Source: Pyrococcus sp. ST04 (GTDB lineage: Archaea; Methanobacteriota_B; Thermococci; Thermococcales; Thermococcaceae). Taken from it: a stretch of 64,000 nt of DNA. The translations under genes and the position numbers were made by a program. The DNA is taken from assembly GCF_000263735.1 (NCBI RefSeq), contig NC_017946.1, positions 1,343,348 to 1,407,347 of the forward strand, written 5' to 3'. The first letter of the stretch is position 1. Each line of letters begins with the position of its first letter. The notes under the pieces are model-generated. The model saw only the letters and a list, made by a program, of their open reading frames with translations. It did no database searches and had not been told where the DNA came from. Shown in pieces: positions 1 to 64,000 of this stretch.

Positions 1-1282
1 GCTTGTAATAAATCCTCTTTCCAACCCTGTATGCTTCCTCTATCAAGCCAAGCTCTATAAGCTCCTTTATATGCTGATGAACAGCCTGATACTTTAACGG
101 TTTGCCTAGTGCCTTCCAAATCTCATAAGCGTACATTTCCTTTTCCCTAAGTATCTTGAGTATCTCAAGCTTCGTTCCTCCTATGGAGAATTTCTCCCTT
201 CCACCCTCACCTGTCTTCAGCCCAGATCCAGTCACGACGAGAACAACTTTATCTCCCCTCTCTATTATACCTGATTCAACGAGTTTCAATAATGCTGGCA
301 TAACTACAGCCGAAGAGAGTTCTGCAAATATTCCTTCATTTGCCAAAAGCTTTTCCCCACTATCGATCTCACTTTCCTCCACCACAACGGCGGTTCCATT
401 GCTATCTCTAATAGCTCTTACAGCCTTTGATTTCATTAGGGGATTCTTAACAAACAATCCAAGAGCTTTCGTTTCCCTGCATTCTTTAGTTATTCCAAGA
501 ATCTCAGCAGCTATAGGATTGCATCTATCTACCTGCACTGCAATCAGTCTGGGGATATCTTCAATGGCTCCTATTTCAACGAGTTCCTTGAATCCCTTAT
601 AGATTGAGTAGAGGTAACTTCCACTACCCGTTGGTACTATGATATGGGTAGGCTCTATTTCTTCCCAAAGTTCAAATGCTATCGTTTTCTGTCCCTCCAG
701 TCCTATTATGTTGTCCTCAGGAGTAACATTATAGAGACCGTTAAGCTTTGCAACTTCCCTTGCATAATATATGGCATCATCGACACTTTCACCATATCTG
801 AGTATTCTTGCCCCAAAAGCTATCATCTGAATAAGCTTTCCTTTGTCAACTTTCCTGGGAACTACGACGAAGGCTTCCTTCCCCGCCCTTGCAGAATAGG
901 CAGCAACAGAGGCAGCAGCATTCCCATCACTCGCAACTATAAAGCCGTTACTCGCATAAGGTAGACCGTAAGATATCGCCACTGTCGCAAGCCTATCTCT
1001 AAAGGATCCCGTCGGATTCCTTGTCTCATCCTTAATGTAAACTTCAACTCCAAGTTTTTCACTGATTCTTGCCTTTATTAGAGGAGTTCCTCCTTCTCTC
1101 AAGCTTATTATCTTCTTCACCTTGGGCAAAAGTTCCCTATATCTCCAAACACCAGGAATTCTTCTCCTCCACTTCTTAACATCAACGTTTGAATACTCAT
1201 ATGTAATCTCAAGCTCCTGGCCACAAATACAGAAGGGGGGAATTATTTCCTTATATTCCCTTCCGCACCTAGGACACTTCAT
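1..1282 (-). CDS. Threonine-synthase-like PLP-fold protein with C-terminal winged helix (partial)
   Basis: The gene runs off the left edge; 427 codons are visible from the ATG at 1282. The order is an N-terminal zinc ribbon (CPRCG at residue 3, CICG at 18), a fold-type II PLP enzyme body that aligns with threonine synthase, and from about residue 370 a winged-helix segment (LEILKILREKEMYAYEIWKA, then VHQHIKELIELGLIEEAYRV). Threonine synthases carry the Schiff-base lysine in an SFKDR motif; here the motif reads SFRDR, with Arg95 in that position. The frame is intact on both sides, so this is not a frameshift effect. The substrate-side motif is ASDGNAAAS rather than ASTGNTSAS. Family membership is clear. 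Threonine synthase activity is doubtful, and a ligand-sensing DNA-binding role is an inference from the fusion. It lies just downstream of fttA on the same strand. Confidence 0.85.
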   Translation of the reverse strand, partial: MKCPRCGREYKEIIPPFCICGQELEITYEYSNVDVKKWRRRIPGVWRYRELLPKVKKIISLREGGTPLIKARISEKLGVEVYIKDETRNPTGSFRDRLATVAISYGLPYASNGFIVASDGNAAASVAAYSARAGKEAFVVVPRKVDKGKLIQMIAFGARILRYGESVDDAIYYAREVAKLNGLYNVTPEDNIIGLEGQKTIAFELWEEIEPTHIIVPTGSGSYLYSIYKGFKELVEIGAIEDIPRLIAVQVDRCNPIAAEILGITKECRETKALGLFVKNPLMKSKAVRAIRDSNGTAVVVEESEIDSGEKLLANEGIFAELSSAVVMPALLKLVESGIIERGDKVVLVVTGSGLKTGEGGREKFSIGGTKLEILKILREKEMYAYEIWKALGKPLKYQAVHQHIKELIELGLIEEAYRVGKRIYYK

Positions 1283-1286
1283 ATAG

Positions 1287-3233
1287 TCACCTCAGCCTTA
1301 TAGTGTCTAAGTTGTTTGGAGCCCTTGTTGATATGCCAAACTTCTTATGAATACTCGTGGCAAGGTCAAGACACTTCTGAGGCTCACCATGAACCGTGAT
1401 GACTCTCTCTGGTCTTGGTCTGACCTTTGCAACATAGTTCATCAGCTCTCTCCTGTCAGCGTGACCGGAAAATCCATCTATTGTATGGACATCCATGTTG
1501 ACTTTTATAACCTCCGTCCTTCCTCCCTCGCCTATCATTGGAATTTCCCTAGCTCCATTCTGCACTTGTCTTCCTAGAGTACCTTCCGCTTGGTAGCTAA
1601 CGAAGATTATTGCATTCTTAGGATCTGGAGCCAACTGCTTAAAGTATTCAACACTCGGACCCCCAACCAGCATGCCTGAAGACGCAATTATTATTGCGGG
1701 CTCCTTGCTGTCAATGATATCCTGTCTCTCTCTTGAATTTGCCACAGGATGGAATATCTCACTAAGGAAGGGGTTATAGCCCTCCTTGAATATCTGCTCC
1801 CTAAGCCTTCTGCTCAAGTACTCAGGGTAAGCGGTGTGGATTGCAGTTGCCTCCCAAATCATGCCATCTAGGTATATGGGGGCATCTATTCCCCCTATTC
1901 TCGCGTATTCTTCAAGTACCATCATGACTTCCTGTGCCCTTCCAACGGCCATTGCAGGGATTAGAACCTTTCCTCCCCTCTTTATTGTGTGATGGATTAC
2001 TTCAATAAGCCTTTTCTCAGCTTCTTCTCTTGGCATCTGTATGTCATTGCTACCTCCGTAAGTGGACTCCATAACAAGCGTCTCAAGCCTTGGGAACTTT
2101 GCATTTGCAGGTTCAAGAAGCTTCGTTGGAATGAACTTGAAATCGCCTGTTATGGCTATATTGTGGAGGCCATTTCCTATGTGGAGGTGAACTATAGCAG
2201 ATCCCAATATGTGGCCAGCATTATGAAGAGTTAACCTTATGTCTGGAGAAATATCCCTTACTTCTCCATAGTCCAAGGTTATTGTGTGCTTTATTACTTC
2301 TTTTATATCCTTTGGCCTGTAAAGTGGATCCTGACCATTGCTCTGCTGAATTTCTATGAAATCCTTCTGGAGAAGAACCATTAAGTCCCGTGTCGGAGGG
2401 GTGGTGTATATGGGCCCATCGAATAGGTTGTACCTGAATAGGTAAGGTAACATGCCACTGTGATCAAGGTGAGCATGAGTGATTATAATAGCATCTAAGA
2501 GCCCCTCTTTTAGGACGTATTGAAACTCGGGAGCGTCAAAGTGGGGGAACGCTTTATAGGGATCATTCATTGCAGCCACATTAACTCCAAAGTCGACAAG
2601 AACAAAACTTTCATCTGTCTGAACTAGAAGAGCACTTCTCCCAACTTCTCTAAATCCTCCCAATCCCGTTATTCGTATCCATCTGCTCTTATACTCCGGT
2701 TTTCTGTAGATGTTCCTTCCAACTTGTCTCAAAAACTTTCTCCTATCTTTGCTTTCAGTTTGAAGTATCTGCCTTATTGAATAGATCGTCTGGCTCTGGA
2801 GAGGAGGAGTTCTAACAACCCTCGGTGCCCATCTAACCTTCTGAGTTATTAACCTCAATGTTTCCCCATTCTTCCCAATAACAAGACCCGGCTTCTTAGC
2901 CTCTATAAGAACTTCACCAACTGAGGGATCAAAACTTATGTTGGTTATTTCCGCCTCCTTAGGGACTATTTCGAAAATCAGCTTTTCAGCTTCCTCAGGA
3001 GGGAGAAGAACCTCAGGATCAGGTCTTATGCTTATCCTTTTTTTCAAATCTTTTGCCAAGTCTTTTATTAGCTCCCCATCTTTCATTATTGCTTCAGGAT
3101 TTTTTACATAAATAACAAGTTCAGGACCTTCAAACTCTATCTCGGTTATCTTAGCTTCCCTTGGAATCCTTTGGCTTACTCTTTGCCTAATGTCCTTTAG
3201 TATTTCATCAACCTGTGTCTCTCTTTTTATCAA
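1287..3233 (-). CDS. fttA: KH/beta-CASP ribonuclease aCPSF1 (FttA), transcription termination factor
   Basis: This is the archaeal CPSF73 homologue, an endo/5'-3' exoribonuclease that cuts nascent RNA and drives factor-dependent transcription termination. Two N-terminal KH-type domains (about residues 1-145, with GKNGETL) precede a metallo-beta-lactamase core. The core shows the HAHLDHSG zinc motif, and the beta-CASP region ends in a C-terminal histidine motif (GFSGHADR, then VHGEPQ). I choose the TTG at 3233 because a perfect GGAGGTGAT lies 4 nt upstream; an upstream GTG at 3242 sits inside that ribosome binding site. Length is about 648 residues, normal for the family. The proteasome beta gene ends 15 nt upstream, so the two are probably co-transcribed, a neighbourhood I know from other Pyrococcus genomes. 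Confidence 0.95.
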   Translation of the reverse strand: MIKRETQVDEILKDIRQRVSQRIPREAKITEIEFEGPELVIYVKNPEAIMKDGELIKDLAKDLKKRISIRPDPEVLLPPEEAEKLIFEIVPKEAEITNISFDPSVGEVLIEAKKPGLVIGKNGETLRLITQKVRWAPRVVRTPPLQSQTIYSIRQILQTESKDRRKFLRQVGRNIYRKPEYKSRWIRITGLGGFREVGRSALLVQTDESFVLVDFGVNVAAMNDPYKAFPHFDAPEFQYVLKEGLLDAIIITHAHLDHSGMLPYLFRYNLFDGPIYTTPPTRDLMVLLQKDFIEIQQSNGQDPLYRPKDIKEVIKHTITLDYGEVRDISPDIRLTLHNAGHILGSAIVHLHIGNGLHNIAITGDFKFIPTKLLEPANAKFPRLETLVMESTYGGSNDIQMPREEAEKRLIEVIHHTIKRGGKVLIPAMAVGRAQEVMMVLEEYARIGGIDAPIYLDGMIWEATAIHTAYPEYLSRRLREQIFKEGYNPFLSEIFHPVANSRERQDIIDSKEPAIIIASSGMLVGGPSVEYFKQLAPDPKNAIIFVSYQAEGTLGRQVQNGAREIPMIGEGGRTEVIKVNMDVHTIDGFSGHADRRELMNYVAKVRPRPERVITVHGEPQKCLDLATSIHKKFGISTRAPNNLDTIRLR

Positions 3234-3248
3234 GAATATCACCTCCGC

Positions 3249-3872
3249 TCACTGCCTAAGAATAGCCTTTAGGGTAGAATTTGAGTACTCCTGGTATCCT
3301 TCTCTGGTAATTGTGACTACTAGGATACCATCACCAGAGAATACATCCCTTTTAATAGCGACATTTATTGCCTTAACGGCTAGCTTTATTCCTTCCTTCA
3401 CACTCAGATCCTCCTTATATTCTGAATCCAAAACAGAATATGCAAACTCCATACCACTTCCAGCCGCTACATACTTATCTTCAGTCACTCCTCCTGCCAT
3501 ATCTACAGAAAACATTCTCGGTTCTTCGTCATAGCCACCAACCAGGAACCATACAAAATATGGGAAGTACTTTGTGCCATTTAATATATTTGCAAGCAAA
3601 GTTGCTAACGCTTTGACACTCATTGGTTTTCCTACATTTGCCTTGTAAAGCCTCGCCTCAGCCCTCAAAAGCCTAACAAGACTCAGTATGTCTCCAACAT
3701 CTCCTGCCCCTGCTATTGCCAAGTGTTCATCCACTTTGTGGATCTTTGTCACATTCCTTGCATAAACCATACTTCCAAAGCTTGCCCTTCTGTCAGCTGC
3801 CAACACTACTCCATCCTTACATACAATGCCTACTGTTGTTGTGCCCTTAAGTTTCTCAGTCAAGTGCAACAC
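3249..3872 (-). CDS. psmB: Proteasome beta subunit
   Basis: Catalytic subunit of the 20S proteasome. A short propeptide ([10 protein letters not shown]) precedes the TTTVGI sequence, whose first Thr becomes the N-terminal nucleophile after autocleavage. The conserved AADRRAS (Asp17 equivalent) and TKIHKV (Lys33 equivalent) follow, as does the [14 protein letters not shown] segment of the ring interface. Length (207 codons) fits the family. The start is either the GTG at 3872 or the TTG one codon later, since AGGGGTG lies right at this point; both give a short propeptide. Pyrococcus species usually carry two beta genes, and this looks like the active type with an intact triad. A BRE/TATA promoter lies about 65 nt upstream and the gene leads into fttA. 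Confidence 0.95.
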
Positions 3873-3935
3873 CCCTTGCTAGAGCTGTTTCAGAATAGAA
3901 GAAGCTCTCTTAGACATGAGGGAATGGAGTAAAAT

Positions 3936-3955
3936 ATTATATAAAGTTTTCGGCT
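3936..3955 (-). promoter_or_regulatory. BRE/TATA promoter of the psmB-fttA unit
   Basis: On the minus strand a purine-rich CCGAAAAC (BRE-like) is followed by TTTATATAAT. It stands about 65 nt before the psmB start, which predicts a leader of about 40 nt. It also lies just beyond the 3' end of trmY. Confidence 0.5.
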
Positions 3956-4562
3956 ATGGGATTCTCAGACGGTCTAAGAATATGTTCACAAAGGCTATCA
4001 CGTGAGATGTCAAATAGGCTCTAGGACCAATGCTAATTCTCTCAGCAACTGACTCTAAAAGTCTCAAATCCTCCTCACTCAAACCTATATGATCCCCAAG
4101 AACAAATGCCACATTATCCTTTGGAAACTTCACCTCGAATATATCTTTTCCCCCTTCCTCAAGAACATAAAGGTTCATCCGAACGTTTCTCCTCACTACA
4201 TCTTCAAACGTCATCCTACTTACAAAAACTCCTGGAAAGACTTCAACCTCTTTGGTAGGAGAATTAAGCTCTCTTCCAGCTTTCAAAGCCTTTCCAATGA
4301 TCTTTGCCGTGGAAATTTCATCCGGATTTAACAGCCTTGGTATTATCCTCGGCCCTTCAAATCTTATTGTCTTAGGAGGATCTGGAGGGCCTAAAAATGT
4401 AACGTAAACCCTAACGTTCTTTCTAAAAGAATGGGATAAGTGGAAAGCGGCATTTAATGACCTACATATTAGATCTATTCTTCCACTTGTGCCAGGAAGA
4501 TCTTTTAAGCTAAAATCATAGTCAGTATGAGCTTCGTTAGCCTTAATTATGAAAACCCTCAT
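3954..4562 (-). CDS. trmY: tRNA (pseudouridine54-N1)-methyltransferase TrmY
   Basis: A SPOUT-fold methyltransferase that makes N1-methylpseudouridine at position 54 of archaeal tRNAs. The 202-residue length and the sequence [13 protein letters not shown] (the SAM-binding knot region) match the DUF358/TrmY family. The N-terminus ([21 protein letters not shown]) and LDRLRIP C-terminus are also typical. It lies 3 nt after the stop of the unknown gene at 4566-5462, so the two are probably one operon. Its last codons reach the promoter of psmB. Confidence 0.9.
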
Positions 4563-4565
4563 TGT

Positions 4566-5462
4566 TTACACCAACAAGCTTACATGAGCCCTGTTTATTC
4601 TCTCAACAACATCTACTCTTCCTTCTCGAAATACAATCCCTAGCTCTAATGGTCTCTCTGGCCTGGATCTTCTCCTGATTAGTATTCCAACCTCATTTTC
4701 AATTCTGTCCAAGTTCATTCTTGACAAGTGGAAGTATAAGAGCTGAAGGAAATTCCTATAATCGTGCATCTCTTCCAAGAACTCTCTATGTTCAGGTGGC
4801 AACTTGGGGAAGATATGCCTCATAAAAAATTCATAGAAGTGCCCAAAGGTGTCAAGGGAAGTGGCAAATAGTAACCTATAAAATGCAGCATTCTTTGAGT
4901 GAAAGAGAGAGTCCAGTACAAAAGTCGCTCTCCCCAATATTCTGGAGAGAGTTGAAAGGGGAATATTAAATGTATCAATCTCTAGGGTTGATCCGATCAT
5001 CCTAAGCTTAAGGTACTCATTATGATCAAACCTGATATATATCTCCGAGTTAAGGGAATATACCTTAGATGGGAGGACTCTCATAGCCGGAAGGATATTG
5101 GAAAGAATCTGACGAACACGCCTAACATTTTCAGGACTTCCAATGAATAACGCTTCAATGTTCCCAATTTTGGTTATCTCCACGACATCTCTATCCAAAT
5201 GAAACTCAAACAATCTCTTCCACGCGGGCATATTTGCATTCGTGATTATCACAAGATCCAAAGGAGACACAATGACCTCTTTATCAATCCCACCAAGCCT
5301 TTTCCTAATCCTTAGAAGAGGATGGAAACCTCTCGGATAAAGAGGAGAAACAGGAACTGTACAAAGTTCTCTAAAAGCAAGTATAACTTGACCTGCTCTT
5401 TTTATATCCCTCTCAGGCAACCTTATTGAAAGGTCAGCTAATAATCTTTCCAGCCTTGTCAT
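4566..5462 (-). CDS. Conserved hypothetical protein, 298 aa
   Basis: I do not recognise this family. The protein is soluble-looking, without a signal peptide or clear membrane segment. It is rich in Arg, Leu and aromatic residues, with a basic patch near the end (ILIRRRSRPERP). A central stretch (IGSTLEIDTFNIPLSTLSRILGRATF) looks alpha/beta. Cysteines and obvious catalytic motifs are lacking. It sits directly upstream of trmY with a 3-nt gap, so a link to RNA modification is possible on context alone. The ATG at 5462 follows an A-rich stretch and ends the shared unit upstream. Codon use resembles its neighbours, so it is a native gene. Confidence 0.7.
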   Translation of the reverse strand: MTRLERLLADLSIRLPERDIKRAGQVILAFRELCTVPVSPLYPRGFHPLLRIRKRLGGIDKEVIVSPLDLVIITNANMPAWKRLFEFHLDRDVVEITKIGNIEALFIGSPENVRRVRQILSNILPAMRVLPSKVYSLNSEIYIRFDHNEYLKLRMIGSTLEIDTFNIPLSTLSRILGRATFVLDSLFHSKNAAFYRLLFATSLDTFGHFYEFFMRHIFPKLPPEHREFLEEMHDYRNFLQLLYFHLSRMNLDRIENEVGILIRRRSRPERPLELGIVFREGRVDVVERINRAHVSLLV

Positions 5463-5494
5463 GGTAGAAAATAGAAGGGGTTTAGTTTAAGAGG

Positions 5495-6319
5495 TTATTG
5501 ATTCTCACTAGTGTCATCATTTGAGGAAGTACTAGTTTCTTTCTCTTCTGCTACCTTCTTGTCTTCTTCACTCTCATTAGTCTCTTCTTTCTTAGCTTCT
5601 TCGGATTCTTGATCCTTTGGTTTTATTAATTCTTCAATCGTTGGCTTGAATTCAACTTTCTTATATCCCAAGAACTTTATGTCACTTTCCAGAATGATTT
5701 CCCCAAGGATTAATGTTTTAGGATCAGCTTCAACTTTTGTGAAGTCTATTTTTACTTCATCCTCCCCAACCTCAATTATGACTCTATCCTTGTCTATCAT
5801 TGGAAGTCTAAGTTCAATTAATCCCTTTATTTTCTCTATTGGATCTTCAATCTTTTCTAAGATCTCAACTTCATAAATCAAAGTCTTTCCAGCCAGTGGA
5901 TGATTGAAATCAACTCTAACTCTCCCGCCGCTTACAGTCAGAACCCTACCTCTAAGTTTTTTTCCATTTTCGGTTGTTACTTCGACTTCAAGCCCAGGAT
6001 ATGGGATGATCCCCTGCCTTTTAAACTGTCCTAGGGTAAAGACTTTTATTAGCTTGGGATCTCTCAGCCCAAATCCTTCCTCAGGTGGAACTTCAATTGT
6101 ATATTTCTTTCCAACTTCAAGTCCTATAAGCCTCTTATCAAGGCCAGAAATAACGTGCCCAGCGCCAACTGCGATTGTAACTGGGCCATAAATCCCATTT
6201 GGATTATAAATTCCAGCCTCCTTAGCTATGTTTTCATAAGTAGTATCAAATATCTTTCCTGTATCTTTAACTTTACCAACATAGTGGATTCTTATGACAT
6301 CTCCCTTGTTCACTTTCAT
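5495..6319 (-). CDS. FKBP-type peptidyl-prolyl isomerase, long (SlyD-like) form
   Basis: Folding helper that isomerises Xaa-Pro bonds. The N-terminal FKBP domain (KGDVIRIHYVGKVKDTGKIFDTT) is split by the insert-in-flap domain, with GLEVGKKYTIEVPPEEGFGLRDP and then the return motif VRVDFNHPLAGKTLIYEVEILE. This arrangement is the archaeal long SlyD-like class. After about residue 165 comes an extra domain of about 65 residues and then a highly acidic, Ser/Glu-rich tail (EESEEDKK-type repeats, DDTSENQ end), probably disordered. The start ATG follows a GAGGGAAA site. A TATA-like GCTTTAAAATC stands upstream at about 6350. No export signal is seen, so it should be cytosolic. Confidence 0.92.
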   Translation of the reverse strand: MKVNKGDVIRIHYVGKVKDTGKIFDTTYENIAKEAGIYNPNGIYGPVTIAVGAGHVISGLDKRLIGLEVGKKYTIEVPPEEGFGLRDPKLIKVFTLGQFKRQGIIPYPGLEVEVTTENGKKLRGRVLTVSGGRVRVDFNHPLAGKTLIYEVEILEKIEDPIEKIKGLIELRLPMIDKDRVIIEVGEDEVKIDFTKVEADPKTLILGEIILESDIKFLGYKKVEFKPTIEELIKPKDQESEEAKKEETNESEEDKKVAEEKETSTSSNDDTSENQ

Positions 6320-6384
6320 TTTCCCTCCCCCATTGGCGTATCAAATTGCGATTTTAAAGCTTTCCCTAAAACTTTCCTTAGGCA

Positions 6385-7140
6385 TTAAGAAGAGATCGTC
6401 ACGTTAAGTAGCTTCTCGATTAATATAGCCTCTGCTCTTAATACTTCGTCCCTTTTTCCTTCTAGTATAATCAAACCAGGTCTGGGGATTATTATCTGGT
6501 TTGAAGATGCACCTTCTGCGGGTCCTAGGATAACAACACAAAGATGATCCCTGTTTCCTATTTTTCCCAATCCAATAAGAGCCTTAGTCAAAAAACTTAG
6601 GTACCTGATATTTTTCCTCTCCATTGTCTCCTTGTAAGCATACTCTTTAGCTGATTCATTGCTCAACCCCTTCTTTATAGCTTCCCAATAGTAATATCTC
6701 TTGAAGAGCATCGATGTAACTACTGTTATTTCAGATACAGCTAATGCTCTACTTTCACAGTCGCCATAAAAACTGGAAGGGTTTTTAGAACACGCACTAA
6801 CCTCAGGTGAACCAACGACAATTGTGAACTCATCATACTTTGATAAAAAAACTTGGGCCAGATCGATTTCGGGAATGCCTGTAATGTATCCTCTAATTTT
6901 TATCAGATATGCCCTAGAACCTCTCGGAGGACTCCAACCATGGGCCGTTAAATTTACATATTCAATATCCCTCAAAACTAAGTATCTAGAATCTGGATAC
7001 CTAATTACAACATAAGAATGCTCAATGGTTTTCTTTTGTGGATTTATTTCATCGTCAAACTTTAGGTACCCATAAATTGGATAGAAAAGTCCTCCAATAA
7101 TTATAGCAATTATCACAAAAAGAAAGACTTTCTTCCGCAC
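6385..7140 (-). CDS. Membrane-anchored hypothetical protein with extracytoplasmic domain
   Basis: The protein begins with a basic MRKK and one hydrophobic segment (residues 4-24, FLFVIIAIIIGGLFYPIYGYL). The remainder is hydrophilic, so the topology is an N-terminal anchor with an outside domain of about 225 residues. Three cysteines (SACSKN, GDCESRA and a later HLCVV) could form disulfides, which is common in Pyrococcus surface proteins. I cannot assign a family. The gene follows the S-layer gene on the same strand with a gap of 56 nt. A cell-envelope role is therefore plausible but unproven. Confidence 0.7.
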   Translation of the reverse strand: MRKKVFLFVIIAIIIGGLFYPIYGYLKFDDEINPQKKTIEHSYVVIRYPDSRYLVLRDIEYVNLTAHGWSPPRGSRAYLIKIRGYITGIPEIDLAQVFLSKYDEFTIVVGSPEVSACSKNPSSFYGDCESRALAVSEITVVTSMLFKRYYYWEAIKKGLSNESAKEYAYKETMERKNIRYLSFLTKALIGLGKIGNRDHLCVVILGPAEGASSNQIIIPRPGLIILEGKRDEVLRAEAILIEKLLNVTISS

Positions 7141-7196
7141 TCTCTAACCTCCACAAGGTAATAATTTTTTAAATAGAAGAGAAAGAAGTTAAGAAA

Positions 7197-9032
7197 TCAG
7201 AGCTTTGAGAGGTACTCAAGCAATGCCTCTGCAGCTGCCCTGGTTCCCTCTCTGTCAGTACCTGCGACTAGGACTACTCCGTATCCTCCGATCTTGCTGC
7301 ACTTCTCCTTGTAGATGACCTGACCACTCTCGGCACCAGTGCCGTACTTCTCCTTCCACTCTTCGTAGGTCGTTGGAATTCCAAGGCTGTCCGCTAGTGC
7401 AGCAGTTACCTTGTTAACTACTGGACCACCAACGAGGATGAGGTTGCTGTCAACGTTCTCAAGTCCCTGCTCCATAATCTCAGTGTCAAGGACTGTTATT
7501 GGTTCAGTGAGCTTGCTTGGTATGTATGCCTTGTCTGGGTTGACCTTAACCTTGATGTCAGTAACTTCATAGCCGTCTATTGAGTCTCCGATTGAGGCCT
7601 CAACTGTCTCGTATTCGTGCTCTGCGGGTTCAATGTATACATAAGCCTCCATTGCATAAGCCTTCTTCTCATCTGAAGTCTCCTTTGGACCGTAAATCGT
7701 TGACTTGTAGTCCACTACGTAGGTGTCAAAGAGCTTGACCGTGTCTCCTGAGAGGGCTTCCTTGTTCTTGACGGCGATCCACTTAATTGCTCCATTTTCA
7801 ATGGCAAATTCTGCAACCCATCCAGGAATTACCTCATCGCCACTGCTGAATGTCTTGAGATCAGTCCACACGTGGAGCTTAACAGTGTTTGTTCCAGCGA
7901 TACCTACGAAGGTGTCAAGGAGTTCAATCCTAATTCCACCATCAAATAGGACTACTGGAGCCGATGTGTCAACGGTAACAGTCTCAGTGTCTCCACTTGG
8001 GCTGGTGACCTCGAGTAATGCCTTGTCTCTGTTTATGTCAATGTCAAGTATCTTAACTTTGTAACCATCGAATTCAGGGGTTGCTCCTTGTTCGTAGTAG
8101 TCTACGCCCCAGTCCTTACCATAGGTGAAGCACGCGTCACAGGACTCTCCTGTAATTAGGTTCTCTCCAACGGCAATTACTGAGAACTTCTTACCGAGAA
8201 GTGTGAACGTTGTTTTATCAGTTATTCCAGTGCCTGAGACTACTGAGACTCCAGTAATCTTCCAACCTGAATATTCTGGATAGTAGATTGGTAAGGTGCT
8301 GTTGTCAAGCACTAGGTTAGTGACCAAGTTAGTGGTTGGAGTAGTTGATTCTTTTGTAATTGGGTCAACCTTAGTTGGGCCCTCAAGTGTGTACTTGTAT
8401 ATTACAAATGATATGTTTGCAGTTACCTCAGGGATCTCAACCTTAAAGTCCTTAAAGTCCTCGATCTTGCCCTCAGTCTCATTAATTCCGACGAGCCTTA
8501 TGCCAGAGAGCTGAACCTTAGCAGCAAGCTCTTCATCTCCAAGTGATGCAAGGTTATCAACCCTAAGCTTTAGGTAGTTGTCTGTGTCCTCTGTGGTGTT
8601 GTAAATCGTGTCAGCCCATACTGAGTTATCAAATGTAGCTGAGAACGCTGCTCCATTCCACCAAGCTGGGACATCAGTAAGGTTCATATCCTCTGTGTAA
8701 AGGTGACCTGAATCTGTATCGTAATTGTCGAATACCGGGATCTCAGCAAGTGGTGAAGTTACATCCTTCTTAGCAACGACGGTGACTCCGCTAACCTCAA
8801 CATCCTTTTCAGTGTAAAGGAGGCTTCCAATTGCAGCTGCAATGTCTGCAGCACTCACAACATCCATGGCAGCACCTTCACTACCAACAACGATCTTAAC
8901 ATTTGGCTGGCCATCCTTGACGAAGAACTCCTTTGGAATCTCTGGAACTTGAGGCTGAGCTGATGCTAGGCCAAGTGTTGCACCGGCCATTGCGGCACCC
9001 ACAACGAGTGCCGCGATCTTCTTCACCTTCAT
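7197..9032 (-). CDS. S-layer protein
   Basis: Major surface-lattice protein of Thermococcales. A clear signal peptide (MKVKKIAALV..., likely cut after residue 24, ASA|Q) is followed by a Thr/Asp/Val-rich all-beta ectodomain. A conserved C-terminal domain ends in AEALLEYLSKL and contains NLILVGGPVVNKVTAALAD, as in archaeal S-layer proteins. The ATG at 9032 is preferred over the upstream GTG (9041), because GGAGGTG lies 6 nt before the ATG and overlaps the GTG. Many NXS/T sites are present (for example NLTD, NTTE, NETE). Codon choice is strongly biased, as in a highly expressed gene. It has a strong BRE/TATA promoter and a short structured leader. Confidence 0.92.
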   Translation of the reverse strand: MKVKKIAALVVGAAMAGATLGLASAQPQVPEIPKEFFVKDGQPNVKIVVGSEGAAMDVVSAADIAAAIGSLLYTEKDVEVSGVTVVAKKDVTSPLAEIPVFDNYDTDSGHLYTEDMNLTDVPAWWNGAAFSATFDNSVWADTIYNTTEDTDNYLKLRVDNLASLGDEELAAKVQLSGIRLVGINETEGKIEDFKDFKVEIPEVTANISFVIYKYTLEGPTKVDPITKESTTPTTNLVTNLVLDNSTLPIYYPEYSGWKITGVSVVSGTGITDKTTFTLLGKKFSVIAVGENLITGESCDACFTYGKDWGVDYYEQGATPEFDGYKVKILDIDINRDKALLEVTSPSGDTETVTVDTSAPVVLFDGGIRIELLDTFVGIAGTNTVKLHVWTDLKTFSSGDEVIPGWVAEFAIENGAIKWIAVKNKEALSGDTVKLFDTYVVDYKSTIYGPKETSDEKKAYAMEAYVYIEPAEHEYETVEASIGDSIDGYEVTDIKVKVNPDKAYIPSKLTEPITVLDTEIMEQGLENVDSNLILVGGPVVNKVTAALADSLGIPTTYEEWKEKYGTGAESGQVIYKEKCSKIGGYGVVLVAGTDREGTRAAAEALLEYLSKL

Positions 9033-9061
9033 TCCACACACCTCCTACTGGTTGTAGTTTC

Positions 9062-9116
9062 CGCCCTAGGTGGGCTCACTTAATTCCTGCCTCCGTCAGG
9101 TATAAATACTTTTCGG
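9062..9116 (-). promoter_or_regulatory. S-layer promoter and hairpin leader
   Basis: On the minus strand, CCGAAAAG (BRE) at 9109-9116 precedes TATTTATA at 9101-9108. Transcription should start near 9077. The short leader holds GCCC-ACCTA-GGGC (a stem-loop at about 9062-9075) ahead of GGAGGTG. A stable 5' hairpin could protect this abundant mRNA; that function is inference. Confidence 0.65.
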
Positions 9117-9219
9117 TTCCAAACCCTTTCTTATGATTAAAAGAGCTCGCTAATTGCCGTAATAAATAATAGGGGCTTCCCCTTGTGCCTAGAGACATTT
9201 CGGTGTTTGCCGATAATAT

Positions 9220-10023
9220 CTAACTACTTGACAAAATAAGTGGTCTATGAACTAGCTCATTGATTATTGCAGCTAATTCTGAAAGAGAGTTTTGAAGCTC
9301 ATTTGGGGTAATCTCGATATATTCAGGTTCAATAATGACTATAGCTATAGGAGACAACTTTGCTGTAAATATAAACAGTGTTTCTAAGTTTGATAGAAGT
9401 TCTAAAGCAAATAGCAGCTTTACTCTTCTAACTCCATTTATATCTTCTTCATTAACAATCTTTGAGGCAAATTTGTTGATAAATGCCCCTTCTAAGCTTA
9501 ATGCCCTAATGAAGTTTTCCTCTATCTCCTGTTGAGATTTTCCAAAGAGTTCAACAACCAATCTATACCTTATTAAGCCTTTGTCAATTATCATTTCCTC
9601 AATTTCTTCATCAGAGTACCCAATTTTTGGCCTTGGAAGTTTTGACAAATCAGGGTATGCAGCTAGACTTCCAAAAGCATCAATTAATTTTCCCATAAAT
9701 GCTGAGACTTTGGCCAGAATTTTAACTAGCTTTTCTGCATGGATTTCATTACCGGAAACATCTTCAATTTCCACAATACTAGGCCCGTATCTAAGCAATA
9801 CATCAACTATGTTTTCTAGATCTCCCCTGATTTTAGCCTCAAGAACTGCTGAATACTTTAACTTTGGGTCTTCGGTCTCAATAATATCCTCCCTTACCAC
9901 CTCAAGAACTTCAACGTTTTTCTCCCTTTTTATCTTACGTTCAATTTCCAAAATAGAAGTTTCTACGGCTTTCTTATCGTTTCCTAGAGCCTCAATATAA
10001 AAAGTAGATGTTATCATCACCAT
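9220..10023 (-). CDS. Conserved hypothetical protein in operon with radical SAM enzyme
   Basis: The protein is about 267 residues if started at the ATG at 10023 (MVMITSTFYIEALGND). The longer reading frame upstream overlaps the radical SAM gene and is unlikely. The first half alternates beta and alpha segments (EALGNDKKAVETSILEIERKI, then VEVLEVVREDI), which resembles an ACT- or ferredoxin-like alpha/beta fold. The second half is helical, with long amphipathic stretches. I recognise no family and no catalytic motif. The start lies 1 nt after the radical SAM stop, so the two are translationally coupled and probably function together. Confidence 0.75.
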   Translation of the reverse strand: MVMITSTFYIEALGNDKKAVETSILEIERKIKREKNVEVLEVVREDIIETEDPKLKYSAVLEAKIRGDLENIVDVLLRYGPSIVEIEDVSGNEIHAEKLVKILAKVSAFMGKLIDAFGSLAAYPDLSKLPRPKIGYSDEEIEEMIIDKGLIRYRLVVELFGKSQQEIEENFIRALSLEGAFINKFASKIVNEEDINGVRRVKLLFALELLSNLETLFIFTAKLSPIAIVIIEPEYIEITPNELQNSLSELAAIINELVHRPLILSSS

Positions 10024-10024
10024 A

Positions 10025-11071
10025 TTACCACCACATTCCTCTGTATTTTTTTCTTTGGAAAGTTCCAACTATAGGTATTTTCTCGCCACAGTATTTACAT
10101 TTTCCGTTTTCAATTTCAAATTTTAACACTTCAAATCCCCATCTTTCTATTAGCAGGTTACCACACTTCGGACAGTATGTGTTTTCCCCTCTATGCCCTG
10201 GAACGTTTCCTAGGTATACGAACTTTAACCCTTCCTCTCTTGCTATTTTATAAGCTTTTTCCAAAGTTTCCACTGGAGTTGGAGGAAGGTGAAGCAACTT
10301 GTAATGAGGGAAGAATCTTGAGAAATGGACGGGAGTGTCATCACCCAACCTCTCAACTACCCATCTCGCAAATGCTCTAATTTCTTCCTCCCTATCATTT
10401 AGCGTTGGTATTATAAGGTAAGTTAGCTCAACGTGGATATTAAACTCCTTCTTTGCTATCTCTGCAATTCTTCTACTCGGCTCACCGCTTGGAACGCTTG
10501 CGATTTTCATGTAAAATTTGTCATCAAAAGCCTTGATATCGATATTCATCGCATCTATGTAAGGGGCAAGCTCTCTGAAGGGTTCTTCATTTATATACCC
10601 ATTTGTCACCAGAATGTTGTTCAAACCTTCCTTTTTAGCCAACTTCGCCGTATCAAGAACGAACTCATACCATATTGTTGGTTCGTTGTATGTATATGCT
10701 ATGCTCTCACACTCATAGTGCTTTGCCAATCTCACTATAGCCTCAGGCGTGGCATCCTGGAGATAAGGAAATGTTTCATCAGCCTGACTTATTTCCCAGT
10801 TCTGACAGTGTTTACAGTGCATATTACATCCAACTGTCCCTATAGAGAATGCACATGAACCAGGCCAAAAGTGAAAAAGGGGCTTCTTTTCTATTGGGTC
10901 TAGGGCCACTGAAGATACTTTTCCATAGTTGAGAGTGTATAGCTTTCCACCAATATTCACCCTAACCCTGCAAGAGCCCCTCTTTCCTTCGCTAATTATA
11001 CAATTAAGAGGGCACAATTTACATCTAACTTTACCATCCCCTAGTGGTTCCCAATACTTAGCTTCTTTCAT
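10025..11071 (-). CDS. AmmeMemoRadiSam-type radical SAM enzyme
   Basis: Radical SAM protein of the PflA-like COG1180 class that is named for its usual AMMECR1 and Memo partners. The cluster-binding motif CNMHCKHCQNWE is at about residues 82-93. Two extra zinc-ribbon-like pairs flank the barrel: CKLCPLNC near the start and CPKCG...CKYCG at the end. The ATG at 11071 is preferred to a GTG at 11077, because AGGTGG lies directly before it. Neither AMMECR1 nor Memo is next to it here. Instead the unknown gene at 9220-10023 is coupled to it. The physiological substrate is not known. The promoter faces away from panE. Confidence 0.88.
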   Translation of the reverse strand: MKEAKYWEPLGDGKVRCKLCPLNCIISEGKRGSCRVRVNIGGKLYTLNYGKVSSVALDPIEKKPLFHFWPGSCAFSIGTVGCNMHCKHCQNWEISQADETFPYLQDATPEAIVRLAKHYECESIAYTYNEPTIWYEFVLDTAKLAKKEGLNNILVTNGYINEEPFRELAPYIDAMNIDIKAFDDKFYMKIASVPSGEPSRRIAEIAKKEFNIHVELTYLIIPTLNDREEEIRAFARWVVERLGDDTPVHFSRFFPHYKLLHLPPTPVETLEKAYKIAREEGLKFVYLGNVPGHRGENTYCPKCGNLLIERWGFEVLKFEIENGKCKYCGEKIPIVGTFQRKKYRGMWW

Positions 11072-11094
11072 GGCCACCTAATTATTCTCGCTCA

Positions 11095-11126
11095 CTTTTT
11101 AAATCATGATGCTGATATATAAAGTG
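11095..11126. promoter_or_regulatory. Divergent promoter region of radical SAM gene and panE
   Basis: Two TATA-like elements lie back to back. GATATATAAAG (11116-11126) points toward panE on the plus strand. The CTTTTTAAATC block (11095-11105) reads GATTTAAAAAG on the minus strand toward the radical SAM gene. Confidence 0.45.
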
Positions 11127-11135
11127 GGAAAAGTT

Positions 11136-12053
11136 ATGAAAATCTACATCTTGGGTGCAGGAGCCATAGGTTCGCTCTTCGGTGGCCTTCTAGCAGAGAG
11201 TGGGGAAGATGTGCTCCTAATAGGTAGGAAAGAGCATATAGATGCCGTCAATAAGCGAGGGTTGATTATCAAAGGAATAATCAACGAAACAATCAAGGTC
11301 AGAGGAACAACGAGTGTTCCTAAGGAAAAACCTGACTTGATAATACTCGCAACAAAAGCATACTCAACAGAAACAGCACTAAAAGAGGCCTCAGGTATAG
11401 TAAAGGATACCTGGGTACTTAGCATTCAGAACGGGATAGGGAATGAAGAGAAGATAATAAGATTTGGCGGAAAAGCAATAGGAGGAATAACTACAAACGG
11501 CGCAATTTTGGAAGAGCCAGGGGTAATAAACTGGAAAGGAAAGGGAATAACGGTTGTTGGCCTTTATCCAAGTGGTGAAGATCCTTTTGTCGAGAAGGTT
11601 GCAAGGACTTTTCGGAAGGCAGGTCTGGAAACACATGTCTCGAGGAACATAGTTGGATGGATATGGGCAAAAACAATAGTTAACTCTGCAATAAATCCAA
11701 TAGGAACCCTGTTGGAAGTAAAAAATGGAGCTATAGAGGACAATGAGTACTTGATGTCGATAGCTATGGAGGTGGTAAAGGAAGGATGCAGGATAGCACT
11801 ACAGAATGGGATAGAGTTCGAAGTTCCCCCAATGGAATTACTCTTCCAGACGCTGAAGGAAACTAGAGATAACTATAATTCAATGTTACAAGACATTAGG
11901 AAGGGTAAAATGACGGAGATTGATTATATAAATGGGAAAATAGTGGAATATGGAAAAGCCGTAAACCTCGAAGCGCCGATGAACTCACTATTATGGGCTT
12001 TAATCAAGGCAAAAGAGGAGATGAGTAAAAATGTTCGGGAGCAAGGAGGATGA
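11136..12053 (+). CDS. panE: 2-dehydropantoate 2-reductase (ketopantoate reductase)
   Basis: Reduces ketopantoate to pantoate with NAD(P)H on the route to coenzyme A. The Rossmann motif GAGAIGSLFGGLLA starts at residue 7. The family signature near residue 95-100 (LSIQNGIGNEE) and the ApbA C-terminal domain with the catalytic lysine region (GWIWAKTIVNSAINPIGTL) are present. The ATG at 11136 (MKIYILG) is better than 11106, since it begins the Rossmann strand directly and follows a GGGAAAAG site. The last 23 nt overlap the DUF47 gene. The later pathway enzyme, 4-phosphopantoate-beta-alanine ligase, lies at 20399 in this window. Confidence 0.92.
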   Translation: MKIYILGAGAIGSLFGGLLAESGEDVLLIGRKEHIDAVNKRGLIIKGIINETIKVRGTTSVPKEKPDLIILATKAYSTETALKEASGIVKDTWVLSIQNGIGNEEKIIRFGGKAIGGITTNGAILEEPGVINWKGKGITVVGLYPSGEDPFVEKVARTFRKAGLETHVSRNIVGWIWAKTIVNSAINPIGTLLEVKNGAIEDNEYLMSIAMEVVKEGCRIALQNGIEFEVPPMELLFQTLKETRDNYNSMLQDIRKGKMTEIDYINGKIVEYGKAVNLEAPMNSLLWALIKAKEEMSKNVREQGG

Positions 12054-12669
12054 CGTATTTGAAAATATAAAGATGCACCTAAACGCCGTTGAGGATACGT
12101 TAGAGAGCTTTAGGAAGATGTTCATTGAGTATATAAATGGTAACATCTCGAGAGCTGAAACCCTTCTCCATGAAGTGGAGAAAAATGAAGGACGAGCAGA
12201 TGAGCTCAGAAGAAAAATAGAGCTCATGCTTTATGCTGGAGCTTTTATACCTGCCAATAGGGGAGACTACATTAGGCTGAGTGAGTTAATAGATAACATA
12301 GCTGATGCAGCCGAAAGTGCCGCTCATACATTGATATTTGCCAAACCTACGATTCCCGAAAACCTAAAGAATAATCTAATTATGCTAATAGAAGAGTCCC
12401 TAAAGACATTCAAATTCTTGAAGGAATCGGCTCTAGCTCTAGAAAGAGATGTTGATGAAGCACTTAAGCTTGCAAAGGAGACGGAGATCCAGGAAGAAAA
12501 TGCTGACAAAATAGAATATGATACTCTAAGAAAGATTTTCTCTGATGAAAATATTTCAACATACGCAAAGCTTATCTGGAATCAAGTTATCACAAAAATC
12601 GGAGATATTGCAGACAGAGCAGAGGATGCTTCAGACCATATAATGCTGATGGCTGTGAAAAGGAGGTGA
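12031..12669 (+). CDS. DUF47/PhoU-like phosphate transport regulator
   Basis: An all-helical protein of the TIGR00153/DUF47 family, distant relatives of PhoU. The repeated helical hairpins include ENIKMHLNAVEDTLESF and LSELIDNIADAAESAAHTL, with acidic metal-site residues (E/DxxD patterns). Its start codon lies inside the end of panE and serA follows with a small overlap, so the three form one operon. Family members often act with Pit-type phosphate transporters, but none is adjacent here. The exact role is unknown. Confidence 0.85.
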   Translation: MFGSKEDDVFENIKMHLNAVEDTLESFRKMFIEYINGNISRAETLLHEVEKNEGRADELRRKIELMLYAGAFIPANRGDYIRLSELIDNIADAAESAAHTLIFAKPTIPENLKNNLIMLIEESLKTFKFLKESALALERDVDEALKLAKETEIQEENADKIEYDTLRKIFSDENISTYAKLIWNQVITKIGDIADRAEDASDHIMLMAVKRR

Positions 12670-12674
12670 TTATA

Positions 12675-13589
12675 ATGAAAGTTTTAGTTGCTGCACCCTT
12701 GCATGAGAAAGCAATCCAAGTCTTGAAAGATGCTGGGCTTGAGGTCATATATGAAGAATATCCAGACGAAGAAAGGCTCATAGAACTCGCAAGAGATGTC
12801 GAAGCTATAATAGTGAGGAGCAAGCCGAAGGTCACTAGAAGGGTTATAGAGAATGCTCCAAAACTTAAGGTTATAGCTAGGGCTGGAGTTGGCCTAGACA
12901 ATATAGATGTTGAGGCTGCAAAGGAGAGAGGAATAGAAGTTGTCAATGCTCCTGGAGCAAGTTCAAGAAGCGTCGCAGAGCTTGCGATTGGGTTAATCTT
13001 TGCAGTAGCGAGGAAGATAGCCTTCGCTGACAGAAAAATGAGAGAAGGAGAATGGGTCAAAAAGCAGGCGATGGGCTTTGAACTGGAAGGAAAAACTATA
13101 GGAATCGTTGGCTTTGGAAGAATCGGCTACCAAGTCGCAAAAATAGCAAAAGCACTTGGAATGAATATTCTACTGTACGATCCTTATCCAAATGAAGAGA
13201 GAGCCAGGGAAGTTGGAGGTAAGTTTGTAGACCTTGAAACACTTCTAAAGGAGAGTGATATAGTAACATTACACGTTCCCCTTCTAGATTCAACATATCA
13301 CTTAATAAACGAGGAAAGGCTCAAACTAATGAAAAAGAATGCAATTCTCATAAACGCTTCTAGAGGGGCTGTTGTAGATACAAATGCGCTGGTAAAAGCC
13401 CTCCAGGAAGGCTGGATAGCTGGAGCCGGCTTAGATGTGTTTGAAGAAGAGCCACTTCCAAAAGACCACCCACTTACAAAGCTTGACAACGTAGTCTTAA
13501 CGCCACACATAGGAGCCTCAACGTATGAGGCTCAGGAGAGGGCTGGAGTAGAGGTCGCGGAAAAAATAGTTAAAATATTAAAAGGCTGA
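12675..13589 (+). CDS. serA: D-3-phosphoglycerate dehydrogenase, short form
   Basis: Catalyses the first step of serine synthesis from 3-phosphoglycerate. D-2-hydroxyacid dehydrogenase motifs are complete: VIARAGVGLDNID, the NAD-binding GIVGFGRIGYQVAKIA, the NASRGAVVD arginine segment, and the GLDVFEEEPLP to LTPHIGAST stretch holding the catalytic Glu and His. At 304 residues it lacks the C-terminal ACT domain, as in other Thermococcales. The ATG at 12675 has a perfect GGAGGTGAT upstream. The 3' end overlaps by 12 nt, tail to tail, with the branching enzyme gene. Confidence 0.92.
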   Translation: MKVLVAAPLHEKAIQVLKDAGLEVIYEEYPDEERLIELARDVEAIIVRSKPKVTRRVIENAPKLKVIARAGVGLDNIDVEAAKERGIEVVNAPGASSRSVAELAIGLIFAVARKIAFADRKMREGEWVKKQAMGFELEGKTIGIVGFGRIGYQVAKIAKALGMNILLYDPYPNEERAREVGGKFVDLETLLKESDIVTLHVPLLDSTYHLINEERLKLMKKNAILINASRGAVVDTNALVKALQEGWIAGAGLDVFEEEPLPKDHPLTKLDNVVLTPHIGASTYEAQERAGVEVAEKIVKILKG

Positions 13590-15476
13590 CTTCAGCTTCC
13601 TAAATATCTTTTTTAGTCTACTTCTTGGTATTCCCGTTTTCTTTGAGAGTTCATTGACATCCCACTTTGATAACTCTCTAAGTGACCTTATTCCGGCCTT
13701 TTTCAATCTCTCAACGGTTTTTGGGCCAACACCCTTTATTGATAGTAGAAACTTCTCAAAGTTTACAGACTCCTCACTCTGTCCACTTAAGAACTTCCCA
13801 GACTCTTTATCTTCCTCCTCGGTAGGTATTTCAGGAGGTTCTATGTACGAGGGAACCTCCGGAGGAGCTTCGCTAATGTAAGGGCCTAGGATTATTGGCC
13901 TAAATGCATTGTCCACTTCCTCAACTTCTTCGAGCAATTCTAGTTCCTCGAATTTTCCGCTCCTAATGTATTCCTCCAAGGCATTTGCTAACCTGTGAAA
14001 AACATGTGCATGCTCTAATATTCTTCTCTTCCCATACTCCTTTGCCTGCCCAGTCGTCATTAAGAATTGCCAGTCACTGGCCTCTATTAACAGGAGCTCT
14101 CTCCCCAGTTGATCCAGCACCCTATCAGTGAGTTCATCTCTTCCTAGATATTTACTTACCAGAGAGACCATCCTTCTCTCTGCAGTGTGGATTATTGGCC
14201 ATGTCCACTCCACCTCAGGGTTCCACCATGTGTAATGTGTTCCGAACATCCCCCACGACCCTTCTGGTAGTTCTATCTCGTACCTCTCCCCAGAATACTT
14301 ATCAAGGAAATTACTTATTGTCGTTGTTTTTATCCCTTCTTTCTCAGCAAGTTCTAGAACCCTAGCAAGCCATCTGACCCCCTCGAACCACCAATGACCG
14401 AATAATTCAGTATCATATGGAGCAACAACTATTCCCTTCTCTCCTTCGGATCTCTCAAACTCTTCAAGAAGGGATCTAACTAGACTTATGAAGTGTCTTG
14501 CATGTTCATCTACTCTTTCCATTGCTTTTTCTGGTTCATAGGGTTCTTTAGCCCCAAGGTCTTTCGTGCCAGTGACTCTCCAGTATTGACCTCCACTCTC
14601 TTCAGCCTTTTTGTGGAATTCTCTGTACCAAAAGTCACCTGGATACCCAATATCAGCACTCCAAACTTGAATTCCAGTTTCTCTGTTTCTGGCAAAGACT
14701 GCAATTCCATTTTTTAAGAAATATGGCCTAAGAGTTGATTTTTTGGTTTTTGCTGGAAGAACTTTTCCATATTTAGATGTCGCTGGCCCCTCATCCACTA
14801 GATGGCTTTCAACAAAGAAGTACTCAATTCTATATTTCTTTAAGAAGTGCTCTATACCTTTCCTCCACCTCACTTCTCCATTACTGGGACTCTTCCAGAA
14901 GCCATCCGGCCTATATGCACACTCTGGAAGCCAAATTCCTCGCGGCTTTTTACCAAAATACTTCTCATACGTCTTTATGCCGTTAAGTATTTGTCCTTCT
15001 ATTGCCTCGTCCCTGTCCAACAGTGGCAAATAACCATGCGTTGCTGCAGAAGTGATTACTTCAACATATCCTTCATCCTGAAGGCGTTTGAACCTGCCGA
15101 GGATATCCCCATTTATTGCCTTCCAATATGAATACACCCTCTCAAAGTATCCAAGCATATATGAAACTGCAGCCTTGAGCTTAACATCGTCAAACTTCTC
15201 TAAGTCTTTTGCCATTGTTCTTAGCTTTCTCTCCATGTACTTCTCAAACTCTCTTTTTATGTATTCGTCATTAAGTTGCTCCATGAGAACTGGAGTAAAA
15301 CTTATGACAAGTTCGAACTTTACACCCTTGTCCCTAAGTTTTTCGAGCTCCATCAGAAGGGGAAGATAGCTCTCTGATATCGCTTCAAAAAGCCATTCCT
15401 CTCCAAAAGGCCACTTTCCATGCTTTCTAACATAAGGTATATGGGTGTGTAGAACAAATGTTAAATAACCTTTCAT
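13578..15476 (-). CDS. GH57 1,4-alpha-glucan branching enzyme with C-terminal helix-hairpin-helix
   Basis: Makes alpha-1,6 branches in storage glucan. The GH57 motifs are THIPYVRKHG near the start, the nucleophile in GIWLPECAYRPDG (Glu185) and the acid in APYDTELFGHWW (Asp355). Trp-rich TWWNPEVEWTWP also matches branching enzymes such as T. kodakarensis TK1436. After residue 560 comes a helix-hairpin-helix segment (LSIKGVGPKTVERLKKAGIRSLRELSKWD), a DNA-repair-type fold found in this enzyme group whose role is unclear. GlgP at 56545 would degrade the product. It lies alone on the minus strand and its 3' end overlaps serA. Confidence 0.9.
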   Translation of the reverse strand: MKGYLTFVLHTHIPYVRKHGKWPFGEEWLFEAISESYLPLLMELEKLRDKGVKFELVISFTPVLMEQLNDEYIKREFEKYMERKLRTMAKDLEKFDDVKLKAAVSYMLGYFERVYSYWKAINGDILGRFKRLQDEGYVEVITSAATHGYLPLLDRDEAIEGQILNGIKTYEKYFGKKPRGIWLPECAYRPDGFWKSPSNGEVRWRKGIEHFLKKYRIEYFFVESHLVDEGPATSKYGKVLPAKTKKSTLRPYFLKNGIAVFARNRETGIQVWSADIGYPGDFWYREFHKKAEESGGQYWRVTGTKDLGAKEPYEPEKAMERVDEHARHFISLVRSLLEEFERSEGEKGIVVAPYDTELFGHWWFEGVRWLARVLELAEKEGIKTTTISNFLDKYSGERYEIELPEGSWGMFGTHYTWWNPEVEWTWPIIHTAERRMVSLVSKYLGRDELTDRVLDQLGRELLLIEASDWQFLMTTGQAKEYGKRRILEHAHVFHRLANALEEYIRSGKFEELELLEEVEEVDNAFRPIILGPYISEAPPEVPSYIEPPEIPTEEEDKESGKFLSGQSEESVNFEKFLLSIKGVGPKTVERLKKAGIRSLRELSKWDVNELSKKTGIPRSRLKKIFRKLKSAF

Positions 15477-15607
15477 GGCTTTTCCCCTATTGGAAAGTTT
15501 ACAGGGCGATATTTAACGATTTCGGAAATCTCCTGTCTTTATTTCCAAAAAAATGATTTATCTACATAAAACACCCTAATTTATGAACTAACCAATGTTT
15601 TACAAAA

Positions 15608-15625
15608 TTGCTGAGATTTATAAAA
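15608..15625 (+). promoter_or_regulatory. TATA promoter for rqcH
   Basis: GAGATTTATAAAAATTC provides a TATA box about 50 nt before the chosen rqcH ATG at 15670. It sits inside the longer reading frame that begins at 15595, which argues against that upstream start. Confidence 0.5.
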
Positions 15626-15669
15626 ATTCGTCACGTAGCCAATGGGGGGAGAGGGAGTTGAAGGAGAGT

Positions 15670-17598
15670 ATGAGTAGTGTTGACATAAAGTACGTTGTTG
15701 AGGAGCTTCAAAATATCATTGGAAGCAGAGTTGATAAGGTATACCATCAAGATAATGAGCTTAGAATAAAGCTACACAAGGCCGGGGAGGGAAGAGTGGA
15801 CCTCCTAATAGAGGCGGGCAAAAGAATTCACGTAACCAGCTACATAAAGGAGAACTTGCAACCAACGGCTTTTGCAATGCTTCTTAGAAAGAACTTGTCA
15901 GGAAAATTTCTTACAAAAATTGAACAGAGAGAATTCGACAGGATAGTTATCTTAGAATTTGGAGAATACAAACTAATAGCCGAGCTGTTTGGCAAAGGAA
16001 ATATAATTCTAGTGGATAAGGATTGGAAAATTATTGGGGCCTTAAGGTATGAAGAGTTTAGGGATAGAGCAATAAAACCTAAAATACATTATCAATTCCC
16101 GCCCAGCAAAGAAAACCCACTCAAGATATCATTTGAAAGATTCAAAGAGCTCATACTAGAAGAAGACACTGAGATAGTGAGAGCATTGGCAAGAAAACTT
16201 AGCATTGGGGGGTTATACTCAGAAGAAACACTACTTAGGGCAAACATCGAAAAGACTAGAAATGTCAAAGATCTTAGTGAGGAGGAGCTTAAGAAGATAT
16301 ATGACACAATGATAAAAGTTCTTAACCTTGAGAAAAATCCAAACATAGTTTACAAAAACGGCTCAATGGTTGATGTACTCCCCGTGGATCTAGTTTGGTA
16401 TTCAAACTATGAAAAGGTCTTTTATGATTCGTTCAGCAAAGCTCTTGACGAGTATTTTGGGAAGTTAACTATTGAAAAAGCAAAGAGAGAGAGGACAAAG
16501 GCGTTAGAAGAGAAAAGAAAAGCCTTGGAGATATCTCTCAAGAGAATTGAAGAACAGATAAGAGGATTTGAAAAAGAGGCTCAAGAGAATCAGGAAAGAG
16601 GAGACCTTCTATATGCCAATTATACCTTGGTCAAAGAGATCTTAGAAACTATAAGAAGGGGCATAAAAACTTTGGGAGTTGAAGAAGTAGTCAAGCGAAT
16701 CGAAGAGGCCAAAAAGAAAGGATATCCCTGGGCCAATATTATCTCCAAGGTGTCAAAAGACTCTCTAGTTATTGAACTTGAGGGAAAGAAAATTAAGCTT
16801 GATATTAATAAAACACTCGAAGAGAATGCTGAGATTTTTTATGAAAAAGCAAAGAAGGCCCGACAAAAACTTGAAGGTGCAAGAAAAGCCTATGAAGAGA
16901 CTAAAAAGAAGATTGAAAACATAGAACAGGAAATTATGGAAGAAGAGAAGAAAATAGCAGTTAAAAAACTCGAAAAAAGAAGGAAAAAGTGGTTTGAAAA
17001 ATTCAGATGGTTCATAAGTAGCGAAGGGTTCCTAGTAATAGGAGGTAAAGATGCAACTACTAATGAGATTGTTGTAAAAAGGCACATGAGCGAAAATGAT
17101 CTCTACTGTCACGCAGATATATGGGGAGCCCCTCATGTGGTAATTAAGGAAGGAAGAAAAGCTTCTGAAAAAACTATCTTTGAAGCCTGTCAGTTTGCCG
17201 TTTCAATGAGTAGGGCGTGGAGCGAAGGTTTAGCGTCTGCAGATGCTTATTGGGTTTACCCAGAACAAGTAAGTAAACAAGCTCCCGCTGGAGAGTACCT
17301 TCCCAAAGGGGCTTTCATGGTGTATGGAAAGAGGAACTGGCTCCATGGGATACCACTAAAGTTAGCGGTTGGTATAATCAATTATGAAGGTGACGAGCTT
17401 GTCATGTGTGGTCCAGTAGATGCCGTAAAAGCCCATACGAAGAGGTACATAGTCATAAGGCCAGGAGATACGAAGAAGAGTGAACTTGTCAAAAAGATAA
17501 AGAGGATACTTGAGAAATGGGGTTACAAGGTACCTGAAGAGGATATAATGGCTGTTCTTCCTCCTGGAGAGGGAGATATTGTGGAGGTGGTTGAATGA
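15670..17598 (+). CDS. rqcH: Ribosome quality-control protein RqcH (NEMF/FbpA family)
   Basis: Binds stalled large ribosomal subunits and, in the family, recruits Ala-tRNA to add C-terminal alanine tails. The NFACT-N domain (SVDIKYVVEELQNIIGSRVDKVYH) is followed by a helix-hairpin region, a long charged coiled coil (about residues 260-450) and NFACT-R (ENDLYCHADIWGAPHVVI). The ATG at 15670 is chosen because AAGGAGAG lies just upstream and the TATA box lies within the longer frame. About 642 residues is normal for archaea. A small acidic gene overlaps its stop by 4 nt. Pelota, another rescue factor, is encoded 10 kb away. Confidence 0.92.
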   Translation: MSSVDIKYVVEELQNIIGSRVDKVYHQDNELRIKLHKAGEGRVDLLIEAGKRIHVTSYIKENLQPTAFAMLLRKNLSGKFLTKIEQREFDRIVILEFGEYKLIAELFGKGNIILVDKDWKIIGALRYEEFRDRAIKPKIHYQFPPSKENPLKISFERFKELILEEDTEIVRALARKLSIGGLYSEETLLRANIEKTRNVKDLSEEELKKIYDTMIKVLNLEKNPNIVYKNGSMVDVLPVDLVWYSNYEKVFYDSFSKALDEYFGKLTIEKAKRERTKALEEKRKALEISLKRIEEQIRGFEKEAQENQERGDLLYANYTLVKEILETIRRGIKTLGVEEVVKRIEEAKKKGYPWANIISKVSKDSLVIELEGKKIKLDINKTLEENAEIFYEKAKKARQKLEGARKAYEETKKKIENIEQEIMEEEKKIAVKKLEKRRKKWFEKFRWFISSEGFLVIGGKDATTNEIVVKRHMSENDLYCHADIWGAPHVVIKEGRKASEKTIFEACQFAVSMSRAWSEGLASADAYWVYPEQVSKQAPAGEYLPKGAFMVYGKRNWLHGIPLKLAVGIINYEGDELVMCGPVDAVKAHTKRYIVIRPGDTKKSELVKKIKRILEKWGYKVPEEDIMAVLPPGEGDIVEVVE

Positions 17599-18038
17599 AT
17601 ATTATGAAACTCTATTCATTAGCCAGGGAACTTGCCAGAGACTTAGTGTTTGATGTGGATGGCCAAGTGATAACAATCTCGATAAAAGGAGTTATTATAG
17701 CCTCAATTCCGTCTAAAAACTATAACTTTTCGTTCTTCGAGGTAAGCGAGGACGAGTTTATACTTGCACTTCAGGCCTCAGGGTACGTAGTGTATCTAGG
17801 CCTCGAAAGTGATGAGGAGGTGGAAGAAGAGGCATACCCCTCAATAGTCCAGATCTTAATTTCTGAACTAATGCCCCACGTTAACTTGCTTATAGAAGAA
17901 GCCAAAAGGGAAGGGTATAGAGGAGCAGATTTACTCCTTGATGATGATATGTCCCCAACCCTAAAAGAGGCTATGTATGAGATACTACTAAAGCATAGAA
18001 AGGGCAAATCTCCCTACGAACAATTCGAAGTGGCTTAG
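17595..18038 (+). CDS. Conserved hypothetical protein coupled to rqcH
   Basis: A 147-residue acidic protein with no recognised domain. It has a beta-rich first half (VFDVDGQVITISIKGVIIASIP) and a helical second half (PSIVQILISELMPHVNLLIEEAKREGY). There are no cysteines, signal peptide or membrane segment. The start ATG overlaps the rqcH stop in an ATGA junction, so it is translated in step with RqcH. That makes an accessory role in ribosome quality control a reasonable inference. The final codons are followed by a very A+T-rich spacer, so the operon ends here. Confidence 0.75.
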   Translation: MNIMKLYSLARELARDLVFDVDGQVITISIKGVIIASIPSKNYNFSFFEVSEDEFILALQASGYVVYLGLESDEEVEEEAYPSIVQILISELMPHVNLLIEEAKREGYRGADLLLDDDMSPTLKEAMYEILLKHRKGKSPYEQFEVA

Positions 18039-18189
18039 TATTTTATCCAATATACATTGTAAAATTTCCAATATTTTAATAATTATGTTGTATATTTTCT
18101 AATTACTAATAATCATTGCAATAATTTGTTGTATTTTTTACAAAAAATTTAAATATTTTCCAAGATTATTTTCGAGAATGGTGAGGAGT
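18039..18189. other. Very A+T-rich intergenic spacer with promoter
   Basis: This stretch is roughly 80-85% A+T. It contains two near-repeats (TGTTGTATATTTTCT and TTGTTGTATTTTTTAC) and two CCAATAT motifs. A TATA-like AAATTTAAATATTT at about 18147-18160 probably drives the gene at 18190. No reading frame or RNA gene is visible. Confidence 0.5.
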
Positions 18190-18951
18190 ATGATAACTTA
18201 CAGCGGACCAAAAGATTATGAGTTCATTGTAATACCTCATGCAAAAGATCTTGTAGAGGGTCTCAAAACTTTAGGGGTGAGAGTGGAGGAGTTTTCAATT
18301 AAAGGACGAATTGTAACGGTAAATGGATATCTTGTCCTCCACCTTATGGGAGAGCTCATTATCTCAGAAGTTGGCTATATGTCAAAATCACTCCCCAACA
18401 TTGTAAGTGAGCTATTGGTGGACATGAGAGATAGAATTCAAAAGGATCTAAAGCCCTTAGGGGTATTTATATACCTAAACCCAGAGGAATTCAAGATAAC
18501 AGTAATTGAAGAAAAGAAAGAACTCGGAAATTTAGTTGTTGATGTCCCGGAATATACGGAAGAAGCAGCAAAAAGATTTGGAAAAGGACTGTTGTTGTAT
18601 CTCAGGGAGAAGGGTATCGAAGTAGAAACCCTTGTAATTTCAGGATATACTGTAGGCAAGGTAGTGAAGTTTAGGATACTCGTTGTTCCTCACGGAAAAA
18701 AAGAAGTTGTAGAGAAATACATTAGAAATGCCATCGAGAAATACTCTAGTTTCTTGGCAAGATCCATTAAGACACATATTCCAAAAATAGAGGCAATTGA
18801 AGTTATTGACACAAAGATAAAGCCAATATTTGGAATTATTCTCAAAAGAAAGAGCTCAATAGATAGAGAAGCCAGTAAAATAGCTTCAAGCGAGGAGATC
18901 AAATCAGTTCTAGCTAAAATCAGGGGACTAAATGAGAACCATCGCACGTAG
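18190..18951 (+). CDS. Conserved hypothetical protein, 253 aa
   Basis: No family recognised. The sequence looks like two alpha/beta halves: IPHAKDLVEGLKTLGVRVEEFSIKGRIV opens the first and YTEEAAKRFGKGLLLYLREKGIEVETLVISGY the second. It contains no cysteine motif, signal peptide or membrane helix. The ATG at 18190 (MITYSGP) follows GGTGAGG at 3 nt spacing and is preferred to 18178. The unusually A+T-rich promoter suggests conditional expression. The last 32 nt overlap, tail to tail, the radical SAM gene on the other strand. Confidence 0.7.
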   Translation: MITYSGPKDYEFIVIPHAKDLVEGLKTLGVRVEEFSIKGRIVTVNGYLVLHLMGELIISEVGYMSKSLPNIVSELLVDMRDRIQKDLKPLGVFIYLNPEEFKITVIEEKKELGNLVVDVPEYTEEAAKRFGKGLLLYLREKGIEVETLVISGYTVGKVVKFRILVVPHGKKEVVEKYIRNAIEKYSSFLARSIKTHIPKIEAIEVIDTKIKPIFGIILKRKSSIDREASKIASSEEIKSVLAKIRGLNENHRT

Positions 18952-19753
18952 GGTAAGAGTAATAACCTTCTCTGCACGAACCAAATGTGATGCCTTTCTT
19001 TTCTATAAGCTCTCTAGCCCTCTGAAGGATTTTAAACCTGACATCCCTTCTAAGATAAAGATATCCCTCGTATTTCTCTGTGTATAAGGGTTCAAGCTTT
19101 CTCATAAGGTGTGGGAATTTTGCCCTCATTCTGGCCCTAATATCTGGCCTAAGCTTTAGTGTTGACACTGTTATGTGACTGACAAAATCAAGCTCATTAA
19201 GAGTCTTTTCGAAATCCTCCCAAGTATAGTAGGGTATTATGGGATCTATTCTGGCATACACTGGGATTCCAGCCTTTTTAGCCTTTTTTAGCGCTCTTAT
19301 TCTCGCCTTAGGTGGCGGGGCATTTGGCTCAAGCATCTTTGCTTTTTCCTCATCCATTGTCGTTACTGTAATCCCCACGGCACATCTAAGCTCTTGAAGA
19401 ATGTCAATGTCTCTTTCAAAAATATCCGATTTTGTTAGCAAGAGACATCTAACCCCATACCTCTTAAACAGCTCTAGAACTCTCCTGGTTATTCCTAACT
19501 GCCTTTCTATAGTCGGATAGGGATCCGAAGAATATGACATTGCAATTATGTACCTCTTGTCGAATTTCCTCAATTCTTTTTCAAGAGAAGGGAGAAGATT
19601 GTCTTTAGTTCTAACCTTAAACGCCCTAGGTATATAACCGGTTATATAACAGTATACGCACGCATGGTCACAACCGGTATAGGGATTGAGTGTGTACTTA
19701 AATGGACATGTGCAGAGCTTAGATTTCCAGGGGTCAAACGGTCTTATATACAT
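18920..19753 (-). CDS. Radical SAM protein of the SPL-like COG1533 family
   Basis: The cluster motif CDHACVYC is at residues 29-36, preceded by LNPYTGC. This is the hallmark of the spore-photoproduct-lyase-like class often annotated as DNA repair photolyase. Later motifs (MSYSSDPYP, TKSDIFERDIDIL, VGITVTTMDEEKAKMLEPNAP, ARIDPIIP) agree. Length 277 is typical for the archaeal members. The substrate is not known and there is no UV-specific context. It has its own promoter, divergent from the OsmC gene. Confidence 0.85.
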   Translation of the reverse strand: MYIRPFDPWKSKLCTCPFKYTLNPYTGCDHACVYCYITGYIPRAFKVRTKDNLLPSLEKELRKFDKRYIIAMSYSSDPYPTIERQLGITRRVLELFKRYGVRCLLLTKSDIFERDIDILQELRCAVGITVTTMDEEKAKMLEPNAPPPKARIRALKKAKKAGIPVYARIDPIIPYYTWEDFEKTLNELDFVSHITVSTLKLRPDIRARMRAKFPHLMRKLEPLYTEKYEGYLYLRRDVRFKILQRARELIEKKGITFGSCREGYYSYPTCDGSHLVP

Positions 19754-19816
19754 CGCATGTTGCTGAAATGAGAAGCAATATAAAGTTTTAAGCTAAAACT
19801 GGGAAGGGTGAAAATT

Positions 19817-20227
19817 ATGTCAGATAAAGTTAGAGGGACTGTCAAGTGGGTTGAGGGTGAACAGTTCATAGGAAGAATAGAGGGAGATCAGTGTTCAGTA
19901 ATCCTAGGTGAGGGTGGAATAAGTCCAATGAAGCTCCTCCTTCTCAGCGTTGCAGGATGTACAGCATTTGATGTAGTTATGATTCTAAAGAAGATGAGAG
20001 AGCCAATTAAGGGCCTGGAGATTGAAATAGAAGGTGTTAGAAGGGACGAATATCCAAGGATATACACAGAAGTTACGATACACTATAGAATATATGGAAA
20101 TGTAGACGAGAAGAAGGCGAGAAGGGGTATAGAGCTAAGTCAGGAAAAATACTGTTCAGCATCAGCGCACATCAAGCTGAGCGGGGCAAAGGTAAACTAT
20201 ACCCTTGAAATAATCAGAGATAATTAA
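19817..20227 (+). CDS. OsmC family protein
   Basis: OsmC/Ohr-fold protein, a family that includes thiol-dependent hydroperoxide reductases. The sequence has the typical LLLLSVAGCTAFDVVMILKKMR helix with the first cysteine and KYCSASAHIKLSGAKV with the second. Both redox cysteines are therefore present. The ATG at 19817 follows GGGTG by 6 nt, better than the GTG at 19808. It fits the oxidative-stress genes found later in the window, though it is not linked to them. Confidence 0.88.
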   Translation: MSDKVRGTVKWVEGEQFIGRIEGDQCSVILGEGGISPMKLLLLSVAGCTAFDVVMILKKMREPIKGLEIEIEGVRRDEYPRIYTEVTIHYRIYGNVDEKKARRGIELSQEKYCSASAHIKLSGAKVNYTLEIIRDN

Positions 20228-20307
20228 TCAAGAGTTTCCCGTCTTCAGCACTCTTCTATCTCTTTTTTTCTAAATTCTTAAAAATCCTAATGAGATAACT
20301 AACTCAG

Positions 20308-20357
20308 ATGATGAGCCTCCATCCAAGCTGAGTTGTGATGAATGCACATCAGGCTGA
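20308..20357 (+). ncRNA. C/D-box sRNA (2'-O-methylation guide)
   Basis: All four boxes are perfect and correctly spaced: C ATGATGA (20308-20314), a 13-nt guide, D' CTGA, a 3-nt spacer, C' GTGATGA (20335-20341), a 12-nt guide, then D CTGA (20354-20357). The core of 50 nt is the archaeal standard. The D' guide is complementary to CUUGGAUGGAGGC and the D guide to CCUGAUGUGCAU; I could not assign the targets. A T-rich tract and TTCTTAAAAATCC (about 20270-20282) give a TATA box 25 nt upstream. It is between osmC and the phosphopantoate ligase gene. Confidence 0.85.
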
Positions 20358-20398
20358 ACACTCAACAATATTGAAAGAATGTCCTCAAGGTGGTTTAT

Positions 20399-21181
20399 AT
20401 GGTAAAGATTCCCAAAAGTCATCCAAGATACTGGAGCCTTCTTTATAGGGAGAGAATTATAGAAGGGATGGAGAGAGGAATAACTGCGAAAGCTGGTCTG
20501 ATAGCACATGGAAGAGGAGAAGCTTTTGATTACCTCATAGGAGAGAAAACAATACCCCCAGCGGAGAGAGCTATGAAAGCGGCAGTTGCAAAGATATTAC
20601 TTGCTAAGCACCCAGTAATTTCTGTAAATGGGAATGTAGCAGCTTTAGTCCCAAAAGAAACTGTAGAATTGGCAAAAGTTCTTAATGCAAAACTGGAGAT
20701 CAACTTATTCTACAGAACCGAAGAGAGGGTAAAGAGAATAGCAGAAGTCTTGTACGAAAACGGGGCTAGGGAAGTTTTAGGAATAAACCCGACAAAATTA
20801 ATTCCTGGACTAGAAAGCGAGAGAGCAAAAGTGGACGAAAATGGTATATGGAAGGCTGATGTAGTGTTGGTTCCCCTAGAAGATGGGGACAGAACAGAGG
20901 CGCTTGTTAGGATGGGAAAGTTCGTGATAACGGTTGATCTGAATCCCCTCTCCAGATCCGCAAGGATGGCAGACATAACGATAGTAGACAACATAATCAG
21001 AGCATACCCAAGGATGATTGAAATTGCAAAAGAGTTTAAGACCCTAGGAAGAAGTGAGCTTGAAGAGATAGTTTCCGAATATGACAACTCAAAGACTCTC
21101 AGCGATGTTCTACTTCATATAAGAGACAGACTGACAAAGTTGGCAGAGGAGGGGATTTGGAGAAGGAAAAAATTGGACTAA
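20399..21181 (+). CDS. 4-phosphopantoate--beta-alanine ligase
   Basis: Archaeal enzyme (COG1701, DUF137) that condenses 4-phosphopantoate with beta-alanine to give 4'-phosphopantothenate, replacing bacterial PanC. The sequence matches the T. kodakarensis enzyme, with [18 protein letters not shown] at the start and [12 protein letters not shown]-like ([17 protein letters not shown]) and [16 protein letters not shown] motifs. The ATG at 20399 has AAGGTGG at 5 nt; the frame opens earlier at a GTG within that site. Together with PanE at 11136 it gives two steps of CoA synthesis in the window. The next gene, a convergent regulator, starts 2 nt after the stop. Confidence 0.92.
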
Positions 21182-21183
21182 TA

Positions 21184-21903
21184 CTATAAACTTTCAACAA
21201 GTTTCCTCAGCCCTGCTATTAGTTCTGTTTCATTTTCTGCATGGGAAACGACTAGAGGAACTCTCTCCTTTTCTGCTATTTTTACAGCTAGCTCATCCAA
21301 CCTCTTAACGCCATGCAATACAACCATTGCTGGTTTTAGCCCTTGAACCCTAACTGCGATCATTGGACTTCTTCCAGTAGTCACCTTAGTAAAGATCAGA
21401 GCTCTTTCTGTTGTCCAGCCATAGAGTTTTAGAAATTCTTCAGCAGACATTTCAAGTATTGCTTGGATACTATCCACTACTGTATACCCATAGATTCTCC
21501 TATCCATGAGATCAGGATTTGCAACTATCTCGCCCTTAACGGCATTAACTATGTCCTTAACTGTTACAGGGATGTTGAATTCCCTAATATCAAGAATTGC
21601 ACTAGTTGGAATTTCGCCACTTAGTGTCCTGCTAAACGCCTTTATCACATTTCCCCCTCTCTTTTCGTCTATTTCTATTAATGCTTCAACGAACTTCCTT
21701 ATGGTAGATGCTCCAGGACTTTTTCTTCTTCCCCCTTCATAATCACTAATAACAGAAGAGGAGACCCCAAGATACTCAGCAAGTTCGGTTTGACTTATTC
21801 CAAATATCTCCCTCCATTTTCTCATGGTTTTGCCTGGATCTGGAGAGAGAACTATCTCACCTGCGATCCTTCTAGCTAGGGCTTCCTTTTCCTTTTCGAA
21901 CAT
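21184..21903 (-). CDS. HTH-type transcriptional regulator (COG1709 family)
   Basis: An XRE-type helix-turn-helix (MRKWREIFGISQTELAEYLGVSSSVISDYEGGRRKSP, residues 27-63) is followed by a sensing domain of about 160 residues. The latter has RVQGLKPAMVVLHGVKRLDELAVKIAEKERVPLVVSHAENETELI, which resembles a DRTGG/CBS-adjacent alpha/beta fold. The start ATG at 21903 lies 25-30 nt from its TATA box, so the leader is very short. A perfect GGCAATTGCC palindrome abuts the BRE, which suggests autoregulation. The regulon is unknown. Confidence 0.85.
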   Translation of the reverse strand: MFEKEKEALARRIAGEIVLSPDPGKTMRKWREIFGISQTELAEYLGVSSSVISDYEGGRRKSPGASTIRKFVEALIEIDEKRGGNVIKAFSRTLSGEIPTSAILDIREFNIPVTVKDIVNAVKGEIVANPDLMDRRIYGYTVVDSIQAILEMSAEEFLKLYGWTTERALIFTKVTTGRSPMIAVRVQGLKPAMVVLHGVKRLDELAVKIAEKERVPLVVSHAENETELIAGLRKLVESL

Positions 21904-21924
21904 GATGATATTTTAACAAAGGGA

Positions 21925-21949
21925 TAATATAAATATTTCGGCAATTGCC
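21925..21949 (-). promoter_or_regulatory. Promoter with GGCAATTGCC palindrome
   Basis: The palindrome (21940-21949) is followed on the minus strand by CCGAAATATTTATAT, that is BRE plus TATA. It overlaps the stop codon of the glycosylase gene behind it. The position immediately upstream of the BRE suits an operator. Confidence 0.5.
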
Positions 21950-22542
21950 TAAACATTGAGTGAAGTTAAAAGATTTTTCAACTTTCTGAAGTCTTCTTCA
22001 AGTTCCTTCCGAAGTTGGGGTCTGTATAAGGCCACGGCGGGATGGTACATAGGAATGATATAGATTTTTCCGAAGAGTGTTCCAGCCTCGAAAATCTTAC
22101 CATGGATTTTACTGATATTCTCAACTTCAAAACCAAACTTTCTCAAAATGTAAGATGTTGAGAAACGGCCAAGGGTCACTATGATCTTTGGTCTTATTAT
22201 ATCGATTTGCATATCAAGATACGGAGCACATGCTTTGATTTCATCCTCTGTTGGATCTCTGTTATTTGGTGGTCTACATTTAACTATATTTGTTATGTAG
22301 ACTTCTTCCCTTCTCAAACCTATACCTTTCAGGAGCTCATCTAGTACTTTTCCAGCTTTTCCAACAAAGGGAAGTCCTTGTTGATCCTCCCAATATCCTG
22401 GAGCTTCTCCAATGAACATTATCTTTGCATCATAATTTCCATAGCCTGGAACAGGATTTGTTCTCAAGCGCCATAGGGGACATTTTCTACAAGATTTTAT
22501 TTTCTCTTCAAGCTTTTTCATCCGCTCTTCTTTAGAAACCAC
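21949..22542 (-). CDS. Uracil-DNA glycosylase, family 4
   Basis: Removes uracil produced by cytosine deamination, important at high temperature. It has the 4Fe-4S cysteine pair CRKCPLW near the start, the active-site GEAPGYWEDQQGLPFVGKAGK, the second cysteine region NIVKCRPPNNRDP...CAPYL and the MYHPAVALYR motif with the catalytic-loop histidine. The length of 197 residues is standard. It belongs to a minus-strand run with the two genes upstream (gaps of 6 and 4 nt), suggesting one operon. Confidence 0.93.
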   Translation of the reverse strand: MVSKEERMKKLEEKIKSCRKCPLWRLRTNPVPGYGNYDAKIMFIGEAPGYWEDQQGLPFVGKAGKVLDELLKGIGLRREEVYITNIVKCRPPNNRDPTEDEIKACAPYLDMQIDIIRPKIIVTLGRFSTSYILRKFGFEVENISKIHGKIFEAGTLFGKIYIIPMYHPAVALYRPQLRKELEEDFRKLKNLLTSLNV

Positions 22543-22548
22543 AGAGGA

Positions 22549-22908
22549 TCACCTTTTTACAGGGAGTCTTGCTTGGGAAAGATAAGCTTGAAGTAATTCT
22601 ACCCAAGCCGTGTAATATCCTCTTTCGTAATCATCCCTAAACTCTTGGTTTTTTATTTCTTCAAATCTTTTGAGCAATTCTTTGATCTCATCTGGATCGG
22701 GGTTGTTAAGTAGTCTTACAATAAGTGAATCAGAGTCGTTGTCTTTTATTGCACTCATAAACCCGTTTATTGCTTTTAGATATCCTCTCCCCCACTCGTC
22801 ATCTTTAACAAGCTTTGAGAGCTTATCAAGGTGAGATTTTGCTTTATCAAAATCCCTCCTAAGTAGAGCCCTTAGAAACATTTCCATTCTCATTTCTCTT
22901 GCTGGCAA
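22549..22908 (-). CDS. Small helical conserved hypothetical protein
   Basis: A 119-residue, all-helical, charged protein resembling TPR-like hairpins (FLRALLRRDFDKAKSHLDKLSKLV; YERGYYTAWVELLQAYLSQ). No cysteines or membrane helix. The likely start is the TTG at 22908 preceded by GAGGTGAGAAA. It stands between a sugar isomerase-like gene and Udg4 with very short gaps, so it is co-transcribed with them. Function unknown. Confidence 0.75.
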   Translation of the reverse strand: MPAREMRMEMFLRALLRRDFDKAKSHLDKLSKLVKDDEWGRGYLKAINGFMSAIKDNDSDSLIVRLLNNPDPDEIKELLKRFEEIKNQEFRDDYERGYYTAWVELLQAYLSQARLPVKR

Positions 22909-22912
22909 TTTC

Positions 22913-23719
22913 TCACCTCCTTAGCCTCTGTAGGAGATCCTCTTTTGTTGGTAGATTATTGAACACTTTTGGATCTTTTACCTTCACTAGAATCGGGATA
23001 GTATCGTCGAACATTTTGAGTATTTTACCAAATGGTATCTTACCTTCGCCAGGAAGGAGATGTAAATCACCAACTCCATAAGCCAAAGCATCTTCAGGCT
23101 CAACCTGGGGGAACATCTTCCCGAAATTATCATGTACTAGTAGAAGTATCGTTTTGTCTACGCCAAGTTTTACATCCTCCAAAAGCTTATTTTCATTTCC
23201 CTGGGCACTCAAGAATGCATGTGCAACGTCCAATGCAAATCCTACGTTGTCTCTATCAACGTTGTCTATGACATATAGGGTGTCCTTGACACTGAAAGTA
23301 TTTTCAAGGGCTATCTTTATTCCAAATTTAGATGCTGTATCGGCTAGACTTCTTATAGCATCAATTTCCAAGTCAAGCCTTCCTGTTTTCCCGCTTTGCA
23401 TTACAATAATCTTTGCTCCAAGTTTTATGGCAACATCAAGAGCAGCCTTTGCTACTTTAAAGTGTCTGGTATAGTAGACGCTGTCTCTCAAATTAAGAGA
23501 GACAGGCATTCTAATTATATACTCAATTCCAACTCCCCTCAGAGCAGCCTCAACTTGTTGCAAGTGGTCTTCGATCACAATTCCATTCTTTATCAGCCCC
23601 AAGGCATGTGGAAAAATTTGAACAAAATCATAGTTCTTTATCTTGACCTCCGCCAAAATCGAAGGTAGAGTCTTTCCCTCTTTAATAAAGTGGGGATATA
23701 TACTTACTCCAACCTTCAT
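22913..23719 (-). CDS. Xylose isomerase-like TIM-barrel protein
   Basis: Sugar phosphate isomerase/epimerase or AP endonuclease 2 superfamily. The visible features are a TIM-barrel start (MKVGVSIYPHFIKEGK), AKIIVMQSGKTGRLDLEIDAIRSLADTASKFGIKIALENTF with metal-ligand Glu, NVGFALDVAHAFLSAQGN with the metal Asp/His pair, and LLLVHDNFGK. At 268 residues it is close to endonuclease IV in size. Its operon partner is a uracil-DNA glycosylase, which would make AP-site repair attractive. The sequence does not decide between repair and sugar metabolism. Confidence 0.75.
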   Translation of the reverse strand: MKVGVSIYPHFIKEGKTLPSILAEVKIKNYDFVQIFPHALGLIKNGIVIEDHLQQVEAALRGVGIEYIIRMPVSLNLRDSVYYTRHFKVAKAALDVAIKLGAKIIVMQSGKTGRLDLEIDAIRSLADTASKFGIKIALENTFSVKDTLYVIDNVDRDNVGFALDVAHAFLSAQGNENKLLEDVKLGVDKTILLLVHDNFGKMFPQVEPEDALAYGVGDLHLLPGEGKIPFGKILKMFDDTIPILVKVKDPKVFNNLPTKEDLLQRLRR

Positions 23720-23793
23720 AATCCTAACCCCCTTGAAAAACCCTCAAGCGAAAGACTTAAAAGTCTTCCGTGAATGAGGTACTTCCGGGCAAT

Positions 23794-23904
23794 GCCGGGG
23801 TAGCTTAGCCTGGTCAAAGCGCCCGGCTCATAGGGCTACTCCCCCGTAGAGGGGGAGCCTGAGAAACCGGGAGATCCGGGGTTCGAAGCCCCGCCCCGGC
23901 ACCA
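23794..23904 (+). tRNA. tRNA-Met (CAU), elongator type, with intron
   Basis: The acceptor stem GCCGGGG/CCCCGGC is intact and CCA is encoded at 23902-23904. The anticodon CAT is at 23829-23831. The anticodon stem CCCGG pairs with CCGGG only if about 33 nt (23833-23865) after the A at position 37 are removed. The intron has a strong hairpin (CTACTCCCCC against GGGGGAG) typical of archaeal bulge-helix-bulge introns. A promoter with GCGAAAG and ACTTAAAAGT lies at 23750-23766. The GCC start rather than AGC makes it elongator, not initiator. Confidence 0.9.
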
Positions 23905-23963
23905 AAGCTTTTCTGAACGTAGGTATTTTTAAGGAGTTAAACATAGATAAGAGGGGAGACCAA

Positions 23964-25004
23964 ATGCACCTAATGGAATTCCCAAGAGAAGTTATTCTTG
24001 GTAAAGATTTAATTAGGGAGGTAAATAATGTAGCTAAAAGGTTGAAATTAAGTTCACCTGTTCTCGTAGTATATGGACCAAAAACAAGGGAAATAGCAGG
24101 AAAAGATGTGGAGAAGGCATTGAACTCAGATTTTGACGTTCATTCCATAACCGTTAAGGAAGCCCACATAAAGGAAGTTGAAATTGTCGAGGATAAAATA
24201 AGAGATGAGGGGATAAAATGGGCAATTGCTGTTGGCGGTGGAAGCATAATTGATGTAACAAAGCTGGCAAGCTATAGAGCAGGAATACCCTTCATAAGCT
24301 TTCCAACTACAGCTTCCCATGATGGCATTGCAAGTGCAAATGCCTCGATAAAAGGGCTAGGAGCAAAAACATCGATAAAGGCAAGGCCACCTATAGCGGT
24401 CATAGCGGATATAGGGATAATAAAAACAGCCCCCAAGAGATATCTAGCAGCAGGAGTTGGAGACGTGATAAGCAACATAACAGCAGTTAGGGATTGGAAA
24501 TTGGCACATAAAATTAGAGGGGAATACTTTAGCGAATATGCAGCTGCATTAAGTCTAATGAGTGCAAAGATGGTCATGAGAGATGCGGAAATAATAAGGC
24601 TTGGCGAAGATGAAGGAATTAGAAAGGTCGTTAAAGCTCTGATATCTAGTGGAGTCGCAATGAGCATCGCTGGCTCTTCAAGACCTGCAAGTGGTGCTGA
24701 GCATTTGTTCAGCCATGCCCTTGACATGCTTCTCGAAAAGCCCGCTCTTCATGGAGAACAAACAGGAATTGGAACAATAATAATGGCATATCTCCACGGA
24801 ATCAACTGGAAAAAGATCAAAGAGACTTTAAAGACTGTAGGCGCTCCAACAACAGCATATGAGCTGGGAATTGACCCAGAGATAATAATAGAGGCTCTAA
24901 CGATAGCTCATACGATAAGGCCAGAAAGGTACACAATTTTAGGTAGAGATGGCCTAACGAGAGAAGCTGCTGAAAGAGCAGCTAAAATAACAGGTGTAAT
25001 TTAG
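23964..25004 (+). CDS. egsA: sn-Glycerol-1-phosphate dehydrogenase
   Basis: Makes the archaeal glycerol backbone sn-glycerol-1-phosphate from dihydroxyacetone phosphate. The [13 protein letters not shown] nucleotide-binding segment, the metal and substrate motifs [16 protein letters not shown] and [12 protein letters not shown], and HGEQTGIG all match. Length 346 is standard. The ATG at 23964 follows GGGGA; a second ATG three codons later is also possible. A TATA-like GTATTTTTAAG lies after the tRNA. UPF0179 follows after 13 nt, in the same unit. Confidence 0.94.
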
Positions 25005-25017
25005 GAGGTGTTTTGAG

Positions 25018-25458
25018 ATGGTTACGAAGACGATAATTACGCTAGTTGGGGAAAAACTGGCTAAACCCGGGCTAGAATTCATATATTATGGACCCGCAGA
25101 ACCATGTAAAACGTGCAAACTTGCTAGAGTTTGTATAGGAAATCTAGAGGTTGGAAGAAGGTACAAAATAGTAAGTGTCCGCAACATAGAACATCCCTGC
25201 CCCCTCCATGAAGGGAAAGTTAGAACTGTAAGAGTAGTAGAGCCAGCAATAGAAGTCCTCATAGACCCGAGATATGCAATTGCAGGAAGCAAAATAAAAT
25301 TGAAGTTCGTTGAATGCGATGATCCAGAAAAACTCGAAATAATAAGACCAGAGGGCCTATTTGAGGGAGATATGGTAAAGATACTTGAAATAGTTAGCGA
25401 TGTTGAGTGCAATGGGAAGAAGTACAAACTTGTTAGGGTAGTTAGGGATACTGAATGA
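25018..25458 (+). CDS. UPF0179 family protein
   Basis: A 146-residue archaeal protein of unknown function. Four cysteines are arranged as [14 protein letters not shown] and HPCPLHEG, with another CNG near the end, which suggests a metal or Fe-S site. It has GGAGGTG before the ATG and is in operon with egsA. The plus-strand unit ends in a T-rich convergent terminator at 25459-25508. Confidence 0.85.
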
Positions 25459-25508
25459 TTTAACGTCTTTAATTTTTATTAAAAATTTTGTAGAAAAATT
25501 GAGGGAAA
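25459..25508. terminator. Convergent T-rich/A-rich terminator between UPF0179 and argS
   Basis: TTTAATTTTTATTAAAAATTT gives oligo-T tracts on both strands between two genes that meet tail to tail, as expected for archaeal intrinsic termination in both directions. Confidence 0.45.
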
Positions 25509-28479
<2,971 letters not shown>

Positions 28480-28490
28480 GACAAATCACC

Positions 28491-28853
28491 TCATTTCCAG
28501 CCAAATTCCGATAAGAATTTCCTTTTAAGCCTTTTTATAGTTCCAGACACCCCAAGTGTTCTTATCATTACTCTCTTCTCTCGCCAAGAAGAAACAAGGG
28601 TAAGTGAAAATCTTATCTCCTCTACGTAATTCCTATCACACCTAAGAATTCCAGTCTGGCTCTTCTCGTCAAATTTTACTAACCATGGCTTTGCTTTTGC
28701 AGTTCCAAGCTCCCCCAAAGTTCTAAGGACTGCATTCCAGATAAGTTCCTTTATATCATCTTTCGTTAGAGTATCTTCAGCGATTATCTGAAACGCTATA
28801 TACCTATGCTTATCTCTCATTGTAGGAGGAAGCGTCTTTGGCTTATCGTTCAT
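28491..28853 (-). CDS. rnp2: Ribonuclease P protein component 2 (Pop5)
   Basis: Protein subunit of archaeal RNase P, which trims tRNA 5' ends. The sequence matches P. horikoshii Pop5: the N-terminal [17 protein letters not shown], then [35 protein letters not shown]. Length 120 is standard. The RNA subunit gene is not in this window. It heads the pop5-pelA-argS unit, divergent from tfb. Confidence 0.94.
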
Positions 28854-28917
28854 GGTTTGAGTTTAGGACAGTTCAATTAAAATACTTCCTCTGAATTTTA
28901 CTACTGCATTTCGTAGC

Positions 28918-28940
28918 ACAAAAGGTTTATATACCTTTCG
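28918..28940 (+). promoter_or_regulatory. tfb promoter with inverted-repeat arms around TATA
   Basis: TTTATATA (28926-28933) is enclosed by AAAGGT and ACCTTT arms. Transcription should begin near 28957 and give a G-rich leader of about 35 nt with GGGGGTG before the GTG start. The arms could act as an operator. Confidence 0.6.
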
Positions 28941-28990
28941 GTATTCGTAGTTATATTGAAGGGGGTTCTCGAACCGCCGGCGGGGGTGTT

Positions 28991-29896
28991 GTGGTGAGTA
29001 AGCAAAGAGTTTGTCCTGTTTGTGGGTCAACTGAGTTTATCTACGACCCCGAAAGGGGTGAAATCGTCTGCGCACGGTGTGGATATGTAATTGAGGAGAA
29101 CATAATTGACATGGGTCCAGAATGGCGTGCATTTGACGCTTCTCAGCGTGAAAGAAGGTCAAGAACTGGAGCTCCAGAGAGCATACTTCTTCATGACAAA
29201 GGACTCTCAACCGACATAGGAATTGACAGGTCACTAACAGGATTAATGAGAGAAAAGATGTACAGGCTAAGAAAATGGCAGTCTAGACTCAGAGTAAGCG
29301 ATGCTGCCGAGAGAAATCTTGCATTTGCCCTAAGTGAGCTCGATAGAATAACAAGCCAACTTAAGCTTCCAAAACACGTTGAAGAAGAAGCGGCAAGGCT
29401 TTATAGAGAAGCCGTGAGAAAAGGGCTTATTAGAGGAAGGTCAATCGAAAGTGTTATTGCAGCCTGTGTATATGCTGCTTGTAGGCTCCTCAAAGTACCC
29501 AGGACATTAGATGAAATATCTGATATAGCAAGAGTAGAAAAGAAGGAAATCGGAAGGAGCTACCGTTTTATTGCCAGAAACTTAAATCTCACTCCCAAAA
29601 AGTTATTCGTGAAACCAACTGACTATGTTAACAAGTTTGCAGATGAACTGGGCCTTAGTGAGAAAGTTAGAAGGAGGGCTATAGAAATTCTTGAGGAGGC
29701 ATACAGAAGGGGACTTACTAGTGGAAAGAGTCCTGCTGGGCTTGTTGCTGCAGCTTTATATATAGCATCTCTTCTAGAAGGTGAAAAGAGAACGCAAAGA
29801 GAGGTTGCAGAAGTTGCAAGAGTCACTGAGGTAACCGTAAGAAACAGATACAAAGAGCTCGTAGAAAAACTTGGAATCAAAGTCCCCATGACATGA
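28991..29896 (+). CDS. tfb: Transcription initiation factor IIB
   Basis: Bridges TBP-DNA and RNA polymerase and reads the BRE. The zinc ribbon (CPVCGSTEFIYDPERGEIVCARCG), the B-reader/linker (MGPEWRAFDASQRERRSRTGAP) and two cyclin repeats ending in VTEVTVRNRYKELVEKLGIKVPM are present. It is 300 residues and complete, so the housekeeping TFB. The start is one of two adjacent GTG codons at 28991/28994. It stands divergent from pop5 and before the tRNA-Ser gene. Confidence 0.96.
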   Translation: MVSKQRVCPVCGSTEFIYDPERGEIVCARCGYVIEENIIDMGPEWRAFDASQRERRSRTGAPESILLHDKGLSTDIGIDRSLTGLMREKMYRLRKWQSRLRVSDAAERNLAFALSELDRITSQLKLPKHVEEEAARLYREAVRKGLIRGRSIESVIAACVYAACRLLKVPRTLDEISDIARVEKKEIGRSYRFIARNLNLTPKKLFVKPTDYVNKFADELGLSEKVRRRAIEILEEAYRRGLTSGKSPAGLVAAALYIASLLEGEKRTQREVAEVARVTEVTVRNRYKELVEKLGIKVPMT

Positions 29897-29949
29897 ATTT
29901 CTTTACTATTCCTCTTTTCTCTAAAATTTGTAAAGGGAAAGACTTTTAT

Positions 29950-30036
29950 TGGCGCCGGGGCGGGGATTTGAACCCCGGTGGGCAAACGCCCACGGGCTCT
30001 CCAGGCCCGCGCCTTCCCTGGCTAGGCTACCCCGGC
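29950..30036 (-). tRNA. tRNA-Ser (GGA)
   Basis: The acceptor stem GCCGGGG/CCCCGGC, the anticodon loop CTGGAGA (anticodon GGA) and a long variable arm (TGGGCGTTTGCCCA) identify a class II serine tRNA. CCA is encoded (29950-29952). A TATA element GTTTATAAT lies about 35 nt upstream at 30069-30077. No intron. Confidence 0.93.
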
Positions 30037-30078
30037 ACACTCCCAACAGTAAATAGAATTAGAGGGATTATAAACTTT

Positions 30079-30387
30079 TCATGAGATGAGTTCAATTTCA
30101 ATTGTAACGTCTTCAGGAACGCGGATTCTCATGATTTGCCTCATAGCTCTCTCATCAGCTTCAATATCAATGAGCCTCTTATGAATTCTAAGCTCCCATC
30201 TGTCGAAGGTAGCTGAACCCTCTCCGTCGGGGCTCTTCCTTGTAACTATCCTTATCCTTTTGGTGGGAAGAGGTATTGGCCCGCTCATTCTCACTCCAGT
30301 TCTCTCAGCTATTTGCTTTATCTGATTTGCAACCTCATCAAGAGAGCGGACATTTGTACTTGCAAGCTTAATCCTTGCTTTCTGCAT
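30079..30387 (-). CDS. rps10: 30S ribosomal protein S10 (uS10)
   Basis: Small-subunit head protein. [26 protein letters not shown] and the [29 protein letters not shown] loop are diagnostic. The ATG at 30387 gives 102 residues, the archaeal norm, with GGGGTGAT 5 nt upstream. It follows EF-1alpha on the same strand, a classic archaeal order. Confidence 0.95.
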
Positions 30388-30427
30388 AAAAATCACCCCA
30401 GAGAATTAATAAAGAAGGGAGAAGAAA

Positions 30428-31714
30428 TCACTCACCCTTCTGGATTGAGATTACCATACCTGCGGCGATTGTCATACCCATGTCTCTGATAGCGAATCTA
30501 CCGAGCTGTGGGATCTCCTTGAAGGGCTCAAGGACTACTGGCTTCATTGGCCTAAGGATAACGATTGCTGGGTCACCAGTCTTGATGAACTGTGGGTTCT
30601 CTTCAACAATGTTACCTGTCTTTGGATCAAGCTTTGCTAGGAGCTGCTCAAACCTAACTGGAACCTGAGCAGTGTGAGCGTGAAGGACTGGGCTGTAACC
30701 AACGGTAATTGCTGTTGGGTGGTTGAGGACATAAATCTGTGCCTTGAAGGTGTCCTTTGTCCTGACGACTGTTGGTGGCTTGTCGGTGTGTCCAGCAACG
30801 TCACCTCTCTTAATATCGTTCTTGCTAACACCTCTGACGTTGAATCCGATGTTGTCACCTGGAAGAGCCTCTTGGAGTGGCTCGTGGTGCATCTCGATGG
30901 ACTTGACTTCACCCTGTATGGGCTTGTGGAAGATCGTTGATGCTGGCTCAAAGATTACGACATCACCGACCTTAAGCTTACCAGTCTCTACTCTACCAAC
31001 TGGAACAGTACCGACACCCTTAATTGAGTAGACATCTTGGATGGGTATTCTGAGTGGCTTGTCAACAGGCTTCTCTGGCTCTGGTATCTGGTCAAGTGCC
31101 TCAACGAGTGTTGGACCGTTGTACCATGGCATCTTGTCACTCTTCTTAACAACGTTGTCGCCTTCCCAAGCGCTAATTGGGATTATTGGGAACTCCTTGT
31201 AACCAAGGATCTTGAGGAGCTTCTCAACCTGGGCCTTGACCTTCTCGAAAGCCTTCTGGTCGTAGTTAACCATGTCCATCTTGTTTATAGCAACGATGAT
31301 GTGCTTGATACCGAGAGTCTTTGCAAGGAATGCGTGCTCCTTGGTCTGTGGCATGACACCATCGGTAACTGCAACGACAAGAACTGCTGCGTCAGCCTGT
31401 GAGGCACCAGTAATCATGTTCTTAACGAAGTCCCTGTGACCAGGAGCGTCAATAATTGTAATGTACCTGTGTGGGGTCTCGAACTTGGTGTGAGCAACGT
31501 CAATGGTAATACCTCTTTCTCTCTCTTCCTTAAGCCTGTCCATGACCCAAGCGAACTTGAAGGACTTACCCTTTTCACCCATCTCCTCGAACTTCTTGAT
31601 GATTGTCTCTGGGATGTTACCTGTGTCGTAGAGGAGCCTTCCAATGGTTGTGCTCTTTCCGTGGTCTACGTGCCCGATAAACACGATGTTAACGTGGGGC
31701 TTGTCCTTTGGCAT
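30428..31714 (-). CDS. tuf: Translation elongation factor 1-alpha (aEF1A)
   Basis: GTPase that brings aminoacyl-tRNA to the ribosome; in archaea it also serves Pelota and aRF1. G motifs are complete: GHVDHGKST, the switch segment [22 protein letters not shown] and the SAW motif. It is 428 residues, the usual length. Codon use is strongly biased, as for a very highly expressed gene, and long open frames on the other strand are only a result of this bias. GGAGGTGG lies before the start, and a BRE/TATA is at about 31760-31776. Confidence 0.97.
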
Positions 31715-31759
31715 CTTTAACCACCTCCAAACTTTTGCCTAACCCTACTTTTGAGCTGG

Positions 31760-31776
31760 CTTTTTAAAATTTTCGC
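31760..31776 (-). promoter_or_regulatory. EF-1alpha promoter
   Basis: On the minus strand GCGAAAATTTTAAAAAG provides BRE and TATA about 50 nt before the ATG at 31714. A strong G+C-rich hairpin lies just upstream at 31782-31821. Confidence 0.55.
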
Positions 31777-31781
31777 ACATC

Positions 31782-31821
31782 AGCCCCCTCCGGCGGGAAA
31801 CCCGCCACTTGGGAGGGAGCT
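31782..31821. other. G+C-rich long hairpin upstream of the EF-1alpha promoter
   Basis: AGCCCCCTCC pairs with GGAGGGAGCT, and inside it GGCGGG-AAA-CCCGCC forms a second stem, with an asymmetric ACTTG bulge between. It stands out in an A+T-rich spacer. It could be the 3' part of an RNA, a terminator or a protein-binding RNA with a kink. Strand and function are undecided. Confidence 0.4.
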
Positions 31822-31913
31822 TCATGGGCTCGGATTGAAGTAAAAAATGGGGCTTAAAAACTTAACTCACAGATTTAAACAGAAAGTCGTAAACTGACTA
31901 CCTAGGAAGAGGC

Positions 31914-31965
31914 TCAGCGGTGACCACTATCATCATCACTCAGACAAGACCGATTTCTTCATCGC
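31914..31965 (-). ncRNA. C/D-box sRNA sharing a promoter region with lplA
   Basis: On the minus strand: C GCGATGA (31959-31965, one change from consensus), a 15-nt guide, D' CTGA (31940-31943), a 3-nt spacer, C' ATGATGA (31930-31936), a 12-nt guide, D CTGA (31914-31917). The D' guide is complementary to ACAAGACCGAUUUCU and the D guide to CGGUGACCACUA. Targets were not assigned. The TATA at 31989-31997 lies about 25 nt before it and equally about 25 nt before lplA on the other strand. Confidence 0.75.
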
Positions 31966-31985
31966 CCCTTCAATTCACTCGCAAA

Positions 31986-32000
31986 TATGTATTTAAACTG
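31986..32000. promoter_or_regulatory. Symmetric TATA region serving lplA and the sRNA
   Basis: TATGTATTTAAACTG contains the self-complementary TTTAAA. The lplA ATG (32019) and the first base of the minus-strand sRNA (about 31967) are each about 25 nt away, which fits a bidirectional promoter. Confidence 0.5.
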
Positions 32001-32018
32001 TTATACAAACTACAGGCC

Positions 32019-32768
32019 ATGAGATTCATACCCCTTATAGTCGCAAGACCGGAAGTTCAGATGGCTATAGACGAAGCCATAATGATAGCGAGGATCGAGG
32101 GGAAAGTTCCAGATACAGTAAGGCTTTATGTGTTTAAGCCAAGTTCAGTAACAATCGGTAGATTTCAGAGTGTTAGACACGATGTAGACTTGAATAAAGC
32201 AAAAGAGCTTGGAATTCCAGTAGTTAGGAGAATTACAGGAGGAGGAAGTGTCTTCCATGATGAGTTTGGGGAGATAACGTACTCAGTTGTTATAGGGGAA
32301 GACTATCATCCCGCACTTAAAAATATCCAGGAAAGCTATAGATTTTTAGCTGGCCCTCTAGTGGATGCCCTTAGAGATCTCAACCTGAATGCAGAGTTTT
32401 CTGGACTTAATGACATTGTTGTCAATGGTAAAAAGATAAGCGGATCTGCTCAAACTAGAAGGAAAGGGGTTATACTCCAACACGGAACTTTTATGTACTC
32501 AACGAGGCTGGAAATCTTGGCATCGGTTTTGAAAGTTTCCAAGGAAAAACTCAAGGATAAAGGAGTAAAAAGCATTTACGAAAGGGTAACTACTTTGGAA
32601 AAAGAAGGGATAAAGCTGAGCATGAACGAAGCCTATGAACTACTTAGAGCATCATTCTTTAGGGCATTTCCACTAGAGGAAGGAGAGCTAACGAAATATG
32701 AACTAGAGCTGGCAGAAAAGTTGATCGAAGAGAAATATGGAAATCCCAACTGGAATGAAATGAAGTAA
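32019..32768 (+). CDS. lplA: Lipoate--protein ligase A, catalytic subunit-like
   Basis: Attaches lipoate to acceptor proteins. The biotin/lipoyl ligase fold shows PVVRRITGGGSVFHDEFGEITYSVV (RRxxGGGxVxHD signature) and NDIVVNGKKISGSAQTRRKGVILQHGTF with the catalytic lysine. At 249 residues it has no C-terminal accessory domain, so it belongs to the bipartite archaeal type, in which a separate LplB is needed. No LplB gene is visible here. The ATG at 32019 is right for an almost leaderless mRNA, because TATA is 25 nt upstream. The longer frame from 31920 runs through the promoter and sRNA. Confidence 0.88.
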   Translation: MRFIPLIVARPEVQMAIDEAIMIARIEGKVPDTVRLYVFKPSSVTIGRFQSVRHDVDLNKAKELGIPVVRRITGGGSVFHDEFGEITYSVVIGEDYHPALKNIQESYRFLAGPLVDALRDLNLNAEFSGLNDIVVNGKKISGSAQTRRKGVILQHGTFMYSTRLEILASVLKVSKEKLKDKGVKSIYERVTTLEKEGIKLSMNEAYELLRASFFRAFPLEEGELTKYELELAEKLIEEKYGNPNWNEMK

Positions 32769-32783
32769 TTATGTCGTTACGTT

Positions 32784-32821
32784 ATTTTTTCTTTTTTCAA
32801 GCCTCGCCCTTTGGGGTGGGG
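32784..32821 (+). repeat. IS605-like right-end palindrome, copy 1 (degenerate)
   Basis: A T-rich run (TTTTTTCTTTTTTCAA) leads into CCTCGCCC-TTTG-GGGTGGGG. It directly follows lplA in sense orientation. The AGGAGGTCAG tail seen in other copies is missing. It could now serve as the lplA terminator. Confidence 0.6.
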
Positions 32822-32884
32822 ACGAATAAACGTTCAATGTGTCTCGGAAAATCGAAACCTTTTTAGAATCTTGCAACGTAATTT

Positions 32885-33139
32885 GGCCCCCGAAGCGACC
32901 ACCTAAAAAACAACCCCTCTCAAAGGGGTTTAACGTGTCCCTCCCGATAGGGGGATGACGCCATAAGGCGTCCTCGTTGGGGTGGCCTTTGGACGATAAC
33001 CCCGAACCCGCTTGGGCGGGTAGGGGTAACGGGCCTGAGACCGGGCCTGCGGGCTGAGCTGAAACCGGCGACGGGAGTAGGTGATGGGCCCGCGAACCGA
33101 TGAGTCCCCTAAAGGGTTGGGGTTATGACGCCCAAGAGG
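32885..33139 (+). ncRNA. Candidate structured G+C-rich RNA (possible omega-RNA relic)
   Basis: About 255 nt with strikingly high G+C, dense in hairpins: AACCCCT-CTCAA-AGGGGTT, GACGCC-ATAA-GGCGTC, ACCCGC-TTG-GGCGGGT, and GGGGT...ACCCC pairings. A BRE/TATA-like CGAAACCTTTTTAGA at 32853-32867 lies about 25 nt upstream. The 3' side runs straight into an IS605-type right-end palindrome, the position where TnpB guide RNAs lie. One plus frame is open from 32951 to about 33101 and could be the relic of a tnpB 3' end. I see no RNase P or SRP RNA motifs. Its identity is unproven. Confidence 0.5.
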
Positions 33140-33140
33140 A

Positions 33141-33172
33141 ACCCTCACCCTTCAGGGCGAAGAGGAGGTCAG
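33141..33172 (+). repeat. IS605-like right-end palindrome, copy 2
   Basis: CCCTCACCC-TTCA-GGGCGAAGAGG followed by AGGTCAG. On the minus strand it forms the last six codons and the stop of the CDF gene. It directly follows the G+C-rich RNA candidate. Confidence 0.65.
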
Positions 33173-34021
33173 ACCCTTTATATCCACGTGAACAAATGCA
33201 ACTTCAACCTCTGGCAACTCCTCAATTTTCTTCTTGACTTCTTCACTTATGTTATGTGCCTCCAGGAGAGTAATGGTAGGAGAAACCTCTATGTGCAACT
33301 CGACATGTAACTTACTTCCCACGTAGTGAGCTCTTAAATCATGAACTCCTAAAACTCCAGGAACGCTAAGAGCAGCATCCTCAATCTTCTTACACACCTC
33401 ATATGGAGGAGCCCTACCCGTTAGATAGTTCAGGTTCTCCAAGATTATCTCAGCAGCAACCTTTCCAATAAAAAGAGAAACAATTATCCCAGCCAGTGCA
33501 TCACCAAACCAAAATCCAATTTTCTCAAGGAAGAATCCAAACAAAACAGCCACAGTGCTGAGAACATCGCTTCTATGGTGGTATGCATCTGCTATTAGAA
33601 TCTTATTATCAACTTTCTTTCCAATGCGCAACGTGTACCTAGTCATTCCTTCCTTAATTATAATCGAGACTACTGCAACGCTTATCATAAGAGGGTTAAC
33701 ATCAATTCTAACTCCATGAAGAATTCTCTCAATTGAATCTCTCCCGATTTCATAAGCGACTAGAATTAATAACTGACCCATAAAGAATGCAAAGAGGGGT
33801 TCAAATCTAGAGTGGCCAAAAGGATGCGAACTGTCTGGAGGCTTCTTTGAAATTTTTATCCCTATTAGGCCGATTATACTTGTTAGTGTATCACTAAAAG
33901 AGTGAACACCGTCTGATATCAAAGCTATACTTGAATAGATTATTCCCACTATAATTTTAAGGAAAGCCAAGAACAGATTTCCCACTATGCTCACTATTAT
34001 CGGCTTGTATTCTTCCTCCAT
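33152..34021 (-). CDS. Cation diffusion facilitator (metal/H+ antiporter)
   Basis: Exports divalent metals (Zn, Mn, Fe or Co). Six membrane helices carry the two metal-site motifs SDGVHSFSDT (about residue 36) and DAYHHRSDVLST (about 145), and the C-terminal cytosolic domain has VHDLRAHYVGSKLHVELHIEV. The HHRSD form is common among zinc and iron exporters. Length 289 is normal. The final residues LTSSSP and the stop are encoded by an IS605-like right end, so the natural C-terminus has been replaced. A TATA (CCTTATAAAATT) lies upstream at about 34045. Its function should be intact, since only the tail is changed. Confidence 0.92.
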   Translation of the reverse strand: MEEEYKPIIVSIVGNLFLAFLKIIVGIIYSSIALISDGVHSFSDTLTSIIGLIGIKISKKPPDSSHPFGHSRFEPLFAFFMGQLLILVAYEIGRDSIERILHGVRIDVNPLMISVAVVSIIIKEGMTRYTLRIGKKVDNKILIADAYHHRSDVLSTVAVLFGFFLEKIGFWFGDALAGIIVSLFIGKVAAEIILENLNYLTGRAPPYEVCKKIEDAALSVPGVLGVHDLRAHYVGSKLHVELHIEVSPTITLLEAHNISEEVKKKIEELPEVEVAFVHVDIKGLTSSSP

Positions 34022-34138
34022 ATTATCACCTTAGCATATGCACAAAATTTTATAAGGCCCCAAATTCAGTTTTCCGGAGAACATTTATTAGATTTTCCAA
34101 TTTTGTTAGCCTAATCTAAAAAATTTAGAGAACAGCGG

Positions 34139-34190
34139 TCAGTCCGTCACTCCCTCATCACTTCTCAGCCTAGGCTGAACTCCTCATCCC
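34139..34190 (-). ncRNA. C/D-box sRNA
   Basis: On the minus strand: C GGGATGA (34184-34190, one change), a 15-nt guide, D' CTGA, a 3-nt spacer, C' GTGATGA, a 12-nt guide, D CTGA (34139-34142). GCGG before and CCGC after the boxes can pair as a terminal stem. The D guide is complementary to UCCGUCACUCCC. The target is not assigned. It lies 28 nt downstream of the next sRNA in the same direction. Confidence 0.75.
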
Positions 34191-34218
34191 GCACTCGTAT
34201 TCCTTGAGGGTCTAGAGC

Positions 34219-34268
34219 TCAGAGATCACCTACCATCATCACAACTCAGTTCGCCCATCACTCATCAT
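34219..34268 (-). ncRNA. C/D-box sRNA with 16S decoding-site complementarity
   Basis: All boxes are perfect on the minus strand: C ATGATGA (34262-34268), a 12-nt guide, D' CTGA, a 3-nt spacer, C' GTGATGA, a 13-nt guide, D CTGA (34219-34222). The D' guide GTGATGGGCG pairs with 16S rRNA CGCCCGUCAC (ten pairs, one G-U), and the box-plus-five rule points to E. coli C1402. The D guide has about nine pairs, one G-U, with GGAUCACCU near the 16S 3' end. These target assignments rest on universal 16S sequence I know, since no rRNA gene is in the window. Confidence 0.88.
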
Positions 34269-34335
34269 TGCCAAAAAGAGAAGTCAGTAAGAGGTTAATA
34301 AGGTTTGGGCAGGAAGCAAGAAAACGGGCAAAACT

Positions 34336-34569
34336 TCAGACATCCCACCCGAACTCTTCCCTTACAAGTTTCACCAATTCTTTAAATTCCTCTTTTTTGA
34401 TATTCACGCTGCTCGTTGCCCCAACAAGCGCTATTATCCCATGAACTTCTTCTTGGATCTGGATAACATCATCTGCAACCTTTGCAACTCTGAGCTCTCT
34501 CCTCGCTACCTCATCCTCGCTGATCTTAAATCTATCCTCCCCTATCTTGTAGTATCTAATTTCTGTCAT
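34336..34569 (-). CDS. Small conserved hypothetical protein, 77 aa
   Basis: A short alpha/beta protein (EIRYYKIGEDRFKISEDEVARRELRVAKVADDVIQIQEE) with a helical end (FKELVKLVREEFGWDV). I do not recognise it. GGAGGTGAT lies before the ATG and an own TATA (CCTTATAATTTTCC) lies at about 34610-34625, so it is a real gene. It is between the sRNA pair and the tRNA pair. Confidence 0.7.
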   Translation of the reverse strand: MTEIRYYKIGEDRFKISEDEVARRELRVAKVADDVIQIQEEVHGIIALVGATSSVNIKKEEFKELVKLVREEFGWDV

Positions 34570-34693
34570 TCTTCATCACCTCCACTTTTTTCTCAACTTT
34601 TAGTTACGAAATGGAAAATTATAAGGGTTTCGGAGAATCTTGAATAGAACCGTAATATTTATAAAGTCATTAGGATGGTTATTTCTTGGACGC

Positions 34694-34769
34694 GCCGCCG
34701 TAGCTTAGCTGGTGGAGCGCCGGACTGTTAATCCGGCGGTCCCCGGTTCGAATCCGGGCGGCGGCGCCA
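34694..34769 (+). tRNA. tRNA-Asn (GUU)
   Basis: Acceptor GCCGCCG/CGGCGGC, anticodon loop CTGTTAA (GTT) and T-loop TTCGAAT. CCA is encoded at 34767-34769. The promoter CCGTAATATTTATAAAG lies at 34650-34666. No intron. Confidence 0.95.
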
Positions 34770-34778
34770 AAAGGAAAA

Positions 34779-34856
34779 GGGCCCGTAGCTCAGCCTGGTC
34801 AGAGCGCGCGGCTCATAACCGCGTGGTCCGGGGTTCAAATCCCCGCGGGCCCACCA
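34779..34856 (+). tRNA. tRNA with CAU anticodon, probably tRNA-Ile2
   Basis: Acceptor GGGCCCG/CGGGCCC, anticodon loop CTCATAA and encoded CCA at 34854-34856. The elongator Met tRNA (with intron) is at 23794, and this one lacks the AGC initiator end. By elimination I think it is the isoleucine tRNA whose C34 is changed to agmatidine. Automated tools usually call it Met. It follows tRNA-Asn after 9 nt, probably in one transcript. Confidence 0.85.
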
Positions 34857-34875
34857 AAACTATTCAAAACTATTC

Positions 34876-35721
34876 TTAAATTCTCGATTCTCCTTGAACT
34901 ATTGAGATCCCTAATATTATTAGAGAAAGGCCGACAATTGTTGATATTAGTATCTTCTCCCCCAAGACTATTGAGATGATACAAAGAGACAACGCAGGAG
35001 TTAAGTATATCAAAGAAGATACTTTTTTAGCTTCCTCACTTTCAAGAGCTTTAAGCCATACAAAGAAAGTAACCCCCATTTCAAACAATCCGATATATAT
35101 TGACCCAACAATTCCAAGAATGTCAATCTTAATGCCCCGAAGAACGACGAAAGCTCCTATGTAAATCACTCCAAAAAAGAAATTCCAGAACATCTTAACA
35201 ATGCTGTCCCTCTTATCTCTCAAGTTGAGAATCCAGTAGGTGGCCCAAATTAATGCACTAGCAAGAGCGAGACCATCCCCAACTGGATTTACAAACTTTA
35301 GAGAGGATAAATTCCCTCTTGTCCCAACAACTAGAGCTCCAGTAAAGCTCACAAGAATACCAAGGAGGGAATGATAGGTTAAAGACTGACCAAGAAATAT
35401 TGTTGCAAATATTGTTAAGAAGATTGGCCAAGTATAGTTAAGAGCCTGAGCCTCTTGGGCTGGGAGAAGATCATATGCTGTAAAAAGAACTAGATAATAA
35501 AGGAAGGGGTTTAAAAATCCTAAAACTGCAGAACTCAGATTTACCTTAAAGTCGAATACATCTCTACTCTTACTCCTTAGAATTCCAAAAAAGAATACTA
35601 AAAGTGATGTCAGGGAGGCATAGAACAACATTGAAACAGGATCTATTCGAGACAGAGTCAACTTAAAGGCTGTAGCTACAGTAGACCAGAGTAAAACGGC
35701 TAGTATTCCATACTTGTTCAT
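34876..35721 (-). CDS. EamA/DMT family transporter
   Basis: Ten predicted membrane helices in two EamA repeats, starting MNKYGILAVLLWSTVATAFKLTLSRIDP, the typical first helix of drug/metabolite transporters. A second repeat begins around LVGDGLALASALIWATYWILNLRDKRDS. The Glu-rich loop and length of 281 agree. The substrate is unknown, although amino acids or nucleosides are common. The promoter lies inside a palindrome 20 nt before the start, so the mRNA would be leaderless and could be repressor controlled. It is downstream of the L7Ae ribosomal cluster but has its own promoter. Confidence 0.88.
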   Translation of the reverse strand: MNKYGILAVLLWSTVATAFKLTLSRIDPVSMLFYASLTSLLVFFFGILRSKSRDVFDFKVNLSSAVLGFLNPFLYYLVLFTAYDLLPAQEAQALNYTWPIFLTIFATIFLGQSLTYHSLLGILVSFTGALVVGTRGNLSSLKFVNPVGDGLALASALIWATYWILNLRDKRDSIVKMFWNFFFGVIYIGAFVVLRGIKIDILGIVGSIYIGLFEMGVTFFVWLKALESEEAKKVSSLIYLTPALSLCIISIVLGEKILISTIVGLSLIILGISIVQGESRI

Positions 35722-35737
35722 GATGTATGCTCATGCT

Positions 35738-35756
35738 AACTCCCTTATAAGGAGTT
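35738..35756 (-). promoter_or_regulatory. Palindromic promoter of the EamA gene
   Basis: AACTCCCTTATAAGGAGTT: arms AACTCC and GGAGTT enclose the TATA box (CTTATAAG). The ATG lies about 24 nt downstream. A regulator bound to these arms would block TBP. Confidence 0.55.
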
Positions 35757-35797
35757 CGGATGATGAAAATGAATTAAAAGGACAATCAAGAAAAATG

Positions 35798-36001
35798 CTA
35801 CCTTCTCTTTCCTCTCTGAATCTTGGCTTCTTGATAAGCTTTAGTCCACTTAAGCTTTCTAGGATTTCTACCCATAAAGAAATATCTTTCACATTTCCTA
35901 GAGCAGAAAAAGAACACTCTACCATCATTCCTAACGAACATCTTGCCAGTCCCGGGTTCAAAGGGCTTGCCACAGTATGAGCAGATGTTCCACCTTGCCA
36001 T
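35798..36001 (-). CDS. rpl24e: 50S ribosomal protein L24e
   Basis: Small zinc-binding ribosomal protein. The CSYCG...CSRKC zinc site and [15 protein letters not shown] segment are conserved. Length is 67. It is third in the L7Ae-S28e-L24e operon; the NDK and IF2 genes that often follow in archaea are not here. Confidence 0.95.
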
Positions 36002-36007
36002 CTAATT

Positions 36008-36223
36008 TCACCTCCTGCTCTTAATCTCCCTGGCTTCTCTTTCGGTTTCTCTGAGTATCAAAATGTCCCCAACCCTAACTGGACCTCTGACGTTTCTTCT
36101 AATTACCCTGCCCTTGTCCCTACCCTCAAGGATTCTAACCTTAACCTGCGTAACATCTCCCGTTGTTCCAGTTCTTCCTATGATCTCAATAACTTCAGCT
36201 GGGTATCCTTCATCCTCCGCCAT
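36008..36223 (-). CDS. rps28e: 30S ribosomal protein S28e
   Basis: A 71-residue OB-fold protein with the conserved [43 protein letters not shown]. It is separated by 6 nt from L24e, and GGGGTGTG lies before the start. Middle gene of the ribosomal operon. Confidence 0.96.
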
Positions 36224-36280
36224 GCCTCACACCCCACTTATGAGCATGATTAAATGAGAGAGGAAATAAAGGAAGGGAGC

Positions 36281-36655
36281 TCACTTCATGAGCTCCCTAA
36301 CCTTCATTGCAATTTCCTCAACTAAATCTCTCGCCTTACCAGGCTCAATTATAGCAACACTAGCTGCAGCAACCTCAATCCCAGCAGCAGCACCAAGCTC
36401 CTTCTTGCTTGGAACGTAAATGTATGGGATCTCCTTCTCCTCACAGAGAGGTGGCAAGTGAGCTACTATTTCCTCTGGATCAACGTCTTCAGCTATTATG
36501 ACAAGCTTTGCCTGACCCCTCTCAACGGCCTTTGTAGTTTCGTTTGTTCCCTTCCTTATTTTTCCAGTGTCCCTAGCAATTTCTACTGCCTGAAGTGCCT
36601 TCTCAGCGAGCTCCTTTGGGACTTCAAACTTAACGTAACTTGGCTTGGCCATCAT
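36281..36655 (-). CDS. rpl7ae: 50S ribosomal protein L7Ae
   Basis: Kink-turn RNA-binding protein of the large subunit, and also a core protein of archaeal C/D and H/ACA RNPs and RNase P. The [43 protein letters not shown] motif is the RNA-binding centre. 124 residues, starting [10 protein letters not shown]; either the first or second ATG may be used. It will bind the four C/D sRNAs described in this window. A promoter faces away from the rhomboid gene. Confidence 0.96.
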
Positions 36656-36775
36656 CCATCCCTCCCTTCGTCATCGTTCATCTGTCGAGCTTGGTTGATA
36701 TTGGATAATTTAAAAGGATTTTGGTTAGACAATACATTTTTAAAATCAGCATTACTCCCAAAAATGGGGAGATAG

Positions 36776-37366
36776 GTGAGGAAGATTTGGAAGCATTTCC
36801 CAGGAACATTTGGATTGCTTGTTATCATCACAGCAGTTTTCGTCTATGAAGTAATCGTTGGATTTGACAAAGCTATTCTTCAACTCGCACAGATAAACGG
36901 TCTTGTCCTGCTTAATGGAGAATGGTGGCGCTTAATAACTGCCATTTTTGTTCATATGGGCTTCGTACACTTTGCATTAAACTCATTTTGGCTATTCTAT
37001 TTGGGGATTGACTTAGAAGGGATCATAGGGATGAAAAGATTCCTGATCGTATTTTTCCTTTCGGCACTCGTCGGGAACATACTCAGCCTCTTTACTCTTC
37101 CACTGTATGTAGCTTCGGGAGGAGCCAGTGGAGGTCTCTTTGGAATAGTTGGGGCTTCCTTATCAATAGAAGGAGTTCTAAGGAGAAATATGCAAAAGGC
37201 CCTCATAAATGCAATAATTTTGTTCTTAATAAACAGCATACTCCCCGGAGTGAACGCGATAGCACACTTTGGCGGACTTGCAACAGGTCTTTTACTAGGC
37301 TATGTCTATGGAAGATGGCTTAAAAGAAAGTTAATTGACATGAGTTATTGGCTTGAACCTTACTGA
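36776..37366 (+). CDS. Rhomboid family intramembrane serine protease
   Basis: A six-helix membrane protein of 196 residues. The nucleophile Ser118 lies in SGGASGGLFG and the base His164 in NAIAHFGGLATG; WWR and HMGFVHFALNS on the earlier helices complete the fold. The start is a GTG at 36776, after GGGGAGA. A TATA (ATTTTTAAAAT) is at about 36735. It cleaves helices of membrane proteins; the target is not known. The C-terminus overlaps the nth gene on the other strand by 7 nt. Confidence 0.93.
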   Translation: MRKIWKHFPGTFGLLVIITAVFVYEVIVGFDKAILQLAQINGLVLLNGEWWRLITAIFVHMGFVHFALNSFWLFYLGIDLEGIIGMKRFLIVFFLSALVGNILSLFTLPLYVASGGASGGLFGIVGASLSIEGVLRRNMQKALINAIILFLINSILPGVNAIAHFGGLATGLLLGYVYGRWLKRKLIDMSYWLEPY

Positions 37367-38031
37367 ACTCCAATCTTCGGGCAGATATCCCTTAAAGGGC
37401 ATTCGTCACACTTAGGCTTTATAGGTCTGCAGACAGCCTTTCCATGATCAACCATCGCATGATTAACGTACAACCATTCATCCTTTGGAAGAAGCTTTTT
37501 CAGAATTTCTTCAACCTTCTCTGGTGTTGCATTTGGAGGGACAAGACCAAGTCTCTTACTAACCCTATTTACATGGGTGTCAACTGGAATCGCTGGAATT
37601 CCAAATCCATAGGCTAAAACTATATTGGCACACTTTCTGCCTATTCCAGGGAGTTTCATGAGTTCCTCTAAAGTATTCGGAACTACCCCTCCATATTTTT
37701 CGAGGATTATTCTAGTTGATTCAACTATCCACCGTCCTTTGGTTTTCCAAAGGCCAATTCCAAGATTTTTGAGAAACTCTTGCATCTCCTCAATTGAAGC
37801 CCTTGCAATGTCCTCCATGCTAGGATACCTCTTGAAAAGCTCCTCAGCAACCCTATCTGTTACTTCATCACGATTTCTTTGAGAGATTATGCACTTGATG
37901 AGGGTTCTATATGGATCCCCGGAAACATGTTTCTCCCTTGGATACGTCTCTTTCAGAATTTGAATAATTTTCAAAACTCTAGAACTTAATGACCTTAAGT
38001 TTTCTTCCATCAACGACCACCAATCCTCCAT
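37360..38031 (-). CDS. nth: Endonuclease III (DNA glycosylase/AP lyase)
   Basis: Removes oxidised pyrimidines and cuts the AP site. The helix-hairpin-helix (MKLPGIGRKCANIVLAYGF) with its catalytic Lys and the VDTHVNRVSKRLGL Asp are there, as is the C-terminal 4Fe-4S loop (CRPIKPKCDECPLRDIC). The frame opens at 38031 inside the gene upstream. A second ATG at 38007 with GGTGG nearby may be the real start, so the N-terminus is uncertain by 8 residues. The overlap indicates co-expression with the genes at 37979 and 38412. Confidence 0.93.
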   Translation of the reverse strand: MEDWWSLMEENLRSLSSRVLKIIQILKETYPREKHVSGDPYRTLIKCIISQRNRDEVTDRVAEELFKRYPSMEDIARASIEEMQEFLKNLGIGLWKTKGRWIVESTRIILEKYGGVVPNTLEELMKLPGIGRKCANIVLAYGFGIPAIPVDTHVNRVSKRLGLVPPNATPEKVEEILKKLLPKDEWLYVNHAMVDHGKAVCRPIKPKCDECPLRDICPKIGVQ

Positions 38032-38410
38032 TCATTGGAACTACTTTAATTATTTTTTCGAACTTTTCTTTATAAATTTCCTCGAGATATTGGTTCAAAA
38101 TTAGAACTTCATTGTTAAAGATTACAACAATTTTATCTCCAGAACATAGGACGTCAATTGGCTCTCTTTCAAATTCCACCTCTAGAGTTTCAATTCCTAA
38201 CCTGGTAAGCAAAATCTGAGTCTTTTCTGTGATCTTCTGGGGTGAAGGTGTTGCATGAACTACCTTAAATTCTAGCTCCTTGCCAAGTATCTCAATTCCA
38301 ACAACATCTCCACTTTTAACTTCCTTTCCTTTGAGTTTTGCCCTGAGTATCTCAGCAAAGTCTTGGGGTAGCTCTATATCAATTAAAGGTTTCAAAACAA
38401 CCCTTCTCAT
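37979..38410 (-). CDS. Conserved hypothetical protein, Cdc48-N/double-psi-barrel-like
   Basis: A 143-residue protein from the ATG at 38410, with GAGGGTG upstream. The segment FAEILRAKLKGKEVKSGDVVGIEILGKELEFKVVHATP looks like the second N-domain of Cdc48/VAT-type proteins. The second half is beta-rich (VLILNQYLEE, GGLVVVDGRKLKVIKF). A possible role is as a binding adaptor. The assignment is tentative. The start is 1 nt after the Lrp stop, and the end overlaps nth, so it is in an operon. Confidence 0.7.
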   Translation of the reverse strand: MRRVVLKPLIDIELPQDFAEILRAKLKGKEVKSGDVVGIEILGKELEFKVVHATPSPQKITEKTQILLTRLGIETLEVEFEREPIDVLCSGDKIVVIFNNEVLILNQYLEEIYKEKFEKIIKVVPMNGGLVVVDGRKLKVIKF

Positions 38411-38411
38411 T

Positions 38412-38858
38412 TTAGAACACCCTCGCATATCCCCATTTCTTCACGCTTGTCAATATAGATGTTTCCGTGCTTTTAATACCATCTATCTTTCCAAGCTTAT
38501 CCAGCAGAAATCTCTCCAGCTCTTCAAGGTTTCTAACAGTGACTTGCATAAAGATATCATGGGCTCCCGTAGCTATTCCCAGAACGTCAACTTCTGGAAG
38601 TTCAGCAAGTTTTTCTGCAACTTCTCTAACCTTACTGGGCTCAGCGTCTACAGCTATCACAGCAACTATCTCATATCCGGCTTTAAATGGGTTTATTAGG
38701 GCAGCAAATTTCCTTATTATTCCTTTTTCAACTAACTTCTTTACCCTGGCCCTCACCGTCGATTCAGGCACCCCTATTAACCTAGCAATCTCAGAGTAAC
38801 TAATCCTACCATCTTCTTGGAGTAAGTGCAATATCCTCCTGTCTAGCTCATCCAGCAT
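38412..38858 (-). CDS. Lrp/AsnC family transcriptional regulator
   Basis: Feast/famine regulator. The HTH (LDELDRRILHLLQEDGRISYSEIARLIGVPESTVRARVKKLVEKGII) is followed by the RAM/AsnC effector domain (VIAVDAEPSKVREVAEKLAELPEVDVLGIATGAHDIFMQV). The ATG at 38858 is chosen since GGGGGTG lies 6 nt upstream; the longer frame enters the intergenic promoter. It is divergent from a class III aminotransferase, so amino-acid-dependent control of that gene is a natural guess. Confidence 0.93.
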   Translation of the reverse strand: MLDELDRRILHLLQEDGRISYSEIARLIGVPESTVRARVKKLVEKGIIRKFAALINPFKAGYEIVAVIAVDAEPSKVREVAEKLAELPEVDVLGIATGAHDIFMQVTVRNLEELERFLLDKLGKIDGIKSTETSILTSVKKWGYARVF

Positions 38859-38974
38859 TATTTCACCCCCAATTTTACTAATTCGTTTTATTCGTAAATA
38901 AAGATTTTGTTGAAATAGCAAAAATTCAGCGAAAAAGTTATCGATTTTTGTGAGAATTAATATTGGGGAGAGTT

Positions 38975-40306
38975 ATGGAGCCAGAGGAAGTTGTGGAGAG
39001 GTATAATAGGGTAATAGCTCCAGCAAACAGGACAACTTATTTTCCCCTAGTCCCCGTTAGAGCGGAAAATGCTAAGATATGGGATATTAAAGGAAGGGAA
39101 TACATTGACTTCCTAAGTGACGCAGCAGTTCAAAACGTTGGACATAATAATCCCAGAGTTGTAAAAGCCATAAAGGAACAGGTCGAAAAGTTAATACACG
39201 CAACTTACATATATTCCTTTCCAATTGAGCCCCTTCTTTTGGCAGAAAAGCTAGTTGAGATTGCTCCCATAGAGAACGCCAAAGTTTCTTTTGGATTGTC
39301 TGGAGCAGATGCAAACGATGGGGCTATAAAGTTTGCAAGAGCCTACACTAAGAGACAGGTGATTTTAAGCTACATGAAGAGTTTTTACGGATCAACGTAT
39401 GGAGCAATGAGTCTGACTGGTCTAGACTTCCATGTAAGGGCTATGGTGGGAGAGCTCAGCGGTGTTCATTACATTCCCTATCCAAACTGCTATCGCTGCC
39501 CATTTGGAAAAGACCCAAAAACTTGCAACATGGAATGTGTTGAATATATAAAGGAGAAGTTTGAAGGTGAAGTTTACGCTGAGGGAGTCGCAGCACTTTT
39601 TGCAGAACCAATTCAAGGAGATTCTGGCATGGTAGTCCCACCAAAAAACTACTTTAAGAAAGTGAGGAAGATCTTGAAGGAGCATGGGATACTGTTGGTT
39701 GTAGACGAGGTTCAGAGTGGAATGGGAAGAACGGGGAAGTGGTTTGCTATAGAGCATTTTGACGTAAAACCAGACATAATAACAGTAGCAAAGCCCTTGG
39801 GAGGAGGGCTTCCAATAAGTGCAACGATTGGAAAGGCAGAAATCATGGATTCTCTCCCACCTCTTAGCCATGCATTTACACTATCGGGGAATCCAACAGC
39901 CGCTAGGGCTGCTTTAGCTGTCATTGATGAAATCGAAGAAAAAGACTTACTCAGAAGAGCAGAGAAATTAGGAAATTATGCAAAGAAACGACTCGAAAAA
40001 ATGAAAGAAGAACATGAGATAATTGGAGATGTTAGAGGACTAGGCTTAATGCTTGGCGTTGAGCTCGTTAAGAACAGAGAAACCAAAGAAAGAGCTTTTG
40101 AAGAGGCGAAGAAGGTTGTATGGAGAGCATTTGAGCTCGGCCTTATAGTGACATTCCTCCAGGGAAACGTCCTTAGGATACAGCCTCCCTTAACAATAGA
40201 AGAGGAGACACTAGAGGATGGGCTTAATATTCTAGAGAAGGCAATAACAGACGTCGAAGAGGGAAGAGTCCCAGACGATGTTCTAGAAAAAGTTCAAGGA
40301 TGGTAA
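38975..40306 (+). CDS. Class III PLP aminotransferase or racemase
   Basis: Acetylornithine/GABA aminotransferase superfamily. The motifs are the [22 protein letters not shown] Asp-bearing strand and [16 protein letters not shown], where the lysine binds PLP. A cysteine-bearing insert ([23 protein letters not shown]) is typical of Pyrococcus members that include ornithine aminotransferases and broad amino-acid racemases. The sequence does not settle which reaction. The ATG at 38975 follows GGGGAG; 443 residues. It is divergent from the Lrp regulator with a 116-nt A+T-rich spacer. Confidence 0.9.
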
Positions 40307-40372
40307 TGTTCATCTCCAGATGATATTAGGTTTTACTTCCTTATTACTATTTCAGCGGAAGGATTAGTGTAG

Positions 40373-40474
40373 AAAACTCATCCATACATAGTCCAGGACG
40401 AAGTAATAAAGGTACACAAATTCAACGACCTCCACTTGATAACATGCTTCAGAAAATTCAATTATTATGAATAA
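40373..40474 (+). pseudogene. Possible gene fragment (34 codons)
   Basis: The frame reads naturally as protein (HPYIVQDEVIKVHKFNDLHL, then ITCFRKFNYYE) and ends in TAA, but is cut by TAG just before. No start or RBS is near. It may be the 3' remnant of a lost gene at the edge of the chitinase segment. I cannot name the parent family. Confidence 0.3.
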
Positions 40475-40519
40475 ACGGGCAACATTAAGTCGGTTTATTA
40501 AAAAATTCCCTGTAAGGAG

Positions 40520-40566
40520 TCTGACCTCCTCCTCCGCCCTAAAGGGCGAGGCTTGAAAAAAGAAAA
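40520..40566 (-). repeat. IS605-like right-end palindrome, copy 3
   Basis: TCTGACCTCCTCCTCCGCCC-TAAA-GGGCGAGG then CTTGAAAAAAGAAAA. In minus orientation it follows the chitinase gene in sense and may end its transcript. The orientation is the same as copy 4 on the other side of the chitinase. Confidence 0.7.
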
Positions 40567-40613
40567 GTCAAAGAAGGAATGAGAGGATAATTTGGAAAAA
40601 GAAATTTAGAACA

Positions 40614-42398
40614 TCAATTGTTCTTCTGCCTTAAAAAGGCCGAAATCCCAATTGCAAGGAGCACAGCAATACCTGGTCCACAGATACCCTTCTTCGGATA
40701 AGGAACCGTTTCTGGGGAGGGTATTGTTATGTTTTGGGGAATATTTGTTCCAAGGTAATACTTGTCCGGAATCCATGCTGGAGGTTTCTCTTCAAGTCCC
40801 CTTAGTATTGCATCTAACAGAGGATGGGAATGCGTTCCCGGCTTCCTATCGGCGGTAATCTCCCAGACCATAACTCCTCCTAGACTATTATTGAGCATAT
40901 ACCTGGTCTTTATGTAGATGCTCTTAGGATCGTCAAATGTTATAAAAATCCTATACTGCCTTGAATACAGCCATGGAACTTGAGAGTAGTCGTCCCAGAA
41001 ATATTCATATGCCTCGCTTCTGGCCTTTTCAGCAACATCCCAATAATCCATCACCCCATGAGTTTCCGCTGCAGATCCCCATGTTCCGGCAGGAGTGCCA
41101 CTATATGGTTGGAATAGTCCATTGTTCTTAGGAGGCACATTTGCAAAGCTTCTAGCGTAGAATGGAAGGCCAAGAACTATTTTTCTCTTATCAGGGACGT
41201 GCCTCAGGTACCACATTATCGTCTCGTTCACAGAACCATAGTCTGGCCCATTCGGATTCTTATAGAGAGGAGCATTGTGGGCAGTAACAGGGCTCCATGG
41301 GCCTGCGTAGTCGTAGGTCATCACATTTATAAAATCAAGGTACTTGCTTGCTTCCTCCCAGTCAATTCTTGAAGCTATATCTATACTCGCCGGAGCAGCA
41401 ACGGTTAAGAGGTAATGTTTTTTGTCCTCCTTTCCGGCTTTATCCAGGGCTTCTCTAAATTCTCTCAGCAGAATTATGAAATTCTTTGGATCATCTGGAC
41501 TTACGTAGTTATCTTCCATCCCTCCACCGCCAGGGTACTCCCAGTCAATATCAATGCCGTCGAGATTGTACTTCCTTATTATGGAGATAGCACTACGTAT
41601 GAACTCTTCTCTTTTCTTAGGATCAGCGGCAACAGGTGAGAAGTACTTACTAAGCGTCCAGCCTCCAACCGAGATAAGGAATTTAACCGCGGGGTATCTT
41701 CTCTTTAACTCCTTGAATGATTCGAGATTCATTGGATCTGCCCATGGATCTGCCCACGTGACTGTTCCGTTCTCTAGTAACTTAAGGAATGCATAGTTGA
41801 CGTGGGTGACATTTTCAAATGGTATGTCGTACGGAGAGAAAGCTCTAGCGTAGATTCCCCATGAAATGTAGTATACAACGATCCTATACGGTTGAGGGGG
41901 CGTTGTGACCTTTACTATGTTACTCGGCTCTCCTTTTTTCCCATCCTTAAAGATAGGAACAACGGCATAGTAGTAGGTTGTATTGCCAGTGACATTGAAG
42001 TAGTCAATCGCCGTGTTGGTAGGTGTGATCGGCCCAACTTTCTCCCAATCTTCTCCCTCCCCTGGGGGCTGAGATGTCACCCTTTTTGCTCTCCATAGGT
42101 AGCCGTGGTATTCAACGATTTCACCGGGCAGGTAGTTCCAATTCTCTTTGTACCTGGGATGACTGCTCCAATTAACCACAAAGACTAAATTTTCAGAAGA
42201 TACAATATCACTTACATTTAAAGACCTGTATACTTCATAGGCCTTGGCATCTTTTATTGGAGTCCATGTTAGGTTAACTGCATCCCATGCAATTGGATGG
42301 GCAATTAACTTAAATTCTGATTGAGTTGCAGAAGCATTCATGCCAATAGGGATTGCAGAGAGACACAAAAGCATCACAAGAAAAAGTGCCCTTCTCAT
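40614..42398 (-). CDS. Secreted, surface-anchored GH18 chitinase
   Basis: Cuts chitin outside the cell. A signal peptide (about 24 residues) precedes a fibronectin type III domain (28-62 and 127-168) that is interrupted by a CBM5/12 chitin-binding module (about 75-122, YLPGEIVEYHGYLWRAK). The GH18 barrel spans about 170-540, with LISVGGW and the catalytic DGIDIDWEYPG (acid Glu287). A Pro-rich linker and a CGP-CTERM sorting tail (Cys573-Gly-Pro, hydrophobic stretch, RQKNN) suggest processing and lipid anchoring on the cell surface. It has a single catalytic domain, unlike the two-domain T. kodakarensis ChiA. The gene is bracketed by direct IS605-like repeats. GGGTGAC and CCTTATATGG lie before the ATG. 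Confidence 0.93.
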   Translation of the reverse strand: MRRALFLVMLLCLSAIPIGMNASATQSEFKLIAHPIAWDAVNLTWTPIKDAKAYEVYRSLNVSDIVSSENLVFVVNWSSHPRYKENWNYLPGEIVEYHGYLWRAKRVTSQPPGEGEDWEKVGPITPTNTAIDYFNVTGNTTYYYAVVPIFKDGKKGEPSNIVKVTTPPQPYRIVVYYISWGIYARAFSPYDIPFENVTHVNYAFLKLLENGTVTWADPWADPMNLESFKELKRRYPAVKFLISVGGWTLSKYFSPVAADPKKREEFIRSAISIIRKYNLDGIDIDWEYPGGGGMEDNYVSPDDPKNFIILLREFREALDKAGKEDKKHYLLTVAAPASIDIASRIDWEEASKYLDFINVMTYDYAGPWSPVTAHNAPLYKNPNGPDYGSVNETIMWYLRHVPDKRKIVLGLPFYARSFANVPPKNNGLFQPYSGTPAGTWGSAAETHGVMDYWDVAEKARSEAYEYFWDDYSQVPWLYSRQYRIFITFDDPKSIYIKTRYMLNNSLGGVMVWEITADRKPGTHSHPLLDAILRGLEEKPPAWIPDKYYLGTNIPQNITIPSPETVPYPKKGICGPGIAVLLAIGISAFLRQKNN

Positions 42399-42417
42399 GA
42401 TTTGTCACCCATAATGA

Positions 42418-42475
42418 TCCATATAAGGGTTTATCTATTAAGGTATTATTTTAGATAGACAAAATAACCAAGAAA
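42418..42475 (-). promoter_or_regulatory. Chitinase promoter with TATCTA/TAGATA inverted arms
   Basis: On the minus strand TATCTA (about 42453) and TAGATA (about 42436) flank an A+T stretch, and CCTTATATGG follows about 25 nt before the ATG. The arms may be an operator for substrate control. Confidence 0.4.
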
Positions 42476-42489
42476 GGGGTTAAGTAGAG

Positions 42490-42535
42490 CTGACCTCCTC
42501 CTCGCCCTGAAGGGCGAGGCTTTCAAAAGAAAAAG
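42490..42535 (-). repeat. IS605-like right-end palindrome, copy 4
   Basis: CTGACCTCCTCCTCGCCC-TGAA-GGGCGAGG then CTTTCAAAAGAAAAA. It stands about 75 nt downstream (in minus sense) of the transposase-like remnant, which is the relation of a right end to tnpB. Confidence 0.75.
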
Positions 42536-42607
42536 CAAGGAGGTTGAGAGCTAAATTAATCACGACCGATAAAGGACAAGAAGAAGTAGCAAAAAAGAAA
42601 GATGGGG

Positions 42608-42751
42608 CTATATAGACTGACATCTCGTTCTTCCTACTCGTGGGTTGTGTGGGAATCTCATAGCGGGTAGGTTTACAGCTTCCATCTTCATCGGCTGGCT
42701 TTCGAAGGAACGATTACTCTCCACATTTCCAAGGCCTTCAACAGTCCCCAG
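42608..42751 (-). pseudogene. Transposase (tnpB-like) 3' remnant
   Basis: An open frame of 47 codons on the minus strand ends in a proper stop and reads like a protein tail (GTVEGLGNVESNRSFESQP, then MKMEAVNLPAMRFPHNPR). It is closed upstream by two in-frame stops, and another frame (WYGSLWYGGLLSLTGDC) looks protein-like just before, as after a frameshift. It points to copy 4 of the right-end repeat 75 nt further on. I believe it is a decayed IS605/IS1341 orfB, but homology was not tested. The rest of 42540-42890 shows no gene. Confidence 0.45.
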
Positions 42752-42879
42752 TCAGGCTTAATAACCCTCCATACCAGAGACTACCATACCACTCAAAAAA
42801 TCTTACCTATCCCCACACATTTTTGCTACCCAAAGGAAAGTATTGCCCTCTTCTTATTATCCTATGCCGCCGGTTAAAT

Positions 42880-42935
42880 CATATATCAAAAAGTTTATAA
42901 CTTGATACATCTGCAGATATATCTGGTGATATATT
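42880..42935 (+). promoter_or_regulatory. Operator-like 12-bp repeats around the PadR operon TATA
   Basis: CATATATC (42880), GATACATC (42904), GATATATC (42916) and GATATATT (42928) are spaced by exactly 24, 12 and 12 bp. The TATA box GTTTATAA (42893-42900) fills the vacant 12-bp slot. The array therefore covers the promoter and start of the regulator gene, fitting autoregulation by PadR. Confidence 0.6.
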
Positions 42936-43390
42936 TGGAGAGGCCAAGAATTAGAGGGTATATGAAGCTCCTAATACTCCACATACTCAAAGAAAAGCCC
43001 CTCCACGGGTATGCTATAATGCAAGAACTTGAGAATAGGTACGGAATCCCCGAACCAAGTGCTGGTGCAATATATCCAATCCTCTCTGAACTCAAAAGGG
43101 CAGGTCTTCTGGAGGTTGTTGGAGAGGGAAGAAGAGAGAAGAAAATTTATAAAGTAACTGAGGAAGGCCTGAAATTCCTCAAAGAAAACGAGGAAGAGGT
43201 CGAAAAGGTTCTGAAAATTATTGAAGCCCATAAAGAGTTTTCAAGACTCGGTGGTAGGGAGCTTGGTAAGACCTTGAAAGAGTTGCTTGAAAAAATGCCC
43301 GAGCTAAGCGAGAGCGAGAAGGAGAAAGTTAAGGAAGCAATTGAGGAGTTCACGAGAAGGATAAGGCTCATTCTAATAGGAGGTGATTAA
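42935..43390 (+). CDS. PadR family transcriptional regulator
   Basis: Winged-helix repressor that often controls drug exporters. The LKLLIL-like start (RGYMKLLILHILKEKPLHGYAIMQELENRYGI) and SAGAIYPILSELKRAGLLEVVGEG wing are standard; the C-terminal helices mediate dimer formation. The start is uncertain: TTG at 42935 or GTG at 42926 fit a nearly leaderless mRNA, while the ATG at 42962 would cut the first helix. GGAGGTGATTAAATG joins it to the ABC ATPase with no gap, so it is an autoregulated operon with the exporter it probably controls. Confidence 0.9.
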   Translation: MERPRIRGYMKLLILHILKEKPLHGYAIMQELENRYGIPEPSAGAIYPILSELKRAGLLEVVGEGRREKKIYKVTEEGLKFLKENEEEVEKVLKIIEAHKEFSRLGGRELGKTLKELLEKMPELSESEKEKVKEAIEEFTRRIRLILIGGD

Positions 43391-44377
43391 ATGTACGCGA
43401 TAGAGGTTGAAAATTTAGTTAAAAAGTACGGGGACTTCACAGCGGTGAAAGGGATATCATTCAAAGTAAAGAAAGGAGAAATCTTTGCATTTTTGGGACC
43501 AAATGGAGCAGGGAAAACTACAACAGTTCACGTCTTAACTACGTTACTTAAGCCAACTTCAGGAAGAGCAACAGTCGCTGGTCATGACGTCGTTGAGGAG
43601 CCAATGGAAGTGAGAAAGAAAATAGGAATAGTATTCCAGGATCCAAGCGTTGATAGGGAATTAACAGCATATGAAAACATGTACATTCATGGAAGAATAT
43701 ATGGACTTGGAGGAAAAGAGCTTAAAGAGAAAATAGAGAAGCTACTGAAGTTTGTTGAGCTCTGGCAGTTTAAGAATAGGCCAGTCAAATACTTCTCAGG
43801 GGGTATGCAGAGAAGGCTTGAAATAGCTAGGGCACTTCTTCATGAACCAGAGATACTTTTCCTGGATGAACCAACTATAGGGCTAGACCCTCAAACAAGA
43901 GCCCACATATGGGACTACATTAGGACTATGAAAGAAGAGCATGACATGACGATATTCCTAACTACTCATTACATGGACGAAGCAGAGCAACTGGCCGATA
44001 GAATAGCAATAATAGACCACGGAAAGATAATAGCTGAAGGAACTGCCGAAGAGCTAAAAAAGCTCGTTGGCAATGATATAATTTATTTGAGGCTTGAAAG
44101 TCCAAAAGAAGACCTAAAGTGTTTGAAAGCAGATTTCATAAGAGGATGTAAGCTTCTTCCAGATGGTAGGGTTAGAATAGATGTCGAAAATGCAACTGAA
44201 GCACTACCAAAACTCTTTGAGCTTGCCCAAAAGTCTGGAGTTAAAATTCTCGAAGTCACGTACCACAGGCCAACACTTAACGATGTCTTCCTTCACTTAA
44301 CTGGGAGAGAAATTAGAGATGAAGGTGGAGAGCAAAACGTTGCCAGAATGATAATGAGGGCTAGAATGAGGAGGTGA
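43391..44377 (+). CDS. ABC transporter ATP-binding protein (DrrA-like)
   Basis: ATPase of an ABC-2 type exporter. Walker A GPNGAGKT (about residue 36), Q-loop FQDPSVD, signature YFSGGMQRRLEIARAL, Walker B LFLDEPTIGLD and switch TTHYMDEAEQ are intact. A C-terminal regulatory domain of about 90 residues (to ARMIMRARMRR) follows, as in DrrA/multidrug ATPases. It is 328 residues. It lies between the PadR regulator and the permease with 4 nt before the latter. Confidence 0.94.
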   Translation: MYAIEVENLVKKYGDFTAVKGISFKVKKGEIFAFLGPNGAGKTTTVHVLTTLLKPTSGRATVAGHDVVEEPMEVRKKIGIVFQDPSVDRELTAYENMYIHGRIYGLGGKELKEKIEKLLKFVELWQFKNRPVKYFSGGMQRRLEIARALLHEPEILFLDEPTIGLDPQTRAHIWDYIRTMKEEHDMTIFLTTHYMDEAEQLADRIAIIDHGKIIAEGTAEELKKLVGNDIIYLRLESPKEDLKCLKADFIRGCKLLPDGRVRIDVENATEALPKLFELAQKSGVKILEVTYHRPTLNDVFLHLTGREIRDEGGEQNVARMIMRARMRR

Positions 44378-44381
44378 GAGA

Positions 44382-45146
44382 ATGAGGGTTCTGCTTACGA
44401 TGGTCTACAGGGAGATTAAGAGGTTCATGAGGTCGAGAGCAAGAGTTATTGGATCGCTCCTAAATCCACTAATTTGGTTGATATTCTTTGGAAAGGGGTG
44501 GGCTGGCGCCTTCAACTTCCCTGGTGCCAAGATGCTTTTTGGAGGAGTTGACTACATGACCTACTTGGTTCCAGGAATAGTGGCAATGACAGTATTCAAC
44601 ATGGGTTTTATGCAGGGTATAACGTTGATTTGGGATAGACAGTTCGGATTCCTCAAAGAGCTCCTCGTCGCACCAGCCTCGAGAGTTGAAGCAATAATTG
44701 GGAGAAGCATTGGAGGGGCACTGATGGCCCTTATCCAGGGAATAATAATCTTAACCCTAAGCTTTACGATGGCAGATCTTAAACTTTCAGGAGTTCTACC
44801 CACATTGGCGCTGGCATTTTTAGTAGGTGTGGCGGTTTCAGGCCTGGGAATGGCAATAGCCATGAAGATGACGAGCATGGAGGGATTCCAAGTAATAGTA
44901 ACAATGCTAATGCTCCCAATGACATTCCTTAGCGGGGCGTTCTATCCAATAAAGACGATGCCGGAATGGATGCAGTATTTAGCAAAGATAAATCCACTAA
45001 CGTATGCAGTAGACGGAGCAAGATACTACCTGGCCGGAATTCCAACGACATTCTCACTAAGAACAGATTGGCTGGTTTTATCTGGATTAGCCGTGATCCT
45101 CGTTGGAATTGCGGCCCTAGAATTCAGAAAAGCAACAATAGACTGA
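44382..45146 (+). CDS. ABC-2 type permease
   Basis: Membrane partner of the preceding ATPase, with six predicted helices and the ABC-2 family core (MGFMQGITLIWDRQFGFLKELLVAPASRVEAIIGRSIGGAL). The conserved LPMTFLSGAFYPIKTMPEWMQYLAKINPLTYAVDGARY segment near the end is also there. 254 residues. GAGGTGAGAG precedes the ATG. The substrate is unknown; the PadR link makes a toxic amphiphile or drug plausible. Confidence 0.93.
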   Translation: MRVLLTMVYREIKRFMRSRARVIGSLLNPLIWLIFFGKGWAGAFNFPGAKMLFGGVDYMTYLVPGIVAMTVFNMGFMQGITLIWDRQFGFLKELLVAPASRVEAIIGRSIGGALMALIQGIIILTLSFTMADLKLSGVLPTLALAFLVGVAVSGLGMAIAMKMTSMEGFQVIVTMLMLPMTFLSGAFYPIKTMPEWMQYLAKINPLTYAVDGARYYLAGIPTTFSLRTDWLVLSGLAVILVGIAALEFRKATID

Positions 45147-45206
45147 CCACTCTCCTTTTAGATTGTTCCAAAACTTTTTTATTATTCGATAAACCCTCTG
45201 CCAATC

Positions 45207-46018
<812 letters not shown>

Positions 46019-46168
46019 ACTTCCTCTTTTATTCAAAATCCTTAGATATAAGCTTTGTAGATACTAAATGTATAAAATTCACAAAATTGCATCGATTTCT
46101 CCGTAGGGGGCACTTGAGTTTAGAAACTATTATAATTCCCTGCTCAGATTAAGATTAAGGGTGGTTTT

Positions 46169-48076
46169 ATGCTCATTCGGGGAAGAGTAAGAGAAAGCAA
46201 GATACCAAAGTTTAAGCACAGATGGTTTGGAGTTCTAGAAGTCGAAGCCAAAGATTCTAGTGAAATTTACCGCTTATATATGAGCGGCGTAGCCCAATGG
46301 TTGGTAGAAGGAGATGAGGTGGAGATAAAAGTTCTTAAACCCCCAAAGGAGAAGGACGGAATAAAGATTTTGGAGTTCAATGATTACGAGCTATATAAAT
46401 TCTATAATGGAGAAAGGATTAAGGTTTGGCCTCTCTGGGAAAAACTGTACAAGGCAAAGAGGTTTTCTCCACTAACTGGAGAGTTGCTTTATGAGTACGA
46501 GATTAGGGCAAGAGAAGCCACATACGAGAGTGATTTTGAGGCTATAGCTGAGCTTGAACAGTACCACTATGCAAGTCAGAAAGAGAAAGTAGCTCTGTGG
46601 AGATGTGAGAAGTGTGGGACAATAATAGAGGCAAACACAAAGCCAATATGTCCCAAGTGTAAAACGGATAAGCATGTCCATATATTAGAGATTAAAGGAT
46701 CAACACCAGCTTCGAGGTTCCTTCTCCTAGAGCTTGTAAAGAGGGAGGAGTACGAGCCAAGAATATTAGCGTATGTGAGAGTGGATCCACCAATCCCCCT
46801 AATGCACAGAAAACTGCCAAATGGAGATGTTGAAAAGAACATTAGGGAGAAAATATTCCCTGAGGAATGGCTAAAGCCAAGCTTTTGGCCAGAAAAGATA
46901 ATGCATGAGCTCTTTATGGAGCTCAGAAAGAAGTATCCAAAGAAAGTTGCGAGATCGCTACTCTGGGAGAAAGCGAAAGAGAGGGCACTCAGAGAGAGCG
47001 ATACAGCTGGAGCCAGGATAGCCAGAGTTGTCGTTCATCCTGACTATCGCTCAGATGGATTAGGACAACTAAGCGTTAAAGCAGCACTTGAATGGATCGC
47101 CGAGAGAAGAATTCCAGAGATGAGAAAAAGGAAGCACTTTGTAGAAACGATAGCCCAGATGGCCCGATATAATCCCTTTTTTGAAAAGGTGGGATTTAAG
47201 TTTGTCTGGGAAACTGCCAGTGGGAGACCAGTCTTGATATATCCCTTAACTGAGGAAGCCAAAGAGTACTTAGATAGGTACTTCAAAGAGGACCCATATG
47301 CTCCAAAAGAGCCTTTATGGAGACCGAGTTATGGAAAAGTTGAGAAAATGAAGGGGTCGATAGTGTTCAAAAACGTCAGCAAGGTCTTTGAGAGCGAGCT
47401 TGATATAAAAGGACTGCCAGAGGAGATACAAGATCTGCTGAAGGCTTTTGGTGTTAAACATAGGGTCATTCAAAGGCCAGTGCTTAGGAACCTGAACTTT
47501 GAAATTAAGCCGGGAGAGATAATAGCAGTGGTTGGAGCTAGTGGAGCCGGAAAAACGACACTACTCAGACTGATTTTGGGAGCAGTTAAAGGATTCTGGG
47601 AGGAGAAGTATAGGCCAACAAGCGGAGAAATTAAAGTACCCGACAATGTGAAGGTCTCTGTTCTCATCCCTGGAGAATTCGAGCCAGAATTTGGATCGGA
47701 GAGTATATTAGAGCATGTTTACAGGAAAATAAAGGATCTTAACGCGGCTGTGGAGGTTCTAAACAGAGCTGGATTAAGTGACGCAGTTCTCTATAGGGCT
47801 AAGTTCTCCGAACTCTCTACGGGTCAAAAGGAAAGGGCCAAGATAGCATCCCTTCTCGCCGAAAAGCCAAATCTAATTTTAATAGACGAGTTTGCAGCCC
47901 ATCTAGATACGCTTACAGCAATGAGAGTTGCAAGGAAGGTTGCCGAGATACTTAGAGAGGCTGGAATTACCGGTGTCATAATAACACACAGACCAGAAGT
48001 CGTTAAGGCTCTCGACCCTGACAGGGTGTTGTTCGTTGGATACGGAACGGCTATAATGAAAGACTCTCTTCAATAA
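46169..48076 (+). CDS. GNAT-like acetyltransferase fused to ABC ATPase (COG2401)
   Basis: A 635-residue fusion. The N-terminal region is an OB/PUA-like piece, then a GNAT-like domain split by a zinc ribbon (CEKCGTIIEANTKPICPKC, about residues 150-168). The acetyl-CoA side shows ARIARVVVHPDYRSDGLGQLSVKAALEWI. From about residue 400 comes an ABC domain: Walker A GASGAGKTT, signature LSTGQKERAKIASLL and Walker B LILIDEFAAHLD. No membrane partner exists, so it is a soluble ABC protein. The substrate of the transferase is unknown. GGTGG precedes the ATG. It stands alone between the DUF190 gene and the right-end copy 5. Confidence 0.88.
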   Translation: MLIRGRVRESKIPKFKHRWFGVLEVEAKDSSEIYRLYMSGVAQWLVEGDEVEIKVLKPPKEKDGIKILEFNDYELYKFYNGERIKVWPLWEKLYKAKRFSPLTGELLYEYEIRAREATYESDFEAIAELEQYHYASQKEKVALWRCEKCGTIIEANTKPICPKCKTDKHVHILEIKGSTPASRFLLLELVKREEYEPRILAYVRVDPPIPLMHRKLPNGDVEKNIREKIFPEEWLKPSFWPEKIMHELFMELRKKYPKKVARSLLWEKAKERALRESDTAGARIARVVVHPDYRSDGLGQLSVKAALEWIAERRIPEMRKRKHFVETIAQMARYNPFFEKVGFKFVWETASGRPVLIYPLTEEAKEYLDRYFKEDPYAPKEPLWRPSYGKVEKMKGSIVFKNVSKVFESELDIKGLPEEIQDLLKAFGVKHRVIQRPVLRNLNFEIKPGEIIAVVGASGAGKTTLLRLILGAVKGFWEEKYRPTSGEIKVPDNVKVSVLIPGEFEPEFGSESILEHVYRKIKDLNAAVEVLNRAGLSDAVLYRAKFSELSTGQKERAKIASLLAEKPNLILIDEFAAHLDTLTAMRVARKVAEILREAGITGVIITHRPEVVKALDPDRVLFVGYGTAIMKDSLQ

Positions 48077-48112
48077 AGGATCTTCTAGTCACTATTCTTC
48101 AGTTTTTAGAAT

Positions 48113-48160
48113 TACTTTTTCTTTTGAAAACCTCACCCTTTAGGGTAGGGAGGATGTAGT
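48113..48160 (+). repeat. IS605-like right-end palindrome, copy 5
   Basis: TTTTTCTTTTGAAAA then CCTCACCC-TTTA-GGGTAGGG and AGGATG. It follows the GNAT-ABC gene in sense. Together with copy 6 in inverted orientation it brackets the HTH gene at 48214. Confidence 0.65.
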
Positions 48161-48213
48161 TAGCACCATTTTCAGAGGATAGGTTTATATACCACGCGTC
48201 ATATTCTAGCAAC

Positions 48214-48600
48214 ATGAAAGTATCTGCCTTTGAAGTTGCTTCCCGCTACGTTTATCCTTCTTTAAGGAGAAGATTGGTAGAGATACTTAGGGAGAGAGGA
48301 CTCAAACAAGGAGAGATAGCTGAATTACTCCACATAACACAATCTGCGGTTTCTAGGTATCTTAAAATGAGTAGAGGTGCACTAATCGACGTTAGACAGT
48401 TCAGTGACATTGAAGATAAATTAAGGGAGACTGCCAAATGGATAATGGAAGAGAAGCCAAGCGAATATGAAATCCACAAGGCACTAATAAAAATAACAGT
48501 AGAAATGCTCGCAAAGGGCTACGTGTGCAGTTTTCACTCTAAGATAGACCCAACCTTGAATCCCAATGAGTGCAATGTATGCTTGGAAGTTTTTCAATAG
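48214..48600 (+). CDS. HTH transcriptional regulator with C-terminal cysteine cluster
   Basis: A 128-residue protein. The N-terminal XRE-type HTH (LVEILRERGLKQGEIAELLHITQSAVSRYLKMSRG) is followed by a helical part and a C-terminal cysteine group (GYVCSFHSK, then NECNVCLEVF). Three cysteines within 26 residues plus a histidine could hold an Fe-S cluster or a metal. The promoter AGGTTTATATACC is at 48181-48193, giving an mRNA that is almost leaderless. The next gene in the same direction is the flavodiiron protein, so redox or oxygen sensing is a plausible inference. Confidence 0.82.
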   Translation: MKVSAFEVASRYVYPSLRRRLVEILRERGLKQGEIAELLHITQSAVSRYLKMSRGALIDVRQFSDIEDKLRETAKWIMEEKPSEYEIHKALIKITVEMLAKGYVCSFHSKIDPTLNPNECNVCLEVFQ

Positions 48601-48655
48601 GGTGACCTGATGCATCGAACTGCCTTAGGCATGGAACAACCAAATATAGAAAACA

Positions 48656-48700
48656 CTGACCTCCTCCCCGCCCTAAAGGACGAGGCTTTAAAAAGGAAAA
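48656..48700 (-). repeat. IS605-like right-end palindrome, copy 6
   Basis: CTGACCTCCTCCCCGCCC-TAAA-GGACGAGG then CTTTAAAAAGGAAAA. Inverted relative to copy 5. The 3' neighbour is the promoter of the flavodiiron gene. Confidence 0.7.
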
Positions 48701-48837
48701 TGTCAGGTAAAAGAAAGTTTTGAGAGGAAAATCAACCTTATCTCGATTTTCAAACCTAATCAGTTTTCATATCGAAATTACAAGGTGATAATGGAAAACT
48801 TTATATGACATGTGGCAAATCTAGTATGGTGGTTTCC

Positions 48838-50058
48838 ATGCCTAAAATACTCGTCAAGAGAATCCTAGATGAACCGGAACTATATATAATTCGGGTGGAT
48901 GACGACCAGATAAGGTACTTTGAAGCCATGTGGAGCATTCCAGAAGGAATAACATACAACTCATACCTAATGAAGCTCGGAGATGAAGTAGTCCTTTTCG
49001 ATACTGTAAAGAGAGAGTATGCAGAAATGTTCATAGAGGAACTCAAAAGGCTCATCGACTTAGAAGAGATAACTAGGATAGTCGTTCATCACACAGAGCC
49101 AGATCACAGTGGAGCACTTCCACAGGTTCTAAAGGAGAACAATTACAGGGCCCAGGTAATAGGAACGACATTCGCTAAGAATTTACTAGAGGGATTCTAT
49201 GGGAAGGACGTCATAAAGAACTTCAAGGTAGTTAAGGATGGAGAGGAAATGAAAATTGGAGACAGAACCTTCAGGTTTATTACCGTCCCATGGCTCCACT
49301 GGCCGGATACAATGATAACTTATGTCGTCGAGGACAAACTGATCTTTAGTTGCGATGCTGGAGGGGGATATTCAATTCCCGAGGATATTGACGATGAAAG
49401 AGACGAGGTTGTCCAAAGATATTTACCCTACGTGACTAAGTATGTTGTCACAGTCATTGGACATTATTACAAATACATAGTCCAGAATATAAAGAAGCTA
49501 AAGCGTCTAGGAATAATTGACAGTGCAAAGATGATACTGCCAGGCCATGGGCTTATATGGAGGAAAGATCCAAAGAGAATCTTTGAACATTATGAAAAAA
49601 TAGGAGCCGGAATTCCAGAGAAAGACAAGGTTTTGGTAATATATGATTCAATGTATGGCTTTGTTGAAGAAAGAATGAGGATAGTCATTGACGAGCTGAG
49701 GAAGCTTGGAAAAAAGGTTAGTGTTTATAAGTTTACCGATAAAGAGAACCCTTCTGTTGCAGACATCCTAGGAGAAGTACCGACTGCAGAAGCCCTGATA
49801 ATAGGAGCCTCAACATTTGAAGCTGATATCCATCCTAGAATTAGATACACCCTATTTGAAATCCTCGACAAGGCAAACTATGAAAAGCCTGTCCTTATTG
49901 TAGGAGCATTTGGATGGGGAGGAGTTGCTGGGAGAAAGATAGAGACAATGATATCTAGGAGCAAGTTTGACCATGTAGCAACGGTCGAAAGCAGAGGAAA
50001 GCCATCAAAAGAAGACGAGGAAAATTTAAGAAAAGCTGTGAAAATGTTATTCTCTTAA
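48838..50058 (+). CDS. fprA: Flavodiiron protein (A-type flavoprotein, O2/NO reductase)
   Basis: Reduces oxygen to water (or NO) using electrons from rubredoxin-type donors. The N-terminal metallo-beta-lactamase-like domain carries the diiron ligands in HHTEPDHSG, CDAGG and LPGHG. The C-terminal flavodoxin domain begins KVLVIYDSMYGFVEERMRIVIDEL and holds FMN. It is about 406 residues from the ATG at 48838; TATA (CTTTATATGA, 48794-48803) and GGTGG place the start there rather than at 48805. It belongs with SOR and CoADR, which follow at 52.6 kb. Confidence 0.94.
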   Translation: MPKILVKRILDEPELYIIRVDDDQIRYFEAMWSIPEGITYNSYLMKLGDEVVLFDTVKREYAEMFIEELKRLIDLEEITRIVVHHTEPDHSGALPQVLKENNYRAQVIGTTFAKNLLEGFYGKDVIKNFKVVKDGEEMKIGDRTFRFITVPWLHWPDTMITYVVEDKLIFSCDAGGGYSIPEDIDDERDEVVQRYLPYVTKYVVTVIGHYYKYIVQNIKKLKRLGIIDSAKMILPGHGLIWRKDPKRIFEHYEKIGAGIPEKDKVLVIYDSMYGFVEERMRIVIDELRKLGKKVSVYKFTDKENPSVADILGEVPTAEALIIGASTFEADIHPRIRYTLFEILDKANYEKPVLIVGAFGWGGVAGRKIETMISRSKFDHVATVESRGKPSKEDEENLRKAVKMLFS

Positions 50059-50064
50059 CTTTCC

Positions 50065-50745
50065 CTATTTTTCTGGGACGAACACTACAGAGTTTTTTGT
50101 TATCTCATACCTCCAAGATTTAAGATTGTAGTCCATAAAGGGGCTTCTAATTATCGTCAAAACTCTCTGGATTGAGACTCCGCTAACTCTAACTTCTAAT
50201 CTTATAACATTCAAAGCAAAACTATTCACGATCTCAAGAATACTCTCTGGAAACATTTTTGTATCGAATGTTATAATTACACTATTTCCGGGAGCACGGG
50301 ATAGAACCTTTGTTATACCTGGAATCATTAGTGTTAGTTCACTTTTGTGTCTAACACCATAGATGTCCAAACCTAACACGAAGAATATTGAGTTTTTTAA
50401 TCCCTTTACAGCTTCTCCTATTCTCCCAACGATTAATTCTGGATCTGAAGTCTCAATTATTAAGGAAGGCCTTAAATCTTCCTCAAGGAACGGATTTATA
50501 GAGATCAGCTTATCTGCACCGAATACTTCCTCTGCATCTTTAAATATAGACTTCAAATATCTCATAACAGCAGCATACGCATCATTGAAAGATATCACAA
50601 CGAATTTCTCGTAATCACTTCTCAACATTTTTGCCAAATTATACAAAATAACTTCTATATCGCTTCCTATCTCATGGGTGATTAAGGTTGGGCTTAACCT
50701 CCTAGCAGCCTCTGCAATTATCTTCAATGGATCCTCCATGGTCAA
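50065..50745 (-). CDS. RecA/KaiC-like protein without Walker A
   Basis: A 226-residue protein with a RecA-like pattern of strands (KFVVISFNDAYAAVMRYLKSIF; NSIFFVLGLDIYGVRH; NSVIITFDTK) but no P-loop. Its last part (NVIRLEVRVSGVSIQRVLTIIRSP...WRYEITKNSVVFV) resembles the end of KaiC-type domains. It looks like an inactive paralogue of the KaiC-like ATPase encoded at 51034. The three genes overlap by 4-8 nt, so they are one operon. The role may be regulatory, as a partner subunit. Confidence 0.7.
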   Translation of the reverse strand: MTMEDPLKIIAEAARRLSPTLITHEIGSDIEVILYNLAKMLRSDYEKFVVISFNDAYAAVMRYLKSIFKDAEEVFGADKLISINPFLEEDLRPSLIIETSDPELIVGRIGEAVKGLKNSIFFVLGLDIYGVRHKSELTLMIPGITKVLSRAPGNSVIITFDTKMFPESILEIVNSFALNVIRLEVRVSGVSIQRVLTIIRSPFMDYNLKSWRYEITKNSVVFVPEK

Positions 50746-51041
50746 TCACCATATATTTCCTTAAGTATCTCTACTAGTTCCTCTAAAGTTTCTGGGGGTT
50801 CTGATCCACCTAATACGTCTTTCACTTGATCTATGACTACCATTTCCAACAATCTAGCACTATATTCCCCAAATAATTTTGCAACAGCACTTTTAAATTC
50901 TTTTGGATTTGAATAAGCTACTTCAAGTCCCTTTCCTAAAGAAACTTTTAAATGAGTCTCTAATACTGCCTTTAGCCCTGGACTTACCTTGTCTAGGGCC
51001 GAAGCCAAAGCTTTGACTAAGATTTCTTCACCCTTACTCAT
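50742..51041 (-). CDS. Small helical protein of the KaiC-like operon
   Basis: A 99-residue all-helical protein (MSKGEEILVKALASALDKVSPGLKAVLETHLKVSLGKGLEVAYSNPKEF). It has no cysteines or membrane segments. It is coupled at both ends: its start overlaps the ATPase stop by 8 nt and its stop overlaps the next start. The family is unknown to me. It may be a small adaptor between the two RecA-like proteins. Confidence 0.72.
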   Translation of the reverse strand: MSKGEEILVKALASALDKVSPGLKAVLETHLKVSLGKGLEVAYSNPKEFKSAVAKLFGEYSARLLEMVVIDQVKDVLGGSEPPETLEELVEILKEIYGD

Positions 51042-52401
51042 ATATTACCACCCCTGAATCTGTGATTTCGTACCTGTGAATCTTTCTGGAATGGTTTGAC
51101 CCCCTTGCCTTGACTATTAACAGCCTTCTTTCTAGTTTATCTCCAACTAAAAAGTATTTTAGCCAGATTATTATATCGGCCAAAGTACTCGCATGAGTTG
51201 AAGGGACAGCATTTCCATTGCTTTCCTCCGTTAGGGTAAAGTACAGAGTGGTTTTCATGTCCTTTGCTAGAATAGATAAATATCTGAGAACTTTTCCTAA
51301 GTCCCTTTCATTTATGTGTTCCCGAAGAGAGCTTAAGCTATCAATTACTATTCCTGTTGGGTGGAACTCTTCAATTATCTTCCTTATTTCTATGAATATC
51401 CTTAGAGGGGTAGTCGCTTCTGGAATCCAACTAAATAACAGCAAATTACCAGAGTCTAAAGCTTCCCAGATTTTAAAACCATAGTTCTGAGCAGTCCTTA
51501 ATAGTTGATCAATTGGCTCCTCAAAGGTTATATAGACAATCCTTTTCCCTTCTAGGGCATTTTTAACGGCAAAATGTAGAGCAAAGGATGTTTTTCCAGT
51601 TCCTGTCATTCCTACAAGAAGCAATGTTGATCCAAGATATATTCCTCCGCCAAGAAGCTTATCAAGTTGCTCTATTCCAGTACTTATTCTCTCCCAGCCA
51701 GGTTCAAATTCTGCTCTTTTCAGCTCAGGAACGTCAAAAAATTCAATACCTCTCTCCGTTATCGCATATTCGTATTCAGGCTTCTTTATGTTCCTTCTTC
51801 TCATCTTTCTTACCTCAAGCGTTCTAACTATATTTTCTCCTAACCCCCTACTCTTAAGAACAAGAACACCATCAACGACGAACTCCTCTATTCCAAATCC
51901 GATTTTATCTTCTCCTATTGGCTTCTCAGCAATTAGAAACACCGTCGAATTATACACCTTAGCTAGTCTCCCCAACATTGTATGCAAAAACGTTCTGAGC
52001 TTTTCTTTTCCTAGCATTTGAGCTATTACAGTTATTGAATCAAAAACAATCCTTTCTGGCCTAAATTTTATGATCTCACTCATTATGAGTTCAATTTCTT
52101 TTTCTATTGTTTCTGGTGGAACCGTGACTAAGTCTAAAAACTTAAACATGTTCTCCTTTTCAAGAGTCTCAAAATCCATTCCAAACATCTTCATCTGCTC
52201 ATAGAATTCTGCCTTAGTTTCACTAAAGGACACATAAATCCCCTTTTCTCCAAACAATTTTGCACCGTTATGTAAAAAGGTTGCGGAGAATATCGTTTTT
52301 CCCGACCCAGGCTCTCCAGCCACAAGGATTATTGATCCCTCCGGAAATCCACCTTGAACAATGTAATCATCAAAATATTTCACTCCAAATAATCTTCCCA
52401 T
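51034..52401 (-). CDS. Double-domain KaiC-like ATPase
   Basis: Two tandem RecA/KaiC domains. Domain 1 has Walker A GEPGSGKT (residues 29-36) and RIVFDSITVI as Walker B. Domain 2 has GMTGTGKT and GIVIDSLSSL. A catalytic Glu pair follows each strand (SFSETKAEF; TFEEPIDQ). Length 455 is close to archaeal KaiC-type proteins and shorter than cyanobacterial KaiC. No KaiA or KaiB exists, so a clock is unlikely and signal transduction is the usual proposal. GGGTGAGAG lies before the ATG and the operon includes the two following genes. Confidence 0.88.
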   Translation of the reverse strand: MGRLFGVKYFDDYIVQGGFPEGSIILVAGEPGSGKTIFSATFLHNGAKLFGEKGIYVSFSETKAEFYEQMKMFGMDFETLEKENMFKFLDLVTVPPETIEKEIELIMSEIIKFRPERIVFDSITVIAQMLGKEKLRTFLHTMLGRLAKVYNSTVFLIAEKPIGEDKIGFGIEEFVVDGVLVLKSRGLGENIVRTLEVRKMRRRNIKKPEYEYAITERGIEFFDVPELKRAEFEPGWERISTGIEQLDKLLGGGIYLGSTLLLVGMTGTGKTSFALHFAVKNALEGKRIVYITFEEPIDQLLRTAQNYGFKIWEALDSGNLLLFSWIPEATTPLRIFIEIRKIIEEFHPTGIVIDSLSSLREHINERDLGKVLRYLSILAKDMKTTLYFTLTEESNGNAVPSTHASTLADIIIWLKYFLVGDKLERRLLIVKARGSNHSRKIHRYEITDSGVVIYE

Positions 52402-52507
52402 ACTCTCACCCTATAATTAATTTTTCTTGAATAACTTTAATTTTGTTTTTAAAACTTCCACAAGATCTTGGTTCAATAAAGTAAACCAAATATGTTTGAA
52501 CCACAAA

Positions 52508-52520
52508 CCTTATAAGGACG
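52508..52520 (+). promoter_or_regulatory. TATA promoter of the superoxide reductase gene
   Basis: AAACCTTATAAGGAC provides a palindromic TATA (CCTTATAAGG), about 55 nt before the ATG at 52568. A-rich leader with GAGGTGAT. Confidence 0.55.
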
Positions 52521-52567
52521 AATCACAAAACTAAAAGTGAAGAATTCAAAAAAATGAGGTGATTAGA

Positions 52568-52915
52568 ATGCTGAAAGATACCATCAAGAGTGGAGATTGG
52601 AAAGGAGAAAAACATGTACCCGTTATAGAGTACACAAGGGAGGGGGATCTAGTAAGGATAGAGGTAAGTGTTGGAAAAGAAATTCCCCATCCAAACACTC
52701 CAGAGCACCATATCGCCTGGATTGAACTATACTTCCATCCAGAGGGAGAGAACTTCCCCATAATGGTGGGGAGAGTTGCATTTACCTCCCATGGAGATCC
52801 ACTCACAGAGCCAAGGGCAGTCTTTTTCCTAAAAACAACCAAAAAAGGCAAACTCTACGCGCTCAGCTATTGTAACATTCACGGCCTTTGGGAGAATGAA
52901 GTTACCCTTGAATGA
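52568..52915 (+). CDS. sor: Superoxide reductase (neelaredoxin type)
   Basis: Reduces superoxide to peroxide without making O2. The iron-site residues are present: Glu14 and His16 in GEKHVP, His41 and His47 in IPHPNTPEHH, and Cys102-His105 in CNIHG. The mature length of 115 is about nine residues shorter than the P. furiosus enzyme as I recall it, with the loss in the loop after FTSHGDPL. The ATG at 52568 has GAGGTGAT at 4 nt. It lies just before the CoA-disulfide reductase gene, on the same strand. Confidence 0.95.
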   Translation: MLKDTIKSGDWKGEKHVPVIEYTREGDLVRIEVSVGKEIPHPNTPEHHIAWIELYFHPEGENFPIMVGRVAFTSHGDPLTEPRAVFFLKTTKKGKLYALSYCNIHGLWENEVTLE

Positions 52916-53021
52916 TTTACAAACTTTTGATATTTTGTCTTTATAAAATTTGAATGTTTTTCCCTGGGATAACACAAATGTTTATATCCTCCCCTCCTCC
53001 CCCATTTTTTGGTGGTTCTCT

Positions 53022-54344
53022 ATGAGGATAGTTGTTATAGGCTCAGGAACGGCGGGAAGTAACTTTGCACTTTTCATGAGAAAACTTGACAGAAAAGCTG
53101 AGATAATCGTTATAGGAAAGGAAGACACGATGCAATATTCTCCCTGTGCTCTTCCCCACGTAATTAGTGGAACCATAGAAAAGCCTGAAGATGTCATAGT
53201 CTTTCCTAATGAATTCTATGAGAAGCAAAGAATAAAAATGATGCTTGGAACAGAAGCAAAAAAGATTGATAGAGAAAGGAAAGTCGTAATTACAGACAAG
53301 GGCGAAGTTTCATACGATAAGCTCGTTATTGCAACAGGATCAAAGGCGTTCATTCCCCCCATAAAGGGTGTCAGCAACGAGGGAGTTTTCACACTAAAAA
53401 GCCTTGATGATGTTAGGAGAATAAAAGAATACATAGAAAAGAGAGAACCCCAGAAAGCCGTAGTCATAGGGGCAGGGCTTATTGGCCTTGAAGGAGCGGA
53501 AGCTTTTGCAAAGCTGGGAATTGAAGTTTTAGTCGTAGAACTCTTAGAGCACCTTCTCCCAACAATGCTAGACAGGGACATGGCAAGAATAGTTCAAGAA
53601 GAAATGGAAAAGCACGGGATAAAATTCAAGTTTGGAATTGGGGTAAATGAGATAATCGGAAGCCCTGTTGAGAAAGTCAAAATTGGCAATGAGGAAGTTG
53701 AGGCTGATCTAGTTCTTGTTGCTACTGGAGTTAGGGCTAACGTAGATCTTGCAAGGGATGCGGGCCTTGATGTTAACAGAGGGATAATTGTTAATGAACA
53801 CATGCAGACAAGTGATCCAGATATTTATGCAATTGGAGACTGTGCTGAGGTCATAGACGCTGTAACCGGCGAAAGAACATTGAGCCAACTTGGAACATCG
53901 GCCGTTAGAATGGCTAAGATTGCAGCTGAACATATTGCAGGAAAGAACTCAATATTTAGACCAGTGTTTAATACTGCAATTACAGAATTATTTAATTTAG
54001 AAATTGGGACGTTCGGAATGACAGAGGAAAGAGCGAAGAAACTCGGAATCGATGTTGTGGTTGGTAAATTCAAGGGATCTACAAAACCAGAGTACTATCC
54101 TGGAGGAAAGCCCATTACTGTTAAGCTTATATTTAGAAAAGAGGATAAAAAACTCATTGGTGCTCAAATAGTAGGGGGAGAGAGAGTTTGGGGCAGGATA
54201 ATGACACTATCAGCTCTGGCCCAGAAAGGAGCAACTGTTGAAGACGTTGCTTATCTCGAGACGGCATACGCTCCTCCAATAAGCCCAACTATAGACCCGA
54301 TTACAGTCGCCGCGGAGATGGCCATGAGGAAGTTCAAACTTTAA
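53022..54344 (+). CDS. CoA-disulfide reductase / NADH oxidase family flavoprotein
   Basis: FAD pyridine-nucleotide oxidoreductase. It starts with the FAD motif GSGTAGS, and the active-site cysteine is Cys42 in YSPCALP. The NAD motif GAGLIGLEGAEA and the FAD segment YAIGDCAE follow. Similar Pyrococcus enzymes reduce CoA disulfide and/or oxygen with NAD(P)H; the sequence does not say which is dominant. 440 residues from the ATG at 53022, which has a TATA (TGTTTATATCC, 52978) and GGTGG. An upstream ATG at 52950 lies ahead of this TATA and is rejected. Confidence 0.92.
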   Translation: MRIVVIGSGTAGSNFALFMRKLDRKAEIIVIGKEDTMQYSPCALPHVISGTIEKPEDVIVFPNEFYEKQRIKMMLGTEAKKIDRERKVVITDKGEVSYDKLVIATGSKAFIPPIKGVSNEGVFTLKSLDDVRRIKEYIEKREPQKAVVIGAGLIGLEGAEAFAKLGIEVLVVELLEHLLPTMLDRDMARIVQEEMEKHGIKFKFGIGVNEIIGSPVEKVKIGNEEVEADLVLVATGVRANVDLARDAGLDVNRGIIVNEHMQTSDPDIYAIGDCAEVIDAVTGERTLSQLGTSAVRMAKIAAEHIAGKNSIFRPVFNTAITELFNLEIGTFGMTEERAKKLGIDVVVGKFKGSTKPEYYPGGKPITVKLIFRKEDKKLIGAQIVGGERVWGRIMTLSALAQKGATVEDVAYLETAYAPPISPTIDPITVAAEMAMRKFKL

Positions 54345-54399
54345 CCTATTTTTTGAAAACTTTTAAATACATTTCTTACTACTTTTGTTGAGGATAACC

Positions 54400-55731
54400 A
54401 TGAAGGGTCTAGCAAAGGCAGGTCTCTTCATTATACTATTCACACTATTTGCTATTCCAACATTAGCAAAAGAGAATATCGTGTACGTAGCTCAGATTAG
54501 GGGGCAGATAACATCCTATACATATGACCAGTTCAACAGGTACATAACACTCGCAGAAGAAAACAATGCCGAGGCCATAATAATTGAATTTGACACACCA
54601 GGAGGAAGAGGAGATGCTATGATGAATATTATTCAGAGAATCCAAGGAGCAAAGGTTCCAGTAATAATTTATGTATACCCCCCAGGAGCCACGGCAGCGT
54701 CCGCTGGAACTTACATTGCTCTGGGCTCTCACCTCATAGCGATGGCTCCAGGGACGAGCATAGGAGCATGTAGACCTATCCTAGGCTATGCCCAGAACGG
54801 TTCAATAATAGAGGCCCCTCCAAAGATCACCAACCATTACATAGCATACATAAAGAGTCTAGCCCAAGAAAGCGGGAGAAACGCAACTATAGCTGAGGAG
54901 TTCATAACAAAAGATCTAAGCTTAACCCCCGAAGAGGCTCTGAAATACGGTGTTATTGAAGTAATAGCTAGGGACGTTAATGAACTCCTCAAAAAGGCGA
55001 ATGGTATGAAAACAAAGCTCCCTGTTAATGGTAAATACGTGACACTAAACTTCACTAACGTTAAAATAATAACACTAGAACCATCCTTTAAAGACAAGGT
55101 GATAACATATATAACCGACCCTAGCATAGCATACTTGCTTTTAACCCTGGGAATATGGGCATTAATAATAGGATTCTTAACCCCAGGGTGGCATGTACCA
55201 GAGACTATCGGGGCAATAATGATAGTCTTGGCAATAATAGGATTCGGGTATTTTGGATATAATGCAGCAGGATTGCTACTGATAATCGTGGGAATGCTAT
55301 TCTTTGTTGCAGAAGCCCTGACCCCCACCTTTGGCCTGTTCACAGTTGCCGGGCTTATTTCATTCATCTTAGGAGGTATATTACTGTTTGGAGGTGGGGA
55401 AGTGGAGTATCTAGTGAACAAAGAGGTATTTTCACAGCTTAGGATAGTGATAATAACGATAGCAGCATTACTTGCGATATTCTTTGCTTTTGGAATGGCG
55501 GCTGTAATAAAGGCCCATAAGAAAAAGGCAGAAACAGGAAAAGAAGAAATGATAGGCCTCGTGGGAACTGTTGTCGAGGATCTAAATCCCGAAGGAATGA
55601 TCAAGGTCAGGGGAGAGTTGTGGAGGGCCAAAAGTAAGTTTGGTAAGAAAATTGAAAAGGGAGAAAGAGTTAGAGTGGTTGATATGGAGGGACTGACACT
55701 TATTGTTGTTAGGGAGGGTGAAGAAAGATGA
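54400..55731 (+). CDS. Stomatin-operon partner protease (NfeD, Ser-Lys)
   Basis: Membrane serine protease that, in P. horikoshii (PH1510), cleaves the C-terminus of its stomatin partner. A signal/anchor segment (residues 5-22) is followed by a ClpP-like domain with nucleophile Ser101 ([11 protein letters not shown]) and Lys142 (APPKITN), the same 41-residue spacing as in PH1510. Then come four or more membrane helices (from [19 protein letters not shown]) and a C-terminal OB-fold NfeD domain ([27 protein letters not shown]). TATA and spacing favour the ATG at 54400. It overlaps the stomatin gene by 4 nt. Confidence 0.94.
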
Positions 55732-56534
55732 TAATTCCTGGAAATATTATCGTTATAGGGATCGTCCTACTCTTTATATTGATATTCCTGGCAAGTGCCA
55801 TAAAGATAGTAAAAGAGTATGAGAGAGCAGTAATATTTAGACTCGGTAGAGTTGTAGGTGCCAGAGGACCAGGACTGTTCTTCATAATCCCAATATTTGA
55901 AAAGGCAGTGATAGTTGATCTAAGAACTCAAGTATTAGATGTCCCAGTACAGGAAACGATAACTAAGGACAATGTGCCTGTTAGGGTTAATGCAGTAGTC
56001 TACTTTAGAGTAGTTGATCCAGTCAAAGCTGTAACTCAGGTTAGGAATTACATTATGGCAACATCCCAGATATCGCAAACGACTTTGAGAAGCGTTATAG
56101 GACAGGCCCACCTAGATGAGCTACTCAGTGAAAGGGACAAATTGAACATGCAACTCCAGAGGATAATTGATGAAGCTACGGATCCCTGGGGGATTAAGGT
56201 TACTGCGGTAGAAATAAAGGATGTCGAACTACCTGCTGGAATGCAGAGGGCTATGGCAAAACAAGCAGAAGCAGAGAGAGAAAGAAGGGCCAGAATTTTA
56301 CTTGCCGAGGCTGAAAGACAAGCCGCGGAGAAGCTTAGAGAGGCTGCGGAGATTATAAGCGAGCACCCAATGGCTCTGCAACTTAGAACACTCCAGACGA
56401 TAAGTGACGTTGCTAGTGACAAGAGTAATGTGATAGTTTTGACACTACCCATGGAGATGCTAAAACTTTTCAAGAGTCTAGCCGAAGCAGCAGAAGCTTA
56501 CAAGGAGAAAGTAGAGAAAGAAGAAAAGGAATAA
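55728..56534 (+). CDS. Stomatin/SPFH-domain protein
   Basis: A membrane-anchored SPFH protein, one N-terminal helix ([19 protein letters not shown]), then the band-7 domain ([46 protein letters not shown]) and a coiled coil rich in Ala/Glu/Arg. The C-terminal hydrophobic stretch ([17 protein letters not shown]) is the known kind of cleavage site of the NfeD protease. 268 residues. Start overlaps the protease stop, a classic pair. Confidence 0.94.
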
Positions 56535-56544
56535 TCTCTTTAAT

Positions 56545-59055
56545 CTATTCTTTTAATCCTCTCCACTTTATATAACCTCCAAGAAGGAACTTCCCTGGCA
56601 TCATTGGGTGATAAGCATAAACTCTTACCGCATAGTGCCAACAGGGGTCATTTAAGTTCTGGAGGGCTTTGCCTCTATATGTATATACATATCTTCCATT
56701 CCCTAACTCTTTTGTTTTCCTGAGCTCCACTATATGAGGCTTTAGTATCTTAAACTTCTCCTCTCTTATTCCGTAATACAGTTCAACTCTGACGTCTTCT
56801 GGGGAGAGACCGTTAAGATTCACGGTAACTTCGACTAGATGCTCATTAACCTTAACGTCCTCAATTTCAACTTTCTCCCACTCCTTCATTACCCTTGCTT
56901 TCCATCTTGCTAGTTCTTTTGCCCATTTATAGTTGTCTCTGCTAAGGTATATTCCGAGCTCCATGGCCTTTGAGTAAAACTTAGTAACATAATCCTTGAC
57001 CATTCTATGAGTGCTGAACCTAGGAGCTATTGTTTTTATGCTCTCCTTCATCATCCTGATCCATGCATCCCTGTTTTCGTAGTACATGGGTACTACAACA
57101 CCCTCGAGGATGTCGTACAAACTGATTGCATCCCAATAGTCGTCAGCCTCGGTTTCAGGTTCCGTGCTCGTGTCCCCGATCACCCAGCCATTCCTTCCGT
57201 TATATCCTTCAACCCACCATCCGTCGAATATGCTGAGATTTATGACCCCATTGAGGCCCGCCTTCATACCACTTGTTCCACTGGCCTCTAAGGGTCTTCT
57301 TGGAGTGTTAAGCCACACGTCAACTCCCGATACAAACAATCTTGCAGAGCCCATGTCATAGTTCTCGATTAAAATGATCTTCCCTTTGAACTCTGGCATT
57401 TGAGAAACTTCATAAACTCTTCTAAGGAACTCCTTGCCAGCTTCATCTCTTGGGTGAGCCTTTCCTCCAAAGACAATGTAAACTGGCCTTTCGGGATTGT
57501 TCACTATTTTCTTAAGCCTCTCAAGGTCTGCGAATAGAAGAACAGCTCTCTTATATGTGGCAAATCTTCTTGCGAATCCTATTATCAGAGCGTTTTCGTC
57601 AATATCGGGCAGGGGTTCATCTATTCCTAACCTCTCATTTCTTCTCATGATTTTCCTTCTTATAAGCTCAATCAACTCTTTCTTTGCCTTTAAATGAGCC
57701 TCCCACAGCTCTTCATCAGGAATCCTTTCTATAGCATACCAAATACCTTCTAAGTTCACATGCTCCCTCCATATTTTTCCAATGTATATATCATACAGCT
57801 TCGCAAGATTTTCGTTTACCCATGTTGCTGTATGAACACCATTCGTTATGCCCTCTATTGGTATCTCATCCAGAGGAACTCCTTTCCAGAGATCAGCCCA
57901 CATCTCTCTAGTAACTTTTGCATGTAACTGGCTGACTCCATTGACGAAGTTTGAGGTTTTAATTGATAGGATTGTCATATTGAAGTTCGAATCCTCTGGC
58001 GTAGCTTTTCCTAGCTCAAGGAACTTCTCCACAGGTAGTCCCTCAAAGAATTTTGAAAGTTTCTCTTTAACGAAGTCAGCTGGAAATACATCATGGCCTG
58101 CTGGTACTGGGGTGTGGGTTGTAAACACGCTTGTCCCTCTAACAACCTCCAAAGCCTCCTCAAAGCCTAGTCCTCTCTCCATGAGCCACCTTATTCTTTC
58201 AAAATTTGCAAAGGCCGGATGACCTTCATTTAAGTGAATAACTCCTGGCTCTATCTCTAAAGCCTTTAGAAGTCTCATTCCACCTATTCCTAGAAGAATC
58301 TCTTGCTTTATCCTTTTGTCAGGCTCCGCGTTATACAGATAATCACATATTCTTCTATCTTCATCGGTATTTTGGGGAACATCTGTGTCAAGCAGGTACA
58401 AGTTAACTCTACCAACTTTAACTAAAAAGACCCTTGCCTTTACTATCCTGTCCTCCAGAGGAACATCGATGAGAAGCGGCTTTCCATCGTTCGTTAGAAC
58501 CTGTCTGATGGGCATTTCTTTTATGTTATACTCCGGGAATATTTCTACCTGTCTACCGTCTTTATCTATTTCCTGCTTGAAGTATCCATGCTTGTAAAGG
58601 AGGCCTATTGCTATGAAAGGCAGGCCAAGGTCACTGGCCGTCTTCAAATGATCCCCCGCAAGTATGCCAAGGCCTCCGGAATATATAGGAAGACTCTTAC
58701 TAATGCCGTATTCCATACACAAATATACTATGGGCTTATCCCAGTGGGGATAATTTGTTGAAAACCACGTTGTACTTTCAGTCATATAGCTCTCAAATCT
58801 TTCGATTACCAGTTCATATAGGTCTAGGAAAGAATCATCCCTAGAAAGTTCTTTAAGCCTTGACTCTGGAACCTCTAGCAAAAGCTTAACTGGGTTTTTG
58901 TACTCCCTCCAGTGTTCCTCATCTATCTTTTGCCAAAGTTTCATTGCCTTATGATCCCAACTCCACCAGTAGTTATATGCTAAATCTGCCAATTTAAATA
59001 AATTTTCGGGAAGCTTTCTGAGTATTTTCTCTTTAATAGAATTGTCAACTTTCAT
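56545..59055 (-). CDS. glgP: Alpha-glucan (maltodextrin) phosphorylase
   Basis: GT35 enzyme that releases glucose-1-phosphate from glycogen or maltodextrin. The PLP segment EASGTSGMKAGLNGVINLS is complete, with YIVFGGKAHPRDEAGK and a short N-terminal form (LADLAYNYWWSWDHKAMKLW) of the archaeal type. 836 residues is usual for Thermococcales. The last 120 residues form a beta-rich extra domain. It overlaps the macro-domain gene upstream by 11 nt. Works with the GH57 branching enzyme at 13578 in storage glucan cycling. Confidence 0.95.
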   Translation of the reverse strand: MKVDNSIKEKILRKLPENLFKLADLAYNYWWSWDHKAMKLWQKIDEEHWREYKNPVKLLLEVPESRLKELSRDDSFLDLYELVIERFESYMTESTTWFSTNYPHWDKPIVYLCMEYGISKSLPIYSGGLGILAGDHLKTASDLGLPFIAIGLLYKHGYFKQEIDKDGRQVEIFPEYNIKEMPIRQVLTNDGKPLLIDVPLEDRIVKARVFLVKVGRVNLYLLDTDVPQNTDEDRRICDYLYNAEPDKRIKQEILLGIGGMRLLKALEIEPGVIHLNEGHPAFANFERIRWLMERGLGFEEALEVVRGTSVFTTHTPVPAGHDVFPADFVKEKLSKFFEGLPVEKFLELGKATPEDSNFNMTILSIKTSNFVNGVSQLHAKVTREMWADLWKGVPLDEIPIEGITNGVHTATWVNENLAKLYDIYIGKIWREHVNLEGIWYAIERIPDEELWEAHLKAKKELIELIRRKIMRRNERLGIDEPLPDIDENALIIGFARRFATYKRAVLLFADLERLKKIVNNPERPVYIVFGGKAHPRDEAGKEFLRRVYEVSQMPEFKGKIILIENYDMGSARLFVSGVDVWLNTPRRPLEASGTSGMKAGLNGVINLSIFDGWWVEGYNGRNGWVIGDTSTEPETEADDYWDAISLYDILEGVVVPMYYENRDAWIRMMKESIKTIAPRFSTHRMVKDYVTKFYSKAMELGIYLSRDNYKWAKELARWKARVMKEWEKVEIEDVKVNEHLVEVTVNLNGLSPEDVRVELYYGIREEKFKILKPHIVELRKTKELGNGRYVYTYRGKALQNLNDPCWHYAVRVYAYHPMMPGKFLLGGYIKWRGLKE

Positions 59056-59602
59056 TCCCTACCACCCCCAGAGAGCTAATTGCAACTTTATAATCCCTGT
59101 CAGAGTAAAGGACGAGGTAAATTTCCTTAACATTTCTAGCGTTTTTAAGAAACTCCTCAGCCACGGAGGCGAATACCCTAACAACATTTTCTAGGGGACA
59201 GCCATATATGCCTGCACTTATAGCTGGAAATGCAATACTCCTAACTCCAAGTTCGTCGGCTTTTTTCAATGCCCCCAAAATCGCAAGCTTAAGTTTTTCT
59301 TCTTTCTCATTATCCCATTTACCCCCACAATAGGGACCCACAGTGTGAATAACATACTTAACTCCATTTTCAGCAAGCCTCAAAGGAGGGGTAACAACAA
59401 CTTCCCCATGTTCAATCCAATCTTTACCTAATTGTTTTTTCATCTCTTCTTTACTAATTTTTATGTACTCATATACGTCCCCAGCGGCAGCCTTTGCTAT
59501 TGCATATGCAACGCCTCCTCCATGCTCTAAGTACTTGTTCGCTGCATTTACTATAGCATCTGCCCTAAACTTAGTTATGTCTCCCTTTACAATCCTAATC
59601 AT
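59045..59602 (-). CDS. Macro domain protein (ADP-ribose binding/hydrolase)
   Basis: A 185-residue single macro domain. ADAIVNAANKYLEHGGGVAYAIAKAAAG is the ADP-ribose binding stretch with its Asn and Gly-rich loop, and IAFPAISAGIYGCPLENV is the second loop, so it resembles MacroD-type de-ADP-ribosylases or O-acetyl-ADP-ribose deacetylases. The stop/start overlaps with both neighbours (11 and 4 nt) link it to glgP and to the DUF835 gene. The cellular substrate is unknown. Confidence 0.92.
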   Translation of the reverse strand: MIRIVKGDITKFRADAIVNAANKYLEHGGGVAYAIAKAAAGDVYEYIKISKEEMKKQLGKDWIEHGEVVVTPPLRLAENGVKYVIHTVGPYCGGKWDNEKEEKLKLAILGALKKADELGVRSIAFPAISAGIYGCPLENVVRVFASVAEEFLKNARNVKEIYLVLYSDRDYKVAISSLGVVGNES

Positions 59603-60561
59603 TTCTCTTCACCTATTACCCTTAATATGAGGGTTTTCTCTCTTTCAGAAAAACTATCCATAGATCCAACAATTATCACAGTCGAATTATAGAGGATAGC
59701 ATAATCCCTTAAATGAGCAAGGAACTTCAAAACACTATCAAATCCGTTTTCAAGAATCAGATATTCAAGACAATCTAACACAACTATTCCTCCTTTTTCC
59801 ATATACCTAGTTGCTAAGGTTAACATTTTTACAAGATTCGTTGGCTCCACAGTTTGTTCACTCCTCTGAACTTTTGTTACCCAGAACCATCTCTCTTTAT
59901 TTTCCTCTCTTGGAGGGTTCCTAGAAAAAACTAAAGCCATTTCTAAAATGTTGCTTGGTACTTTCTCCATAAACATTACTCCAGGTTTTAAGTTGACGCT
60001 CTCTGTTTTTTCAAGCGGCACAGGAATTTCAATTTTAAGAGAGCTGGTTGCAATTAGATAACCCAATACTAATGCCACTATAGCCTGAACTTTGTAGATT
60101 ACCGAGGGATATTTATATAGCCCAATCGTTAAGAAAGCCAGAAGAAAGACTAGAAATGAAACTGTTTTCAACTCTCTCTCATTGGAGAAATATGTCACAA
60201 CTCCCGCAATCATCAAAACAATCATATTAATGAATATCACCAGGAACGGAGAGTATTGAACAAAATATAAATACGCTACCACTGGTACGACAGTTAAGTA
60301 TCTTATTTCATTCCCGTATTTATTGAAAAATTCTGGCAAAGTCATTTCGATAGTCCCTATCCAAAAGAAGGATACGAATGCAGAGATACTTGCCAAGTAG
60401 GTCACACTATTTATCAAGGCTCCGATACTCAAGGTTAAGAATGCAAGTGCATAATACAATAAGGGTCTCTCCCCTCTTCTGCTATGTTCATAGAATAAGA
60501 CAACATAGAGAAGGAGGAGAGCAACGCCCAATACAATGTCAATATTTATCATAAGTTTCAT
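59599..60561 (-). CDS. Multi-helix membrane protein with C-terminal DUF835 domain
   Basis: The first 180 residues form about seven membrane helices (start IDIVLGVALLLLYVVLFYEHSRRG). A cytosolic DUF835 domain follows, with VVLDCLEYLILENGFDSVLKFLAHLRDYAILYNSTVIIV, a RecA-related pattern without a P-loop. DUF835 is often found in archaeal membrane or sensor proteins. The topology resembles a receptor with a KaiC-like output part. It overlaps by 4 nt with genes on both sides. The ligand is unknown. Confidence 0.82.
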   Translation of the reverse strand: MKLMINIDIVLGVALLLLYVVLFYEHSRRGERPLLYYALAFLTLSIGALINSVTYLASISAFVSFFWIGTIEMTLPEFFNKYGNEIRYLTVVPVVAYLYFVQYSPFLVIFINMIVLMIAGVVTYFSNERELKTVSFLVFLLAFLTIGLYKYPSVIYKVQAIVALVLGYLIATSSLKIEIPVPLEKTESVNLKPGVMFMEKVPSNILEMALVFSRNPPREENKERWFWVTKVQRSEQTVEPTNLVKMLTLATRYMEKGGIVVLDCLEYLILENGFDSVLKFLAHLRDYAILYNSTVIIVGSMDSFSEREKTLILRVIGEEK

Positions 60562-61826
60562 AGTCCAATAACCCCCAAAAACTTGTCAATTACTTTATCT
60601 TCATCCACAGTCTGAAATTCTCCATCCAAGAGGATTATGTTCCCATTTACTATAAGGGTTTCAACATCGCCCATTTTTGCTGAGAATATTATCGAGCTTA
60701 ATGGGTCATGAAGAGGCAACAAATTGGCCCTTCTAAGGGGAATTACTGCAATATCTGCTAAATATCCTTCTTTTATTACACCACCCTTCAGCTTCAATGC
60801 CTTTGCCCCATTCAGAGTTGCCATTCTGAGTATTTCACTAGATTTTATTATTGCCGGATCAAGAGCATGAACCTTCTGAAGAAGGGAGGCAAGTCTCATT
60901 TCTCTCAGCATATCTAGGGTATTATTGCTGGCCGCTCCATCGGTTCCTAGAGCAACGTTAACTTTGTTATCCAAGAGATCTCTCAGCCGTATTATACCAC
61001 TTCCAAGCTTCATATTACTCGCAGGACAATGTACTATGGTAACCCCACCTTCGCTTAACAATTTTATGTCATTATCGCTTAGCCACACTCCATGGGCTGC
61101 AATTACCCTCGAATTTAGCAAGCCCACTTCGGCCAAAAGTTCAACCGGACTTTTACCATATCTCTCCTTAATTTGTTCTACTTCACTTCTTGTTTCGGAT
61201 AGGTGGATTGTGACCAGAGAATCCCACTCCTTCATTTTGGTCGCGACCCACTTCAAGCATTCTGGAGAACAGGTGTAGGGAGCATGGGGAGCTAAAATAA
61301 AGTTGATAAGAGGAGAGTTAACCTTCTCCACGTATTTTTTGAACTTTTCTGTTTCCCTAAACTCGATTCTCCTTTTTTCTTCATCACTGAGATCTATCAT
61401 CCCATAACCTAGAAAACCCCTTAATCCAACTTCCAAAGTTGCCTTGGCGACCTCTTCCATATGAAAGTACATATCAATAAAAGTCCCTGTTCCTGATCTT
61501 GCCATCTCAATAAGGGCAAGAAGGGCTCCCCAATAAATTTCCTTTCTTGTGAGTTTCTTCTCATTTGGCCAGATATATTTCTCTAACCACTCCATCAAAG
61601 GTACATCCTCTGCGAGTCCTCTTAACAATACCATAGGAGAGTGAGTGTGGGCATTAATAAAGGCCGGTATTACTAGTGAATTATTCACATCAATAACGAT
61701 GTCCGCATTTGGGGATATATTCCTACCAATCTCTGAAATTACATTCCCCTCAACATATATATCAGCTCTCACAAGCTCAAAATTTTCTCCATGTAGAACT
61801 AAACCATTTTTAAGTAACACCGACAA
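60558..61826 (-). CDS. mtaD: Amidohydrolase, MTA/SAH deaminase type
   Basis: Metal-dependent deaminase of the 5-methylthioadenosine/S-adenosylhomocysteine group. NAHTHSPMVLLRGLAEDVPLMEWLEKYIWP holds the first two metal histidines. LAPHAPYTCSPE gives the third, VTIHLSETRSEVE the catalytic region and ALGTDGAASNNTLDMLREMR the metal Asp. 422 residues. It would recycle the products of SAM-dependent reactions. Its stop overlaps the DUF835 start. It heads the four-gene unit mtaD-DUF835-macro-glgP. Confidence 0.9.
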   Translation of the reverse strand: MSVLLKNGLVLHGENFELVRADIYVEGNVISEIGRNISPNADIVIDVNNSLVIPAFINAHTHSPMVLLRGLAEDVPLMEWLEKYIWPNEKKLTRKEIYWGALLALIEMARSGTGTFIDMYFHMEEVAKATLEVGLRGFLGYGMIDLSDEEKRRIEFRETEKFKKYVEKVNSPLINFILAPHAPYTCSPECLKWVATKMKEWDSLVTIHLSETRSEVEQIKERYGKSPVELLAEVGLLNSRVIAAHGVWLSDNDIKLLSEGGVTIVHCPASNMKLGSGIIRLRDLLDNKVNVALGTDGAASNNTLDMLREMRLASLLQKVHALDPAIIKSSEILRMATLNGAKALKLKGGVIKEGYLADIAVIPLRRANLLPLHDPLSSIIFSAKMGDVETLIVNGNIILLDGEFQTVDEDKVIDKFLGVIGL

Positions 61827-61843
61827 TGATACCCCCTTGTGTT

Positions 61844-61866
61844 TAATCGCTGATAAATATAAAAAG
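61844..61866 (+). promoter_or_regulatory. TATA promoter of pyrD
   Basis: CGCTGATAAATATAAAAAGC gives a TATA box about 40 nt before the pyrD ATG at 61896. The opposite strand of the same spacer must hold the mtaD promoter. Confidence 0.45.
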
Positions 61867-61895
61867 CTTTTTCCAAGTATCTTGGGGGAATTAAA

Positions 61896-62795
61896 ATGCT
61901 CGAAGTCGAAATTTCCAGAATAAAGTTTAGGAACCCTCTAATATTAGCTTCAGGAGTCGTTGATATGACACCCGATTTGTTAAGAAGAGCTCACAGAGAA
62001 GGGGCCGGAGGGGTTGTAACTAAGTCAATAGGACTTAAACCCAGAAAGGGATACGAGAACCCTACGATAGTTGAGCTACCTTATGGCCTAATAAATGCCA
62101 TGGGGCTTCCAAATCCTGGATGGGAAGCATTTCTTGAAGAATTTAAGGGAGAGAAATTTGATTTTCCTCTTATAGTCTCAATATTTGCTGGAACTCCCGA
62201 AGAATTCGCATTCTTGGCTGAGAAGCTTACCGAGATTGCCGATGCCTTCGAGCTTAACCTTAGCTGTCCCCATGCAAAAGGATATGGAATGGAGATCGGC
62301 CAGAGACCAGAAAACGTATATGAGGTAGTTAGAAAGGTCAAAGATGCAACAGACAAACCAGTTATAGCAAAATTAACTCCAAATACTGATGACATAACTA
62401 AGTTGGGGCTTGCAGCTGAAAAGGCCGGTGCCGATGCAGTTTCCGCAATAAATACAGTAAAAGCAATAGCGATAGACATATACGCCAGAAGACCCATTTT
62501 AAGCAATAAGGTAGGCGGATATTCAGGGCCAGGTATAAAGCCAATAGCACTGAGGGCCATCTATGATCTAGCAAGAGTGTTGGAGATTCCAGTGATAGGG
62601 ATAGGAGGAATAACAACCTGGCAAGATGCAGTGGAATTCCTCCTCGCAGGAGCTTCAGCTCTTCAAATAGGAACAGCCGTGTACCTTCGAGGATTCTCCG
62701 TGTTTCGAGAGATTTCAGAAGGAATTAAAAGATACTTAAAGGAAGAGGGCTTTAGAAGTGTAAAGGAAATAATTGGACTTGCCCTAGATGTTTAA
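61896..62795 (+). CDS. pyrD: Dihydroorotate dehydrogenase, class 1
   Basis: Fourth step of pyrimidine synthesis. FMN barrel with MLEVEISRIKFRNPLILASGVVD, the catalytic cysteine loop LNLSCPHAKGYGMEIGQ (class 1B type Cys), VIAKLTPNTDDITKL and GIGGITTWQDAVEFLLAGASALQIGTA. 299 residues. A PyrK-like electron-transfer partner is not visible in the window. Starts at the ATG after a GGGGGAA site. Followed by the acdA promoter. Confidence 0.95.
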   Translation: MLEVEISRIKFRNPLILASGVVDMTPDLLRRAHREGAGGVVTKSIGLKPRKGYENPTIVELPYGLINAMGLPNPGWEAFLEEFKGEKFDFPLIVSIFAGTPEEFAFLAEKLTEIADAFELNLSCPHAKGYGMEIGQRPENVYEVVRKVKDATDKPVIAKLTPNTDDITKLGLAAEKAGADAVSAINTVKAIAIDIYARRPILSNKVGGYSGPGIKPIALRAIYDLARVLEIPVIGIGGITTWQDAVEFLLAGASALQIGTAVYLRGFSVFREISEGIKRYLKEEGFRSVKEIIGLALDV

Positions 62796-62802
62796 CAAAT
62801 GT

Positions 62803-62865
62803 CGAAATTCATTTCGTCGAAAACATAGAGGAAAAGTTATAACATTCGTCGAAAATCGAAAAATG
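62803..62865 (+). promoter_or_regulatory. acdA promoter with CGAAAT-type palindrome and repeats
   Basis: CGAAAT-TC-ATTTCG (62803-62816) is a perfect palindrome. TCGTCGAAAA recurs at 62815 and 62847, either side of the BRE/TATA GGAAAAGTTATAAC (62830-62843). The layout fits a regulator binding both sides of the TATA box. Confidence 0.55.
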
Positions 62866-62889
62866 TAAACGCTTTCAGGGGTGATATAA

Positions 62890-64000
62890 ATGAGCTTGGA
62901 AGCTCTTTTTAATCCAAAAAGCATTGCTGTTATAGGTGCTTCTTCAAAGCCAGGAAAGATAGGATACGCAATCATGAAAAACCTAATTGAGTACGGCTAT
63001 GAAGGCAAGATATACCCAGTAAACATTAAAGGAGGAGAAATGGAAATTAGTGGGAGGAAATTTAAGGTTTACAAGAGCATACTTGAGATTCCGGATGAAG
63101 TTGATATGGCAGTCATAGTTGTTCCAGCTAAGTTTGTCCCCCAAGTTGTTGAGGAGTGTGGACAAAAGGGAGTCAAGGTAGTTCCAATAATAAGTTCAGG
63201 ATTTGGTGAGCTTGGAGAAGAAGGAAAGAAGGTTGAGCAACAACTAGTCGAAACTGCAAAGAAGTATGGAATGAGAATTCTAGGGCCAAATATTTTCGGA
63301 GTTGTTTATACCCCAGCAAAACTTAACGCAACTTTTGGACCAACTGATGTTCTCCCAGGTCCTTTGGCTTTGATAAGCCAGAGTGGAGCACTAGGAATAG
63401 CCCTCATGGGATGGACAATCTTAGAAAAGATAGGGCTCTCAGCGGTAGTTAGTGTTGGAAATAAGGCAGATATCGACGATGCAGATCTCTTAGAATTCTT
63501 CAAAAACGACGACAACACGAAGGCAATTCTGATATACATGGAAGGAGTTAAAGACGGAAGAAGGTTCATGGAAGTCGCCAAGGAAGTGAGCAAGAAGAAG
63601 CCCATAATTGTAATAAAGGCAGGAAGAAGTGAAAGAGGTGCAAAAGCAGCGGCTTCACATACTGGTTCATTAGCTGGAAGTGACACAATATACAGTGCTG
63701 CTTTCAAGCAGAGTGGGGTCTTAAGAGCACTAACAATAGGAGAAGCCTTCGACTGGGCAAGAGCCCTAAGCAACCTGCCTGAGCCTCAAGGGGACAATGT
63801 TGTGATAATAACAAACGGTGGTGGAATAGGAGTTATGGCAACTGATGCCGCAGAAGAGGAGGGCCTAAAACTTTATGATGACCTCGAACAGCTTAAAATC
63901 TTTGCAAACCACATGCCACCATTTGGAAGCTACAAGAATCCCGTTGACCTAACTGGAATGGCCGATGGAAAGAGCTATGAAGGGGCAATTAGAGATGCAC
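62890..64000 (+). CDS. acdA: ADP-forming acetyl-CoA synthetase alpha subunit (partial)
   Basis: Makes ATP from acetyl-CoA at the end of sugar and peptide fermentation. The CoA-binding N-terminus MSLEALFNPKSIAVIGASSKPGKIGYAIMKNLIEYG, SQSGALGIALMGW and the phospho-histidine motif AAASHTGSLAGSD are present. 370 codons are visible before the window ends; the family length is about 460. It closely resembles the acetate-preferring isoform I of P. furiosus. The ATG at 62890 has GGGGTGAT at 5 nt. The beta subunit is encoded elsewhere in Pyrococcus and is not seen here. Confidence 0.95.
   Translation, partial: MSLEALFNPKSIAVIGASSKPGKIGYAIMKNLIEYGYEGKIYPVNIKGGEMEISGRKFKVYKSILEIPDEVDMAVIVVPAKFVPQVVEECGQKGVKVVPIISSGFGELGEEGKKVEQQLVETAKKYGMRILGPNIFGVVYTPAKLNATFGPTDVLPGPLALISQSGALGIALMGWTILEKIGLSAVVSVGNKADIDDADLLEFFKNDDNTKAILIYMEGVKDGRRFMEVAKEVSKKKPIIVIKAGRSERGAKAAASHTGSLAGSDTIYSAAFKQSGVLRALTIGEAFDWARALSNLPEPQGDNVVIITNGGGIGVMATDAAEEEGLKLYDDLEQLKIFANHMPPFGSYKNPVDLTGMADGKSYEGAIRDA

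Follow-up and report, generated by a model that had tools for sequence, protein, structure and literature searches.

A non-autonomous IS200/IS605-type element in Pyrococcus sp. ST04 carrying a TnpB guide-type RNA of a widespread RNA-only lineage

The guide (omega) RNAs of TnpB are related to the guides of CRISPR-Cas12. Stand-alone omegaRNAs have reportedly been found for IscB and, in Geobacillus, for TnpB; such RNA-only loci possibly supply a nuclease in trans. They differ from the RNA treated here in that they are bacterial and belong to other RNA families. Non-autonomous IS200/IS605 elements of the PATE-like kind have palindromic ends and no transposase gene, and are thought to be moved in trans; one such element in Halanaerobium retains the end of tnpB (PMC7290912, PMC3119063). 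In P. abyssi, the expressed tnpB-related RNAs sRkB and sRkC bind L7Ae through K-turns. They arise from solo loci with BRE/TATA sites, and the 3' end of sRkB lies inside the next gene; they were described as specific to P. abyssi, and their guide-RNA nature was not recognised (PMC3124441). In T. kodakarensis, the HgcC RNAs are expressed, including two that lie apart from transposases, and HgcC4 is a transcribed HgcC with no transposase gene (PMC4247193). Non-autonomous IS605 elements with a solo omegaRNA, the kind of locus described below, are already known from the PATE-like elements and solo omegaRNAs.

In the stretch of 64,000 nucleotides analysed here (the window), a first-pass annotation had proposed a G+C-rich RNA with dense hairpins at 32885-33172, with a BRE/TATA-like site upstream and an IS605-type right end, in the arrangement of a TnpB guide (omega) RNA without tnpB. 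All these assignments are borne out. The right end (...TTCAGGGCGAAGAGGAGGTCAG) stops exactly at 33172, and about 20 IS605-type right ends resembling it occur elsewhere in the 1,736,885-base genome; its palindrome contains one mismatch in the window copy. No tnpB was found at the 32781-33172 locus, and the RNA is homologous to tnpB-linked omegaRNAs. A left-end palindrome, missing from the annotation, is also present (Table 1), and the locus is therefore a whole element rather than a lone right end.

In five other genomes of the genus the lplA-CDF junction is empty, with the two housekeeping genes adjoining and no element between them. When the flanks in the window are rejoined without 32781-33172, they read ...GTCGTTAC followed directly by ACCCTTTATATCC, and the CDF protein ends in HVDIKGVTT*. 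The C-terminus is GVTS* or GVTT* in relatives, and GLTSSSP in the window genome with the element present. The empty sites and the restored C-terminus indicate that the insertion is lineage-specific and used TTAC. It adjoins this fixed short motif with no target duplication, and the empty site is clean. A conserved host locus is ruled out by the empty site in the other genomes of the genus.

The element has subterminal palindromes at both ends and no transposase gene, and relatives with the same ends encode TnpA and/or TnpB (group-B elements, e.g. L095 and L096 with Y1 TnpA). As judged from sequence, it is a protein-less (non-autonomous) IS200/IS605 element, agreeing with PATEs in its ends, its insertion motif and the existence of TnpA/TnpB-encoding relatives. 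The palindromic ends and the absence of a transposase gene are common to both. Unlike PATE-like elements, it contains a complete structured RNA preceded by a promoter of its own, and the 5' domain of this RNA was not seen in tnpB elements.

Table 1. Positions in the window of the element, its parts, its neighbours and the Rfam matches
Feature	Position	Strand	Basis
Complete non-autonomous IS200/IS605-type element, 392 bp, from left end to right end with promoter and RNA	32781..33172	+	Empty junction elsewhere; anatomy common to relatives
TTAC target motif (TAM), left boundary	32777..32780	+	Rejoined flanks; TTAC in 37/48 RNA-only copies
Left-end palindrome CCTCGCCC-TTTG-GGGTGGGG	32802..32821	+	Sequence; relatives carry AAGCCTCGCCCTTTAGGGCGGGG here
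BRE/TATA-like promoter GAAACCTTTTTAGAAT	32854..32869	+	Motif kept in 42 aligned copies
5' multi-hairpin domain, closed by long helix	32889..32991	+	Fold; covariation; R1 model match; not found in tnpB elements
Hairpins within 5' domain	~32912-32931, 32938-32955, 32957-32972	+	
OmegaRNA-like core with tnpB-frame trace and box C/D-like CUGA...GUGAUGG motif	32994..33098	+	Fold; covariation; translation; motif count
3' module and right end, terminating in GAGGAGGTCAG	33099..33172	+	Sequence; ~20 similar right ends in genome
HgcC (RF00062), sub-threshold, 30.8 bits (gathering score 50)	33029..33185	+	Rfam
sot0042 (RF02656), sub-threshold, 23.1 bits (gathering score 88)	32994-33163	+	Rfam; overlaps HgcC match
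Natural guide ACCCTTTATATCCACGTGAA, antisense to CDF gene end	33173..33192	+	Directly after GGTCAG
Lipoate-protein ligase (lplA), upstream neighbour; start codon assumed	32019..32768	+	
CDF-type cation efflux gene; last codons and stop supplied by right end of element	33152..34021	-	
SscA RNA and C/D RNAs, as a set	31737-31832, 31912-31966, 34137-34191, 34217-34272; 20304-20359	- (first four); + (last)	Rfam

On the + strand, 32885-33172 folds with an energy of -134.6 kcal/mol, unequalled in 200 shuffles (z -3.5), while the reverse strand folds less well (z -1.9). The 5' part folded alone gives z -4.1. G+C content reaches a maximum of 0.72 in the RNA region, against approximately 0.40 in the surroundings. 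From archaeal promoter spacing, the RNA is predicted to start at ~32885-32889. In its 5' domain, a helix of 10 pairs closes a multi-branched unit, of which the fourth hairpin seen in relatives is missing from the window copy. A remnant of the 3' reading frame of tnpB survives in the core (AGRGNGPETGPAG followed by a stop), where the TnpB of the same genome has AGRGNWPETRPEG.

RNAalifold gave a poor 5' part on the gappy alignment, and the helices were therefore set by hand from column pairs and then counted. In the 11-helix structure, pairing is kept in 93.8% of the cells of 42 aligned copies. Two-sided changes are seen at 26 pairs, in 130 cells as against 41 in shuffled and no more than 54 in slid controls (0/500 shuffles), values to be read with the helices having been picked on the tested alignment and kinship of the sequences inflating the shuffle control; the slid controls agree. 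Covariation is thus strong. Protein coding as the source of the conservation is ruled out, because the frame is broken and the covariation is strong.

A known stable RNA unrelated to IS605 is likewise ruled out. Good Rfam scores are obtained only for HgcC and sot0042, both of which are linked to TnpB. The Rfam thresholds are reached neither by the window RNA nor by ten further RNA-only copies, and that of HgcC is passed by two of nine tnpB loci. In genome G023, presumably that of T. kodakarensis, five HgcC matches agree in position with the RNAs described for this species. The match at 1474 kb is a member of the present family (L153) and agrees in position with HgcC4, on the same presumed identity of the genome. 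L153 is truncated at its 5' end.

The window RNA resembles the TnpB omegaRNA/reRNA, HgcC and sot0042 in its core helices, right end and guide position, and it is homologous to the tnpB-linked RNAs of the same archaea. It differs from them in that it lies outside a tnpB gene, scores below the Rfam thresholds and falls in a separate group; an extra 5' domain and a K-turn-like motif further set it apart from the tnpB omegaRNAs. With sRkB and sRkC it has in common the solo locus, the BRE/TATA site, the relation to tnpB and the K-turn, a likeness drawn from their description and not from sequence.

A model (R1) was built on the 5' domain alone. Among 94 Thermococcaceae genomes it finds 189 copies in 50 genomes and in five of six genera, and under strict filters it has no match in the remaining phylum sample. 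The window copy (65 bits) is the sole match in its own genome. DNA related to the element is present in 74 of the 94 genomes, in some through right ends only. The best relatives measure ~400 nt and have both ends; a tnpB is present at none of the 29 best loci, and the anatomy of the window element is repeated in about 50 relatives. A search for carriage on plasmids gave no match. In G011 (L031, L116, L118) and G075 (L021, L119), copies that are 98-99% identical are located at different sites with different flanks, which indicates that the family moved recently. In three RNA-only elements (L032, L045, L151) most of the 3' module ahead of the right end is missing, so that the core almost directly meets the right-end palindrome.

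A tree built on 98 cores separates every one of the 60 RNA-only cores from the 38 tnpB-linked omegaRNAs with a support of 1.0; since the core alignment is short, the branching order inside the groups is not trustworthy. The 5' domain is carried by none of the tnpB elements examined. The apparent 5' domain at L111 is due to an RNA-only element adjoining its tnpB. By these comparisons the RNA is a distinct and widespread lineage, homologous to tnpB-linked omegaRNAs, with an extra 5' domain. An RNA-only lineage with its own 5' domain looks undescribed in the searched literature, which omits most subscription journals.

The single group formed by the RNA-only cores disfavours their being deletion derivatives of present tnpB elements. 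A more general form of decay would have repeated internal deletions of ordinary tnpB elements leaving the ends and a piece of omegaRNA, with the RNA functionless. The tnpB-frame trace in the core, the losses in the window copy itself, and the solo right ends and fused mini-elements (see below) common in the window genome are in favour of such decay. It is nevertheless very improbable, considering that all 60 RNA-only cores fall in one group and have in common a 5' domain not seen in any tnpB element, that covariation is strong and the promoter conserved, and that the spread is recent. Of the three possibilities raised earlier (a relic, a domesticated guide RNA or a new ncRNA), a mere relic of a right end is too narrow for a complete element in a large and recently mobile family whose RNA is distinct. 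Nor is the RNA wholly new: expression of tnpB-related RNAs is known for T. kodakarensis in the case of HgcC (PMC4247193) and for P. abyssi in that of sRkB and sRkC (PMC3124441).

Among 64 RNA-only copies, 27 have the strict form of the box C/D-like, K-turn-like motif CUGA...GUGAUGR; none of 54 tnpB loci has it. This difference, the binding of L7Ae by the K-turns of the tnpB-related sRkB and sRkC of P. abyssi (PMC3124441), and the occurrence of RNA-only elements in some genomes without a close TnpB would suit a small RNA recruited by the host as an L7Ae-bound regulator, with TnpB irrelevant. Such a role appears unlikely, because the ends are those of a mobile element, and because the site is filled only in the window genome among those compared and the flanks vary between copies, which speaks against a conserved host target.

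The TnpB proteins of the sampled genomes fall into group A (~80% identical to the TnpB of the window genome), at TGAC, and group B (~70% identical), at TTAC, some with Y1 TnpA. The left flank is TGAC in 17 and TTAC in one of the group-A elements, and TTAC in eleven and TGAC in two of those in group B. The left end is readable in 48 RNA-only copies, of which 37 have TTAC, three TGAC and eight another motif, and the left ends are nearer to group B in 49 of 50 RNA-only copies. The copy numbers of TnpB and of RNA-only elements are correlated (rho 0.68, with genomes counted regardless of relatedness).

The most probable reading, at roughly 0.8, is that of a non-autonomous IS200/IS605 element whose omegaRNA-type RNA served a TnpB in trans. 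The ends of the element would be recognised by a TnpA encoded elsewhere, and its own promoter would yield an omegaRNA-type RNA of ~285 nt plus guide, transcription past the right end turning the adjacent host sequence into the guide. A TTAC-subgroup (group B) TnpB, likewise provided in trans, would associate with the RNA and cut those copies of the site that had lost the element, in which TTAC is followed by the guide sequence, and repair would then restore the element. In agreement with the earlier proposal that the natural guide is the flank after GGTCAG, that is, the CDF gene end, the guide-matching flank is preceded by TTAC in the empty site. With no more than 3 mismatches allowed in 18 nt, the guide has no further match in its own genome. 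Against use by TnpB in trans, the RNA-only core differs from those of tnpB-linked omegaRNAs, six genomes have RNA-only elements and no TnpB at E < 1e-20, and the window copy is short of one hairpin and has a mismatched right-end palindrome.

As to partners at present, a single close TnpB with intact domains (L016, G000:C1:1553494-1554801; group A) is encoded in the window genome, together with two distant TnpB-like frames; neither a Y1 transposase (TnpA) nor a TTAC-type (group-B) TnpB was found there. The frame of L016 is open over 436 aa and includes OrfB_IS605 and Cas12f1-like domains, but no left end is recognisable; L016 may therefore be a stranded or domesticated nuclease. That this TnpB still uses the RNA is suggested by its intact frame and by its own omegaRNA, which has the core and the 3' end in common with the window RNA. 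This remains rather doubtful, considering that the relatives of L016 sit at TGAC rather than TTAC and that the left end of its element is unrecognisable. Since the matching TnpB and TnpA seem to be missing from the genome, 'stranded guide RNA' fits better than the 'domesticated guide RNA' suggested at first; the window copy can probably no longer move, and its RNA probably lacks a proper partner, unless the group-A TnpB accepts it.

Within the reading of service to a TnpB in trans, a long-lived lineage of RNA-only parasites may tentatively be envisaged. Having lost all its protein genes early in Thermococcaceae, it would have acquired a 5' domain of its own as well as a K-turn that possibly recruits the host protein L7Ae. 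It would spread with borrowed TnpA, used for jumping, and persist with borrowed TnpB, used for guided retention. If so, transposable elements consisting of a guide RNA only would be a stable lineage with an RNA architecture of their own, beyond wreckage. They would allow an archaeal test of whether a single TnpB can serve many guides in trans, and some of the GC-rich 'HgcC-like' RNAs long known from hyperthermophiles would be tied to a mobile-element family.

Some minor observations may be added. The right flank of a group-B tnpB element in another genome (L100, G039) resembles the same CDF gene end, ~9 nt off, and may represent an independent insertion at nearly the same place. Other Rfam matches in the window are to the SscA RNA and the C/D RNAs sR44, sR60, sR1 and sR7. 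Mini-elements of ~50 bp, consisting of a left-end palindrome joined to a right end, are located on the - strand at 40521-40573, 42490-42540 and 48656-48705. About ten of them are present in the genome, mostly after TTGAC or a similar motif, and appear to have arisen by recombination between the two palindromes.
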